A DNA stretch of 64,000 bases from Atriophallophorus winterbourni (Eukaryota; Platyhelminthes; Trematoda; Plagiorchiida; Microphallidae): assembly GCA_013407085.1 (NCBI GenBank), contig JACCGJ010025938.1:62001-126000 (forward strand), in the 5' to 3' direction. The notes beneath the pieces are model-generated. The model was not told the origin of the DNA, made no database searches, and worked only from the letters and a program-made list of their open reading frames with translations. Below are positions 1 through 64,000 of the stretch, one piece after another. Position 1 is the stretch's first letter. The number at the start of each line of letters is the position of its first letter. Both the position numbers and the translations under genes were made by a program.

Positions 1-149
1 CGATTTGACGATGCATGTGTATTGACTCAGGTTAAGCATATTACTTGACTCCAGTGCCATCATGTAATTGTTTTTATTTCTCTTATTGAACGAATATTTA
101 CTATGATATGGTAATTGCGAAGCTATGTGCTTTTTTGTGACCATAAATT

Positions 150-350
150 CTTGAATCTTAAATCTTGAATCCTGATAATCTCCTGGCGTCGTGATCGCCG
201 AAGATTTTTAATAGACAAAAAGAAAAACATATTAGCAGTGGTGGGTGCTTCTCTGCAGCTTTCCACTGGAAAAAATTTTGGACGCTCGATTGACTCATTA
301 CCTACATACTGTCCTGAGCAATATGAACTAAACTGAACTGAACTGAACTG
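150..350 (+). mobile_element. 3' end of a CR1-like LINE with pentanucleotide tail
   Basis: Non-coding LINE 3' UTR ending in tandem ACTGA units (about 326-350). The same 3' UTR recurs at 1870-2078 (+), 55245-55470 (+) and 56704-56935 (-), each ending in GAACT or GAACTT-type repeats, which defines it as the 3' end of one LINE family. It abuts the reverse transcriptase fragment that follows, so two separate 5'-truncated copies may be joined here. Bases 1-150 hold nothing I recognise. Confidence 0.6.
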
Positions 351-351
351 G

Positions 352-1683
352 AAACGAGCGGCGGTAATAGCCATACACAAAAAGGGTCCCATTTCGGATG
401 TACGCAACTACAGGCCAGTAAGCCTGACAAGCATTCTTTGCAAGTGCTTGGAAAAAATCATTCGGCACCAAGTATGTAAACATTTGGTAGCCAATTCCTC
501 ACTGTCCGATGCCCAGCACGGATTCTGGAAAGGAAGGTCCTGCCTAACCAATCTTCTAAGCTTTCTGGACGAAGTGACATTACGCCTCGATGAAGGGAGA
601 GTAGTCGAAGTCTGCTATCTTGATTTTCAAAAGGCATTTGACTCGGTGAACCATAGGTACCTTCTGCACAAACTAAGTATGTGTGGCGTCACAGGTGACC
701 TACATCGATGGTTAGACAGCTTCTTAATCAATCGCACTAACTATGTTAGAATTGCAGGGGAGTGCTCGCAGGAATCACTGATTCTCAGTGGAGTGCCTCA
801 AGGCTCGGTGCTTGGTCCATTACTTTTTCTTATTTTTGTAAACGACCTGGCAGCGTGCTTGAGTTCACGCTGCTTCCTGTTTGCTGATGATGTTAAGATC
901 CTAGGAACCGACAGTAGAGATACGCTTATCTCTGATTTAGAAAAAGTAATCGAGTGGACAAAGACCTGGGACTTGCCACTAAACCTGGGGAAGAGCTGTC
1001 TTCTGACGACTGATTTAGCGACAACCCAACTAGAAGTTGGAGAAGGAACTATCAGAATAGCGGCTGCTCAGAAAGTGAAGGATCTTGGCATTACTATAAC
1101 AGGCGATTTTAAATGGGCTACTCAATGTGCCGAAGCTGCAAACAAGGCTCGCAGAGAATTGTTCAGACTTCGCTCAGCGTTATCTTGCCGAAAACCTTCA
1201 ATCTTCATCCCCTTATACAAAGTAGTCGTGCGGCCTCACTTGGAGTACTGCGTTCAATCCTGGGCACCGTACTTAAAAAAGGATATAGCATGTCTCGAAA
1301 GGGTCCAGCGCCTTGCGACTAGGATGGTTGAGGGTCAGGCAGGTAAAACTTATGAGGCTAGACTCAAGGACCTCGGTTTGTTCTCACTAAAGAGACGGCG
1401 GCTGCGAGGTGACCTAATAGAAGCCTTCAAGATTCTAAAGGGTCTTACAGGTGATAATATTACTGAAATCCTTAAACTTGCACCTAAAGCAGCTACAAGG
1501 GGTAATTCCATGAAACTTCTTAAGAGTAGGCCCAGGTTGCTGGCACGTGAGCACTTTTTCAGCAACCGTGTGGTCAACTTCTGGAACAAGCTCCCAGATT
1601 GTATAGTAAGCCTCCCAAATGTGTTGAGCTTTAAAAGGGAATTAGACGTTAAATGGTCTATCATATTTCCGCATATTGTCTAA
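352..1683 (+). pseudogene. CR1-like LINE reverse transcriptase (5'-truncated)
   Basis: Open frame of about 444 codons with no plausible ATG at its left end, so it starts inside the polyprotein. In order it shows the RT entry block (NYRPVSLTS), the palm motif FDSVNH, PQGSVLGPLLF, the catalytic FADD box (in LFADDVKIL) and the LINE C-terminal block with FWNKLPD. These are hallmarks of the CR1/Jockey group of non-LTR retrotransposons. The endonuclease half is missing, which is the usual result of incomplete target-primed reverse transcription. The frame is uninterrupted to its stop, so the insertion is fairly young. It is followed by its own 3' UTR, split by an SX copy. Confidence 0.85.
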
Positions 1684-2078
1684 TAAAAAAACTTTATAAA
1701 AAACAAAAAAACGTATTTTTACATTTTTATCATATCTGTCTAGGCCTGGACAACCTGACAGTAAATTAGCCCACATGCAGTCTATGACTGTGTTTCACTT
1801 TACCTCAACTAGGCTAGTGATTTCATACACCACACATTGTTCACGCATATTATTGCATTGTTTCCTGAATAGCTGACCTCTCACCGTGCTGGTGAAGAGA
1901 AACCCTACCTTACTTTCCAGTTATTCGGAAGCAAGAACGTGTGAAAAGTACGAACTGTATACTCGATATCGAAGTGCCGGGTGCTCAACCGCATACCGTC
2001 GAAGGAAATCTGGGCGCGTGATTGGCTTTTAGCCACCTTCAGCCCTGTGCAACTTGAACTTGAACTTGAACTGAATTG
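1684..2078 (+). mobile_element. 3' UTR of the CR1-like LINE with GAACTT tail
   Basis: A-rich stretch, then an SX SINE fragment (1731-1835), then the LINE 3' UTR shared with three other places in the window, ending in tandem GAACTT units at about 2049-2075. The tail ends 48 bp before the Rab6 start codon, so any promoter close to Rab6 sits within or beside LINE sequence. Confidence 0.65.
1731..1835 (+). repeat. SX SINE, 5'-truncated copy
   Basis: Carries only the 3' half of SX (CTGTCTAGGCCTGG through GTGATTTCATAC), diverged. It lies in the 3' UTR of a CR1-like LINE, in the same orientation. Confidence 0.7.
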
Positions 2079-2125
2079 TAGGTCATTTTTAAGGCGCGAA
2101 TTGCGTGGCCTTATTTTCTCGTAAA

Positions 2126-2702
<577 letters not shown>

Positions 2703-3060
2703 GTGTGTTTACTACTTTTATCACATGTATTGGTTCTATTGATTTCGTAAAATGTTTGCATCATCATTTTCCCCAATATTAACTCTTGGTTTCTGTATTG
2801 AATGCCAGTGCAATACAAGATTTAATTCTACAAGATTTAATTTTACCATGCGAAGTATGGTGTAGCTGTAGTCTTTGTAATAAATTGGGCTGTCGTTTTT
2901 TATTTTTTCGTCGTTAGCGACTACAGTATGTCTAATATACAGTTGAACTTTGCGAATTGTGAGTAAAAATTCCATTTGTACAATTCGCCACTGCTAACGC
3001 ACGTCTATCTTACAATTGTTCTCCATTACATTTTCTATTGTTTTGAGCTTATTTAGCATC
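2703..3060 (+). other. Start of Rab6 intron 4, no recognisable feature
   Basis: Begins with the donor GTGTGT after exon 4. AT-rich, with a local repeat of ACAAGATTTAATT near 2815-2840. I see no coding segment and no match to the other repeats of the window. Confidence 0.5.
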
Positions 3061-3064
3061 ACCA

Positions 3065-3345
3065 TTATCATGGACAGCATAACACCGGTAGCAAGTACCA
3101 ATCACTTGACTGCGAATAGTTGCGTTGCGTATCCGACGGTGCCATGTAACTTCAGCGGTTGCGGAAACACCGATTGTCGGAGATCTGTAGACGTCTTATT
3201 TCTTCTGTTCTTAGTCGCTATCTCGTTGTTGCGGCTTAACGCAGTTTCCGTCGAGTCAATATCCTGTAATAGTACTTGGAACGTTCATTACGCATACCGA
3301 ATGATGACATGATACTACATTGACGGTCTAAAGTAGCATCCATAT
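3065..3345 (-). mobile_element. FN-LINE (group I) 3' fragment, degenerate
   Basis: Matches 40880-41000 and 41640-41760 in scattered blocks, for example GACAGCATAACACCGGTA and GTCAATATCCTGTAA, and so corresponds to pieces of the RT and 3' UTR of the group I LINE on the - strand. No open frame survives. Confidence 0.45.
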
Positions 3346-3399
3346 ACAAATTTATGAGGAGAAAACCTACAATCCGGCTACAATGTGTGTTACGTTAAT

Positions 3400-4650
3400 C
3401 AAATGAGGAGAAGGGATAAAATCCCGTTTAAGCTTCATCACAACAATAAACATAATTGACTTCTGCTCACAAAGCAAACCCTGAGAGTAGAGAAACACCA
3501 CTATATCACTCCGAGAATCAGGTCCAGTCGTCTCAACAAATGCGGATCCAACGCGCTTTTGAATAGCTGTTCTGATGGTAGAGACAGGAGCCTTTTCGAT
3601 AGAGAGTTCCAAGTGTTCACCACCCGCATGAATAGCGTGTTCGCGTCACTCAGCCTTAGCCTTCTAGGCTTCTGCAACTTACGGTCATGTCCACGAGTCC
3701 TCGACTCACATGGTAATCGGAAGTACCGGAGGAACTCGTCTCCTTATTGACCGAGAAGAATACGGCGTGTCAGGAGCAGGTCAAATATTTCCTTTCGAAG
3801 TTCTAGTGGGTAGAGTTTCAATAAGCTCCTTGTATCCTCGTACGCGAGTTGGCGCATTTCACAAACCCTCCTTTGTACCCTCTCCAGGGAGTCGCATTCG
3901 CCTTTAGACTGAGGAAATGCAACAGGTAGCCCATATTCCAACAGAGGACGAACATACGCAGAGAAAAGTGTCCGGAACATTTGCGGGGTAATCGTCGCAA
4001 ATGAACGCCGAATCGCCCAGGGCATCCTGGTAGCAAAGTCTATTCTCCGACAAGTGTCAGCCTTCGACTTCAAGGAGTCCATAACCAGAATCCCTAAGTC
4101 TTTTTCGACCGTCACCGCTCTAATAGGCTTACCTCCAAAAAAGTATTCACCACCAGTGTCATCGGAGTATATGCTCATGACCACTGTCTTGTCCTCATTT
4201 ATAGGCAGTGACCAGCGATATGTCCAGCTAACTAAGTCATCAACTGCTTGTTGCAGTTGCTTGTGGCCATCTCAGGAACTGACAGGCCCACAGTTTCAGA
4301 TCATCCGCGAATAAAAGACAATCGATAGCTACCGTGTCCGGAATATCATTAACGAAAATTTTGAATAACAATGGGCCAAGGAGAGATCCCTGCGGCACTC
4401 CGGAGCTTGCTATAATCTCTGAAGACAAAACTCCATTCACCTCTACACGGTTTGACCGTCCTGAGATGAATGCCTTGATCCACTTAGGTAGACAACCTTG
4501 AATACCCAAACCTTCCAGCTTGACGAGCAATCGGCAATGGTGCACGCGGTCGAACGCCTTACTGAAGTCGATAAAAATGACATCGACCGCATGACCAGAA
4601 TCAGTCAAAGCACAGGACCTTTCGCTAATAAATATGATGGTCTGCATAGT
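3400..4650 (-). pseudogene. CR1/Jockey-like LINE reverse transcriptase, frameshifted
   Basis: Read on the - strand. The segment 4647-4240 carries FDRVHH, SSGVPQGSLLGPLLF and the catalytic box LFADDLKLWA; after a frameshift near 4240 the thumb region continues (4184-3744, with VRPLLEYG), and after another shift the C-terminal block RVVNTWNSL appears near 3610. The element is 5'-truncated inside the RT domain and cannot make a full protein. It belongs to a CR1-like subfamily different from the one at 352-1683, since FADDLK replaces FADDVK and the protein differs throughout. Confidence 0.8.
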
Positions 4651-4657
4651 TCCGTGT

Positions 4658-4840
4658 ATATATACTACTTATCAATAAACTCTGATTTAAGCAAAAATCT
4701 ACCACTGCTGTTATTAGAATGTTGCAAAAATATTCCAAAAAGTTACCACCGCTACATAGCATTTACTTAATTCCCACATGAAAGCTAAATTTCAATTTGC
4801 AAATGAGGATTTATCCTCGTATTCGCAAACTTTAACTGTT
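4658..4840 (+). mobile_element. HZ retroelement body without its ribozyme
   Basis: About 180 bp resembling the body between the two hammerheads at 44.3-44.67 kb, in the ribozyme-sense orientation. Shared blocks include TTTAAGCAAAAATC-like sequence, CTGTTATTxGAATGTTGCA, TTCAATTTGCAAATGAGG and ATTTATCCTCG. It starts just after the place where the ribozyme 3' arm would end, so the hammerhead itself is missing. Confidence 0.6.
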
Positions 4841-4925
4841 TTTCGGTGGCATCAATTTTCAACGTGATGCAAACCTACCGTTCATCGATTCCATTTCTAT
4901 TAACTTTTAACTCTCTGAAATTTTG

Positions 4926-5003
4926 AAACCTGACAGTATCTCAGCCCACATGCGGTCTATGACTGTGCGGCACTTTGCCTGGATCACACTGTGCTTTCAT
5001 ACG
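4926..5003 (+). repeat. SX SINE, 5'-truncated copy
   Basis: 3' part of SX from CCTGACAGTATCT to GTGCTTTCATAC. Keeps the 3' end, as all short SX copies here do. Confidence 0.75.
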
Positions 5004-5009
5004 TACATA

Positions 5010-6035
5010 TATACATTGTTGTCCTCCTTCGGTCGATGTCGACCATGGATGTGCATCACAATCGTATATTTTTTCATGCTGCACTGTTTTTGGAATGACT
5101 AAACAGTGCGTTTCGGGTGGAACACTCTCCCTCGGCGATAGGCATTACTCGGTCTAGCGGCGTCAGTTGTATGGCGGCAGCGCGATCTGCGTTCATTATC
5201 TAAGAGTTATATCTGCTCCTCTACAACTTGCAGATCACGCTTCACACAATGCCTCCAAGTATGCGATCAGGATCGAGTTCTTCCTAACTCGTGAAGTCAA
5301 TGCCAAGGGCTCTCGTATGTCTTTTGCAAACGTCTTTGTACCGCAATTGCGGTCTGCCCAATGATCGACTTTCTGATTTCAACTCACCACAGTAGATCTT
5401 TGAGAATAATACCATTTTCAATTCTGTAGACCACCTTTGAAATGACTTCAGCATTAATTACTTTGTCCACCCAAGATATGTTCAAGATACGACGAATGAT
5501 TCGTAGATGAAACGCATTCATCATGCGTTCGTGTCTTGCATGGATTGTCCAGGTTTCACTGCCGTACAGTAAAGCATTTCGTTCACACGCGCTGTATACC
5601 AGCATCTTGCTCTTAACAGTCAACTTGCGGTTGCCCCAGACACGAAAGTTCAATCGGGACAAAATGAAAGCTGCTTTGCCAATCCGCCTCTCAATCTCCG
5701 TGTTTAGCGAGAGGTTGTCCACAATTGTTGAACCAAGATATGTGAAATGATGTACCGGTTCAAGCTGACAGTTTTCAACAGTGATGATGGGAGGCGATGC
5801 AATCCCTTGACCAAGGACTTTGGTCTTGCTCATGCTGATTGTTAGCCGAAGTCTTTACATACCGACAAGAAACAGTGTACTAGCGACTGTAGGAATTCCT
5901 GGAAGTGAGCAATAATGGTTGCGTTGTCGGCAAACATCAATTACGGTACCTTGATTTGTGTTCTCGACCACTTCAGGCTAAAAAGCTTGCCATCACTTCG
6001 CGTGCTTATGTAATTATCTGTTCTCGTCCTGAAAG
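5010..6035 (-). pseudogene. RTE-like LINE, 3' third
   Basis: On the - strand this is the same family as the full-length RTE at 22783-28297. The frame 5833-5384 encodes the post-RT connection region (EPVHHFTYLGSTI, YGSETWTIHARHERMMNAFH, RRILNISW); 6035-5941 retains part of the RT (SDGKLFSL). Toward 5010 the C-terminal portion and 3' UTR are present but frameshifted, ending in the shared RTE 3' terminus around 5012-5060 (CGGTCGATGTCGACC). It is 5'-truncated, with an SX copy at its upstream end. Confidence 0.75.
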
Positions 6036-6287
6036 CGTGCACGGATGTGCAATCGTGCAGTACTTTGTGCTGTGCGGCTAACACCGTGCTAAATTGGTTG
6101 GCCAGAGGTAGTGAGCTGCATGCTGAAACAGGCTGGAGTATCACTACCATTGCATGTTGCTTTTCCTTCCTCATATCTGTCTAGGCCTGGGCAACCTGAC
6201 AGTATCTTAGCACACGTGCAGTCTCGGACTGTACCTCACTTTGCTTGGATCAGGCTTGTGCTTTCATACCATACCATACTCAATCGG
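6036..6287 (+). repeat. SX SINE, near full length
   Basis: Runs from GTGCACGGATGTGCAATCG to repeated CATACC units. It sits exactly between the RTE fragment and the following FN-LINE. The region contains GGTAGTGAG and a diverged partner of the usual CTCACTACC arm. Confidence 0.85.
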
Positions 6288-8080
6288 TGAAGCAGGATGG
6301 AGGTCAGTATTTTAGGAGCTACTGAAATGAGACTGATTCCCCGATGATTTTCACGGGAATTGCGCCGTCCCTTTTTGAAAGTCGGAGCAGTTATTGATTC
6401 TCTCCAAGGGATCGGAACGCGTTCCTCAGCCCATATGTTGGCAAACTGCGCTTGAGGTTCGCGGACTAATGCAAAACCGCCATCTTTGAACAACGACGGA
6501 AGCAAAGCATTAGCACCTGATGCCAGATGGCGCTTAAGGCTCCGGACTGCACTGTAAATCTCTGATTGGGTCGGTGCCTCGAGAGAAATCAGTGGGTACA
6601 TAAGGCCATTTAAACTGTGTTTCAAAATGTTCTGCCCATCGCTGCATGCACCTGTGCTTGTTAAAAACTGGCGAACCATCTGCTTCACTTCTCAGCTCAC
6701 TGATGCCTTGTAGCACGCATCCAGTAGTTCTGATCAGGTTGAACAATTTTCTGAAATTGCCTACCGCTGCCGCAGATTCCATTTCCGTAGCCTTAGAACT
6801 CCGCCAACTTTCACTGTCGGTTCTCATACTGGCAACCAGTTTACGTTTAATAAGCCTTCGTGACGCATCATGTATGCTATCAGCAGAAAGCAACCGACGT
6901 TTGCTCATTATTTGGAGAGAATACGCGAAACCCAGTGTTGAGCTACACGAAAAGTCAGCCCACAACGCGGCTGTTTCCAAGGCGGTTTGAGTTCCACTCC
7001 ATTGCTCATCGATACTATTTTGGGGAACTGTAGAAAGATGCAAACTCAAATTGGCCTGAAACCCTCGGAGAACCGGGAGATCATTAAGCCTGGCAACATT
7101 CAACTGCTTTGCAACGTTTCTACGTTTCCCGACAAAACGCATCGAGAGCTTAGCAAGGACTAACGCGTGATCTGACTCTAGACAGGTGCCGCGTAATAAC
7201 AGCAATATTGCACTCCCTCGCCACGGGCAGCTGATAGCAATATGGTCAATTTGCATGAACAAGGCCGCCGATGAAGATTTCCAAGTGGAGCAGTGACGCT
7301 TCGAATGGCGGAAGATAGTGCTGGTAAGGTAGTCTGAGTTCGGAGCACAAGCTAAGCAATCTTTTGCCGTTGTCATTACGATAACGACCGAGAGCAAACC
7401 TTCCATCCACGAAATGCTCGTTTATAGATAGACCGCCTACACGTGCATTCATGTCTCCAGCTAAGATAACGATGTCACTCTTCGATACAAGTCTAATGAG
7501 TTCTTCTAATCTTACATAAAACTCAACCTTGTCAAGTTCAGAGCTACAATTAGTCGGTGGATAGGCAACAACCACAAACAGGTTGTAGGATTGATTACGA
7601 AATCGGCCTTCCTTGCACGAACCCTGTAGTCTTACTGCACAAAGGCGACTGTCGACTGGGATCCAGTCTAACAGTGCAACCTCGGCTCCCTCACTCAAGA
7701 CGATTCCGACACCAACTTTACTAGATACCATGGCATCGTCATCAGTGGACAGGCGTAGATGGTGTACATTGCGTAAGTTCGAAGGGTTGGACAATCACGT
7801 AACTGAGCTAGAGTTATGTATGCGTGTTTCCGACAAACAGCACACATCGACACCAAGGCTATCAAGGCTGCCTGCTGTCCGATGCTAGCTAAAGTCCGTA
7901 CATTAAACGCCGCTAATTGGAATGGTACGCGTGGGCGGAAGAACGCTCTGGAGGCATTCGAAGCAGGCAAAATATTCGAAGTGGCTGAATTTGGAAACCT
8001 CGATGAACAAGCGGCACTTCTGTCAGGACTACCCAAAGAACCACAAAACGGAAAACAGTTATTAAAAAAGTTTGCCATCT
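6288..8080 (-). pseudogene. FN-LINE group E: endonuclease and start of RT
   Basis: Read on the - strand from 8080. The N-terminal part has FNVRTLASIGQQAA, the start of an APE-type endonuclease; then GVGIVLSEGAE, DWIPVDSRLCAVR, AYPPTNCSSELDK and the catalytic-loop motif LAGDMNARVGG (in 7794-7246). The following frames hold the linker and the first RT blocks (FKKGRRNSRENHRGISLISVAPK near 6330). The copy stops at 6288 inside the RT and meets an SX copy. Several frameshifts make it non-functional. A second copy of the same family lies head-to-head at 8825-10745. Confidence 0.82.
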
Positions 8081-8084
8081 AGTT

Positions 8085-8450
8085 GATTACTCGTTGCTAA
8101 ACTCTGCTCAGCAAGATAAAGACCAACAAGTTGAAGTTTTTTACTTGGACTTTTGCAAGGCTTTTGATTCGGTAAACCACAGATTGCTTGCAACCAAACT
8201 TGGTTATATGGGTATGGATGGTCTAGATAGATAGATTCTTTCGTGTCATGATAGGCAGTATGTTTTCGTCGAAAGTAAAAGTTGTTAGTGGATTCCAACA
8301 GGGTTCCGTACTCGGACCGATACTTTCCCCCAGTTTCATCGATGGTTTGGCAGCGTCGCTTAAGTGTCCTTGCTATATTTTTGCGGATGACGTCAAGTTT
8401 ATCGGATCACGGATGAGTAGTCACAAATATAAACAATGGGTTCCTTAAAA
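8085..8450 (+). pseudogene. CR1-like RT fragment
   Basis: Short RT piece with FDSVNHR, then FQQGSVLGPIL and the catalytic FADDVKFIGS. It lies in the spacer between the two oppositely oriented group E LINEs. Neither end of the RT is present. Confidence 0.75.
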
Positions 8451-8454
8451 TCAA

Positions 8455-8824
8455 GAAAGATCGCTACATTTGGGTGCCTATAAGTGTAGCGATGTTAGAG
8501 GACTTGTCGAAGACAGTATATGTCGCGCGGAGACTGGACCTTAACTTGGTACGATGGTTTGCGTACCTTCATGACCCATTGAGCTATACTTGGTGGTGTG
8601 TTTTGGTGCCAGCAGAGCTACTCATATCAGAAAGGTCGATAGATTGAGGTCAGACAAACTCAGTCTCAACCCACTGCCTTGTGGTTCAGGATTTTTAGCC
8701 ACTAACCGAAACCCTACTTCGGTCTCGGCAACCGGGTAGTATCACGCCAACAAGCAATTATGAAAATAAAGGTAAAAATGACAGATCCCGTGCACATAGG
8801 CTCTTTGCTCAAAATGCTTTAAAT
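8455..8824 (+). mobile_element. 5' leader of FN-LINE group E
   Basis: Non-coding leader before the endonuclease frame of the + strand group E copy. The same leader type appears before the group I LINE (54228-54000, - strand) and, isolated, at 45280-45857. Shared blocks: GACTGGACCTTAAC, GGTTTGCG, TGACCCATTGAGCTATxCT and GAGGTCAGAC. Confidence 0.6.
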
Positions 8825-9151
8825 GATCTCACACTGCATACAAACTTTTTTAATAACTTTTCCGTTTTGTGGTTCTTTGGGTAGCCCTGACAGAAGTGCA
8901 GCTTGTTCATCGAGGTTTCCAAATTCAGCCACTTCGAATATTTTCCTGCTTCGAATGCCTCCAGCGCGTTTTTCCACCCGCGCGTACCATTCAAATTAGC
9001 AGCGTTTAATGTACGGACTTTAGCTAGCATCGGACAGCAGGCAGCCTTGGCTCACACATTTGATAGCTTTGATGTCGATGTGTGCTGTTTGCCGGAAATA
9101 CGCATGCATAACTCTAGCTGAGTTACGTGATTGTCTAACCCTTCGAACTTA

Positions 9152-9385
9152 TGAATGGTATGAAAGCACAAGCCTGATCCAGACAAAGTGCCGCACAGTC
9201 AGAGACTGCACGTGGGCTAAGATACTGTCAGGTTGCCCAGGCCTAGACAGATATGAGGGGGGATAGAAATAGAAATGGTAGTGAGACTCCAGCGTGTTTC
9301 AGCATGCAGCTCACTACCGTTGGCCAATCAATTTAGCACGATGTTAGCCGTACAGCACAGAAATGCTGCATGATTGCACATCTGT
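9152..9385 (-). repeat. SX SINE, near full length
   Basis: SX on the - strand, inserted in the endonuclease region of the group E LINE. It contains both arms of the internal hairpin and the 3' stem-loop sequence. Confidence 0.85.
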
Positions 9386-9399
9386 GGGCCAGGACAAAT

Positions 9400-9545
9400 T
9401 TGATTATCAAAGTAAACTCACGGGTCAATTCCTGGAAAACAACAAGCTCTTGTACAAATTTATCAACAATAAACGGAAGGTTTAGACTGGTATCCCTTCA
9501 TTTACCACCAGCATAGGTTCCACGACGATATCAAAGGATACGCAA
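9400..9545 (+). pseudogene. CR1-like RT fragment
   Basis: Encodes a stretch resembling the thumb region of CR1-like RT (FLENNKLLYKFINNKRKV, then GIPSFTTSIG). It lies beside the SX copy inside the group E LINE. Confidence 0.5.
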
Positions 9546-10870
9546 TGTACACTATCTACGCCTGTCCACTGATGACGATGCCATGGTATCTGGTAAAGTT
9601 GGTATCGGAATCGTCTTGAGTGAGCGAGCTGAGGACGCGCTGTCAGACTGGATCCCAGTCAACAGTCGCCTTTGTGCAGTAAGACTACTCGCAAATTGGC
9701 CATATTGCTATCAGATACTCGTAGTGAGGGAGTGTGCAACATTGCCGTTCATACTGTGGCATCTGTCTAAAGTCAGATCATTCGTTAGTCTGCTAAGCTT
9801 TCGATGCGTTTTGGCGGGAAACGTTGCAAGACAGCTGAATGTTGCCAGACTTAATGATCTCCATGTTCTCGGGGAGTTTCAGGCCATTTTAAGTTTGCTT
9901 CTTTCTATAGTTGTCAAAGATAGTATCGATGAACAATGGAGTGGGATACAAACCTCGGAAACAGTCGCTTTGAATAGTTTTGGGCTGAATTCCCGTGTAT
10001 TTCAACACTGTGCTTCTGCGATTTCTTTCAAGCTAATGGACAAACGTCGGTTACTTTCGGCTGATAGCATACATGATGCGTCAAGAAGGCTAATTAAATG
10101 TAGACTGGTTGTCAGTTTGAGAACCGACAGGGAAAATTGGTGGAGTGCTACGGCTACGGAAATAGAATCTACGGCAGGTGTAGGCAGTTGCAGAAAATTG
10201 TTCCAACTCATCAGAACTACTGGAAGCGGGCGACCAGACATCAGTGAGCTGATACGTGAAGCAGATGGTTCGCCAGTTTTTAACATGCACAGGCGCATGG
10301 AGCGATGGGCAGAACATTTTTAGTCAGTTTATCAGGCCTTCTGTAGCCATGATTTCGAGGATACGGAACACTGTACCTCATGGTCGATTTCTCTCGAGGC
10401 TCCAACTCAATCAGAGATTTATAATGTACTCCGGAGCTTTGAGCGCCATCGGGCAACAGGTGTTGATGCCTTGCTACCGTCATTGTTCAAATGTTGGCGG
10501 CTTCACTCTAGTTTGCGAACTTCGAGCGCTGTTTGCCAACACATGGGCTGTGGAACGCGTTCCTCTTTCTTGGAGAGAATCAGTAATTGCTCCGATTTTC
10601 AAAAATCCTGTGAAAATCATCGGGGTATCAATCTCATTTCAGTAGCTCCTAAAATACTGACCTCCATCCCGCTTCACCGATTGAGTACGAAGCGTGAACA
10701 GCAAATCTATGAGGAGCAAACTGGGTTTCGTGCCGGTCGAGGGTGCATAGTCAAATATTCACACTCCGTCAGTTACTTCGCAAGCACACATCCCCTCACC
10801 CTCTCTCCCGGATGCACTTCGGACCATCAATGCTGGACGCATTCCGTCGCAGCCAACTGTCCTTAGACAG

Positions 10871-11926
10871 GTGTCGATAACCAACGCTCTCCTCCGACCG
10901 CGCGCCCCTATTAGGCTTGCATCGTTCAATGTTCGCACCCTGCAACAACCAAAACAACATCTTGGACTAGCCCGCTCACTAGAGACACTAGGTATCGACA
11001 TATGTTGCCTATCGGAAACCCGTCTTCGCGACACGGATTCGGTATTGCAACTGAGTTCTCCTATACCTCGTGGGAGTAGGTTCTACTTACGTGTGTCCAG
11101 TGATCCCGTTGCTTCCTCACCCGGCCTAGCAGGTGTTGGGATTATTCTAAGCCAGAAAGCGGAATCCTCCCTCATAGATTGGATACCCGTTAATAGCAGA
11201 CTGTGCGCAGCGAGATCTCAGGTTTACAGCAGAGTAAACAAGCATAGCGACGAGAGACGTAACTTATTCGTGATCTCGGCTTACGCACCCACGAACTGTG
11301 GGGCAGATGAGGTGAAGGACGAATTCTACGAAGAACTTCGTTCTCGCTTAACGAAAGCACTCAGAGGCGATATAATAGTGCTTGCCGGCGATCTCAATGC
11401 CCGAGTTGGATGTATAGCGCACTCCGAGCGCTTCCTTGGAGGGAAGTATGGAATGTCAGATGACCGTACAGACAATGGAGAGAGATTGTTGTCCTTCTGT
11501 GACGACCACCGCCTCTTTCTCGTCTCCACAAATTTTAGACATTCCAAGCGACAACTAGCTACCTGGCGATCCCCATCACGACGTACTTGGGCGCAGCTTG
11601 ACCACATCGCGAGGTGGCGAGGTAGTGTCAAAAACTGCAGATCATACTGGAGCACCAGTGTAGATTCTGACCACGCTTTAGTTTGCGCAACAATCAACCT
11701 TCAATTCGGAGGCAAACCCAAACAAAAGCGTCCCAAACTAGACACAAACGCTTTATCGCTGCCTGAGACAAAAGCCAGATTTAGGGATACCCTATCGGTT
11801 TCCCTTTCCAAAGATCGGCCGGTCGAGCTGGATCGTCATTGGCACTACTTTAAGGAAGCACTCTATGACTCTGCTACGAAATGCTGCAAAGTCACTCGTC
11901 AACCGTCACCGCTGGGTCTATGCTGA
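10871..11926 (+). pseudogene. Group D LINE endonuclease domain
   Basis: 351 codons. Motifs of the exonuclease-endonuclease-phosphatase fold in order: LASFNVRTL (strand with the first metal-binding Asn), CCLSETRL (catalytic Glu in SETRL), GVGIILSQKAE, WIPVNSRLCA, ISAYAPTNCGADE (the conserved Y/AP motif), VLAGDLNARVG (catalytic Asp and Asn), AQLDHIA near the end and SDHALV (catalytic Asp-His). All the key residues I can check are present. It would nick the target DNA for target-primed reverse transcription. The next frame overlaps from 11865, so the break to the RT is a frameshift. Confidence 0.85.
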
Positions 11927-13347
11927 GTCCATCATGCTACTCGAACAGAGCCGTGCCATACCGAGTGGTTTAGAGTATGAGGACGATCGGAAGTGTCTTA
12001 GACTCCTAATCAAAGATAGTTTGAGACGTGACCGTGAGTCTTGGTGGAAAGAACGCGCCTCGGAGATGGAAAGAGCGTCAGCCATGAGCAACATGAGGAG
12101 ACTTTACCAATTGATTCGTGTCTGTGGCCCTAAGCCGCAAGGTCTGAGTGAAACCATCCTCGAGGATGATGGCTCGCGCACAACGAGCCTTCACAGACGT
12201 TTAGAAAGATGGAGAGAATATTTCTCTCAGCAGTTTAATCAGCACCGTCCCTCAGACACCGCCGACATCCCTCAATCGACTTTGCAGTGGTCCGTGTCGC
12301 TAGCCCCTCCCAGTGTCGAAGAAATACGAAAAGAGATCCAACTACTAAAGCGACAAAAGGCGCCGGGCCCCGACGAGCTCCACCCGGTATTCTTCAAGGA
12401 AAGACGCGAGGCAGTCGTAGCAGAACTGCGCGAGCTGTTCTCAAAGGTTTGGGTGGATGAGAGGGTACCTGCCTCCTGGGGTGAATCGCTAGTAATACCA
12501 GTCCATAAAAAAGGAGCGCGGAACGAATGCTGCAACTATCGAGGAATTTCGCTTATTCCAGTGGTAGCTAAGATATTGGTCGCCATCCTCCTTCGCAGAC
12601 TTACCCCGATTCGTGAGGGCACTTCTCGCGAAGAGCAAGCTGGCTTCCGACCAGGGCGCGGATTTGTAGACCAGATCTTCGTTCTGCGACAGTTGCTAGA
12701 ACACCGTCACCTGTATCAGCGACCTGCAATTTGTGGTGTTTCTGGATATCAGAGCCGCCTTTGACTTGGTTGACAGATCCGCCCTATGGAACTGCTTACT
12801 TCGCAATGGAATCCCATCGAAGTACGTCGCTATCCTAAAGGACCTATACGCACACTCGATAGGGAGGGTAAGGGCGTACGATAGCCTTTCAATGCCATTC
12901 AGCACCACAACGGGTGTAAGACAAGGCTGTCCAATCTCCCCGTTCTTGTTCAATTTCGCCATCGAGGACGTCCTCCGGAGTGCTCTCAGTAGTTTCTCCA
13001 CGGGTGGCGTTGAGCTCCTTCCAGGTGAGCGGATTATGGACCTGGACTATGCTGATGATATTGCCTTATTGGGCGAAGACCCAACATTTATCCAACAAGC
13101 TTTGGATATGATGGCAATGGAGGCATCTAAGTACGGGCTGTTCTTCTCGCCAAGCAAGAGTAAAGTGGTCCTTCAGGACTGGTCTGGTGAACTTACAAAT
13201 TTTGCTATAAATGATGTGATTTTCGATCATGTTGAGCAGTTCAAATACCTAGGAAGTCTGGTGGTTGCTGGTGGTCGGATAGAGAAGGAAATCACGTCAA
13301 GAATTGCTAATGCCAGACTGGCATTCGCTAAACTTAAGTGCCTCTGA
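11865..13347 (+). pseudogene. Group D LINE reverse transcriptase (two frames)
   Basis: Linker and RT N-terminus in 11865-12764 (KAPGPDELHPVFFKE, VIPVHKKGARNECCNYRGISL, EEQAGFRPGRG), then after a frameshift near 12735 the palm continues in 12733-13347 (FLDIRAAFDLVDR, GVRQGCPISPFLFNF, catalytic YADDIALLGED). The C-terminal region (13348-13816) is further frameshifted but still shows the LPGW motif near 13740. Catalytic aspartates are intact; frameshifts disable it. Confidence 0.85.
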
Positions 13348-14020
13348 AAGAGACGTGATTTAAGCTTGGGAATTGAATGACGGATATATTCCACCTCGGT
13401 AAGGACAGTATTGCTATACGGGAGTGATGTTAGGAGGCTTGAGGTTTTCGACCAACGTTGTTTGCGTAGGATTGCTCACATACGGTGGCAACACCACGTT
13501 TGCAATTCTGAGGTCAATTCTTAGGAAGCAACGGCACTAGTGTTCAGACAGCCATTAACCGACGTCGCCTCCACTGGTTGGGGCACGTCCTGCGCATGAA
13601 ACCCGAATGGTTACCACGCCGAGCGCTTTATGCGTCAGCTGGTACAGACTGGAAAAAAGTGGCTGGCGGTCAGCCACTAACATGGAAGAGTGGCTTGAAA
13701 AGGTCTCTTCTGGTCTAGCTAGGGTTGGACGAGCGCGCTTGCCTGGATGGAGTGCAAGAGAAGGGGAGAGTGTATGGCTCGACACATTGGCAACGATGTC
13801 AATGAACCGACATTAATGGAAAGTGTGCATCATCTCTATTACTCCCTGACATTCTCTGCTGTTCAAAAACTTTATCAAAAAATTCAAAAAAATGAAGTGT
13901 GTAAATGGACAAAAAATTACCCACTGTTTATTTTCTCACTGTTTCTACCCGAATTGTACCCCCCTTCTCGCTTTGTACATCTCATTGTTTATGTTGAACG
14001 GCACCATATCTGTATCAGAT

Positions 14021-14024
<4 letters not shown>

Positions 14025-14060
<36 letters not shown>
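14025..14060 (+). repeat. AT dinucleotide microsatellite (LINE tail)
   Basis: Uninterrupted alternating AT of about 36 bp at the 3' end of the group D LINE; probably its native tail. Confidence 0.9.
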
Positions 14061-14061
<1 letters not shown>

Positions 14062-15015
14062 TGGTGGAACGCCACGCATTTCGTATACCAACTATCGTTG
14101 TATTCCTCGAAATCCGAGCGGCATTCGATTCAATCGATCGCGAAATCTTTGGAGCTGTCTGCTGAGACATGGAGTGCCCGATAAGTTTGTTTGTCAAACT
14201 TCGGGCAGGGTTCCGTCCGCATGGATCGACGGCCAATGGTCTTCCTCGTTCAATATCTTCAGCGAGGTGCGACAGGGTTATCATATCTCGTCGTTCCTTT
14301 TTAACTTCGCGGTCGGCGATGCCCTAAGGAAAGCTTTAGCTGATCTGGTGGGCGCAGGTGTTGAACTTCTGTCGGGAGAGAGAGTTACTGATCAAGAGTA
14401 TGCGGATGTCATCTCACTTCTGGGAGATGACCCTCATTTTATGCATCAAGCCCTGGACTGCCTGGCACTTGATGCTTTGCGCCTAACAAGTGTAAAACAC
14501 TTACCCAGGATCGGAGCGGCTCTCTTCCGAACCTAACTGTGCGATGTCAATCTTGAATCGGTCGACAGCTTTGTTTACCTTGGTAGTTGTATCTCACATC
14601 GTGTTCGCAAAGCGGATGCAGCGTTTGCTAACCTTCGCCACTTGTTGCGTTGACACGATGTTTCACTCTATACTAAAGGCCGAGTGTACAACGCAGTGGT
14701 GCGTGCTACACTCCTTTATGGGTGCGAAACCTGGTCTATCCGAGCGGAAGATGTCCGTCGGCTTTTTGTTTTTGATACTCGTTGCCTGCGTAAGAATGCT
14801 CGCGTTCGTTGGCAGCATCGTGTTAGAAATATAGATGTCTGCAAGCGGGTGTTAGGACCAGGTGGCCACGGGCTGAGAGAAATGCCGATGCTTGCTCGCT
14901 TGCGATGGTTGGGACGTGTTTTAAGAATGCCTACTCACCGTTTCGCAGAGCCTGGGAGAAACAACCGGGTGGCCAGTCCATGACGTGGCGCGTTGGGATG
15001 AAGAAACTCACCGTT

Positions 15016-15142
15016 GCGCATATATATATATTTACACAATCATTTAAAAATGAAAAAGTGCCACCCAAAAGGTGGTTTTGTTTTGTTTGTCTTTGTGCAG
15101 TCGCGCTTTACTTTGGTGTTTTAGGCTAAAACAGTTTTACAT
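15016..15142 (-). mobile_element. 3' terminal scrap of a group D-type LINE
   Basis: 15016-15075 is the reverse complement of the LINE end at 25985-26042 (AT tail, TTTACACAATCATTTAAAAA). It is inserted in reverse in the group J LINE. The remainder up to the SX copy is T-rich and unassigned. Confidence 0.6.
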
Positions 15143-15145
15143 TAA

Positions 15146-15325
15146 TTGGCCAGAGGTAGTGAGCTGTATGCTTAAACATGCAGGAATCTCACTACCATTT
15201 CCTTTTTTTTTCTTCGTAATATCTGTCTAAGTCTGGGTAACCTGACAGTATCTTAGCCCACTTGCAGCCTCTGACTGTTCGGTTCCTTGCCTGGATCTAG
15301 CTTGTGCTTTCATACCATACTATGG
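15146..15325 (+). repeat. SX SINE, 5'-shortened
   Basis: SX from the GGTAGTGAG hairpin arm to the CATACCATAC end, inserted in group J. Confidence 0.8.
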
Positions 15326-15680
15326 CGCGTGTCGTTGGGCGTATTTGTTTGCATGGATGGGTCCAAAAGATCCTCCTAGTAGTTGGCTGCAAACAGAGGT
15401 CAGAGGCGCCAGTTTATTTTATTGTGTCCTAATCTTTTATCCGGTATATTATATTTGATGAATAACAAGACAAAAAACAGTCGCATGCAGTGGAACTACA
15501 AAAACAAGCTGCTTTTTGCGCATTTCCTTTTGCATATTCCGCTTTTCTCTTTTTCACCTGCTCATTCATCTGCCTTTCCTGCTTCGTGTTGCTTGTCACT
15601 TTTTCTGGCTCCAGACTTGTGCTTTACGATGGTGATGATATTTGATCGATACTTCATATCCCGGGCCGAAATCCTACTTG

Positions 15681-15890
15681 CTGTTCACAATTATGTGATG
15701 TAAAGCCCCGAAGACATATTAAAGCCAGAAGTTGGATAAAGACTGGCATAAAGCTTGTTCTGCTGTGGTTAGAGCATAAAGTACGCACACCGTTTTTGAA
15801 AATATATGTGGTTAAAGATTCTCCCAGACTTGAGAATAGTTTCCGTTTTTCATATCTGATATAAAAAGGTCAACTAGTGGGCTTATGTAT
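15681..15890 (+). other. Unassigned segment
   Basis: Between the group J LINE 3' end and a faint SX remnant (15895-15940, AGCCTGGTTCAAGCAAAGTGCCGC on the + strand). No coding signal seen. Confidence 0.4.
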
Positions 15891-15949
15891 GAATGAATGA
15901 AATCACCAGCCTGGTTCAAGCAAAGTGCCGCGAAGTCATTTACTGCTGC

Positions 15950-16265
15950 TAGTCCATCAGAACTCTATACCTTGAATCTTTTTATTAATTCGATGTCGAG
16001 TTTTATTTCCGCTTCGCTTAGAGGCATCGGATCAACTGGCCATCTACACAATATGTAATGGATGGCAATGAGTTACGTGCTCTTGGTTGGCTAACTTGTT
16101 TATGAAAATGCTCTTCTAAACGAGACAAACGTCGCTGTTTGTTAGTTATTAAAGCACCACCATCCTCTGTAATTTTCTGGCTGACTCCAATGGTTTAGAG
16201 CCTGTACATAAAATCGGTCTCCAGACGTTGCTCAAGGCGTGATCGATGCATCCTCTATCGAGGCT
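15950..16265 (-). pseudogene. FN-LINE linker/RT N-terminal fragment
   Basis: On the - strand, about 16200-16080 encodes a linker block of FN-LINEs (ITEDGGALITNKQRRLSRLE), equivalent to the IAEIDGTLITNKNRRLSRWA region in the group I LINE. Isolated fragment. Confidence 0.6.
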
Positions 16266-16461
16266 AAATTTTGCATGCTCTTCACAGATCTATGGTTCTC
16301 TGTGTGATGTAATGATCCGAAAATATGAAGCAAGAAGTTTTGTAATGATGGGTGAAAGGTTTATTCCTCGCGTTGTTTACGCTTAAGGCGCTATTTTTTT
16401 CTCTTGTTGTCTCGCTGACTAATAGTTTTAGAAAATTTAGACCAAATTGTGTGTGATGTGA

Positions 16462-16700
16462 TGTGAAAGCACAAGCCTGATGCAGGCAGTGCCGCACAGT
16501 CATAGACTGCACGTGGGCTGAGATACTGTCAGGTTGCCCAGGCCTAGACAAATATGACAAAAGAAATAGAAAGAAAATAGAAATGGAAATGGTAGTGAGA
16601 CTCCAGCGTGTTTCAGCATGGAACTCACTACCGGTGGCCAATCAATTTAGCACGATGTTAGCCGCACAGCACATAAATACTGCACGCTTGCACACCCGTG
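16462..16700 (-). repeat. SX SINE, near full length
   Basis: SX on the - strand with both halves present, next to the 3' side of the BEL/Pao remnant. Confidence 0.85.
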
Positions 16701-17162
16701 CAGACTAGACCAAATTAGCTGAAACAGTCTCTAGACGTTGCCTGAATTGCTCGCTGCCTCCCTTTCCTCAACATTTTGCGGCGACCACGCTTTCCGGTCT
16801 TATCGAGTTCTAAGCTTCAGATTATTTCGCATGTGTCGTTCAGCATTTTATCGCGAACCATAGACAATGTTTCGCCTATCTTCCAATAAATATCGTGTTT
16901 ATCTTATTGTCTCGTTTCTCATGTGGAACACTCGTATCTGTATTTAAGATGGAATTTATGAGGCAGCCGTATTTAAGCTGTTCTAGAGTGTTTGTTGAGC
17001 TAAGGTGAGATTTCGTCCAGTGTACTTCTGGAACAATAACTCCCAATAAAATACGAACCGTTTTATCCGGAATGCGAGTTAACTTGACGTCGGATAAGTG
17101 ACTCAATTGCGTCAATAATGATTCTTCGGGAATTGTCACCTTTTTAACGGGAAGAGAATCCA

Positions 17163-18197
17163 TCACGTACGCCTGATCGACATCAACTTTGGTGCCATCA
17201 TACAGAGATTGAATGACAAATGACGTGATGGCAGTTTTTGCTTGCGTGTACCATGCACCGAGGTAACGTCAACATAGGCTGGCGCATCTGACAGCCCTAA
17301 TTCCTCGGCTAAGTCAGCTGTCACCAATGTCGCATCCGACCCGTTATCCAGAAGTGCATTCGTATAAACTACTCCGTTCGGACCTACTACCCTCACTGCA
17401 ATAATGGACAAGAAACTGCTACATCTTTGAGTGCTTGTCGAATTAATCTTCATTGCGTATTCACGCTGAACGGTACGATGTAAGAGCAGGTGATGTTTAC
17501 CCTTACAACCATCTTTCCCACATCCTGAAGCTTGTCTGCAGTCAGCTGCTATGTGGTTTGCTTGAAAGCAGTTGAAGCAGAGTTTAGACATTCTAAGTCT
17601 GTTAATCCTTTCAGCATAAGACAGACTGCCGAACGATGTACAATTTTGTAAACCATGTGTCATGGAGCACTGTGGGCATCGCGATGACTCATTTGTTGAA
17701 GTGACATTCAATCGAATTCTTCGAGTATTCACATGTGTCAGTGAACCAGCCTTCGTTTCACGCCCACTAGCTAAAGCACCGAAACAGCTAGTAGCCATTG
17801 AGACTTGTCTCTCCAAGAAACGAACTAAGTCCCCAAAGGTGGGCTCTCCGTCAAATCGAATGATTTCATCCACGCACTCAGCCCACTTGTAACGCAAATG
17901 TTTTGGTAAGCGCTCGACAATTAACTTCAAATTTGTCGTATTGTTTAGTTCGCTCAAGCGATTCAACTGTCCAAGAGCAAGCTCGCAATTTCGCATTCGT
18001 CGTGCCAATTTTTGCAGGGAACTAATATCATTCTGGTTGATTATGTCTCCATTAAGAATTTCCCTTAAGAAAGACTGCACAATATCATGCGGGCGACCAA
18101 ATTCCATTTTTAAAATACGTCGCGCTTGGCAATATCCCTCGCTATCCGGGAGGTAAATACAATGTTCAATTGCGCTCTTCGTATCGCCAACGCAATA
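17163..18197 (-). pseudogene. BEL/Pao gag C-terminal region with zinc knuckle and protease
   Basis: Open frame on the - strand. It holds a capsid-like region (YLPDSEGYCQARRILKMEFG), the CCHC knuckle CFNCFQANHIAADC, the BEL-typical second Cys/His cluster with GKHHLLLH and the retropepsin-like motif LLDNGSDATLV followed by AEELGL. The usual protease triad is Asp-Ser/Thr-Gly; here Asn replaces the middle residue, which may weaken or abolish activity. The extra N-terminal 46 or so codons seen if the frame is read back to 18335 come from the inserted SX copy and are not part of gag. Confidence 0.8.
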
Positions 18198-18469
18198 ATG
18201 TAGCAAGTACATTATTGCAATTGCACGGATGTGCAATCGTGCAGCATTTCTGTGCTGTGCGGCTAACATCGTGCTAAATTGATTGGCCAACGGTAGTGAG
18301 CTGCATGCGAGTACACGCTGGAGTCTCACTACCATTTCTATTTCTACTTACCCCGTCATATCTGTCTAGGCCTGGACAACCTGACAGTATCTTGACCCAC
18401 GTGCAGTCTCTGGCTGTGCGGCACTTTGCCTGGATCAGGCTTGTGCTTTCATACATGTAGCAAGTACAT
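18198..18469 (+). repeat. SX SINE with 15-bp target-site duplication
   Basis: Full SX copy (18213-18454) flanked by perfect direct repeats ATGTAGCAAGTACAT at 18198-18212 and 18455-18469. It interrupts the BEL/Pao gag. The duplication length is typical of LINE-driven target-primed insertion. Confidence 0.95.
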
Positions 18470-19226
18470 CAACTTGCGATTTTCGCTAGTGACGCGGTCA
18501 TCGACAGTCAGTTCGAAGGCTTTGATAAATTTGCAGAAATCTATTGGATTGCCATCGAACCTTTCAATGTCTATCTTAGGCAATCCGTCAACATGCGTAT
18601 CATAGTTTCGCCTCGGGCCCGCTGCATTCATCGGAGCCTCACGCAACATCGAACTAACGGAAACCGGACTCCCAACCATAGTTTGTCGTAAGAGGCAGAT
18701 TTTGTCTTCACGCATCACAAAAGAGTCGGCCGATATCACACTTAACATCTTCGTCGGATGAATCGAAATCATGCATCATCTTACGCTTAGCATCTAGACT
18801 GCGCCTGCGCATCTCCAGCACTTTCATTTCAATAGCTAACTCTTCGTCGTGTACTTCCTTAGCTAACTGCCGACGCTGATCTTTTCGCGATTTGACTGCA
18901 TTAGAACTTACACTACCGGCGTCATCTAACCTAGGATGACGGTGCTGGTTAGAAATTAAGGTAGCGGAAGTGACAGATAAATTATTACAATTTTCAATGG
19001 AATGAGATGAGAGCATAGGAAAATACAGAATCATGAAAATGCGAGTTAGAAAGTTCAGTACTAGGGAGTTCAGGAATGGGAACGGGGTTCAGGGTAACGT
19101 TATTCAAACAGTTAGACGACTTGCCAGATCTGGTTCTAGGCATATTTGAAGATGAGATATTCTCCGTCGTGTGAACCAAATGTCGAGCCAAAAATCCAGC
19201 GATGATCGAAGGATTCTCCATGCAAT

Positions 19227-19440
19227 GGTATAAAGCACAAGCCTGATGCAGGCAAAGTGCCGCACAGTCAGAAACTGCACGTGGGCTAGGATACTGTCAG
19301 GTTGCCCAGGCCTAGACAGATATGAGGAAGAAAATAGTACAGAAAATGGTAGTGGGACTCCACCGTGTTTCAGCATGGTCAATCAATTTAGCACGGTGTT
19401 ATCCGCACAGCACAAAGTACTGCACGATCGCACATTCGTC
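19227..19440 (-). repeat. SX SINE with internal deletion
   Basis: SX on the - strand; the middle hairpin segment is deleted around 19375. It lies at the start of the BEL gag. Confidence 0.8.
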
Positions 19441-20904
19441 TCATTGTCAGCAACATAGTTTCATGCTCAAAAGGCGCATTGATGCTTGGATGGTGTCTAC
19501 TGCAGATATGCAAACGCCACAACCCAGTCTCCATGGGATTCATCACCAGTGGTGCATTAATGTCACTCTCGAATGATTGCGTGTTTAATTCCAGATGTAG
19601 GAACATCATCCCAGCATGTTGGTGCCTCCGCCGCTACAAATTTCTTAGCTTTTCAAGTCCAATCATTCACATCTAGTTACGGTTTTAGTTTTTCCTGATT
19701 GTGTGCCAAGTAAGCATTGGGTGTTGGTACTGGTTTAATGCTGACCCTGGAAAAGAAGAATATCAGCCTCCCATTCTTGTTAGTTGTCACCATTCCGTCA
19801 TTGAAGCCAGGGCCCCTATTATTGAGAACAGTTCTATGATGATAGAAAGCGACGGATTGTTAAATCATCGTGATGTCTCATTCAAACAAGTAAAACGAAT
19901 ATCGCTCTATTATTCTATCCTCTTCACTGAGCATAAAAGCCTAACTCAACAACAAAATCCCAGCAAGATTGATAACGCATTAGACGTTAAGATGCAGACT
20001 ATGATAAAAAAAACCTAATACCATTGAAACAAAGAACTGGAACAAGCAACGACGCTTACCAAAATGCTCCAGCGCGCATGGCGAGAAGTCTTCCCTTGAC
20101 CCGGAAAGCGACTTGAGAATCAAGGAAATTCCCCAATATGGAGTTACGCGCAAAATCCCAGGTATTTCAGAACCAACGAGGATTTGTCAATAAAAGCGGT
20201 ACTATATTGAGACAATCAAAATAACTAAAAAACACCTCAATTATTGGGTTAGATCCGTGTCAATGTCAAAAACAATATCGTGTACGTACCAAGTTACGTA
20301 CACGAGTCAAAATCAAATCAAGTTCAACTGTCCGACCGTCCCACGCAATCGAAATTACGACAAATTGTGCGTAGTAAATCAAGGTCAAAATAAGCAAAAG
20401 GGTCCGTAACGCAATAGGATAATGACAGGTCAGAAAAATAGTGTGGAAGGCGATATTTACGGAACAGAAAGAAACAACACCAGGATTCTCTCCATTTGCA
20501 AGGCGGTCGAGCTCTCTTTTAATACAACCGTGCTGTCCCTAGAGTGACGAGAGAAGTGATTTACCCATTTTCCATCTGTTTTTGTTTTGTTGACAATCGG
20601 ATTATCATATAATGACTTAATGGGCATTGTTTTAAGTTTGTTTAGATCGATGGATTTTTTGTTTCAATCACACTTAACAAGAAAATTACCAGTATCGGCA
20701 GAATTTTGGATACCGAGGCTAATTTTAGTCAAATAATTATCTGTGCATCGCCTAGCAATATGTTGGACCTTATTTCTAGCTCTTATAAGATGGTTTATCG
20801 GTTATCAGCCATATTACTAAGATTTCCAACTAATAAAAACCTTCGCCTAAGCAAACGAATATTTGTGTTCAGGATAAGCTCTGTGACGAGCATCATAATT
20901 GTTT
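19441..20904 (+). other. Unannotated segment with one short palindrome
   Basis: No credible coding region. A perfect 11-bp inverted repeat with a 6-bp spacer lies at 20278-20305 (TCGTGTACGTA ... TACGTACACGA). Remainder unassigned. Confidence 0.5.
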
Positions 20905-21360
20905 GTTCGAGTCAGCTTCTCTAGCCTTTGCACAACCAAGTGCGACCTGCAAGGCAGCAGGGAGTGTCAGAAAGAGGTGGTATGCACCAACTAACAGTCT
21001 ACCAGACTCTGTTCCAGATTTTTCCTCAGGGTTTTCTGCCGAAGCCTTTCCTGCGATCGGGTATCCCGCAAGGCAGTGGAAGATTAAAATCAAGGTTTTC
21101 CTCCCCTTCGATGAAATGCCCTCCCAGGCTAACGAGCTCCATCTGCCCGAAGCAAACTGGTTTTCAGGCGCCAGTCACTCGCCCCTTCTCCTGTTGGTAG
21201 AAGCAGTTCCGCCGGGCTCGGGGAGCCACTCGTGCAGACCAGAAGCTGGACTTAGTTGTCAGAGGCTATTTGAGACGCGCGCCATATGGGAGCATTTTAT
21301 AAACAGTGGGAGCTTATCCCCACTGCCACCCCTGGCTATGACAACCTTTGGAACTCACTA
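20905..21360 (-). mobile_element. Isolated RTE-type leader module
   Basis: On the - strand this matches the 5' leader of the full-length RTE at 22783 (GGTTGTCAxxGCC, TAGCCTCTGACAAC, CGGCGGAACTGCTTCT, GACTGGCGCC) and the module at 42093-42676, but no endonuclease or RT follows. It stops after CTCGAACAAAC, before the distinct 3' part seen at 42.6 kb. Confidence 0.7.
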
Positions 21361-22770
21361 ACTAGTTGGTTGCTTTCTTATCAATATGTTCAGTGTGACT
21401 TGGATTTCGTGCGTCTGATCTAAAGTTCATGCTCAGAATGTAGTCTCGCAATTATTCCGCTTACGATATGAGCCATAAGCGACTGCAAATAATTTTGGTC
21501 ATTTGTTTGCACTGCACTTTCACTTGATCTATCCATTGTCAATGATGGTTTTCCAGTCAACTCTCAGGTATTCCTTCGCTAAATCATTAGTTTTTGCTTT
21601 CATTTTCAACTGATTTTCACGCCATCAGTTTTCTGTACAAACCTTTAGTTACTTAATTGAATATGTGGTGGTTCAGTACACAACAAAAAACACCACAAAT
21701 GTTATAAAGTTGCGGTTACATACATTAATGGCGTATCAATTGCATTGGGTATTTCTTTAACCCTTGTGTATATGTTTGCCCTCTCGCTTCGTACAAATAA
21801 TTTCTATGAAACTTTTCAGCTGTTCCGAAGAATCGCCCTCGAACTTTTGAACCGTGAGAACCCTGCACCTCGACATGATGACTGTATCCTTTTTGTTTTT
21901 ACCTGGAATCGTCTTTGATTATCTGAATTGATTCAGTAACAATTAGATGGTTTTAGTTGACAGTTTTAGCGAAATTGCGTCATTCATGTCCCGTTTCGCC
22001 AATTGAACGTTTGCTAACCACATCCTGCGACTGTTTTGCTTTGTTTGCAGCTTGAATTAGCTGGCATGCTTTTAGTGTACAACCTTTCTGTTAGGTCAAG
22101 AGTAGCTTTACGTCCTGTTGGAAATTAAGCTTGTTTCTCGGTAATGAATACTTTGTGGTAGTCTGTTTTTTCCGTGTCTGCTCAACCTGAGGTACAGTTT
22201 CTTTAGATGTGTGATGCAGTGAATGGCAAAGTGTGGCCAATTTATTGATTCAGTAGTTCAAACATTTCATTTGAATGGTCTTCGCGATTGTCCCCGAAAT
22301 CACGTTTCATGTTTCTTACACACTCGAATCCGGTTCTGTAATCCTTAACATGATTCATCCACGTTTGTTTTCATTAGTGATTGAGATCAAGTTGCACGAT
22401 ACCGCTAAGGATGCTGATCACAATCAGCGTCGATGTGTCTGTTAATTCATGAGTACGTATATGTCTGTTCCGCCCTTGCTAGCTTTTGGTTTGTGCTAAC
22501 CCTATGCTTCGTTTGGTGTGTGGTATTGGGTGTTTCCGGATGGTCCACTTTTAACCTTGTCGTGTTGCACATGTGGCTCGGGTAGATTTTGAGTTTTATT
22601 TTTTGTTTTGTTTGGCCGTGGTCGTGTATCATACATATATGGTGTATGTGTATTCTAAATAATCGGGGTTTATAAATAGGTAAAATAAAATAAATAGTAG
22701 ATGCATTGAGATACGTTTGCATTAAATCACAATCTTGCGAGCTGGCAAAGTTCATCAAAATCACTGACCT
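21361..22770 (+). other. Unannotated segment
   Basis: AT-rich, with no RT, gag or domain-like frame on either strand and no match to the repeat families defined here. Confidence 0.5.
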
Positions 22771-22782
22771 CATGCTGAAACA

Positions 22783-23615
22783 GGTTCCAAGGTTGTCACG
22801 GCCGGGGCGGTTTTGGGGATAAGCTCCCAATCCCAAAAATGCTCCAATGGCCTGCGTCTCATATAGCCTCTGACAACCAAGTCCAGCTCCTGGCCTGCAC
22901 GCGTGGTCCTGTGTGACCCGGCGGAACTGCTTCTACTGACAGGAGAAAGGGCGAAGGCGGCTGACTGGCGCCTCAAAACCAGCATGCTTCGGGCAGGTGG
23001 AGCTCGTTAGTCCATGAAGGCGGCCCACCTAGGGGAAGGAAAACCCTTATCTCAAACCTCCACTGCCTTGTGGCTACATCCATTCATGGAAAAGGCTTCA
23101 GGAGTCAACCTCGAGGAAAAATCCGGAGCCGGAGTCCCGTTAGGCAGTCCGAAGTTTATTCAACTTCGTCCTGCCAGCTCCTGCGACGGCATCGTTGTCC
23201 AAACGTATCAGCCTAGCTGTTCCTTTGGTTCCAGTGGTGCCGTGGAGAGGAAGCACTTGCTGCATGGGCAACAGCTAGTTCTCCATATTGAACTGCCCTG
23301 GCGTACATCACAACGCACAAATGGAGAGGACACTCCATTCCGCTTCTACGGAAAATAACACGGGAAGCAGCAGATACCGGTTAAAAGCTATGGCTCGACT
23401 GGCGTAGAGCTAAGTGCCTGGGGCTGCTTTCGACGGTGGGACAGACTTCCAGGTCTCATTTGACGGCTACCGCCCGACTCGAGATGGGCAGCCCACAGTC
23501 AATAAGGTGCCGTCTCGCCACGGTCTGCTATCCTCATTGGGTGCATGGGATTAGGAATCAACCGACAAGCAGACTGTATTTTTCCACACCAGCGAATCGA
23601 AATACCAAACAATAA
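22783..23615 (+). promoter_or_regulatory. RTE 5' leader
   Basis: About 830 bp of GC-richer non-coding sequence before the endonuclease ATG, likely carrying the internal promoter of the LINE (inference from LINE biology). Its first part also occurs alone at 20905-21360 (-), 42093-42676 (+) and 50525-50735 (-). Confidence 0.55.
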
Positions 23616-24302
23616 ATGTCAGTTCTGAAACTTGGAACCTGGAACGTCCGGTCCATGCTTCCAGGATTTCATGACGACGTCTCGAATATCAGAGGCGTTA
23701 GAAAGTCCGCCGTGATTAACAACGAGCTAAAGAGGCTGAATGTCGACGTGGCTGCCCTACAAGAGACGCGCTTACCAGACACTGGTAAGCTAACAGAAAG
23801 TGATTACACATTCTTTTGGAAAGGAAGAGGTTCCGATGAGCCTCGACTGCATGGAGTTGGGTTTGCCGTGCGAAACGACATATTAAAAGCAACAGAACCG
23901 AGCAGCAGCGGGAGCGAACGGATTTGGACTCTAAATCTGAGGTGCATTACTGGTACCATTACGTTGGTCAACGTTTATGCACCGACGCTCTCTGCGACGT
24001 CTGCTGAAAAAGACGCTTTTTATCATAACCTCACAGCCGTCCTGAAAAACTGTATAGTGGTATTGGGTGATTTCAATGTCAGAGTTGGTGCAGATTACGA
24101 GTCTTGGCAAAACTGTCTCGGAAGGTTCGGTGTAGGTAAAACCAATGAAAATGGGCAACGCCTTTTAGAATTGTGCACACAGTTCAATCTTTGTGTCAGT
24201 AACACTTTCTTTCAAACAAAACCACAGCAGAAAGTCTCTTGGAAGCATCCTCGCTCTAAGCATTGGCATTACTTTGTGCGACTATCTCCTCCTGGAGGAT
24301 GA
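23616..24302 (+). pseudogene. RTE endonuclease domain
   Basis: 228 codons starting MSVLKLGTWNVRSM. APE-type endonuclease motifs: GTWNVRSM (first metal ligand), ALQETRL (catalytic Glu), GVGFAVRND, VNVYAPT and VVLGDFNVRVGAD (catalytic Asp/Asn). The conserved DH near the end is in another frame (about 24436-24460, DTDHSLVCAKLKL) after a frameshift near 24280. It is the target-nicking enzyme of the LINE. The start is the ATG just before the conserved TWNVRS strand. Confidence 0.85.
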
Positions 24303-24799
24303 GTCGGCTTCAAAGAAGATTCTTGGGAATTTGGGTACAAAGCGGCGTCCCCAGCACCATTGGCATTAGCTTGATCTTATTCTTGTTAAGCGTACTAATA
24401 TAGGAAGCGTGTTCCTCACCAGATCATATCAAAGCGCAGACTGCGACACTGATCATTCACTAGTCTGTGCAAAACTGAAGCTCCCCCACAAGAGATTTCA
24501 CCGCACCAAATTGTATGCTAAGCCTATGATAGACGTCACTCGCATGTGTGAACCTAATCTAACTGCGAGATTCGCAAAAGCCTTCACGGACGAGTTCAAC
24601 AAGACAACCCCAGAAAAGTTGTAATGTACAGTCCCCAACTGGATGTCTGTATGTATTGAGTATCTTTGACAATGAGTGCAGTGGGGAAACGCCAGAAAAT
24701 TTGACTGTGTAAGCCGAGTACGCTGCATATATGCTTATAGACAGCCTAGCAATGCAGGCTGTTTTTCAAATTCCGACACACCCAGATACCTAGAACATT

Positions 24800-26042
24800 C
24801 TGTTATATACTCCAGTCAAGCGTGTGACTGCCAAGTATGTCGCCATCTTAAAGGAGCTCTATTCTCATTCTTCAGGGAGGGTCAGGGTCTACGGCAGCCT
24901 ATCGCCGGCGTTCCCCACAACCAGTGGCGTGCGCCAGGGCTGTCCGCTGTCCCCATTCTTGTTCAACTTTGTGATCGAGGATGTCCTCCAGAATGCTCTC
25001 CGTAGCTTCACTGAGGGTGGGATCGAGCTACTTCCAGGTAACCGTGTCACTGACCTTGATTATGCCGATGACATTGCTTTGCTTGGCGATGATCCGGTGT
25101 TCCTACAGAATGCCCTGGACCAGCTAGCATTGGAGGCGTCTAGGTACGGATTGCACTTAGCTCCAACTAAGTGTAAGGTTCCTCTTCAAGATTGGGAGGG
25201 GTTGCAGCCCACTCTGGCGGTCGATGACCTCACTCTGGACTGTGTGGAACAGTTCACCTATCTTGGTAGCTGCATCACGGCGGGAGGAGGGCTGGAAAGT
25301 GAGATCGGCTCTCGCATTGCGAGAGCTCGCTTCGCGTTCACTAGTTTAGGTCATCTCTGGAAGCGGTCTGACGTGAGTTTGAGACTCAAGGGGAGAGTTT
25401 ACCTGGCCTCAGTCAGGTCGGTCTTGCTTTACGGATGCGAGAGCTGGGCAGTACGCGCAGAGGAGCTCCGGCGCTTGGAGGTGTTTGAACATCGATGTTT
25501 ACGGAGGCTTGCACGAGTGTGGTGGCAACACCGCACTAGCAACGTTGAAGTGAGGCACCGTGTTCTAGGTGTGGACAGCCTGATGCTACGAGACCTAATC
25601 GACCGTTCCCGTCTCCGCTGGCTAGGGCATGTCTTGAGAATGAAGCCTGAGCGCCTACCCTCCCGCGCGCTGCGTGTGTCGGTTGGCCAGGCTGGCGGCG
25701 GTGTTCAGGTGGACAACCGCTGACCTGGAAGAAGGCCTTAAAACGCTTGACGTCGGGTTTAGCTCGGGTCGGACGAACGCGGCTTCCTGGGTGGGGTGCA
25801 AAGGATAGTGAGTGTCTGTGGCTTGACACGCTGTCGACGATGGCTGAGAACCGGCAACCGTGGAGAGAGTGCATTCTATTTTGTGTTCCCCCCTCAAATT
25901 TGTAAAAAAAATCAAAAAATCGACATGTGGAACAATGGACAAAAAATCCCCCCTCATATTGTACCTTTTTTTCTTTTTCTCGTGCATTGCCGGGTGGCAC
26001 TTTTTCATTTTTAAATGATTGTGTAAATATATATATATATAT
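24800..26042 (+). mobile_element. FN-LINE nested in the RTE, 5'-truncated, AT tail
   Basis: Runs from inside the RT palm through the C-terminal LPGW motif, then a 3' UTR and an AT tail (26027-26042), after which RTE sequence resumes at about 26043. The left boundary is uncertain (24630-24810). It is close to the group D LINE in protein and 3' UTR. Confidence 0.8.
24824..25723 (+). pseudogene. RT C-terminal half of the nested FN-LINE
   Basis: 299 codons: YVAILKELYSHSSGRVRVYG, GVRQGCPLSPFLFNF, catalytic YADDIALLGDD, FTYLGSCITAGGGLE, YGCESWAVRAEELRRLE and RLRWLGHVLRM. A frameshift near 25690 separates it from the final part (TWKKALKRL, RLPGWGAKD) reaching about 25860. Catalytic aspartates are intact, but the endonuclease and RT N-terminus are missing, so it cannot move on its own. 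Confidence 0.85.
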
Positions 26043-26062
26043 CTGCTTCAGAAAACTGGGAA

Positions 26063-27448
26063 TTGATAAAAAGCTGCATATGCCGAGTCGCACTTTCCAC
26101 TGTCGGTCCGAAGAAAGCTCGAACGAGCGACTGGTTCAAAGCAAACGCTTCTGAGATGACTGCTGTGCTGAATGAGAAACGCTCAGCATTCTTTAGGTTC
26201 AAAGGTATGCCAACAGATGAAAACTTACGTCTTCTAAGAGCAGCTAGAAATAAGGTCCAACAGACTGCAAGGCGTTGTGCAAACGACTATTGGACTGAAG
26301 TTAGCCTCAATATCCAAAAAGCTGCGGATACCGGCAATTTTCACGGTATGTATGATGGGATCAAGAGAGCCATTGGCCCAAACAAACTTAAAACGGCTCC
26401 CATTAAGTCTTTATCTGGTAAGCCGATTGTCGACAAAACTCAACAGATGGAAAGATGGGTAGAGCACTTCTCCTCCCTCTACTCTAGGGACAGTACGGTT
26501 CTACCGCATGCACTTGAAAATGTCGAACGGTTGCCGACCATTGAATATCTAGATACCCCTCCTACTCTTGATGAGCTCAATAAGGCAATCGACCGCTTAG
26601 CGAATAGGAAGGCCCCTGGTGACGACGGAATTCCACCTGAGGTCATCAAATGCGGTAGAGCAGCATTATTACAGCCTCTTCACCATTTGCTTCTTCAGTG
26701 CTGGCAGGAGGGGGGTGTCCCACAAGAGATGCGAGACACAAAGATCATCACGCTATTTAAGAATAAGGGTGACAGAGGCGACTGCAACAATTACAGAGGA
26801 ATCTCCCTTCTGAATGTTGTAGGCAAATTGTTTGCTAAAGTCTTACAGATCCGGCTGCAAGTTTTAGCTGATAGAATTTACTCCGAATCTCAATGTGGCT
26901 TCCTGAGGCAACTTCAAGAAAAGTGTCGGGAACAGCGTATTCCATTATACGCTGTTTTTATTGATTTAACTAAGGCATTCGACTACGTCAACAGGGAGGG
27001 TCTTTTCAAAATGCTTGATCTGATAGGCTGCCCCTCGAGGCTGTTGAGACTCGTTATTTCGTTCCACGCAGGCATGAAAGGCTCAGTCCATTTTAACGGT
27101 TGCAGTTCAGAAGCATTTGAAATTCGCCGAGGAGTCAAACAAGGATGTGTTCTTGCTACCACGCTGTTCGGCATTTTCTTTGATCTGCTTCTGAAGCACG
27201 CTTTTAGGACGAGAACAGAAGGCATTTACATACGCAGGCGAAGTGATGGCAAGCTTTTCAACCTGAACCGGTTGAGAGCACAAACCAAAGTACGGGATGT
27301 GAAAATCCGTTACCTGTTGTTTGCCGACGATGCAGCCTTTATTGCTCACTCCCAAGAGAACCTACAGTCGCTAATGGACTGTTTTTCGTCGGCATGCAAA
27401 GACTTTGGTCTAACAATCAGCATGAGCAAGACCAAAGTCCTTGGTTAA
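26063..27448 (+). pseudogene. RTE reverse transcriptase
   Basis: 461 codons from the linker through the RT. Motifs: NRKAPGDDGIPPEVIKCG, FKNKGDRGDCNNYRGISLL, SQCGF, VFIDLTKAFDYVNR (catalytic Asp), RRGVKQGCVLATTLFGIFF and LLFADDAAFIAHS (catalytic FADD). This is the RTE pattern. After KTKVLG a nonsense codon and a 1-nt deletion (about 27446-27465), seen by comparison with the related copy at 5833, break the frame. The apparent M at 26063 is only the first ATG after the nested LINE; the natural protein began upstream with the endonuclease. Confidence 0.88.
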
Positions 27449-27449
27449 G

Positions 27450-28241
27450 GACTGTATCGCCACCCATCATCACTGTTGGAAACGGTCAGCTCGAACCAGT
27501 ACATCATTTCACATATCTTGGTTCAACCATTGCGGATAACCTCTCGCTAGACACGGAGATTGATAAGCGGATTGGCAGAGCAGCTGTTATTTTGTCCCGA
27601 TTGAACTCTCGTGTTTGGGGTAACCGCAAGCTGACTGTAAAGACAAAGATGATGGTATACAGCTCGTGCCTACTAAATGCTTTACTATACGGCAGTGAAA
27701 CCTGGGCCACCCACGCAAGACACGAACGGAAGCTGAATGCTTTCCATCTACGAAGCATCCGTCGTATCTTGAACATATCGTGGATGGACAGAGTGACTAA
27801 CGCTGAAGTGCTTTCAAAAGCTGGTCTACAGAGCATGTTCACCCTATTACGTCAGCGCCGCCTGCGGTGGCTTGGTCATGTCTATAGAATGGAAAATGGT
27901 CGTATTCCGAAAGATCTACTTTACGGTGAGTTGCAATTAGGAAGTCGACCATTGGGCGGACCGAACTTGCGGTACAAAGATGTTTGCAAAAGAGATATGA
28001 CATTGACCCCGCAAGCTGGGAAGAACTTGCTCTTGACCGCTCACTTTGGAGGCATTGTGTAAAGCGTCGACTGCAAGCCGGGGAGGAGCAAATACAGCTC
28101 CTAGCTGCTGAACGCAGATCACGCCGCCGGCGTGCAACTGATGCGATACAACAGAGTTCTGACTATCGTTGCAAGCGCTGCGGGAGAGATTGTTCCTCCC
28201 GAATCGGACTGTTTAGTCATTCAAAAAGTTGCAAGACATGA
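27450..28241 (+). pseudogene. RTE connection region and C-terminal Cys/His tail
   Basis: Continues the RTE protein after the frame break: EPVHHFTYLGSTIADNLSLD, YGSETWATHARHERKLNAFH, RRILNISWMDR and LRWLGHVYRMENGR, then another shift near 28000 to a frame with CKRCGRDCSSRIGLFSHSKSC, a C2HC-like finger common at the end of fluke RTE proteins. The finger has two CxxC-like pairs and an HSKSC end. Confidence 0.8.
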
Positions 28242-28309
28242 AATTCATGCGATGTGATGTACATCCATGGTCGACATCGACCGACGGAGGCCAACAACAT
28301 GCTGAAACA

Positions 28310-29250
28310 AATATAGTAAAACCGGATGATGATCATTATCACCACGTTTATGCAGCGTATTCTGACATAATTTATTCATCAGTGACCTGTGTGGTACAAA
28401 CGCACTACATTGTTGCTCATCTGTGTATCAAGTTATATCGTTTAGTGAGGTGTAATTGCTGGGGACACTAAGGCGTTTAGGGCTATTCGTGTTCCAAAAA
28501 TCTACCGTATTATATGATAAAATACTTATGGCTGTGGTTTTACATGAAGTACCACTACGTAGACCTTTGTTTACATTTGTGTCTACGCATCTCGTTCAGG
28601 TCATTTTGACTTTGTAGTTCACCGATCTGTCCTAGTTCGAATTCCACTGCATTTAAGTAATTTGTGAAATGTGCGTAACCTAGATTTCTGCCCTCCCCAC
28701 GCATAAGCTGCGCCAAAAGCCAGGAACTAAACTGTGATAGCTTAACGTTTTATCTAGCGGGCCAAGTTTTGTCACATATCGTTTCGGGCTTGCACATCCG
28801 GTCTTGTGTAGAATCAAAAGAATGGATTAGCGTTTTCTGCAGCGCACGGAATTCAAGTCGATCTGTTGTTCACCCAATAGAATCCCATCGGAGTTTGTGC
28901 TTAATCTAAGATTCCGTAACATTTAGGCACCATCATCTCCCTCATTTTAAAATTTTATTACGTGGCTGTTCAGCATTCGGTATTTGCTACTGCTTTGAAT
29001 GAATGAATTGCTACTGCTTTATTGCTTCTAGACCGCTGATCGTGCTTATTTAGAGCTTGATTTCACGAACTTGGTTGTATGGTACGGTTGTATTGTGAGG
29101 ACAACTCGCCGTGGTGAAATAAAGGTGGTAAACGTTGAGTCTCACAGAGCGTTTTTAGCACCCCACAATGCATTTTTCAAGCTCCCACTTTTTCTAATTC
29201 ATTTTAACAACAAAGATCGCTAAAAAATGTTTGCGGACATGGATTATTCA
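28310..29250 (+). other. Unannotated segment
   Basis: About 940 bp, AT-rich. No coding or repeat match recognised. Confidence 0.5.
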
Positions 29251-29251
29251 T

Positions 29252-29466
29252 AAAAGCATTTATGTGCTGTGCGGCTAACATCGTGCTAAATTGATTGGCC
29301 AACGTTAGTGATCTGCATGCTGAAACACGCTGGAGTCTCACTACCATTTCTATTTTTATTTCCCCCTCATATCTGTCTAGGCCTGTGCAACCTGGTAGTA
29401 TCTTAGCCCACGTGCGGTCTCTGACTGTGCGGCACTTTGCCTGGATCAGGCTTGTGCTTTCATAAA
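29252..29466 (+). repeat. SX SINE, near full length
   Basis: Sense copy ending GCTTGTGCTTTCATA. It is followed after about 10 bp by a second copy in reverse. Confidence 0.85.
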
Positions 29467-29474
29467 TAATAAAA

Positions 29475-29690
29475 TGGTACGAAAGCACAAGCCTAATCCA
29501 GACAAAGTGCCGCACTGTCAGAGACTGCATGCGGGCATATTACTGTCAGGTTGCCCTGGCCTAGACAGATATGATAAATAGAGAATAAAGATGGTAGCGA
29601 GACTCCAGCATGTCTCAGCATGCATCCCAATACCCCTGCTATCCGGTTAGCCGAATAGCACAAGTACTGTACAATTGCACATCCGTGCAT
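29475..29690 (-). repeat. SX SINE, near full length
   Basis: Antisense copy; its 3' end faces that of the copy at 29252-29466, forming a large imperfect palindrome. Confidence 0.85.
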
Positions 29691-30580
29691 TGCCATTTGC
29701 GCAAGTTCGGATAAAACTAGATGCAATTCTTAATAACCTTTAGTAAATTCAAGTAGCTTCAATGGTCGCCATTTTGATCAATGATTTTTACCTTACAAGC
29801 TTTTATCGGCTTATTAAATTTGGTAACTGAAACCGCAGTGCACTTTTCCATCATTTACGGAGTGCCTTGTATAGGCTTTGTAAAACGGACATTATCACAA
29901 CAGATACAATTTTACTGCGTTACTGCAGTGATTCCGATTTCTTGTTTTGTTTTTCATTTTATCGAACGTACAACACTTCTTTATCCTATCATTTACCAGC
30001 TGAAATTTCGTTTCTTAAACGTGGTTGTTCACAACGCAATCGGTGTTTAACGCTTGCCGAATTCGCCCTTTCTGCCGTGGTTTTGCATTTTTTTCTATTC
30101 GAAATTAACGATGTTTCCTCAACTCTTACTTCATTCAGATGTTGAATTAAAACCCGTTGAAGCGACTGATGAAAATTCTCAATGGAAAGCTTGCAGCTGT
30201 TAGGCAATGGTTTATTGGATTATCGCTGATATTGTGATCATATATATGTTTACGTTGCCGTTTGCTTACCGATGTTTTCGCGGAACTTTTTTTCTGTATT
30301 ATTTGTTTCCTGTGGTTGGAGTGTGCATTCCGATCCTAACCGGTTGCGTTTGCATAACTACTGTAATTTGATTTCTCTGGTTGGCTTAGCTTTTTCAAAC
30401 TTAACTGACTTTGCTGCCTTATCTTGTAATTATTCTCTTGATCGATCGCTATGTACATAATTCCGTTCATTTTTGAACTAAAATATGTGCTTTGTCTCTC
30501 ATTGTGGGTTTCACGGTGCTCATTTTAGGTCATCTTTGCACTGCTGGTGCCGATCTGTTTTTAAAGACATCATGTATGTA
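29691..30580 (+). other. Unannotated segment
   Basis: Short overlapping frames rich in F, S and I are the expected chance result of AT-rich DNA. CTGATGA followed by GGAAAG at 30168-30186 has no helix II and is not a hammerhead. Confidence 0.5.
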
Positions 30581-30582
30581 TG

Positions 30583-30812
30583 TATGAAAGCACAAGCCTG
30601 ATCCAGGCAAAGTGCCGCACAGTCAGAGACTGCACGTGGGCTAAGATACTGTCAAGTTGCCCAGGCCTAGACAGATATGAGAAAGAAAAAAACAGGAAAT
30701 GGTAGTGAGACTGCAGCCTGTTTCAGCATGCAGCTCACTATCTCTGGCCAATCAATTTAGCACGATGTTAGCCATACAGCACAGAAATGCTGCACGATTG
30801 CACATCCGTGTA
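30583..30812 (-). repeat. SX SINE, near full length
   Basis: SX on the - strand; its 3' tail here is ATGTATG-like. Confidence 0.88.
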
Positions 30813-30884
30813 CGATATTATCATGGGCGTTATTACACCGTTGAAGCATGTCGGGACCTAAAACGTTATTTCTTTTTAATGTCC

Positions 30885-31760
30885 TTCTTCGGTCGATGTC
30901 GACCATGGATGTACATCACAATCGCATGATTTTTTCATGTTTTGCAGCTTTTCAAATGACTAATCAATCCGATTCGGGAGGAACAATCTCTCCCGCATCG
31001 ATAGGCACTACATGGTCGATCGGCGTCAGTTGCACGCCGGAGGCGTCATCTGCGTTCAGCAGCCAAGAGCTGTATATGCTCCTCCCTAGCTTGCAAACGA
31101 CAATTTACACAATCCTCCAATGTGAGCGATCAAGAGCATGTTCTTCCCAGCTCGCGGAGTCAATGCCAAGAGCTTTTATATCTCTTTTGCTAACTTCTTT
31201 GTACCGCAAGTTCGGGCTGTCGAATGGTCCACTTCCTGATTTTTTACTCACCATAAAGTATATCTTTCGGGATATGACCATTTCCCATCCCGTTGACGTG
31301 ACCAAGCCACCGTATGTGGCGGTACCGTAGTAGGGTAAACATGTTCTATAAACCAGCTTATGAAAGCACTTCCGCGCTGGTTACTTTGTCCATCCACAAT
31401 TTGCGTACAACATTCAGGAGGGATATTCTTCTGTAATTGTTGCAGTCGCCTCTATTACCCTAATCCTTAATCAGAGGGATGATCTTCATATGTCGCATTT
31501 CTTGTGGGACACTTGCCAGCACTGAAGCAGCAAATGGTGAAGAGGCTGTAATAATGTTGTTCGATTTCATTTGATGAGCAGTGGTAATATTACGTCGTCA
31601 CCAGGGCCCTTTCCATTCGTTAATTGGTCGATTGTCCTATTGAATTCATTAAGAGCATTGTGAGTATCTAGACGTTCAATGGTTAGCAAATGGTCAACAT
31701 CTTCATGTGTATGCGGTAAAACCGTGCCGTCCATAGAGTATAGAGAGGAGATGTGCGCTT
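30885..31760 (-). pseudogene. RTE-like LINE fragment with internal deletion
   Basis: On the - strand. The 3' terminus (CGGTCGATGTCGACC near 30891) is shared with the full-length RTE; the C-terminal block is recognisable at 31305-31105 (NLRYKEVSKRDIKALGID, SASWEEHALDRSHW). Beyond 31400 it jumps to the RT N-terminal region (an equivalent of CNNYRGISLL near 31450), so the RT core is deleted. Confidence 0.7.
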
Positions 31761-31764
31761 TCTA

Positions 31765-33040
31765 TCTGCTGAGCTTAGTAGGCAATTTATACAATATCAA
31801 GTACAAATACTGGGATGAGGTTCGTGTATCTCGGATCAAAACAAGTAGAGCGATATCACCGGCATACTCTTAATCTTTTCTCGCCACTTTTCGTGACAGA
31901 TTTAAACATTCCAGCAATCTGCCTATTACCTGCGTTTCTGTTGCTGTAGATTTTAGCTGTCACGGCTTTCTTCTGCTTCAGCCACGATTCCCTCGTAGTC
32001 GCTGTCCATCTTTTAAATTCGTAGAACAAAACCGTGAATTTTCGCCTTTGAAATTGTGCCCTTGAGTATTAAAGCCTCCATAATACCGCAAATGAAATGC
32101 AAATAATAAGCTTTCGTGTAAAAATCAATTAACAGCGCACATTCGGTAAGTACTATAGTAGCCAACAAATTGTATGCCGCAAAGTGATATTACTTGAGCT
32201 GGTTCAGTAGATGCTGCTGTTGGTCAAGGTTTTAAAAGATCATGCACTAATCCGTTTCACTTGAGTTTTGGTCCAAATATTTTGATATCTATTGTATCAG
32301 CTATTTTACGAGACGTAACTAACCACTAAAACGTCTCTTCAGGTTTTACTCGAAGGACTTGGTATATAGTCTACTTGCCCACCCTTTAGATTTGATGTGA
32401 AGTACCATAAGAAACACTAAGCCTTAACACGTTGGCCGCGATTTCCGATTCTGTAGTTTTTCGCTGCGGGCGGCATGTTCTAACTTCTATATCTTCAGTG
32501 CTAAGGCAGTCAGCGAAGTGGGAAATTGTGTGAGGCTCCCCATAGGTAGGTTCTGTCAGTGTATCAAGTAAACACTTAATTACAAATTCAATGTATTGAA
32601 GCATAGATTTAGTGAATTGAAAACGGTAATACGATTATTTTAAAAAAAAGTGTTTTCTGTAGGCGTGTACCATATAGGTACACATCGCGTTTTTGCAAAG
32701 TTCCCCGTGTACACATGTGGCGACCAACGTGTTATCCACGTTTCAAGGTTTATGGTGAAAAGAGCAAATAGCTGCACAATACAATAGGATATACGTATAC
32801 AAGTTAGACCCAAATCGTACTTCATTGTTTGCGGCAATGTTTCAAAGGAGGAGCTAAAGTAATTTTAATTATGACATGGAGATAGGAAATTCCGATCGAA
32901 AATATGTTTGCATAATTTGATTTCCAGGTGTGCGTGTGTGTAAGAAGGAACCACTAAGGGATTTTAGTAAACTATGGCCAACACAGTATCTTGTTCTACA
33001 AGATACGCATTAGTGTAGACAATTAATACTGGTTTTGTTA
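31765..33040 (+). other. Unannotated segment
   Basis: No RT, gag or host-like domain seen. The first 200 bp could be worn RTE linker. Confidence 0.4.
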
Positions 33041-33049
33041 TGAATGGAT

Positions 33050-34300
33050 GGTGTCTATTTCTCCGACCCCCTGAGAGCCGGAACTTTCTGGTATTTTGAA
33101 CCGGCTTCCGAGTTGGAGTTTTCACTGTCTTTGCACGGCAATGCTTCAGCTTGTGTTTCCGAGGCTGCCTTTAATATGCCTATTCTGACGTCACTGGGAA
33201 TGTTTTTCTCGTGTAGTCGCCAAGTATGCCTGACGAAGTCTGTCATAGCACTTGTTAGGAAAGTGAATTTCAAAGAATCAGGTCAATCGCCTTTGTAATT
33301 GGATGACCGATGTATCCTGAAGGTACTCTGCTATCGTTTCTGAGAGGTTAAGCCACTTTGTGGTCGTGTTGTTATGGCTTAACAACCTTCGTCGTATTGG
33401 CGGCCTCTGGAATGCTCAGAAGGATTAGACTGCGCTCGTTATTCTTCTTACAAACATCGGGACGTCCTTTTCTTTCCCACAAATGTCGTGGTAAAATCGA
33501 GTATTGCACTCTGGAAACTCCATATCCTTTTCGCTGTTTAGTATTATTTGCAGGGGACGAGGTTCACCGAAATATGGGGAGATTGGGTGGAGAACCAAAC
33601 GTGTAACTGTTGTAGGTGTGATAGTTTCCGAACCCATCATCTCACAGTGGTTGGACCATTGTTCTAGGTCATGTCTATTCGCAAAAAAATCGCTGGATTC
33701 CTGCAAGTTGGTACAGATTACACTGAAAATTTTTGCGAACATTTGCGCCATGGCCTTCGTATATGAATCCGATGGTTTCAGCTGAATCTTTAGACGTTAA
33801 TTTTTTAATGTCAGAATAGTTTATATCAGACATGTCATTGAAGTCTTGATGAGGAGAGCGCTCCGCAAGACACTCCGGTAGATTTATGACAGTTGAGCGT
33901 TCGTGTGGAATGATCTGTGGAGATGTATATTTTTTCGGTAGCTGTACCGGCAAAACGAGTTTTAAGCTGTAACTAGAGTTTCAAATGACGCCTCTACTGT
34001 TTGCATGTTGAGCTCTAAGCTCAAAATGCGTCCATTCAGGTTGTATTGCTGGTTGAAGCAGGCAAACCCCCGTTTGGTTCTCTTAGACAACGTTTTCAGA
34101 CGTCGCGTCAGGATTGTTTTCATAATTGAGTATCGATATCGCCTCTGCCGTAAATGATTTGTCACATTTTGCGTGACACATGTTTGAGCAGTTGCGATAC
34201 GTGACAGATTTGACCTTACCACTATCCACTTTCTCACAGACGACACATGGCTTGCGAACAGTAGATTGTTTCAAAGTAAGTGTTTCTAACATCCCCTACA
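33050..34300 (-). pseudogene. LINE ORF1-like remnant with Cys/His finger
   Basis: On the - strand, 34292-34083 encodes CVVCEKV followed by CSNMCHAKCDKSF, a PHD-like Cys/His arrangement seen in ORF1 proteins of CR1-type LINEs, then a possible coiled segment (34246-33962). After frameshifts, 33751-33425 has a block RPLQIILNSEKDMEF and VPMFVRR, reminiscent of the ORF1 RNA-binding region. The family call is inference; a worn host zinc-finger gene is the alternative. Confidence 0.45.
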
Positions 34301-35105
34301 CTTGTTTTATTATAACGGTGTCAACGAAAAGTATAATCAAATAGGTAAAAAATCGATACGGCCGGGATTGTTTGATGTGGTGACGTGTGGAGTTGGCGTG
34401 AATTTACGAGTTCTACGTATATTTCGTCACCAAATTTATCCGCGATTTGTTGGTCTCCATTTGAGAATTTTGGTATGAAATCGACTGCACTTGGTATATT
34501 CTTCCAAGTAGTTCTCGTAGTGGTAAACACCGATGGGTAAAACTGACAGCAGAAATAGAAGGGGGATCAATAAACGGACGATAACCACAAAATCCACAAT
34601 TGCTGTACACAAAGAACGAAAATTCGTAGATAAGTAATTCTTGTATGAGTAGATCCGTTGTAGCAAACTTTCACATAAATATTCAAAAATGTCCGAACTA
34701 AAAAAATCCAACCGCACGTCAGGTCACTGTATCGATGATGTCACTAGCATTAACAATAGATGAATGACTTGATCGGTTTCTTCAACGATTGGTTTTTCGA
34801 ATCCAAACTTGTTCGTCCATTTTAACTTAGACATGTCATCAGCTCGATAGAACATGCCATACGTGATTCTGTCTACGTTGTAGGTTTACTTCAGCAATTG
34901 TGTGACAGCTTAAGTCATACGGGACTAGATATTTTCGGGAATCGTTGGCTTGCTTGTGACTAAATTTGGTCGCTTATATGTATATGTTGCGTAGACCGCG
35001 CGAAATTAAGCTGGAGTAGGTTGAAAGTACCAAATGTAGTAACTCTAAAAAGGCTGGAACAGTAAGTAGCCCGTTCTTACTTATTTGAAAAAGCACAGTG
35101 ATGCC
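34301..35105 (+). other. Unannotated segment
   Basis: No recognisable gene or repeat. The - strand frames at 34320-34720 have no known motif. Confidence 0.4.
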
Positions 35106-35107
35106 TT

Positions 35108-35272
35108 GATCTGGGTGTGCAATCGTGTTGTACTTCTGTATTGTGGTGCTAAAAGTTTTGCCACCGGTGCTGAAACTCGCTGAAGTCTCAACAGCATTTT
35201 AAGTTTTATCTGAAGGCTGGGCAACTTGACTTGTGGCACTTTGCCTGCATCTGGTTGTTATTTCATACTAAG
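35108..35272 (+). repeat. SX SINE, strongly diverged
   Basis: Scattered SX blocks (GTGCAATCGTG, CTGAAACTCGCTG, CTGGGCAACTTGAC, GGCACTTTGCCTG); an old copy. Confidence 0.65.
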
Positions 35273-35582
35273 ATGGCTCGAATGGTTGTAAAACGACGAA
35301 TAGGAACCCTACTCAAAAATTAGGTATCTTATTTAGAGAGCAATTGAGAATATAATAATTCTTTTGTGGATTTCGTTTATGATAATATGAAATACCAGCA
35401 AAACGAGATTGGCCATAAGATTAAGTGAACATACCGAACCAGCATTGCAAGGTTACAACAGCACCGGTACATTCGCTCAAAAGCATTTTCGCGTAAATGA
35501 AAACTGAAATCTCGGGAGGAAGCTTAGTTTTTTGGTTATAGCCGGTATCGTGTTGCATTAGTTTTACCGTACTTAGTATGTA

Positions 35583-35800
35583 CGTATGACATCACAAGCC
35601 TGATCCAGGCAAAGAACCGCACAGTTATAGACTGCACGTGAACTAACATACTGTCAAGTTGCCCATGCCAGGACAGATATTGTAAAGGTATGTAGCAATG
35701 GTAGTGAGACTGAAGCGTGTTTTTGCGTGCAGCTCACTATCGGTGACAAATCAGTTTAGCGTGGTGTTAGCTGCACGATTGCACATCCGTGCATCTTCAG
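35583..35800 (-). repeat. SX SINE, diverged
   Basis: Antisense SX with both halves, directly followed by a worn RTE 3' end (about 35795-35900, - strand). Confidence 0.75.
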
Positions 35801-35900
35801 TCGATACTCACGACGGATATACATCACAAGCGCATGTCGGTTTCATGATTCACCACGCTTCAGATTAATAACCACTCCGGTTTTTGAGGAAAAATCTCTA
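35795..35900 (-). mobile_element. RTE 3' terminus, worn
   Basis: Resembles the RTE end at 30885-30960 (TCGATxxxGACGGATxTACATCACAA-like). Non-coding. Confidence 0.4.
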
Positions 35901-36335
35901 CAGCAGCGCACAAGGCAGGCAGATTCCGGTACGTTTGAGATGTGTCCGAAATATCATCCATCATCCAATCACAAATGGTGTATCATAACACGAAATAAAA
36001 TCCCTCGATAGTGCTGTGGTGTTGGAATATCGACCGCTTATTTGATTTTATGGTTGCCTTGGCTCGACCTAACTGACAATCGTTAAAAAATGAGCTGCCG
36101 TTCTCCGTAATTTACTCTAGTGGCACTCAACGAATTAGTCATTGGATACGCTGTAAAATATAAGTCTCGGGTTAAAGTAGCATGTAAAAACCGATGAAAC
36201 TAGCCACCTTACGACTGTTAGACGATGGGCAATGGATTAATGCTCGTGTTTGAGTCACATGGGTACGCATTTCTAAAGGGCTCCAATGAAGGCGAAAACA
36301 GGCTAGTTATCTGAAGAGTATGGGTGTAGGTATGA
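35901..36335 (+). other. Unannotated segment
   Basis: Nothing recognised. Confidence 0.4.
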
Positions 36336-36339
36336 AGAC

Positions 36340-36500
36340 GAGAGCTTAATTGCAGGTGAAGTGCTTCACTGTCATAGAATGCACGAGAGCTAATATAATA
36401 CCAGGTTTCGCAAGCTTAGACAGATCCAGTAGTAGTGGCATTGAGAATCCAGCCTGTGCGGATGCACAGGCAACGCAACGCAGAAGTACTGCGAGGGCAA
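36340..36500 (-). repeat. SX SINE, diverged
   Basis: Antisense, with GTCATAGAATGCACG and AGCTTAGACAGAT blocks and a worn 5' half. Confidence 0.5.
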
Positions 36501-36878
36501 CATGGTACTGATATGTATGTACCAGGTTCATGATTAGAAAAATGAATAATTGAACCGGTCAGTGGTGTACACGGTGTAACTCTATCGTTTTTGCAAATTA
36601 AGTAATGGTAAAACGACACACCGCAATCGATATGCAAATCGACTGTGGCTATGTAAGAGTAAATTCTCCTTGTATTATGCACAAGATAAAAACAGAATAC
36701 ATTTAAAGTAATCAACGCTACGAATATCTTTTACATACGCGATATTAGGCCATATTTCCGTGGTTTTCGTACCTTACGCTCTAAACGCAGGAAAACGTCC
36801 TTTAACTGATTTCTTGCTTTGAAGTGTCGGCGCCTTACGTTGAACAAGTAAACGCCTATCCGCATACAATATTCTGTC

Positions 36879-36914
36879 ATGGCAGAGACTGTGTCGGCCG
36901 CAGAACGCTCTCAG
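36879..36914 (+). CDS. Possible first coding exon (very tentative)
   Basis: ATG frame MAETVSAAERSQ ends exactly before CAG|GTGAGT, a strong splice donor consensus. No downstream exon was found on this strand within the window, and I do not recognise the peptide. It could be a chance combination; the frame otherwise reads on to 37097 without homology. Confidence 0.2.
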
Positions 36915-37003
36915 GTGAGTTCTAAAACACCGTCAGCTAGAGGCGTACCGCGACTGCTATCTTTGTTTACTTTAGAATTGCATTCGATTCAAAATATTCA
37001 GTT

Positions 37004-37091
37004 GCATGCTTTTCCGTCATTCACACCCCACGACCCGTTTCGTGCTGTTTGCACTCATCAGGTAGGGACAGTAAGATCAGGATCCGCATGC
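37004..37091 (-). ncRNA. Hammerhead ribozyme (type I, minimal helix III)
   Basis: On the - strand the catalytic core is complete: CTGATGA (37064-37058), helix II GTGC-AAACA-GCAC (37057-37045), GAAAC (37044-37040), then GGGTC before the predicted cleavage site between 37032 and 37031. Helix I is CCCTAC (37069-37064 side) with GTGGGG (37031-37026), six pairs including one G-U. Outer arms GCATGC at 37091-37086 and 37009-37004 can pair. Helix III is very short (AC..GU with a 2-nt loop), as known for hammerheads of Penelope-like elements and retrozymes. It lies about 1.6 kb beyond the SF3A2 stop codon, on the same strand. Confidence 0.8.
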
Positions 37092-37154
37092 GCTTGAAAC
37101 AGTGGAAGAATTTATATCATTTAATTATTTTGTGACTTATTTTACAAACATGTC

Positions 37155-37382
37155 CGGTAAATGTATGTATGTATGGTATGAAAGCACAAGCCTGATCCAG
37201 GAAAAGTGCCGTACAGTCATGCACTGTACGTGGGCTTAGATACTGTCAGGTTGCCCAGGCCTAGACAGATGCGAAAAATAAAATAGAAATGGTAGTGAGA
37301 CTCCAGCGTGTTTCAGCATGCAGCTCACTACCAGTGGTCAATCAATTTAGCAAGGTGTTAGCCACACACGGTAAATGTATGT
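37155..37382 (-). repeat. SX SINE with 14-bp target-site duplication
   Basis: SX (37169-37368) between direct repeats CGGTAAATGTATGT at 37155-37168 and 37369-37382. Confidence 0.93.
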
Positions 37383-37384
37383 GA

Positions 37385-38164
37385 AAGTATTTCGGGTAAT
37401 GCATTTATGCAGTTCTGATTGTGTTGGGTTGGACCATAGCCAGTCAGCCGATAGTATCGGAAAATTTTATAATTGACGACATAATCGAGGAATCTAATGC
37501 AGACCAATCGACACTCAGAATTCCGATAGACTGTGATAGGAAGCTTTTTGGTTTAGGCACACTTCGGATTCCCAAGTTAATTTGTTAAGGCTACGTAGTA
37601 TGCTGCAGTATTTTGGAATGTCCTCTGTGCGTTGAATGTCGCTAGACAATATAGATCCGCCATAATATGCACTAATTGTCAACAATTAGGAAATTTTGAC
37701 GGTGGACGGATTCGTCTACTTGGTTAGTTGTAAGGCGTTAAATACCTTGAAGAAACGACAGTTTACTGTAACTTGCGTCATCTATGGCAGCAGAGGTGTC
37801 GTGAAACTGAAGCGTCTTATACGGGTGAGAAATGTAGAGGAAAAGTGGAAATAAGACATCTGCAGGTTCTTGACAGTCACTATCTTCACATCATTGCTGG
37901 TCCCGTTAGACACGTGACGCAACTGGTAGGGAAATTGATTTTTTAAAAACTCGTTAAAATGCATACATTCCGTTGTTTTGGTTATCGTTTCCGACCTCCA
38001 CTATTTACCCTTTTAGATTCGAATGGCGTTGCTATAAGAGTGACCATATTCCGATTAAGCTCAGGCACTTGAAGATCTTGATAGCTGTGGTTTGGGCGAC
38101 GCAACTCCGTTGTCTGGGTCCGCGCGATCAGAAATCGCGGAGATATGACCCATAATCGAGTTCA
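37385..38164 (+). other. Mostly unassigned; possible worn LINE RT
   Basis: The stretch near 37700-37800 vaguely resembles the FTYLGS region of FN-LINE RT on the + strand, which would fit the group I 3' UTR that follows. No continuous frame. Confidence 0.35.
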
Positions 38165-38409
38165 GTGGTAATCTCGTAGGCATCTTTTTGAAGTGTTGAA
38201 ATCTTGTATGTGGTCGAGTGGAGTAGTATGGAAAGCTTCCTGTGATGCATAGCAGTAAAAGCAGTCATACTAATATCCCTCTTTACGTTTACAAGGCATT
38301 GCGCATTCGAAGTGTAGGCAATGCATCCCGCATTTTGTTTTTATTTCTAAAGATCTTGTAACTTAGCAATTCCACTCTTCTCAGCCGTTGAGGATTTTAT
38401 TCTCATGGG
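38165..38409 (+). mobile_element. FN-LINE group I 3' UTR
   Basis: Matches 48325-48560 in order (CTTGTATGTxGTC, GATGCAT, ATTCGAxGTGTAGGCA, GGATTTTAxT). It is cut by the SX copy next to it. Confidence 0.65.
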
Positions 38410-38521
38410 TGTAGTATGGTATGGTATGAAAGCACAAGCCTGATCCAGGCAAAGTGCCGTACAGTCAGAGACTGCACGTGGGCTAAGATACTGTCAGGTT
38501 TCCCAGGCCTAGACAGATGCG
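38410..38521 (-). repeat. SX SINE, 5'-truncated copy
   Basis: Only the 3' half, antisense, with GTATGGTATGG tail units. Its flanks form a 10-bp inverted repeat (TTCTCATGGG 38400-38409, CCCATGAGAA 38529-38538) instead of a direct repeat. Confidence 0.8.
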
Positions 38522-38684
38522 GATGAATCCCATGAGAACATGAAGAGCACTGTATTTCAAGGCTTTCTAGACTATTGACTATAGACATACTGACACCCGT
38601 ACCCGTTCTCATACGCTTGTGATAAAAAAACGGAATGACGATTGATTACTTTATAACAAATGCGCCACATAAAAAATGAGTTAA

Positions 38685-39077
38685 CTAGACATTTGCAGGT
38701 GGCGGTGGAGGGGGAGAAAGGTTGGGTGTGGAGTCTACCAGACTAGCTGGTGGTGGCGGAGGAGGCGGGGGTGCCGGAAAATTCCCCCCTGCGTGTGGTG
38801 GGGGCGGTGGAGGGGGTAAGTTTCCCGTTGCGCTTGTGGCCTTGACTGTGATCGGGGGAGGTGGCGGCGGTGGTGGTGGCATAACTGCCGTAGACTGTAC
38901 CCCGAGAAAATAGTTCGGTGTCGGTAAACCCAGCATCTGCGGTGGAGGTGGGGGTGGTGGAGGAGGAGGCGGGGGCAGCTGCAATTGAAGTTGTGCGTGT
39001 TGAGCGCGCGCTTTCTGTATCTCCAAATCTCGCAGTATGGCCGCGGAAGACAACTGACTATCCAGCTTGAAGGCGAA
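38685..39077 (-). CDS. SF3A2: SF3A2 coding exon 4, proline-rich tail
   Basis: 393 nt with stop TAG. Starts FAFKLDSQLSS (equivalent to the FHFKM region of other SF3A2), then a short helical Q/L-rich stretch and five proline runs separated by short linkers. The CCACCG/CCCCCT-type coding gives long G-rich runs on the + strand. Confidence 0.93.
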   Translation of the reverse strand, partial: FAFKLDSQLSSAAILRDLEIQKARAQHAQLQLQLPPPPPPPPPPPPQMLGLPTPNYFLGVQSTAVMPPPPPPPPPITVKATSATGNLPPPPPPPHAGGNFPAPPPPPPPPASLVDSTPNLSPPPPPPANV

Positions 39078-42000
39078 CTGTCGAAACGAATGAGAGTCAA
39101 GAAAGAGCCTAGTGGTGGTACGGTAGTGTAATACGAAGTAAAATGGATTGCCAAGCTTTAGGACATGCAATCCATTACCATACTTTTTTATTAAATATTA
39201 ATCCAAAACAATAAATCGAAAGGGTGAAACGAGTTTTTGGGCTAAAGCTTGAAGGATCGCAATGAGCAGTACTATTCGAATCATTGTTGTGAGCTCAGTC
39301 AAAAACTAATTTTATTATCGCCAAAATCGGCAATACGTCATGCGCCGAAATAGATGGGAAAGATAACATATATATTCACAAGCGTTGATCACGATTGATG
39401 AGTTGGTACCAGCTAGCTTAGCAAAAGCTGTAAATTACCCGAGAAACTATGCTGCTGAAAGTGTACATCATATAAAGAACATGAAATAGGCATCAGATGA
39501 ATTGTTTTTCACATTCTAACTGAGTACAATGTGATGCTTTTCGTTTGTTTCTTGAAAACTGGCTTGAGGATAAAAAGTTTCGAGACCTATGCAAATTTGG
39601 CGAGTACCTTTTGTGGTTGTCATTGGTTAGTCATACGCTCATATAACATAGCAACATTATTGGTAGTGGAAATTAAGAGGTTACAACACAGTCTGTACAA
39701 AATATGTACAACTGCAGTTACGCTGTTGGAAGATGATAAGGGTCAAGAAAATTGACCAGCTAGATCGGTGAGAGAAAAATAAATTAGACTACACTGCACA
39801 AAATTGACTAACTTGAAGATAAAACTGTTTCACCACCGGATTCCAGTAGGTCCAGAGTTTTTTCGGGTCCTTGTCCACTTCCCTGCTAGGGATTTTAAAA
39901 GCAATGGTCTCATAAGGTTCCGCAGCAAACAGCAAATACTGCCAACGACGATCTGGCGGTTCGACGCGCTGTTCATATGCAGACATAAAACGATGTCTCG
40001 GAACAATTCTTTCGATTTCCGCTATCTCAGGATAATCGATCTGGAACAACATCGATTGTTGTCCTGTATCAGGATCCTTTTGTTTGGTAACCTAGAAAAT
40101 AAGAAAACATATTGAACTGATATATTTTTGGTGCATACATTATCATTTCTTACACACTACTACCCGTTTCAACTGATGTTAATGAAAGTCTGATTGGATA
40201 ATTATGTGTGATTTCAAGTTGGCGTGAATAATACATTGCAACTAAGAATCAGCTCTATTCGTGTGAGTACGATGGAACAATCGATCTGAACATATGCTGT
40301 TTGCTCCGTTTGACAAGTTTGCTTCAAAATAAATCAGAATTTTGTTCAATAAGTTTTTCCTTTGATCTGCTATCTAGATTTTTAACTATATATCATGGAT
40401 GTGGAATAGTGCAGCACTTCTGTGCTGTTTGGCTAACACTGTGCTAAATCGATTCGTTATCGGTACTGAACTGTATGCGAAAACAAGTCGAAGTCTCGCT
40501 GTTATTTCATTTTCATTTCTTATAAATGTCTAGGCCTGGTCAACCCGAAAGTATCTTAGCCAACATACGATCTATGACTGTGCGGCGAATTTTCTCGATT
40601 AAGTTTGTGATATTTCAACATATCATAACCTCCTACACGAGCATCGAAAAGGAAGTGACGTTACCATTTATTCGTGTGATACCGCATGAACAGGTTATAG
40701 AACGTGAATGAGACACACCCTGTAGTTGAATCAGAACACTGGCTACGTGGCACAGAATGTATTGGGGCGCGTAATGCATACGTAATCGTCAAAAGAAAAA
40801 AGGGGATTGGTTGAAGTTGGTACAAATTTAACGAATGATGACTTTGTTCAAGAAGTGTTCAATAATCATAGCCATTGGTAATCAACATCATTATGGACAG
40901 CATTACACCGGTACGGTATGGTATGAAAGCACAAGCCTGATCCAGGCAAAGTGCCGCACAGTCAGAGAATGCACGTGGGCTAAGATACTGTCAAGTTGCC
41001 CAGGCCTAGACAGATATGAGGGGGTAAATGGTAGTGAGACTCCAGCGTGTTTCAGCATACAGCTCAATACCGGTGGCCAATCAATTTAGCACGATGTTAG
41101 CATTACACAGGTAACACTGAGATACAACCATGGCATAATAGAAAGTCTAAAAAGATGGGAAAGGGTGGGACCTAAAAAGTCACCGAACCTAGAAAAAATT
41201 AGCTACAGACACGCTAAGATGAGATGCCTACAACTGGAATCAAACATGAATTCAAGCAAGTGTTGTGAAGGCATAGAGTGATATCGGCTCAACAGTTTCC
41301 TTGCGGCTTTCGCTGTCACGGATCATAACATCCTTTTCTCGCCACTTAACTTGACAACATACAAGCAAACATCCACAACAAACCGCCACTGAATACGATT
41401 TTGAATCACATTACTGCGAATTCTAATCACTTGGACCCAACTTGGGATAACTTGAGCTAGTTTGACAGTCAAAGCTTTAATATGCTTGAGCCAAGCCAGC
41501 CAGAAAAACCTGTTCAACGCCAAAGCTGGCCTAAGTTAAGAAAGTTTTAGAAAAGACAGCTAAAATCTCCTAATTTAAACACACGTTGCTATTAATGCAA
41601 CTACCTAAATAAGTAAAACAGTCTATATGTGCAAGTTCCTTATTGTTGAGGCTTAGTGTCGATTTGCTCGGGTCAATATCCTGTAACAGAACTTTGCACT
41701 TGGAAGCTGCAAATCGCATATCGGAGGAAGATATGATACTACAAAGTCGGTCTAATGAAGTTTGAGAATCAGTATCAGAATCGAAAAGGAAAATTACGTC
41801 ATCGGAATAATCTAAATCAAAAAGTTGCTTATCGCAGCCTATCTAAATGCTCGATGTGGGTAAGCTTGCATTGTATGCATCCATTCCAGTGTCAATTGCA
41901 TAATTGAACAAAAATAAAGAAATCAACACCCTTAACGAGCAACACTAACCGTGGAAAAGTTGGCCGACAAGCTATTGTACATCCTAACACGTCCAGAATT

Positions 42001-45000
42001 ATAGAAATACAGCGCACAAAATATGTTCACGTTGTGGGACACTTGTGTAATAAGGTATCAAATAATGGCGTCCTGGCGATCGAATCAAAAGGTTGTCACA
42101 GCCGGGGGTGGTAGTAGGAATGAGCCACCTACTATCTATAAAATGCTCCCACGTGGCGTGCGTCTCAAATAGCCTCTGACAACCAAGTCCAACTCCTGGC
42201 CTGCACGAGTGGCTTTCACAAGCCCGGCGGAACTGCTCTTACTGACAGGAGAAGGGGCGAAGGCGGGTGACTGGCGCCATAAAACCAGTTAGCTCCGGGC
42301 AGATGGAGCTCGTCAGCTACTGGCAATCCATCTAGGGGAAGGAAAACCCTGACTCCAAACCCCCACTGCCTTGTGGGTCACCCGATTGCGGGAAAGGCTT
42401 CGGGAGAAAACCCCGAGGAAAAATCCGGAGAGAAGCCCCGTAGGTAGATAACTAGCGCACAGCGCGTTTATCTGCCAACTCCCTGCTACCTTGTAGGTTG
42501 CACTTGGCTGTGCAAAGGCTAAAGAGGTGTACTCGAACAAACACCAAGTGGTGCTGGGGACATCACTTGTAGGCTATCCCCAAGAAAATTCATGATGATG
42601 TCTCAATCCGAGACATCAATGAAGCCGGCTAATTCACCCGTGGAGCCTGCCGCACAAAAGTAAAAGTAAAGTAAGTAATCAAAAGGATCCTTAAAATAAA
42701 GGAAGAGCGCTACTATGGATAGCATATATGTATGTAGCATATGTATGTTCTGTCTAGGCCTGGGCAACCTGACAGTATCTTAGCCCACGTGCAGTCCTCG
42801 ACTGTGCGGCACTTTGCCTGGATCAGGCTTGTGATTTCATACATACATACATACATACATGATAATGTTCAAGAGCTTGCTGAAGAGTGAATATGCGAGC
42901 GACACATCCTCTACCGAGACGAAATACTGCTTGTTGTTAACGAACTTAGGATTCCCTATGTAACGTTGAAGCAAGAAGTCGAGTAATTGCGGGGTTTCGG
43001 ATCGGCAAGGTTTCCAACGACTAGGTTGTACATCCGACCTTTAGTATGGAGTATTTATGAATGTATGGAATCAAAAGCCTGATTCAGAAAAATTGCCGCA
43101 CAGTCAAAAACTGCAAGCGGGTTAAGATATTGTCAGGTTACCCTGGCCTAGACAAATATGGAAAAAGAAAATAATAATGGCAGTGAGACTCCCGCATGTT
43201 TTCGCATGCAGCTCATTAATGGTGGCAAATCAATTTAGCAATGTTAGCTGCACAGCACAGAAGTGCTGCACGATTGCACATCCGTGCAATAGTGAAGTGA
43301 AGCGAAACATTGCGACGTCGCAATAAATGGCGAAGGTTAGCAAACGTTGCACCTGTTTTGCGTAAACACTGTGAGATCCTAGCCTCAACTAACTCACCAG
43401 CAGAGATACAACTGACGAGGTAAACCAAGCTAAAAACGATTGCTCTATTTACATCACATATAGTGATATTTTAGTGAGATTCGCTCCAGTTTTGGAAATT
43501 TAACAATTGGTAGGTGCAAAGTATGTGACATCTTAAAGCCTTAAATACTGTGTATATAAAAACAGTGAGACCGCTGGTAAAGTGATCTTTTGCTTTATAA
43601 GTTCAAAAGCTAGAGGGTCACAGAGTTAGAACATCTACAAAAGACAACATTTAATAGTTCAGACGTGCATATAGCTGCTTCATATCGCTTGGCACTTTGT
43701 CTGATGATTATGTTGTATATAGCTGTACATGCGTTGTGATTGCACGTGAAATCAAAAATGAAATCGTTTCCTATATACATGTTCTAGCCAGTCAACGTAG
43801 CAAACCAATATTAACGAAAGAAAGTAAGAAACAGAAAATGACGTAAGCTTACCTTATAACCTGGTCTACCGATCTTGACAAATTTCTTGGGTTCAATCTT
43901 CACCTTTTCAGGTTGCAATGTAGCGGGTGCTTCACGAGCTTGTTCAGCAGCACGCCTCTGAAGATTGTACTGATGTTTCTTGCCTATTCGATAGATTTAA
44001 GAAACGGAAGGCTTAATAATCGCTAAGCGCGCCCATATTATGTTTCAAATAATGTTCACATATGGTGACTGCAAAAATGAGCAAGCCTAGCTTCTCAATG
44101 CAAGGTGGGCTTATACTTATATACTCAGTGTATGGTATAAATCCATAAAAAATTCGTCCGAAACCGCTTGCGGAATATGGGTGTGGGGTGTGAGTAACAC
44201 AATGCAACAAGTCAAATTCGGTATCGCTGATATGTTACAAAAAGCGAAAAATAGCATTACAGCTGTTTTTGCTTAAAGTCAGATTTTTATTAATAAGTAG
44301 TATATGACGTTCGAAAAGCAGGACAGAAGCACACGACCGGTTTCGCGGTTATTGCCGCTCATCAGGTGTGCGTATCCGTGGCCTGACATTCGAACGCCGT
44401 TCTGACTTTGTGCTAAATCCATTTATTTGCGAAATCGAGGATAAATCCTCATTTGCAAATTGAAATTTAGCTTTTATGTGGGGACTAATCTAAGTCCCAC
44501 AGTTGGTGCAATGTAGCACCGGTAACTGTTTGGAATATTTATGCAACATTCCAATAACAGCATGATTGTAGTTTTTGCTTAAAGTCAGATTTTTATTAAT
44601 AAGTAGTATATGACGTTCGAAAAGCAGGACAGAAGCACACGACCGGTTTCGCGGTTATTGCCGCTCATCAGCATTACAGCTGTCCTTGGGATGCTCAGCC
44701 ATAATCACTCGTCAATATAACGGGGTTAAAATGCGTAACATCCAGATAAAACGGGTGTGTATACAGTAGCTGTATCATGAAATTAGTTAAAATGGTTTGC
44801 GTTGCCTGAGGCTGCATGTTGCTTGTGACAGTAGCAGGTAGTTCAGGAATAAAATTAACGCGAATTCTAATAATGATTCTTTGGGAATTTTAGAATGCAC
44901 CTCACTATGTATGGTATGAGAACACAAGCCTGATCCATGCAAAGTGCCGCACAGTCAGAGACTGCACGTGGGCTAAGATACTGTCAGGTTGCCCAGGCCT

Positions 45001-48000
45001 AGACAGATGAGGAAGAAAAACGAACAGGAAATAGTAGTGAGACTCCATCCTATTTCAGCATGCAGCTCACTACCTATGGCCAATGAATTTAGCACGGTGT
45101 TAGCTGCACAGCACAAAGTACTGCACGATTGCACATCCGTGCGCCTCACTAGTAGAGATAATGTATGTATGAAAGCACAAGCCTGAACCAGGCAAAGTGC
45201 CGTACAGTCAGACTGCACGTGGGCTAAGATACTGTCAGATTGCCCAGGTCTAGAGAAAGGAAATAGAAAAAGAATAGAATAATTTATAGTGATAAGGACG
45301 GTTTAAAAAGAACAGGAAATACACATAGGCCATACTGCCGAGACGAGAGCTTAACGTGGTGCTTTTCGGGTACCTTCAGAGCCACTCATAACAAAATGAG
45401 AAAAGAATAGAGGTCAGACGAACACGATCTCAACTCAACCCGCTGCCGTGTTGCTCAGGCTTTTTAGCCAAAGGATTTGGCAAGAACCTTAAGTGTTCTT
45501 CTGTCTAGGCATGGTATGGTATGAAAGCACAAGCCTGATCCAGGCAAAGTGCTCCACAGTCAGAGACTGCACGTGGGTTAAGATACTGTTAGGTTGCCCA
45601 GGCCTGGACAGATATGAGAGGGGAAATAGAAATGGTAGTGAGACTCCAGCGTGTTTCAGCATGCAGCTCACTACCGTTGGCCAATCAATTTAGCACGATG
45701 TTAACCGTACAGCACATGTCTAGGCATGGGCGGTATCACCACCCGAATACAACCATGACTATGACTATAACTACAAAAACCAATTCCATTGTGCATCTGT
45801 CATCGCGTAAGATAAACAGGATCGCCTTACTGCTCCAGAAAGCAGGGAGGGTAAACGAAAACATCATAATCATCATCATCAAGCACAAGTCTGGAGCCAG
45901 ACAAAGTGCCAGGCAATACGAAGCAGGAAAAGCAGATAAGGAAGCACGTCATCATCATCATCATCATCACAGACAGCAATACACTGGTAGCGCGTACCGA
46001 ATGATTAACTGCCATACAACCATGAAAAGGTAAAAGTCTAAAAGATGGGGAAGGATGGGACTTAAATTGCTACGGATTCTATAGAAGAGTAAGCACAAGC
46101 AAACTGGGGAGAGGTGCATACACCTCGAATGGAACATACATTCAAACAAGTTTCGTGAACGAGTAGAGCGACATCAGCACGGCAGCTTCCTTGCGGCTTT
46201 CACTGTCATGCATCATAACAAGCTTTTCTCGTCACTCCGCTTGACAACATACAAGGTTAAGCATTATATATTATTATTAATATCACACAAGTCTTTACAG
46301 ACGATGTGCCAACAAGTATACCATGAAGAAGGTACATGATGAAAGAAAAAAGAAAAAAGAGGGGGATTTTTTGTCTGTCTGTTTACACATGCCGTTTTTG
46401 ATCTTTTTTTGTCTTTTTTGGGATAAGGGAGGGGAGGGTCATTGATAAACGGGAACACAAGCACGGCAGGATTCCCGCCACTGGTTCCTATATTTTGCCA
46501 TCACACTGAGTGTTATCAGCCACATATCTTCACGGTTCTTCGGACTCCACCCGGGTAAGCGCGATGTTCCCACGATGGCTAGTGGGGCTGTTAGACGCTT
46601 GAGGGTCTTCCGCCAGTATTTCCTTTGTCCGCCACGGCGACGTTTCCAATCAGGTCCAGCGAGAGCAAAAAGAGCTAGGCGAGGAAGGCGTCGCTCATCC
46701 ATACGGAGAACGTGCCCCAGCCATCTCAGCTGGCACATGGATATATGATCGGAGAGTGGCACAGAGCGATCGCCGAGGACTGCCCTCCTGACGTCATCAT
46801 TTTTGACTTTCTGTTGCCAGCTTAAACGAGCTATACTCCGCAGGCAGCGATGATCAAACGTCGATAATCGTTGACTATCGGCTTGTCGCAGCGTCCACGT
46901 CTCGCAGCCATACAGTAGAACTGCTCGTACGGTGGCCTGGTACACTCTGCCCTTCAAGCGTAATCCAACATCGCGTCGGCGCCACAGATGCCGTAGCCCA
47001 GCGAAAGCATGGCGTGCTCTTGCAATCCGTGCTGTGATTTCAGCTTCGATATCGCCCCCAGTGGTGATGCAGCTCCCTAGGTAGGTGAATCTGTCAGTCA
47101 CTTCCAGTTTATGGTTTTCGATCGTCAAATCAAGTGTTGGGTCTGTCCAATCCTGTAGGAACACTTTGCATTTTGACGGAGAGAAATGTAATCCATACAG
47201 CGACAACTGATCAACGAGTAGATCCAAAGCGCTTTGTATGGCGCAAGCATCCTCTCCGAGGAGAGCAATGTCGTCAGCATAGTCCAGATCCATAACTCGT
47301 CGACCGGGGAGCAGGTCGATCCCACAATTCGGTAGCTGGGCTGTTGCTGCCTGCATGACATCGTCGATCGCAAAGTTGAATAGGAATGGGGAGATCGGAC
47401 ATCCTTGACGAACCCCGCTGGAAATGGTAAACTGCTTGGATAAATCACCATAGGCTTTGACTCTGCCGGTGGTGTGGCAGTACAGCTTCTTGAGTAGGAT
47501 TACGTACTTCAGTGGGACACCATGGCGAATGAGACAGTCCCAGAGAGCGGTTCTGTCAATGGAATCAAAAGCTGCTTGTATGTCAAGAAAGACGATAATT
47601 GTTGGACGTGCGCATTGGCAACGTTGCTCCAAAATTTGGCGGAGCGTGAAGATTTGGTCCACACACCCGCGTCCTCCTCTGAAACCAGCCTGTTCTTCTC
47701 GATACTCTGCTTCGTTAAATAACGAGGTCTCGGCACGCATTTCTAAAGCGACCGTAGCATTCCGCAACCTAGGTCTGCTCTGGCGTCAGAAAGGACTGTC
47801 TCTGCTACTCAAGAGTAGAGTCTATAAAGCGTCAGTGCGGGCTGTGTTACTGTATGGGTGCGAAACCTGGACCTTACGTAAAGAACACATTCAGCGTCTC
47901 CAAGTATTTGACAACCGGTGTCTCCGCAGCATTCTAGGAGTTAGCTGTTACAATTGTATGCGCGCCGATGCTCTCCGAAATAAGTTTTTGGTAGTAATGT

Positions 48001-51000
48001 CGATATAGAGAAGCAGATCAACCTGCATAGGTTACGCTGGTTGGGTCACGTTTTACGGATGCCGGACCACCGACTTCCGAAACAGATTCTTTTTGCGACG
48101 CCACATCCTGATTGGCGTAAATCTCGGGGTGGCCAAACCGTCACATGGCATAGGCAGCTAAAAATTCTTACTAGTAACCTTTCCAAAGTAGGCGCAGCGC
48201 GTCTTCCAGGCTGGTGTCCCCGCGATCATATATCGCATGGTTAGTTACGCTTCAGGATATGTCCCGAAACCGTGTTCAATGGCGGTCTTGCACTAAGCAT
48301 CTTCTTGGAGTGTTTGCATAACCTTGTATGTTGTCAAGCGGAGTGACGAGAAAAGCTTGTTATGATGCATGACAGTGAAAGCCGCAAGGAAGCTGCCGTG
48401 CTGATGTTGCTCTACTCGTTCACGAAACTTGTTTGAATGCATGTTCCATTCGAGGTGTAGGCACCTCTTCCCAGTTTGTTTGTGCTTACTCTTCTATAGA
48501 AGCCGTAGCAATTTAAGTCCCACCCTTCCCCATCTTTTAGGATTTTACTTTTTCATGGTTGTATGGCAGTTAAGCATTCGGTACGTGCTACCGGTGTATT
48601 GCTGTCTTTGATGATGATGATGATGATACTCTGCTTCTCGGTAGCTGTTAAGCCTGGTCAGGATGATTGATGCAAACAGTTTAGAAACCACCGGTATGAG
48701 ACTGATACCCCTGTGATTACCGCACTCTTTCCTCCACCCTTTCTTGAATACTGGGACGATGGCTGACGGTCCCCACGCGCTGGGTATGGTTTCCTCGTTC
48801 CAGATCTTTCCGAAGAGCACTGACAGCTCACTGCACAAAACGTCGACACCTTCAACGAATAGTTCGGCTGGTAGCTCGTCTAAACCAGGGGCCTTGCGTC
48901 GTCTAAGCTTCATTATGTGTGAGCGAATTTCTGCCTCTGTAGGTGGTCCCTGTGGGGCCGGCCACTGAGTGGTGGAGCCACTTGGCTGAGCAACAGAGAG
49001 TGGTCGCGGTTGATTGAATTGGCTAGCGAAATGTTCCCTCCAGCGGTCCATTCGCCTTTCTCTGTTGGTAATCAACGACCCATCTGCTTCCGTGATGAGT
49101 TCTCTCACGCTGTCATTCGGGGTCCCGTGGAGCGTATAAGCTGGAACAATTTGCGGGTGTTGCCAACTGCTTGGGCTGCTTCCATCTCGTTTGCCCGCTC
49201 TTCCCACCGTGATTCTCGGTCCGTTTTGAGGCTGGTCTTCAACTGGTGGCGAATTTGCCTTCGTTGTTGATCATATCTTTCCCCCGGAGGTAAGGAACGC
49301 TGTTGGTCAATTAATTTGGTTGTAACAGCAGATATCCAGTTGGAACCTGTTCGCTTGGATGTTCCACAGCTTTCCAGGCCAGCTTGATACATTGCGCTTT
49401 GGATCTGAGCTCAATGCTCCTCAATATTATCGGGATGGGATCCGAGTGCATCAGATAGGGCCATTAGATAGTTCTCTGTCACTGATCTATCTGATAGTTT
49501 AAGCGTATCCAGCCTCGTGATATTTTTCTTACGCGATCCGCTGAAACGCATAGTTAAGTTTGCACAGACTAACGCGTGGTCTGATGATAGGCAGGTCGAC
49601 CAATATGATCTGCAGTCTTGCACACTGGAACGCCATCGATAACTGATCGCAATGTGATCAATTTGTGTCCAGAGTCCTGTCGAGGGGGATCTCCATGTTG
49701 CTGACCGTTGTTTGGAATGTCGGAAGTTGACGCTGCTGAGAAATAGGTGGTGCTCAGCACATGCCAACTCGGGCATTAAGATCGCCAGCCAGGATGACAA
49801 TATTTGAATTTCGTGCTTTAAGCAGTAATTCGTCTAGACTTCTGTAGAATTCGTCTTTCGCTAAATCAACACTGCAGTCAGTGGGGGCGTAGGCTGCGAT
49901 GACGAAAAGAGCACGAGTGTTCTGCCTGTGTTGACTGATTTTGCATGAGCCACCAAGTCGGACGGTACACAAACGGCTATTGACATATAACCAGTCAATC
50001 AAGGCTGCCTCGGCGCGTGAGCTCAGGGCAATATCAACTCATGCAAGTCCCGCTGCCTGGGCCTCTTCATCACCAGATACACGCAAACGGAACTTGACGC
50101 CGGTATTATTCGGTGAGCATAGGTTTATCACATTACTAGAGTCGTGTAAGCGCGTTTCTGATAGACAGCAGATGTCTACTCTCATCGTTTCTAGTGTACG
50201 AGCTAATCCAGCCTGTTGTCCTGTTTGTCTCAAGGTCCTGACGTTGAATGCAGCTAGCTTGAAGGGCATACAGGGTTTCAAGAAGTGAGCACTCTGGCTT
50301 GGCTGTTCTGTGTTTGGCGAGCTTGAAGGAGCATCTTGACGAGATTCATTGCTTGTGTGTGATGAGGGGCGTGGGATATAAAGATCGGCATGTGATGTAA
50401 TGTAGCGAACGTAATTTTGACAGCCAGTTGTAGTTGAGGTAGATTCCATGGTTCTTGTTGTAGGCGACATACTACCCGGTTGCCAAGGCCGAAGTAGGGG
50501 GTTAGCTTAGGGGACCCCACCCGGAGCCTTTGATTCAAAAGTCTCCCCGCAAGGCAGCAGGGATTTTTCCTCAGGGTTCACTCCCGAAGCCTTTCCCGCA
50601 ATCGGGTATGCCGCAAGGCAGCGGAGGTTTGGAATCAGGGTCTTCCTTCCCTTAGATGGACTGCCCTCCCAGGCTAACGAGCTCCATCTGCCCGGAGCAA
50701 ACAGGTTTTGAGGCGCCAGTCAAGCAGTCAAGCGCCAGGTTAAGCAAACACTCCAAGAATATGCTTAGTGCAAGACCACCATTGAACACGGTTTCGGGAC
50801 ATATCCTGAAGCGTAACTAACCACTGCGATATCTGATCGCGGGGACACCAGCCAGGAAGACGCGCTGCGCCTACTTTGGAAAGGTTACTAGTAAGAATTT
50901 TTAGCTGCCTATGCCACGTGACGGTTTGGCCACCCCGAGATTTACGCCAATCAGGATGTGGCGTCGCAAAAAGAATCTGTTTCGGAAGTCGGTGGTCCCG

Positions 51001-54000
51001 CATCCGTAAAACGTGACCCAGCCAGCGTAACCTATGCAGGTTGATCTGCTTCTCTATATCGACATTACTACCCAACAACTTATTTCGGAGAGCATCGGTG
51101 CGCATACGATTGCAACAGCTAACTCCTAGAATGCTGCGGAGACACCGGTTGTCAAATACTTGGAGACGCTGAATGTGTTCTTTACGTAAGGTCCAGGTTT
51201 CGCACCCACATAGTAACACAGCCCGAACTGTCGCTTTATAGACTCTACTCTTGAGTAACAGAGATAGTCCTTTCTGACGCCAGAGGTGACCTAGGTTGCG
51301 GAATGCTACGGTCGCTTTAGAAATGTGTGCCGAGACCTCGTCATCTAAAGATGCAGAACTATTGATACAACTACCGAGATACGTAAAACGATCTACAATT
51401 TCAAGAGCCTGATTGTCAAGTAATAAAGTGCTGTTCGATATGTCGATGTCCTGCAGCAGAACACTGCACTTAGAGGGTGCAAAACGCATTCCAAATGCGG
51501 GCACAATACTAGATAGCTTGTTCAGTATCGCCTGTGCATCTGTGTACGAGTCGAAGAGCATAACTATATCATCAGCATAATTCAAGTCGAGAAGCTTGAC
51601 GCCTGGCATTATGTGAACTCCGAAGGCTGGGCACCGTCGCTGCATAATTCCATGATAGCATCAATTACAAAATTGAACAAAAACGGAGAAATCGGGCATC
51701 CTTGTCGGACGCCACTTGTGGTGTGGAATTTGAGTGAGACTTCGTTGCAAACCCTAACGCATCCGGATGTATGAGCATAGAGTGCACGTAGTATGTTGAC
51801 ATACTTTTGCGGAACGCCTTTGCACAGCAAGGTGTTAAACAGGAAATTTCGATCGACTGAATCAAATGCTCCTTTGAAGTGTAAAAAGATGCCTATTGTC
51901 GGCTGTCGATAAGTGTGCCGCAGTTCTAAGATCTGTCGAAGAGTAAAAATGTGATCGACACAGCCTCTGCCAGGCCGGAAGCCAGCTTGCTGCTCTCGGA
52001 TCTGCGATTCCCTATGCGATGTTAATCTTCGAAGACATATGGACGCTAATAACTTCGTAATGATGGGAGTGAGACTTATCCCACGATGATTAGAGCATGA
52101 GCTTCGCACACCTTTTTTAAATATAGGTATGATAACCGATTCACCCCAACTCGGAGGGACGGATTCTGATAACCACACTTCACGGAGGAGATCGCCTAAT
52201 GTGCTGATTAGGACTTGGCCACCTTCTTTGAACAAGACAGGTGGTATGTCATCGGGGCCAGCAGCTTTGAATCGTTTCATGGATTCGATACATTCTTTAA
52301 TTTCTAAATCATTAGGGGGATCTACGCTAACAGACCAAGGATCACACTGCTTCAAATGAGGGAAAGATTCTGTTGCAGGCGACCAGCTGAATTGTTCTTC
52401 AAAATGTTCGGCCCAGCGTGAGAGGCGGCGATTCTTATTAGTGATAAGAGTACCGTCTATTTCAGCGATAGTCTCACTCACTCCTTTTTTCGTAGGCCCA
52501 GTCGATCGAATAAGTTGGAAGAGTTTTCGCACGTTACCCGCATTATTTGCTATTTCCATTTCTTCGACCTTATTTAGCCACCACCTTTCTCTGTCTAGTC
52601 TTAAGCTCCGTTTAAGTTTATTCCTCACGCGTCTACGCTATGTGTTGTGTCCAGGACCATGAGGTATTTGGCGTCACTGGTGAAGAATTTCTATAGAGCG
52701 CTGTGAAATCCAGTGGGACTTTTGGGTTGGTTGTGTAGTCTCACAGGCTGCTTTTGCAGCGGCTCGCATAATCCCTGCTATTTTGTTCCACCTTTCATCG
52801 GCAGTTGCACACTGAGCAACTGGGAGTGAGTTACTCAATGTGGTCCTATAAATGTCTTGAACTGCATGCAGAGAGAATTTTCGACCACAATGCGTTTCCC
52901 ATTCGAAGGCTTCGTACCGGACAACTTTAACGAGAACCTACATCGCACAAGAGCATGATCTGAATCTATGCAGGTATTCCAAAAAGAGCGGCAGTCCTCA
53001 ATGCAACCTCTCTAGCGAGCACTTATGGCGATATGGTCGATTTGGGCCGAAGGTTGGCTTCCATCCGGCGAGCGCCATGTGGTAATTTGACATCTTTTAT
53101 GGTGAAAGGAAGTGCTGCTAATGAATAATCGAGATTGTGCACAGAATTGTATAAACCGTTCACCGTTATCTGTGCGCTGGCCTTCAAGACCAAACATGCC
53201 ACCTAATTGTGATTCAGATGTATCTAAGCGACCCAGTCTGGCATTCATATCTCCCGCTAAGACAACAATATCGGAGCTTTTTGCACGTCACAAAAGAGCA
53301 TAAAGATCGTCGTAGAAGGCGTTCTTCTCGTCGTCGGAATTGGTGTTAGTCGGAGCGTAAGTTGCTGCAATAAACAAGCATCTCTGATTAGAAGATTTTG
53401 AAGTTTGGTCTAATATTAGTGGCTAGTCTAACTGCGCACATCCTGCTATTCCAAGGAATCCAATCGATTAGACATGATTCGGCACGTGAATTCAGCACTA
53501 TACCAACACCCGCCTGTCCTGAGATGGCAGCTACAGGATCACCAGAGCAGCGCAAAAAGTAGCGAGTTGAAAGGTTTGGGGCAGTAAGTTCAGTAATTAT
53601 GGACGGATCATATAAGCGCGTTTCCGATAAACAGCAAACATCAATAGATAGACTAGTGCAGCTTGCTGGCCTATTTGTCTGAGAGTTCTGACATTCATGG
53701 CACCGATGTGAGCTGAAGCCCGTGGTTTCAGAAAGTGGTCTGTAAATTCGCGAACAGAAAATGTTCCAACATGTTCAGCGCGGTCTTTTCTAAAGCTGTG
53801 ATTGACAGACGGAGAGTTGTTAAGAATGGATGGGGGAGGGGAAGGGTCAGAAACATTTTGAAGAGTAGGGCCAGCAGTAGCTTGTTTTCACTTACCGTCC
53901 TGCTGTATGCAGCAGGTAAGGCGACCCTGTTTATCGTGCTCGACGGCCGATGCACTATGGAGTTGGGTTTCGTATTAATAGTCATGGTCATGGTTGTATG

Positions 54001-56307
54001 CGGGCGGGATACTGCCAGGTCGCCCATGCCTAGACAGGAGAACAATTAGGGTTCTCGACCAAAGCCTTTGGGTCAGGTTGAGACCGTGTTCGTCTGACCT
54101 CTATCCATTGACCTTCCTGGTATGAGTGACTGAAGGTGCTCGGAGAGCACCACCCAGCATAGCTCAATGGGTCATAGAGGTGCGCAAACCATCGCACCAC
54201 GTTAAGGTCCAGTCTCAGCACGTGAAAAAAGGGAAAGCAGGCAAGCGGAATATGCACAAGCAAATGCGCAAAAAGCAGTTTGTTTTTGTAGTTTCACTGC
54301 ATGCGATTTTGTGGGTTTTTGTTTTTATATATAAAATAATACCGGATAAAAAAAATTATGACACATAATAAAATAGACTAGCGCAACTGACTTCGGTTTG
54401 CAGCCATATCGCGTAAGCTTTCCAGCCAAATAATAGGTGGAGCTTTTGGACCCCACCCAGGCAAACGAATACGCCCAACTGAGCCTAGTGCTACGGTGAG
54501 ATTCCTCATCCCAACGCGCCACCTCATGGACTGGCCACCAGATCGTTTCTCCCAGCTTGTCAGACTCTGCGAATAAGGCGCGGTACGGTAAACGGAGTAG
54601 GCATTCTTAAAACATGTCCCAACCATCGCAAGCGATCAAGCATCAGCATTTCTCTCAGTCCGTGGCCACCTGGTCCTAACACCCGCTTGCAGACATCTAT
54701 ATTTGTAACATGATGCTGCCACCGAATGCCACGACTACCTCGGAATGGCGTCGTTGTAAACGTGGTCAAACTTTGACTTCGTTCAAGCAGACGAAAACGT
54801 TGGCGGTAATATTACCTGCAGTTGGAGCTACCCGTTTCCCGGGTTTGGGGCCAACAATAGGGGACCTGATTGAAACCTTCAAAATCATGTCAGGTTTCAG
54901 TACTATTCATCCCAATGAATTGTTCGCTCTGGCGCCAAGTGTGGGTACTCGAGGCCACCCATTAAAACTGGCCAAGCGACATGTCAGGTTAAATGTTCGT
55001 AAGTTCTTCTTTAGTGAGAGGGTAGTAAATTACTGGAATCGACTTCCTAAAGAAGTTGTTTGTTCTACTTCGGTAGGGATTTTCAAGAATAGACTTGACT
55101 CTGTGTGGCCTTCATTATTTCCTAATTTTTATCCGTAAGGGAATGGTATGAAAGCACAAGCCTGATCCAGGCAAAGTGCCGCACAGTCAGAAACTGTACG
55201 TGGGCTAAGATACTGTCAGGTTGCCCGTAAGGGAAAAGTTGGTATGATCCTCATGTTGTCTTTGGAACGCACTAATGTTTCTCCTCACCTATTGGTGAGG
55301 GGAGTTTTTCTGTTTCATTCCAGATTACTCTCATACCAGAAGATATTTGTGAAGATATTGATTGAAGTGGTGGACGCTCTTCTGTTTCATACCACCGAAA
55401 GAAATCTGGACGCTCGATTGGCTCGTTAGCCACATACAGTCCTGTGCAAACTGAACTGAACTGAACTGAACAGATCAGAATTTAGTCTTTAAACTTTAGA
55501 CGAGGGAAACAGCAAGCTCATCTTGTCCTCAAAGACCAAGATATTTTCAATCGCCGTTTCAATCTGATCAATTGCTACGCTCAAAAATTATACTTAAGAC
55601 ATCTTTGTTCTGACAACACCATCATCATGGAGTACAATGGCAGACAAAACCCTAGCAACATGAAATAGGTAAAGCAAATAAGCAAACGAGCAAAACATTC
55701 GGCAGTCGAACGTAAAGCACGCTGACCACGAAAACGCCGCCAATCAGTCTAAGATAATTACAGCCGAATCGCACTGTGTCGTCTTTTCAAACGCAACGAA
55801 ATATAAGATAATGAGCTAGCGGCATTCACATACGGCATGACCAAAGGAAGCCAAAAACATTTGAACAAAATGCCAGTCTTTGTCCTTAAACTTTAACAAC
55901 ATCGAAATATCAGCCGTAACAATCTATTAAAATAAAATATTCCAAATATTGAATAGATGTTCGTAGCACGAGTTACTTTGCAACTTAATCGACACAAATG
56001 GAGTGGGTGTTAAGATGTTTTATGGTGAGTGCTTAACGTTTATCGAACCGCAGAAATATTGATTTAAATATAATTTGTACAAACCTTGTGTATGTGCTAG
56101 GTAGCTTCCCTCATTGTTGTGTAAGGTTAAGCAGAGTTTGCATTCATATGTTCCAAGGTGATTTTTCATAAAATAAGGATCTTTGTTCAAATCAATGGTA
56201 TCCAATGCAAGTTGCCTGAGACGTTCACGACGATCGCGATTAGCTTCCGCTTCCGAAGCCACTCCACCCGATCCTGTTTTGCCACCAACACGATGCTGGA
56301 AATCCAT
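38685..56307 (-). CDS. SF3A2: Splicing factor 3A subunit 2 (SF3a66), complete gene of four coding exons
   Basis: Subunit of the SF3a complex of U2 snRNP, needed to form the 17S U2 particle and the prespliceosome; nuclear. Coding exons on the - strand: 56307-56085, 43983-43853, 40091-39813 and 39077-38685, with GT..AG introns of about 12.1, 3.76 and 0.74 kb, giving 341 codons. Residues 1-74 start MDFQHRVGGKTGSGGVAS and hold the matrin-type C2H2 finger (CKLCLTLHNNEGSYLAHTQG, finishing KKHQ in exon 2). Exon 2 carries the basic linker with KFVKIGRPGYK; exon 3 the conserved core QIDYPEIAE ... PRHRFMSAYEQRVEPPDRRWQYLL. Exon 4 is a proline-rich tail (runs of 6-12 Pro), much shorter than the human tail and lacking its VHPPAPG heptads. 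Phases agree at all junctions. Introns are full of LINEs, SX and HZ. Confidence 0.95.
39078..39812 (-). other. SF3A2: SF3A2 intron 3
   Basis: 735 bp, GT..AG (donor GTTAGT, acceptor CGACAG). No repeat family recognised; the only SF3A2 intron without obvious transposons. Confidence 0.8.
39813..40091 (-). CDS. SF3A2: SF3A2 coding exon 3
   Basis: 279 nt, 93 codons, starting VTKQKDPDTGQQS and ending VKQFYLQ. Acceptor TTTTCTAG, donor GTTAGT. Most conserved part of the protein; compared with vertebrates it has IERIV where they have GI, a small insertion. Confidence 0.95.
40390..40625 (+). repeat. SX SINE, diverged
   Basis: Nearly full-length sense copy in SF3A2 intron 2, with GTGCTGTTTGGCTAACACTG and TGTCTAGGCCTGGTCAAC. 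Confidence 0.75.
40880..41940 (-). mobile_element. FN-LINE group I 3' part, interrupted by SX
   Basis: On the - strand, RT remnants (41940-41580, with blocks equal to the 51390-51480 region of the group I LINE such as GTCAATATCCTGTAA) lead into the group I 3' UTR (41360-41100) and tail (40900-40880). Heavily mutated. Lies in SF3A2 intron 2. Confidence 0.65.
40899..41113 (-). repeat. SX SINE with 15-bp target-site duplication
   Basis: SX (40914-41098) between AGCATTACAC[C/A]GGTA repeats at 40899-40913 and 41099-41113, one mismatch. Inserted in a group I LINE 3' UTR. Confidence 0.9.
42083..42686 (+). mobile_element. Non-autonomous RTE-leader module with 10-bp target-site duplication
   Basis: 584 bp (42093-42676) between direct repeats AATCAAAAGG at 42083-42092 and 42677-42686. 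The first about 420 bp match the RTE 5' leader from its first base; the last part (ATGATGATGTCTCAATCCGAG ... AAAAGTAAAAGTAAAG) is not in the full-length RTE and ends in an A-rich AAAGT-type tail. No coding capacity. It looks like a SINE-sized passenger built from an LINE leader. Confidence 0.75.
42750..42862 (+). repeat. SX SINE, 5'-truncated, with CATA tail repeat
   Basis: 3' half of SX followed by a tandem CATA tail (42838-42860), clear evidence that this end is the 3' tail. Confidence 0.88.
43060..43290 (-). repeat. SX SINE, near full length, diverged
   Basis: Antisense copy in SF3A2 intron 2... position upstream of exon 3 and downstream of exon 2 in gene order. Confidence 0.8.
43291..43852 (+). 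other. Unassigned part of SF3A2 intron 2
   Basis: About 560 bp. 43290-43440 weakly resembles the FN-LINE connection region on the - strand (an AFANLRHLLRRRNVSL stretch); the rest up to the exon 2 donor is unassigned. Confidence 0.45.
43853..43983 (-). CDS. SF3A2: SF3A2 coding exon 2
   Basis: 131 nt, encoding the end of the finger (GKKHQYNLQRRAAEQAREAP) and KFVKIGRPGYK. Acceptor ATAG before 43983, donor GTAAGC after 43853. Too short for a simple frame scan; found from the conserved SF3A2 sequence. Confidence 0.93.
44309..44395 (-). ncRNA. Hammerhead ribozyme 1 of HZ, complete
   Basis: Core on the - strand: helix I strand GCACAC, then CTGATGA (44365-44359), helix II GCGG-CAATAA-CCGC, GAAAC, helix III ACC/GGU with no more than a 2-nt loop, C as the cleavage residue at 44335, and the returning helix I strand GTGTGC (44334-44329). 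Cleavage predicted between 44335 and 44334. Helix I extends outward by an internal loop to GTTCGAA/TTCGAAC (44395-44389 with 44315-44309), the region where loop contacts usually speed cleavage. Confidence 0.88.
44615..44671 (-). ncRNA. Hammerhead ribozyme 2 of HZ, 5'-truncated
   Basis: Identical core, helix II, helix III and 3' arm to copy 1, but the element starts at the first core base, so the 5' strand of helix I is replaced by target DNA (GTAATG). It probably cannot fold an active helix I in this position. Confidence 0.85.
44912..45146 (-). repeat. SX SINE, near full length
   Basis: Antisense copy in SF3A2 intron 1 with intact 3' stem-loop and internal hairpin. Confidence 0.88.
45163..45256 (-). 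repeat. SX SINE, 5'-truncated copy
   Basis: 3' half only, antisense, close to the previous copy. Confidence 0.8.
45280..45857 (+). mobile_element. FN-LINE 5' leader, isolated, split by SX
   Basis: Matches the leader of the group I LINE (54228-53840, - strand): GAGGTCAGACGAACACG, CTCAACxxxACCC, TAGGCATGGGCG, ATACAACCATGAC and GATAAACAGGxTCGCCTTAC. No coding region follows; it runs into a LINE 3' end at 45858. Confidence 0.65.
45502..45729 (-). repeat. SX SINE with 13-bp target-site duplication
   Basis: SX (45515-45716) between perfect repeats TGTCTAGGCATGG at 45502-45514 and 45717-45729, inside the LINE leader. Confidence 0.94.
45858..45949 (-). mobile_element. FN-LINE group J 3' end
   Basis: On the - strand: CTGCTTTTCCTGCTTCGT, then GGCACTTTGTCTGG and CTCCAGACTTGTGCTTGATG with a GAT repeat tail. 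Same 3' end as at 15575-15660. Carries the stem-loop compared with SX. Confidence 0.75.
45950..46258 (-). mobile_element. FN-LINE group I 3' UTR with GAT tail
   Basis: Reverse complement of 48325-48627, over 300 bp, ending in tandem GAT (45953-45969). It includes CTTGTATGTTGTCAAGCGGA and GCATTCGGTACGCGCTACC. Confidence 0.85.
46439..47713 (-). pseudogene. Group H LINE RT, C-terminal 400+ codons
   Basis: Uninterrupted frame: YREEQAGFRGGRGCVDQIF, FLDIQAAFDSIDR (catalytic Asp), GVRQGCPISPFLFNFAIDD, YADDIALLGEDA (catalytic), YGCETWTLRQADSQRL, LRWLGHVLRMDERRLP, RLPGWSPKN and a stop at 46439. The apparent N-terminal codons before YREEQ come from the inserted group I LINE. The best-preserved FN-LINE RT in the window. 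Confidence 0.88.
47701..48637 (+). mobile_element. FN-LINE group I copy, 5'-truncated, with 13-bp target-site duplication
   Basis: 911 bp (47714-48624) between GATACTCTGCTTC repeats at 47701-47713 and 48625-48637. It carries the end of the RT (SARISKATVAFRNLG, YGCETWTLRKEHIQRL, LRWLGHVLRMPDHRLPK in a second frame), a stop near 48320, the 3' UTR and a GAT tail (48609-48627). Close to the group I LINE at 50.7-54.2 kb. It lies antisense to its host LINE. Confidence 0.9.
48638..49392 (-). pseudogene. Group H LINE linker and RT N-terminal part
   Basis: Frames 49392-49105 and 49207-48545: VRELITEADGSLITNRERRMDRWREHFASQF, RRRKAPGLDELPAELF, VFKKGWRKECGNHRGISLIPVVSKL. The frame runs past 48638 into the inserted element (HHHHHQRQQY from the GAT tail), which is not part of the LINE protein. 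Confidence 0.82.
49411..50470 (-). pseudogene. Group H LINE endonuclease
   Basis: Frames 50470-50039, 50002-49754 and 49800-49411. Motifs: FKLAAFNVRTLRQTG, DICCLSETRLHD (catalytic Glu), DWLYVNSRLCTVRLGG, IAAYAPTDCSVD, VILAGDLNARVG, TQIDHIAISYRWRSS and SDHALVCANL. Two small frameshifts (near 50020 and 49760) break it; catalytic residues are present. Confidence 0.85.
50525..50735 (-). mobile_element. RTE-type leader fragment
   Basis: Reverse complement of part of the RTE leader (CTCCATCTGCCCGGAGCAAAC, GGCGCCAGTCAAGC on the + strand). It lies exactly between LINE groups H and I. Confidence 0.7.
50740..52628 (-). pseudogene. Group I LINE reverse transcriptase (two frames)
   Basis: 52628-51609: linker (ITEIDGT-like, LITNKNRRLSRWAEHFEEQF), FKAAGPDDIPPVLFKEGG, IFKKGVRSSCSNHRGISL, EQQAGFRPGRGCVDHIF, FKGAFDSVDR and GVRQGCPISPFLFNF; a frameshift near 51620 then gives 51645-50740 with YADDIVMLFDS (catalytic), VLLQDIDISNSTLLL, FTYLGSCINSSASLDDEV, YGCETWTLRKEHIQRL-like CGCETWTL and LPGWCPRDQ. 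One frameshift separates it from an intact RT. Confidence 0.87.
52650..53710 (-). pseudogene. Group I LINE endonuclease, decayed
   Basis: Recognisable pieces on the - strand: 53248-53012 with MNARLGRL (end of the GDMNAR loop), LGGMFGLEGQRTDNGERF, ITTWRSPDGS and AQIDHIAIS. Upstream parts are scattered over three frames. Non-functional. Confidence 0.7.
54230..54745 (-). pseudogene. FN-LINE group J, C-terminus and part of 3' UTR
   Basis: On the - strand: RGIRWQHHVTNIDVCKRVLG, GGHGLREMLMLDRLRWLGHV, then RRSGGQSMRWRVGMRNLTVA and RIRLPGWGPKAPP with a stop near 54380, followed by the group J 3' UTR to 54230. Same order as in the copy at 14700-15560. Confidence 0.75.
54746..55143 (+). pseudogene. 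Chimeric LINE frame: FN-LINE C-terminus joined to CR1-like C-terminus
   Basis: One open frame (to stop at 55138) whose first part (about 54746-54860) reads like the FN-LINE end (RGQTLTSFKQTKTLAV, ATRFPGLGPT) and whose second part (from about 54864) is the CR1-like end (GDLIETFKIMSGF, KFFFSERVVNYWNRLPKEVV). Likely an accidental in-frame junction of two fragments. Confidence 0.65.
55133..55235 (-). repeat. SX SINE, 5'-truncated, with 11-bp target-site duplication
   Basis: 81-bp SX 3' part (55144-55224, antisense) between CCGTAAGGGAA repeats at 55133-55143 and 55225-55235. The target is the stop codon region of a CR1-like LINE. Confidence 0.92.
55236..55475 (+). mobile_element. CR1-like LINE 3' UTR with ACTGA tail
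   Basis: 3' UTR of the CR1-like LINE (GGACGCTCGATTGGCTCGT, CACATACAGTCCTGTGCAAA) ending in GAACTGAACTGAACTGAAC (about 55450-55470). Confidence 0.75.
55476..56084 (-). other. SF3A2: Proximal part of SF3A2 intron 1, no recognised repeat
   Basis: About 600 bp directly after exon 1 in gene order. Only a short ATCATCATGGA stretch near 55620 recalls the group I LINE tail. Confidence 0.5.
56085..56307 (-). CDS. SF3A2: SF3A2 coding exon 1
   Basis: 223 nt. ATG at 56307-56305 chosen because it begins the invariant MDFQHR N-terminus; the frame is open further upstream but that part is not conserved. Ends CACAAG before GTTTGT, splitting a Gly codon in the zinc finger. Confidence 0.95.
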
Positions 56308-56703
56308 TTTAAAATCAATACGCTGCAAATGTTTGAATTGCCGCGTAAGTTCTTTATTTAAGTTTAGCTTAGTTCGCACAGGATTTAAAGCAGCTCTGCG
56401 GATAATCGTCCACCCCTGTCAAATATTCCTCTTTTTCCGTTTAAATCGCGAAGTCTATCCGGACTGTCTCTATGTTGCACAGCACCTCATAGCTACTGTT
56501 GGAAAATGAACATTAGGTTTCTATTTACTACCACGTTGCGCGGCCGGCTGAATAAGAAACACGGTAGAGAATATAATAAAATTTTCATTTTTTGTCTAGA
56601 AACTGGAAATGCTACAAAAATGATTTACACATTTTAGATAGTAATCATGGGAACTGTGCAGTAAACATATAACCCTACTTGGGGTCCTAAAATGCGCGAA
56701 ACT
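56308..56703 (-). promoter_or_regulatory. SF3A2: Presumed SF3A2 5' UTR and promoter region
   Basis: Sequence upstream of the SF3A2 ATG on the - strand. No TATA box or other motif is convincing; placement is by position only. Confidence 0.3.
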
Positions 56704-56935
56704 TGTTCAGTTCAGTTCATTTTGCTAAAAACAGTATGTGGCTAACGAGCCAATCGGGCGTCCAGAATTTCTTTCGGTGGAAAGCGGCAGAGAAGCACCC
56801 ACCACTGCTTAAACGATTTTTCTTTTTGTCTATTTGAAATCTTGTATTTAGTGAGCACCGCGTTATACCCGATGCTGGAAACATAAAAAAGCAGTTTCTC
56901 TTAACCAGCACAGTGAGAGGTCAGCTGAAGTAGAA
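56704..56935 (-). mobile_element. CR1-like LINE 3' UTR
   Basis: Reverse copy of the 3' UTR also at 150-350 and 55245-55470 (TGACCTCTCACTGTGCTGG, GCAGTGGTGGGTGCTTCTC on the - strand), ending in GAACTGAAC at 56704. It lies about 400 bp upstream of the SF3A2 ATG. Confidence 0.75.
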
Positions 56936-57189
56936 TCGTATATAGTAAAAAAAACACCTAGAACTCTAGCCTTTACTTGATTTACGGGATAACGCTAAAA
57001 GATGAACTACCTAAGCTTGTATAGCAATTAGGGAGAGTATTCAGGAAAAAAACTTACTCCATTTGCGGTCCAAATCCTGCTTCAGACTCGAGACGGTACT
57101 GCAGGATATAAGTTCTTCTGGAACAATGTTCCAAAGTTTACATCACTAAGGCTGAAAATTGTTTCCAGAAGTCTAGTCGACATCATTTC

Positions 57190-58196
57190 TTAGCCATTTT
57201 AAGTTAATGGCCCCGAGTGCAAAGCTCGGGACATAAGGTAAAGAAGTCGTTCATCGGCACGCCGCTCAAACCCTTCAAGACCTTGAAGGTTTTAATTGGG
57301 TCACATCTTAAACGACGGCGCCTAAGGGAGAAAAGATCGAAAAGCATCAGGCGCGCAGCGTACGGCTTCTCTCGCTTATCCTCAATCATGCGCTGTACGT
57401 TTTCAAGTCGAAGGATTTCCTTTTTGTTGTAAGGTCACCACGCCTGAACACAATATTCAAGATGCGGCCAAACGAATGCTTTGTACAGTGGCAGGAATAC
57501 ATCGGGTCTTCTGCTCGATAGTACTGATTTCAGCCGAGAAATTACCTTGCGTACACGCTGAGCTACAGCGGCACATTGGTCCTCCCATTTGAAGTCAGAT
57601 GTAACCACTACTCTCAAATACTTAACACACTGCGCGGCGTTATCACGTAGAGAATTTCCCGACACATGGACCGAAAGCATATAACCCAGTGCTGATAAGG
57701 GTTTGCTCTTATTAAGGTTCAGTGGGAGGTCCCACTGGTATGACCAGTTAATGACCCGCTGAAGGTCGTGCATCAAGGTATCTTCATCCGTTGATCCGAT
57801 GAAATTCACATCATTCGCGAAAATGATGCATGGACACTTCAAGGCAGACGACAAGTCATCAATGAAAATTAGGAGTAGAAGAGGACCGACTACCAACCCT
57901 TGAGGGACCCCACTGATCACGTCAGTTTGGCTAGAGAACGTGGATCAAAACCGAAATCTGAATGTCCCACCTGTAAGTAATGCTTTTATCCAAGCAAGTA
58001 GACTACCCTGTATGCCTTTTGCTGCTAGCTTGATCTTCAGAAGGCGGTGACACATGGAATCAAAAGACTTGCTAAAATGTTAGTAGAGGGTTCCGGTTGG
58101 CTTTCCATCGTCCAGCATTTTAGTTGCGGTTTCGAGAAAACTAAGATGGTTAGTCAGGCAGGATCTACCGTTGAGAAATCCATGTTGAGTTACACT
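57190..58196 (-). pseudogene. CR1-like LINE RT, part 1 (3' side of the gypsy insertion)
   Basis: On the - strand: RT blocks from QHGF-type sequence (58190 side) through FDSMCHR-like, ISGVPQGLVVGPLLLLIF (57920) and the catalytic box as FANDVNFIGS, where Asn replaces the first Asp of FADD; then thumb (WPHLEYCVQAW) and C-terminus (57389-57204, DLFSLRRRRLR). It is 5'-continued at 62803-62925 beyond the gypsy element. Frameshifts near 57960 and 57430. Confidence 0.8.
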
Positions 58197-58401
58197 TGTA
58201 GTGGATAGTGAAGAATGAATATTGAGGCCGCGTGTATTGCAGTTATATTCACATACAATTTTGACTCCCAGACAACCACAGAATAACGAAAACCGTGCGT
58301 AGACAAAGAGTGTATTGTAATTAATGCAAGGTTAACAACAAGAAAATTTGAATTACAGAATTATTGATTATTATTGATTAAATATTTGAACCGTCACCAC
58401 A
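58197..58401 (-). repeat. Gypsy 3' LTR
   Basis: 205 bp, same length as the 5' LTR. It directly follows the polypurine tract. Confidence 0.93.
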
Positions 58402-58416
58402 GATTCCCCTCCTAGA
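58402..58416 (-). promoter_or_regulatory. Polypurine tract
   Basis: CTAGGAGGGGAATC on the - strand immediately before the 3' LTR; the usual primer for plus-strand synthesis. Confidence 0.8.
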
Positions 58417-58609
58417 CCTTTGAAGAAGAAAAAGATGCTCGAAAAAAAATAGGTTATAAAATCATCAAACTTTTGTGGAAAATGTACCTTGCGACCTGAA
58501 TGTGTTTGTCTGTCGGGTGGTTTGAGACACGAACGGAATGGGGTTTTATCAGGGGTAAGGTTGGTTTCTGGTGAATCAGACGAAGGGACGTGTTGGTCAG
58601 TAGTTGACA

Positions 58610-59570
58610 TCTGTGGAGTACTGTTTCGGGTATTTCCTTTCGCTTCCGATGTTAGTTCTACGTAAGCGACTTTCAGACGATCGATACTGACAGTTTCTCT
58701 CGATCAATTCCGGTCAATTACGAAATACTTGGGATGCCTGCTGAGCACCTTGTACGGACCAGTATACGGTGATTGAAGTGGTTGACGTACATGATCGGCG
58801 CGCACAAACACAAAGTCGCAGGTAGACAAGTCGGCTGGGATGTAGAACGGTTGGGCGTTTTGGCGAGTTGGGATAGCTCGTAATGATTTCATGAAGCTGC
58901 GAAGGCGACTGACATATTGTGCAGCTGTAAGATCATTTGGTGAATCGGAAGATGTCAGAAATTAGCCAGGTAGGTTAAGTGTACTCCCGTAAACCACCTC
59001 AGCAGCTGAGCAACCAAGGTCTTATTCACGGTTGTACGAATACCAAGAAGCACCAAAAGCAATGACTCGGACCAACGTTCTGAATTCCCGTGACTCATGC
59101 TTGCGGCTTTGAGTTGCCGGTGAAATCTTTCGACTAAGCTGTTTGAAGAAGGATGGTAGGCTGTAGTCTATATGTGCTTTGTACCGAGTGTTCGATTCAA
59201 TTCCCGAATGAGCGTTGACTGGAATTGAGAACCTCTGTCCGTGGTAATAGTGTTCGGTACACCAAAATTGCTTTCGCAACCGTTTCTGCACTGATATCCG
59301 GTATGGCTACAGCCAATGGCCAAAGGGTAAAACGGTCGACGCAGGTCAATATATAGAAGCAACCGTTAGAGACCGCTAATGGACCAACGAGATCCAAGTG
59401 AACGTGCTGAAAGCGCTCCGTAACAGGTGGAAATACACCAAGGGAACTGATGGTGTGACGTTGGACTTTGCTTTGTTGACATCGGAGGCAACTCTTGGTC
59501 CAAAGTTGAATGTCTTTATGCATATCAGACCAAAGATAACGAGAGCTAATCAGCTTTCGAGTAGCTATTA
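58610..59570 (-). pseudogene. Gypsy integrase, frameshifted
   Basis: 59570-59197 begins ATRKLISSRYLWSDMHKD and has the Cys pair CLRCQQSK of the HHCC domain, then the core HLDLVGPL (first catalytic Asp) and LTCVDRF (second expected Asp region). After frameshifts near 59290 a second frame has TITTDRGSQFQS (59362-59168). The C-terminal end (58892-58704) has AQFYIP-like and YTGPYKVLSRHPKYFV, the GPY/F module. The final piece (58610-58420) is proline/serine-rich with RKVHFP. Several breaks, so no active integrase. Confidence 0.82.
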
Positions 59571-59785
59571 TGTAATGAATTGAATTATATTGAACTGAGT
59601 AAGCAGCCCAAGAATGTAAGTGAGAACAAACCACGCTCACACGAACTACAGTATATATTAATTAATGCAACTCTAACAACGAGAATTTGAATTATTGATT
59701 AGTATTGGTTATTATTCAAACAATCATCACAGCCAACCGGCTCGGCTTGCATCATGGTGGGTAGGATTTGCGGAACCACACCACA
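59571..59785 (-). mobile_element. Solo LTR of a related gypsy family, inserted in pol
   Basis: 215 bp with TG..CA ends, flanked by 5-bp repeats TATTA (59566-59570) and TTTTA (59786-59790), one mismatch. Its inner part resembles the host LTR (TCAATAATTCAAATT, GTTGTTA, TTGCATTAATTA on the - strand) but it differs elsewhere, so it is a sister family. Integrase coding sequence (ATRKLIS) resumes directly on the other side. Confidence 0.8.
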
Positions 59786-61594
59786 TTTTATTTCGGAGTG
59801 TGATAAGCCATGTAAATGCTCGAATACGGTACGTCTCAAATCTAGTGGGACAATTGGACGGGCTTTACAAGTAGACATGTCACAAACCAGATAAGAATTA
59901 AAATTAGGTATCGGAATACGGCGGATTTTACCCGATTGTGAAGTAATATACCGATTTATTACAGGGTCATTTTGCTGCGAACGTGCTAATTGCTCAAAGT
60001 CTATTCCAGGCAGGTCGATAGCACTCAACTGAATCCGGGAGAATGTATCCGCAACTGTGTTTGACGAGCCGGAAAGATATCGAATGTCACTCGTGAATTG
60101 CGATATATAATCCAAGTGACGTATTTCTCGAAGCGAATATCGATCCGATTGTGCGGAAAGAGCAAACGTTAAGGGCTTGTGATCGGTCCATACTGTGAAA
60201 TCATGGCCTTCAAGCAGATGTCTGAAATGTCGTATCGCATAATAGATAGCCAGTAAATCACGGCCGAACGTACTGTATCGAGTTTGAGCTGGTTGAAGAC
60301 GACGAGAAAAGAAAGCGAGTGGCTTGGTGATATTGTCTTCTTCTTGTTGAAGGACCGCGCCGACCGCTTCTTGTGATGCGTCTGTAGCGAGAGACAGTCG
60401 AGCATTGGGGTTCGTTGATAAATGAGTCAGTGGAGTGACTTTGTTCAGTGCAGATTTGAGTTGTTCGAATGATTTGATGGCTTCGTCATTTATTTTAAAT
60501 TCACGTTTCTTTCCACGTACCAAGTCAGTCAATGGTAGTGAAATCATAGCACATTGTGGAATAAAGCGTCTATTATAGTTGACCAAACCCAAGAAACGTC
60601 TGACTTGACGGATGGAGCTGGGACATGGATAATCTTGGATAGCTGATAGTTTTTGAGGTAACGGTTTTATACCGGAACTATCAATTTGGTGTCCAAGAAT
60701 TTCGATAGAACTCACACCAAGAAGACATTTATCGGGATTAACCACAATGCCGTAGTGGGATAGACGTTGAAATACTTCACGGAGGTGTTCAAGATGTTCA
60801 GTGGGATTTGTACTTGCGACTAGGACATCATAAATGTACACGTAGACGAAAGGTAGACCGAGGAAAACTTGGTCCATAAATCTTTGGAAGGTCTGTGCAG
60901 CATTGCGTAGACCGAATGGCATCCTGAGAAATTCGAACAGACCAAATGGAGTGGTGATGGCAGTTTTGGGAATATCTTCGTCAGCTACAGGAATTTGATG
61001 ATATGCCCGCACTAAATCCAACTTCGAGAACACAGATTTTCCGTGAAGAGATAGTGCAAAGTCGTGTATGTGCGGAATCGGATATCGATCTGGGATCGTT
61101 ACACGATTTAAAGCACGATAATCGCCACATGGACGCCAGGCGTCCGGTTTGTTCTTTTCGACCATGTGAAGAGGAGTGGCCCAAGGTGAATTCGATGGAC
61201 GGATTATTCCGAGTTCCATCATATGCTCGAATTCTCGTTTGGCAGCTTCAAGTTTGTTAGGCGCCAGTCTGCGTGGTCTACTGAAAACCGGGGGTCCACG
61301 GGTTGAAATATGGTGTTTGATGTCATGCTTCACAGGGGTGTCGTGTGTACAGGGTTTGAAGATATCCGAAAATTCCCTGATGAGCGAAACGTAATTCGGA
61401 GCAGTATCTGGAATCAGGACTCGAATAGTTTTTATGGTAGAATTGCACAAATGTCCGATGACGTTAATCTTTGTGACATTGTCAATGAGTTTTCTTGTAG
61501 TCATGTTGACTGAATGATCAAAGTGTGAGAGAAACTCGGCTCCCAGGATAGGGGTTTTGACGTCGGCAACAGTGAAAATCCATCGAAAGTTACG
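59786..61594 (-). pseudogene. Gypsy reverse transcriptase and RNase H
   Basis: Open frame in phase with gag. [85 protein letters not shown] and a catalytic box reading YIYD, where Tyr (codon 60830-60832) replaces the first Asp of YxDD. RNase [39 protein letters not shown] and WTDHKPLTF. The frame then reads HGLSHSEI, the start of the integrase zinc domain, and enters the solo LTR at 59785; codons from there to 59699 are LTR-derived. Confidence 0.88.
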
Positions 61595-61621
61595 TCATAG
61601 ACCGAGGTTGATGGAAAAAGA

Positions 61622-62557
61622 TCATTGACTGTATGTGCTTATTCGAGTACCGTTCGCCGCTTGTAGGGTCAATGAAGAGTGGTTTCTGCGTTCTGAGTTT
61701 GTGGGTGGGATAACGCTCAGTTCGGCTCCCGTGTGGATCAGAAAACGCATCTTCGTTGAACTATCAGTGACGTAGAATAAGCGGCTGGTGTTATTGCCAG
61801 ACAGAGCTGAAGCTTCTACTGCGTGGCTTCGCGGCTTCTTTGATTTTGGTTTTGCGATTTGAAGCTGCATGGGGTTATCTCCACTACGAGGACGGCTTCG
61901 ACTTCTGTTTATGTGCTGTATTTGTGAAGTCAAATTGCTGATCTGGGATTTCAAATCAGATATATATTTGTTCAAATCTGCGCAGCAATTGCAAGGATTG
62001 GACATTGGTTGGCTGACCGTGCAGATTGATGTGTTACGTGAAATGTCGTAGACTTCATTTGCAATTTGAGCAAGCTTTTCTAGGTTACTGTCGCTTTTCA
62101 TGATAACCAAAACTTTACGCAAATCGTCTGGCAAACTCTGGAACCAGATATGTCGTTTTATTTGTTCGTCAACCTTCTGTGTGCCTTGTTACTGTAACAA
62201 ATGGTGTAAGTGTTGTGAAGGTGTACGATCTTCTAGCTCAGAGCTGGATAGGAGTTTTTGCAAGTTTTGCTCATCGGTGGAACCAATTCGAGAGATAATT
62301 GCAGATTTGAGCTTATCATAAGGATCTGTGGCAGGTTGATCATAAATTAAATCGGCAACTTCTCTGGCAATGGAGGTTGGGAGCATTCCAACAACGCGGT
62401 TGTAGCGTGTGCGTTGCGTTCGAACATGGTATAACTCGAATAGAGCTTCGATTTGTGCAAACCATAGACGTGGATCTGTCTTGTCGAAAACGGGTAATGT
62501 GAATTGATTGATAAAATCATCTTCCATCTTGTCTTCGTTATTTATACTATGGTTCAT
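61622..62557 (-). pseudogene. Gypsy gag and protease
   Basis: The likely start is the ATG at 62557 (MNHSINNEDKMEDDF). Capsid-like region: FTLPVFDKTDPRLWFAQIEALFELY-type block, here in pieces, then SIISRIGSTDEQNLQ-like and SQHLHHLLQ followed by a nonsense TAA (62189-62191). The same frame continues through PDDLRKVL, a CNCC cluster (unusual in place of a CCHC knuckle), a coiled stretch, a basic region, and a protease motif LIHTGAELSVI in which His (codon 61733-61735) replaces the catalytic Asp. A TGA at 61622-61624 closes the frame; a second lies at 61595-61597. Confidence 0.82.
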
Positions 62558-62575
62558 TGCGTTAATCGAATTAAA

Positions 62576-62595
62576 TGCGTGTTCGGGCTCACCAA
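62576..62595 (-). promoter_or_regulatory. Putative primer-binding site
   Basis: Two to three bases inside the 5' LTR the - strand reads TGGTGAGCCCGAACACG. The leading TGG would pair with the CCA end of a tRNA. I cannot name the tRNA with certainty. Confidence 0.6.
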
Positions 62596-62597
62596 TT

Positions 62598-62802
62598 TGT
62601 AGTGGATAGTGAAGAGTGATTTCTGAGGCTGCGTGTATTCCAGTTATATCCACATACAATTTTGACTCCAAGACAACCACAGAATAACGAAAACCGTGCG
62701 TAGAGAAAGAGTGTATTGTAATTAATGCAAGGTTAACAACAAGAAAATTTGAATTACAGAATTATTTATTAATATTGATTAAATATTTGAACCGTCGCCA
62801 CA
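62598..62802 (-). repeat. Gypsy 5' LTR
   Basis: 205 bp, TG..CA ends on the - strand. Paired with the 3' LTR at 58197-58401. Confidence 0.93.
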
Positions 62803-62925
62803 CACTCAACAGAGAATGCCGACTGAGATGCTAGCAGATTTTGTCACGCAATAGTACTTTTGAGACGATGCTAGTTATGCTGACTTCGAAATTTAATCGA
62901 CATATAATACCTTATACATTAGATC
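62803..62925 (-). pseudogene. CR1-like LINE RT, part 2 (5' side of the gypsy insertion)
   Basis: On the - strand encodes a TSIVSKVLLRDKIC-like stretch, the region just before QHGF in CR1-like RTs, which continues at 58192 after the gypsy element. Confirms that 57190-58196 and this segment were one LINE. Confidence 0.65.
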
Positions 62926-63190
62926 GGAACTTGCAATGGCAATTCCATCGACCGAGTCCACAATACCCAAGCTCATTCTTGAATTATTACAATACATCAC
63001 TGCATTTGTTAACCATAACAGATGGTCCTCTGACACCAATTTCACACTCATTTCACACTCACCCTACTATGTACTTCTATTCAAATATGAGACATTTTCA
63101 AAGCTCTCCATGAAGATTTTTAACCTAAATCAACCTGTGCTACATAATGATCAATTAGATAATAAGTCATTCTCTGAGCATAGCCTCTCA
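62926..63190 (+). other. Unassigned segment
   Basis: Short frames without known motifs; could be the 5' part of the LINE that follows. Confidence 0.4.
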
Positions 63191-64000
63191 TCTCATCGAT
63201 TTATACTTATCAATGCTCGATCCATAACTAACAAGATATTACCTCCACGTTAATATCTTCTCTCTAACCCCGCTTATATTATTCTAATAACTGAATCTTG
63301 GGCAAAAAGGGAAAATCAGATTGTGAACTTTTGATTTAAACTATCACATTTTTGAAAAGACCGTGTTTCAAAACATGGAGGAGGATGACTTGTTTATGTT
63401 CATCCTAACCTCCAATCTAACATCATCATTTCATCCGTCTTTGATCATATCGAAGATTTTATCTGGATGGCACAACCGGCTTTTGATCTCTTAATTGGAT
63501 GCATCTACTACCCACAGGTTATTACTTATTCATCGCTTCAACGCTTGACCGATAGCTTCATCGAAGCTTCTGTCCACCCTTCCCGCTATAAATTAAATGC
63601 AGGAGATTTTAACATGCCTTCACTTAATCGGTTAGAAAGCACCCATATAAATCTTAATTCTTTTTCCAATACCACCAATCTATAAGGTTTTACACAGTTT
63701 GTTGATAAGCCAACGTGCAATCAAAATATCATTGACATTGTTTTACTCTGAATATCACATTGTCTAACATGAACGTATCTCCCTCATTTTTAATGGAGAT
63801 CATAATATTATACCTTTCGAATTGGGTTGCAATAGTACAATGACTAGTGTTAAAAAAGCACGTTTAATTAGTCACATAGATTGGAAATTCTTTGAAAACC
63901 TCATAAAAACGAAGATTGGACTGAATTTTTCCTTCCTGACAATTTTAATGTAATCTCCGAAATCTTTTATAATAAACTAGCTGAGTTACTGAAGAAATCT
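63191..64000 (+). pseudogene. CR1-like LINE endonuclease, partial at window end
   Basis: Pieces of an APE-type endonuclease in changing frames: RFILINARSITNKI (63205-63250, start of the domain), ITESWAKR (63288-63310, catalytic Glu), IGCIYYPQ (63494 on) and AGDFNMPSLNR (63600-63630, catalytic Asp/Asn), then DWKFF further on. It continues beyond the window. Frameshifted, so not functional as read. Confidence 0.65.

Follow-up and report, generated by a model that had tools for sequence, protein, structure and literature searches.

Metazoan non-LTR retrozymes are the closest described systems to the element reported here. In the main text of Cervera and de la Pena 2020 (PMC7229834), they are described as carrying a type I hammerhead ribozyme in a unit of 170 to 400 nt with a GC content below 45%, as tandemly arranged, lacking a long terminal repeat (LTR) and flanked by target-site duplications (TSDs) of more than 4 bp, and as having a stable self-paired unit; platyhelminths are among the hosts. 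The same text proposes a route from circular RNA to tandem cDNA in which copying is primed by target DNA or by a small RNA and LINEs or Penelope-like elements act as helpers, and a 2024 review, in the part available, repeats the primed-circle hypothesis. Which retrozyme RNA form is copied to DNA, and by whom, is stated as hypothesis in the available text of the retrozyme papers. Other hammerhead-bearing systems resemble the element in part, namely schistosome SMalpha/W-elements (about 335 bp with a very short stem III, as described in the available text of PMC8490949), Penelope-like elements and amniote intronic hammerheads.

A hammerhead-bearing insert in intron 1 of SF3A2

The window analyzed here, meaning the whole stretch of 64,000 nucleotides from the trematode Atriophallophorus winterbourni, contains a short insert with the following features:

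44254..44266, plus strand: target-site duplication, RNA-sense 3' copy, GCATTACAGCTGT, identical to 44671-44683
44267..44670, minus strand: insert of 404 bp, a 306-bp unit plus 98 bp, with the minus strand as RNA sense
44267..44274, minus strand: site A, AAGCAAAA, the RNA-sense 3' end of the insert
44312..44386, minus strand: complete type I hammerhead, found by cmscan (RF02275, Hammerhead_HH9, 44.5 bits) and by pattern scan
44425..44430, minus strand: site B, GCAAAT, unit positions 211-216, internal in this copy
44618..44670, minus strand: 5'-truncated hammerhead, beginning at CUGAUGA and keeping helix II, the GAAA box and the cleavage site 44641/44640
44671..44683, plus strand: target-site duplication, RNA-sense 5' copy, GCATTACAGCTGT, identical to 44254-44266

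At an offset of 306 the insert matches itself at 101 of 101 positions without a mismatch (44265-44365 versus 44571-44671), a self-match also found by blastn, and its identity to other genomic copies reaches up to 97%. The duplication measures 13 bp, or 14 bp if one A at 44253/44670, shared with the insert, is counted. The 306-nt unit has a GC content of 40.2%, and the open reading frame list of the window holds no frame of 150 aa or more at the insert, the threshold at which the earlier statement of no protein frame applies. Given the identical overlap and the target duplication, we interpret the sequence as a single insertion that looks recent. The first-pass annotation had described about 1.3 units of a non-autonomous, hammerhead-bearing element with its own target-site duplication, in agreement with the 306 + 98 bp and the GCATTACAGCTGT copies on both sides.

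The complete hammerhead has an E value of 3.9e-8 for the whole window (cmscan, RF02275), a predicted cleavage site at GGTC^GTGTGC between 44335 and 44334, and a helix III formed by the palindrome ACCGGU. The truncated hammerhead lacks the 5' strand of helix I, which is mispaired in its model match (RF02275 at 44618-44688; 25.4 bits; E of 0.055 for the window and 4.7e-4 for 551 bases). Thus, of the two identical minus-strand cores reported earlier, the 306-bp spacing was correct and the equivalence was not, since the motif at 44.6 kb is without that strand. The covariance-model check proposed at the same time gave an RF02275 match with a significant window E for the complete copy that did not reach the Rfam cut-off; because both insert hammerheads score below the gathering score of 52, a default Rfam search at gathering thresholds is empty. 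Scanning with a strict type I pattern gave 2 hammerheads in the window versus 0 in 100 dinucleotide shuffles, and exact-pattern scans of viral contigs and of prokaryote genomes found nothing.

Folded as a 306-nt circle, the unit reaches -103.0 kcal/mol versus -57.8 +/- 4.9 for 100 shuffles (z of -9.2). In a plain energy model, which leaves out hammerhead tertiary contacts, the hammerhead is 4.4 kcal/mol less favorable than a shifted pairing; the near-zero probability calculated for helix I arises because the preferred fold is register-shifted. The palindromic helix III would, as expected, fit a ribozyme that works better as a dimer, for which a newt hammerhead with better activity as a dimer is a precedent (available text of PMC6155905).

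The insert lies within the splicing-factor gene SF3A2, of which three exons were placed:

56085..56307, minus strand: SF3A2 exon 1 (PDB SF3A2 match, E 1.9e-43; splice site)
43853..43983, minus strand: SF3A2 exon 2 (in-frame join)
from 40091, minus strand: SF3A2 exon 3 (PDB SF3A2 match)

The encoded protein is 90% identical to tapeworm proteins, with candidates restricted to proteins up to 1.75 times the length of the query. Intron 1 spans 12.1 kb and, because the SF3A2 exons are on the minus strand, the insert sits in it in sense orientation; the cleavage site of the complete hammerhead is 351 nt upstream of exon 2. We take HH9 (RF02275) to be one of the amniote intronic hammerheads. As the best Rfam model for a ribozyme lying sense within an intron, it likens the insert to that group. 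Unlike the amniote hammerheads, which are conserved according to the available text of PMC6155905, the window copy would be a recent mobile insertion. An insert taken over as an intronic regulator of SF3A2 could account for the sense orientation, the intact core and the 351-nt distance to exon 2, and the conserved amniote hammerheads show that such intronic ribozymes exist (PMC6155905, same text); however, the insert looks recent and is one of at least 210 genomic matches, and we consider this reading extremely improbable.

A family of dispersed and arrayed copies

A search of the assembly (537 Mb, 15,840 contigs) returned at least 210 genomic matches to the insert, both dispersed and in 306-bp arrays; this number is a lower bound because 40 of 1883 first-look candidates were scored. 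Two checks suggested by the first-pass annotation, for other copies of the 306-bp unit and for tandem multimers elsewhere in the genome, were therefore both positive. The window itself holds a further relative:

4660..4829, plus strand: older diverged copy of the 306-bp unit, without the ribozyme, covering unit positions 30-215 and ending at site B

This copy is identical in 155 of 187 aligned columns, 18 of which are gaps, and was left out of the 43 counted 3' ends described below. Among 27 inserts with both ends mapped, length ranges from 0.54 to 20.8 units, and the array in C1232, which is cut by the contig end, contains 31 cores.

The core with GTC is intact in 87 of 109 complete units, a set biased to intact cores because it was anchored on the cut site; it comprises 100 distinct units, some doubly counted via overlapping loci, and one false anchor. 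Over 99 distinct units, sequences depart from the majority at 3.1% per site; covariation among them was uninformative at this divergence and gave no significant result. The hammerhead core diverges by 1.7% versus 3.3%, and because 11% of windows are equally low, selection on the core is without support.

These features place the family beside the metazoan non-LTR retrozymes: a type I hammerhead (with its RF02275 score below the gathering score), a 306-nt unit of 40.2% GC without an open reading frame of 150 aa or more, many genomic copies, tandem copies, a TSD of 13-14 bp, no LTR, and a highly self-paired unit RNA. All of them are known from retrozymes and therefore, judged from its sequence, the insert is a new family of this known kind, with the signature of its ends as the new part. 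The 306-bp unit is not named in the available text of PMC7229834, in contrast to which two fixed start sites and inversions are mapped here.

Penelope-like elements likewise bear tandem type I hammerheads with minimal helix III (available text of PMC6155905 and PMC7761336), and the unit could on this account be the terminal repeat (pLTR) of such an element, not an independent retrozyme. Unlike them, the insert has no large frame and shows no pLTR-ORF-pLTR layout; with no frame of 150 aa or more, it encodes no Penelope-like reverse transcriptase of its own, and in arrays of 5-30 units the unit sequence runs on unbroken. We therefore regard a pLTR as unlikely. The schistosome SMalpha/W-elements are similar in a flatworm host, a type I hammerhead and a distribution both dispersed and satellite-like, and the 335-bp, SINE-like hammerhead element of Schistosoma offers a model of similar size in the same phylum (available text of PMC8490949). 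By the descriptions in that text, the insert differs insofar as neither a tRNA part nor a convincing polymerase III promoter was found: ARAGORN found no tRNA, and the A-box-like and B-box-like matches are weak and start 19 nt apart. A tRNA-derived SINE transcribed by RNA polymerase III is also improbable in our judgment.

Insert ends and the copied template

To place the ends of independent copies, we examined 65 loci, drawn from all 40 contigs among the matches listed. Twenty loci were dropped because they were parts of arrays already covered by other loci, and three more because they share flanks with another copy: on visual inspection L041 and L048 have the 25-nt flanks of L040, and L052 has those of L051. 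Ends lying at the edge of a contig or locus were also left out, as was the 5' end of L063 (a run of N). End positions were entered by hand, and the 3' end of L001 was set at 70 from its target duplication, the aligned position being 88.

The RNA-sense 3' ends are confined to a few places. Forty-three were placed, window copy included, with 26 at site A, 16 at site B and 1 at a third, CAAA-like tract at unit 189; two internal CAAA tracts (unit 62-80 and 212-224) thus account for 42 of the 43. Site A ends (following ...CTGACTTTAAACAAAA) fall at unit 66-72 in 22 of 26 cases and otherwise at 62, 75, 75 and 80; site B ends (following ...CTCGAAATCGCAAAT) fall at 212-219 in 15 of 16 cases, with one (L002) at 224. 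The densest 11-nt interval holds 24 of the 43 ends, versus a maximum of 10 in 5000 uniform simulations, and none of the 43 mapped 3' ends is at the ribozyme cut. The locus list was ranked by match to the 404-bp insert; this favors lengths near 400 nt and may also favor site A. Inserts of 710 nt or more, by contrast, contain all 404 nt whatever their phase, and of the 14 such inserts whose 3' end was placed, 6 end at A and 8 at B. The predicted circle leaves site A unpaired and puts site B at the foot of a hairpin, with unpaired A's after it; further accessible A-tracts, at unit 47, 98 and 166, are unused as 3' ends.

The outer 5' ends (n = 28, inner ends of inversions excluded) are scattered, and neither a scan test (P = 0.25) nor a Rayleigh test (P = 0.61) detects significant clustering. 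The earlier suggestion that the 5' end at CUGAUGA might tell how the RNA was opened therefore finds no support across copies. A stop site at the core, considered because of 5' ends at 276, 277, 278, 283 and 286, was rejected as not significant, and the ranking favors such ends.

Five inserts (L005, L009, L032, L037 and L039) are head-to-head inversions. Both outer ends are A or B sites in L009, L032, L037 and L039, and in L005 one outer end is at A and the other at the third tract. TSD-like repeats of at least 7 bp flank 18 of 34 inserts versus 14 of 102 swapped-flank controls; among those 18, L016 and L033 are artefacts inside unit sequence and L052 duplicates L051. Recognizable target duplications measure 7-14 bp and occur in about half of the inserts, a clear one being absent in about half.

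In L005, one inverted segment has its inner end at the ribozyme cut (unit 1), and the join there shows an overlap of 3 nt. It is the sole mapped end at the cut and possibly reflects run-off at a cleaved RNA.

We consider it highly probable that the insert is one insertion of a non-autonomous, non-coding non-LTR retrozyme copied by primed reverse transcription at internal CAAA tracts. Starting from what is directly observed in the copies (3' ends that are fixed and 5' ends that are free, target duplications, inversions and read-through of the cut site), the following course may be proposed. Transcripts of tandem copies would be cut by the hammerhead and the monomers ligated into circles, as in described relatives. 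A reverse transcriptase supplied in trans, LINE-type or Penelope-like, would then act by target-primed reverse transcription, using a nicked chromosomal 3' end as primer. Copying would start at one of the two internal CAAA tracts, the start sites marked by the ends, and would run round a circle or follow an uncut multimer over a variable distance (0.5 to more than 20 units). It would have no fixed stopping point and would leave behind a target duplication of 7-14 bp; priming from both target ends (twin priming) would sometimes produce the head-to-head inversions. For the window copy, synthesis would have begun at site A and gone past the ribozyme cut site twice, unbroken, before stopping after 404 nt.

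A linear, ribozyme-released monomer is hardly the template, because such a monomer ends at the cut; the data fit a circle or an uncut multimer in which the cut sites are intact. Described biology of relatives (available text of PMC7229834 and PMC4918200) leads us to favor the circle slightly. Under the competing account, an array already in the genome would be transcribed into a linear multimer that served uncut as template, the ribozyme having simply failed to act; this explains the intact cut sites and lengths above one unit just as a circle does.

Variation within arrays bears on this choice. Of 9 arrays, 7 contain variants at 20% or more, and in each of these 7 the variants outnumber the mean of pooled-unit controls. 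These scattered shared variants are expected from a polymorphic array read as a linear multimer; they speak against a single-circle origin of every array and point to templates that were polymorphic, or to exchange at a later time, in some of the arrays. Against the linear multimer, in 8 of 9 arrays (all but C1232) a unit is closer to units of its own array than to those of other arrays, and both copies in the window insert are identical across 101 bp. We give the linear multimer considerable weight, somewhat short of an even chance. Neighboring units are closer than non-neighbors in 7 of 9 arrays, by at most about an eighth, and this slight effect, together with the closeness within arrays, fits copying from one template. 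Array variants comprise 486 transversions versus 333 transitions, an excess that may reflect misalignment or assembly error.

Arrays such as that in C1232, with up to 31 cores, and the blocks of shared variants seen in C4214 could also arise in ordinary satellite DNA that spreads and changes length through unequal crossing-over without an RNA step. This account is contradicted by short inserts that are dispersed, carry target duplications and have their 3' ends at two fixed sites, and the neighbor effect is limited in both number of arrays and size; we judge it very unlikely as an explanation of the family, and crossing-over may resize arrays even so.

Returning to the primed-retrozyme reading, dozens of mapped copies record the positions at which copying started. 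In their signature, 3' starts are fixed at two positions and 5' ends are free, inversions have a start at each outer end, and the ribozyme cut coincides with neither a 3' end nor an outer 5' end. It can be searched for in any retrozyme-bearing genome, making the template question testable by end counts. Mapped insertion ends or head-to-head inversions were not found in the main text of PMC7229834, and insertion-end mapping was not found in the available text of PMC7229834, PMC4918200, PMC8490949, PMC7761336, PMC6155905 and PMC11722881. More tentatively, and leaning against it on balance, we raise the possibility that the circle has two internal entry sites for LINE-type, target-primed rolling copying that is independent of the cut, single events laying down arrays of many units and satellites being born in one insertion and not by recombination. 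If true, this would suggest a one-step origin of tandem satellites.

Neighboring proteins, other ribozymes and repeats

For a reverse transcriptase near the insert, the named flatworms among the best 120 matches are mostly flukes, and a Gypsy protein resembles both fluke and tapeworm proteins. The best two matches to 46439-47764 (P0001 and P0002), as well as P0019 and P0073, are reverse transcriptases labelled Streptococcus dysgalactiae or Fusobacteriaceae. They are on contigs of 2-4 kb and show a 55-64% match to the flatworm LINE; they are probably flatworm contamination of bacterial assemblies. At 36880-36915 (plus strand), ATGGCAGAGACTGTG...CAG followed by GTGAGT looks like the first coding exon of a plus-strand gene.

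The strict pattern also found a hammerhead that is absent from the first-pass annotation:

37026..37067, minus strand: second type I hammerhead, unrelated and single copy in the window, CTGATGAGTGCAAACAGCACGAAACGGGTCGTGGGG (RF00163, 32.4 bits)

Its score is below the RF00163 cut-off of 34, with an E of 3.8e-4 for the window. Similar motifs are present in L071, L074 and L078, so that it may belong to a common dispersed repeat. A genome-wide RF00163 scan gave at least 32 matches, at least 27 of them over the cut-off (74 of 96,317 candidates scored), and no RF00163 matches were found in 14 control genomes. Eight RF00163 loci (L071-L078) share a second hammerhead family with cores like GCTGATGAGCTCAAATAAGAGCGAAACTCGAGTC and variants of it, which occurs as head-to-head inverted pairs in L071, L072 and L075; these loci appear to form a second retrozyme-like family.

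A dispersed repeat of about 95 bp is present on both strands at 44906-45000 and at 20 other places in the window (matches of at least 80 bp). Where the repeat forms an inverted pair, at 29379-29562, weak mir-1972 matches fall on both strands.
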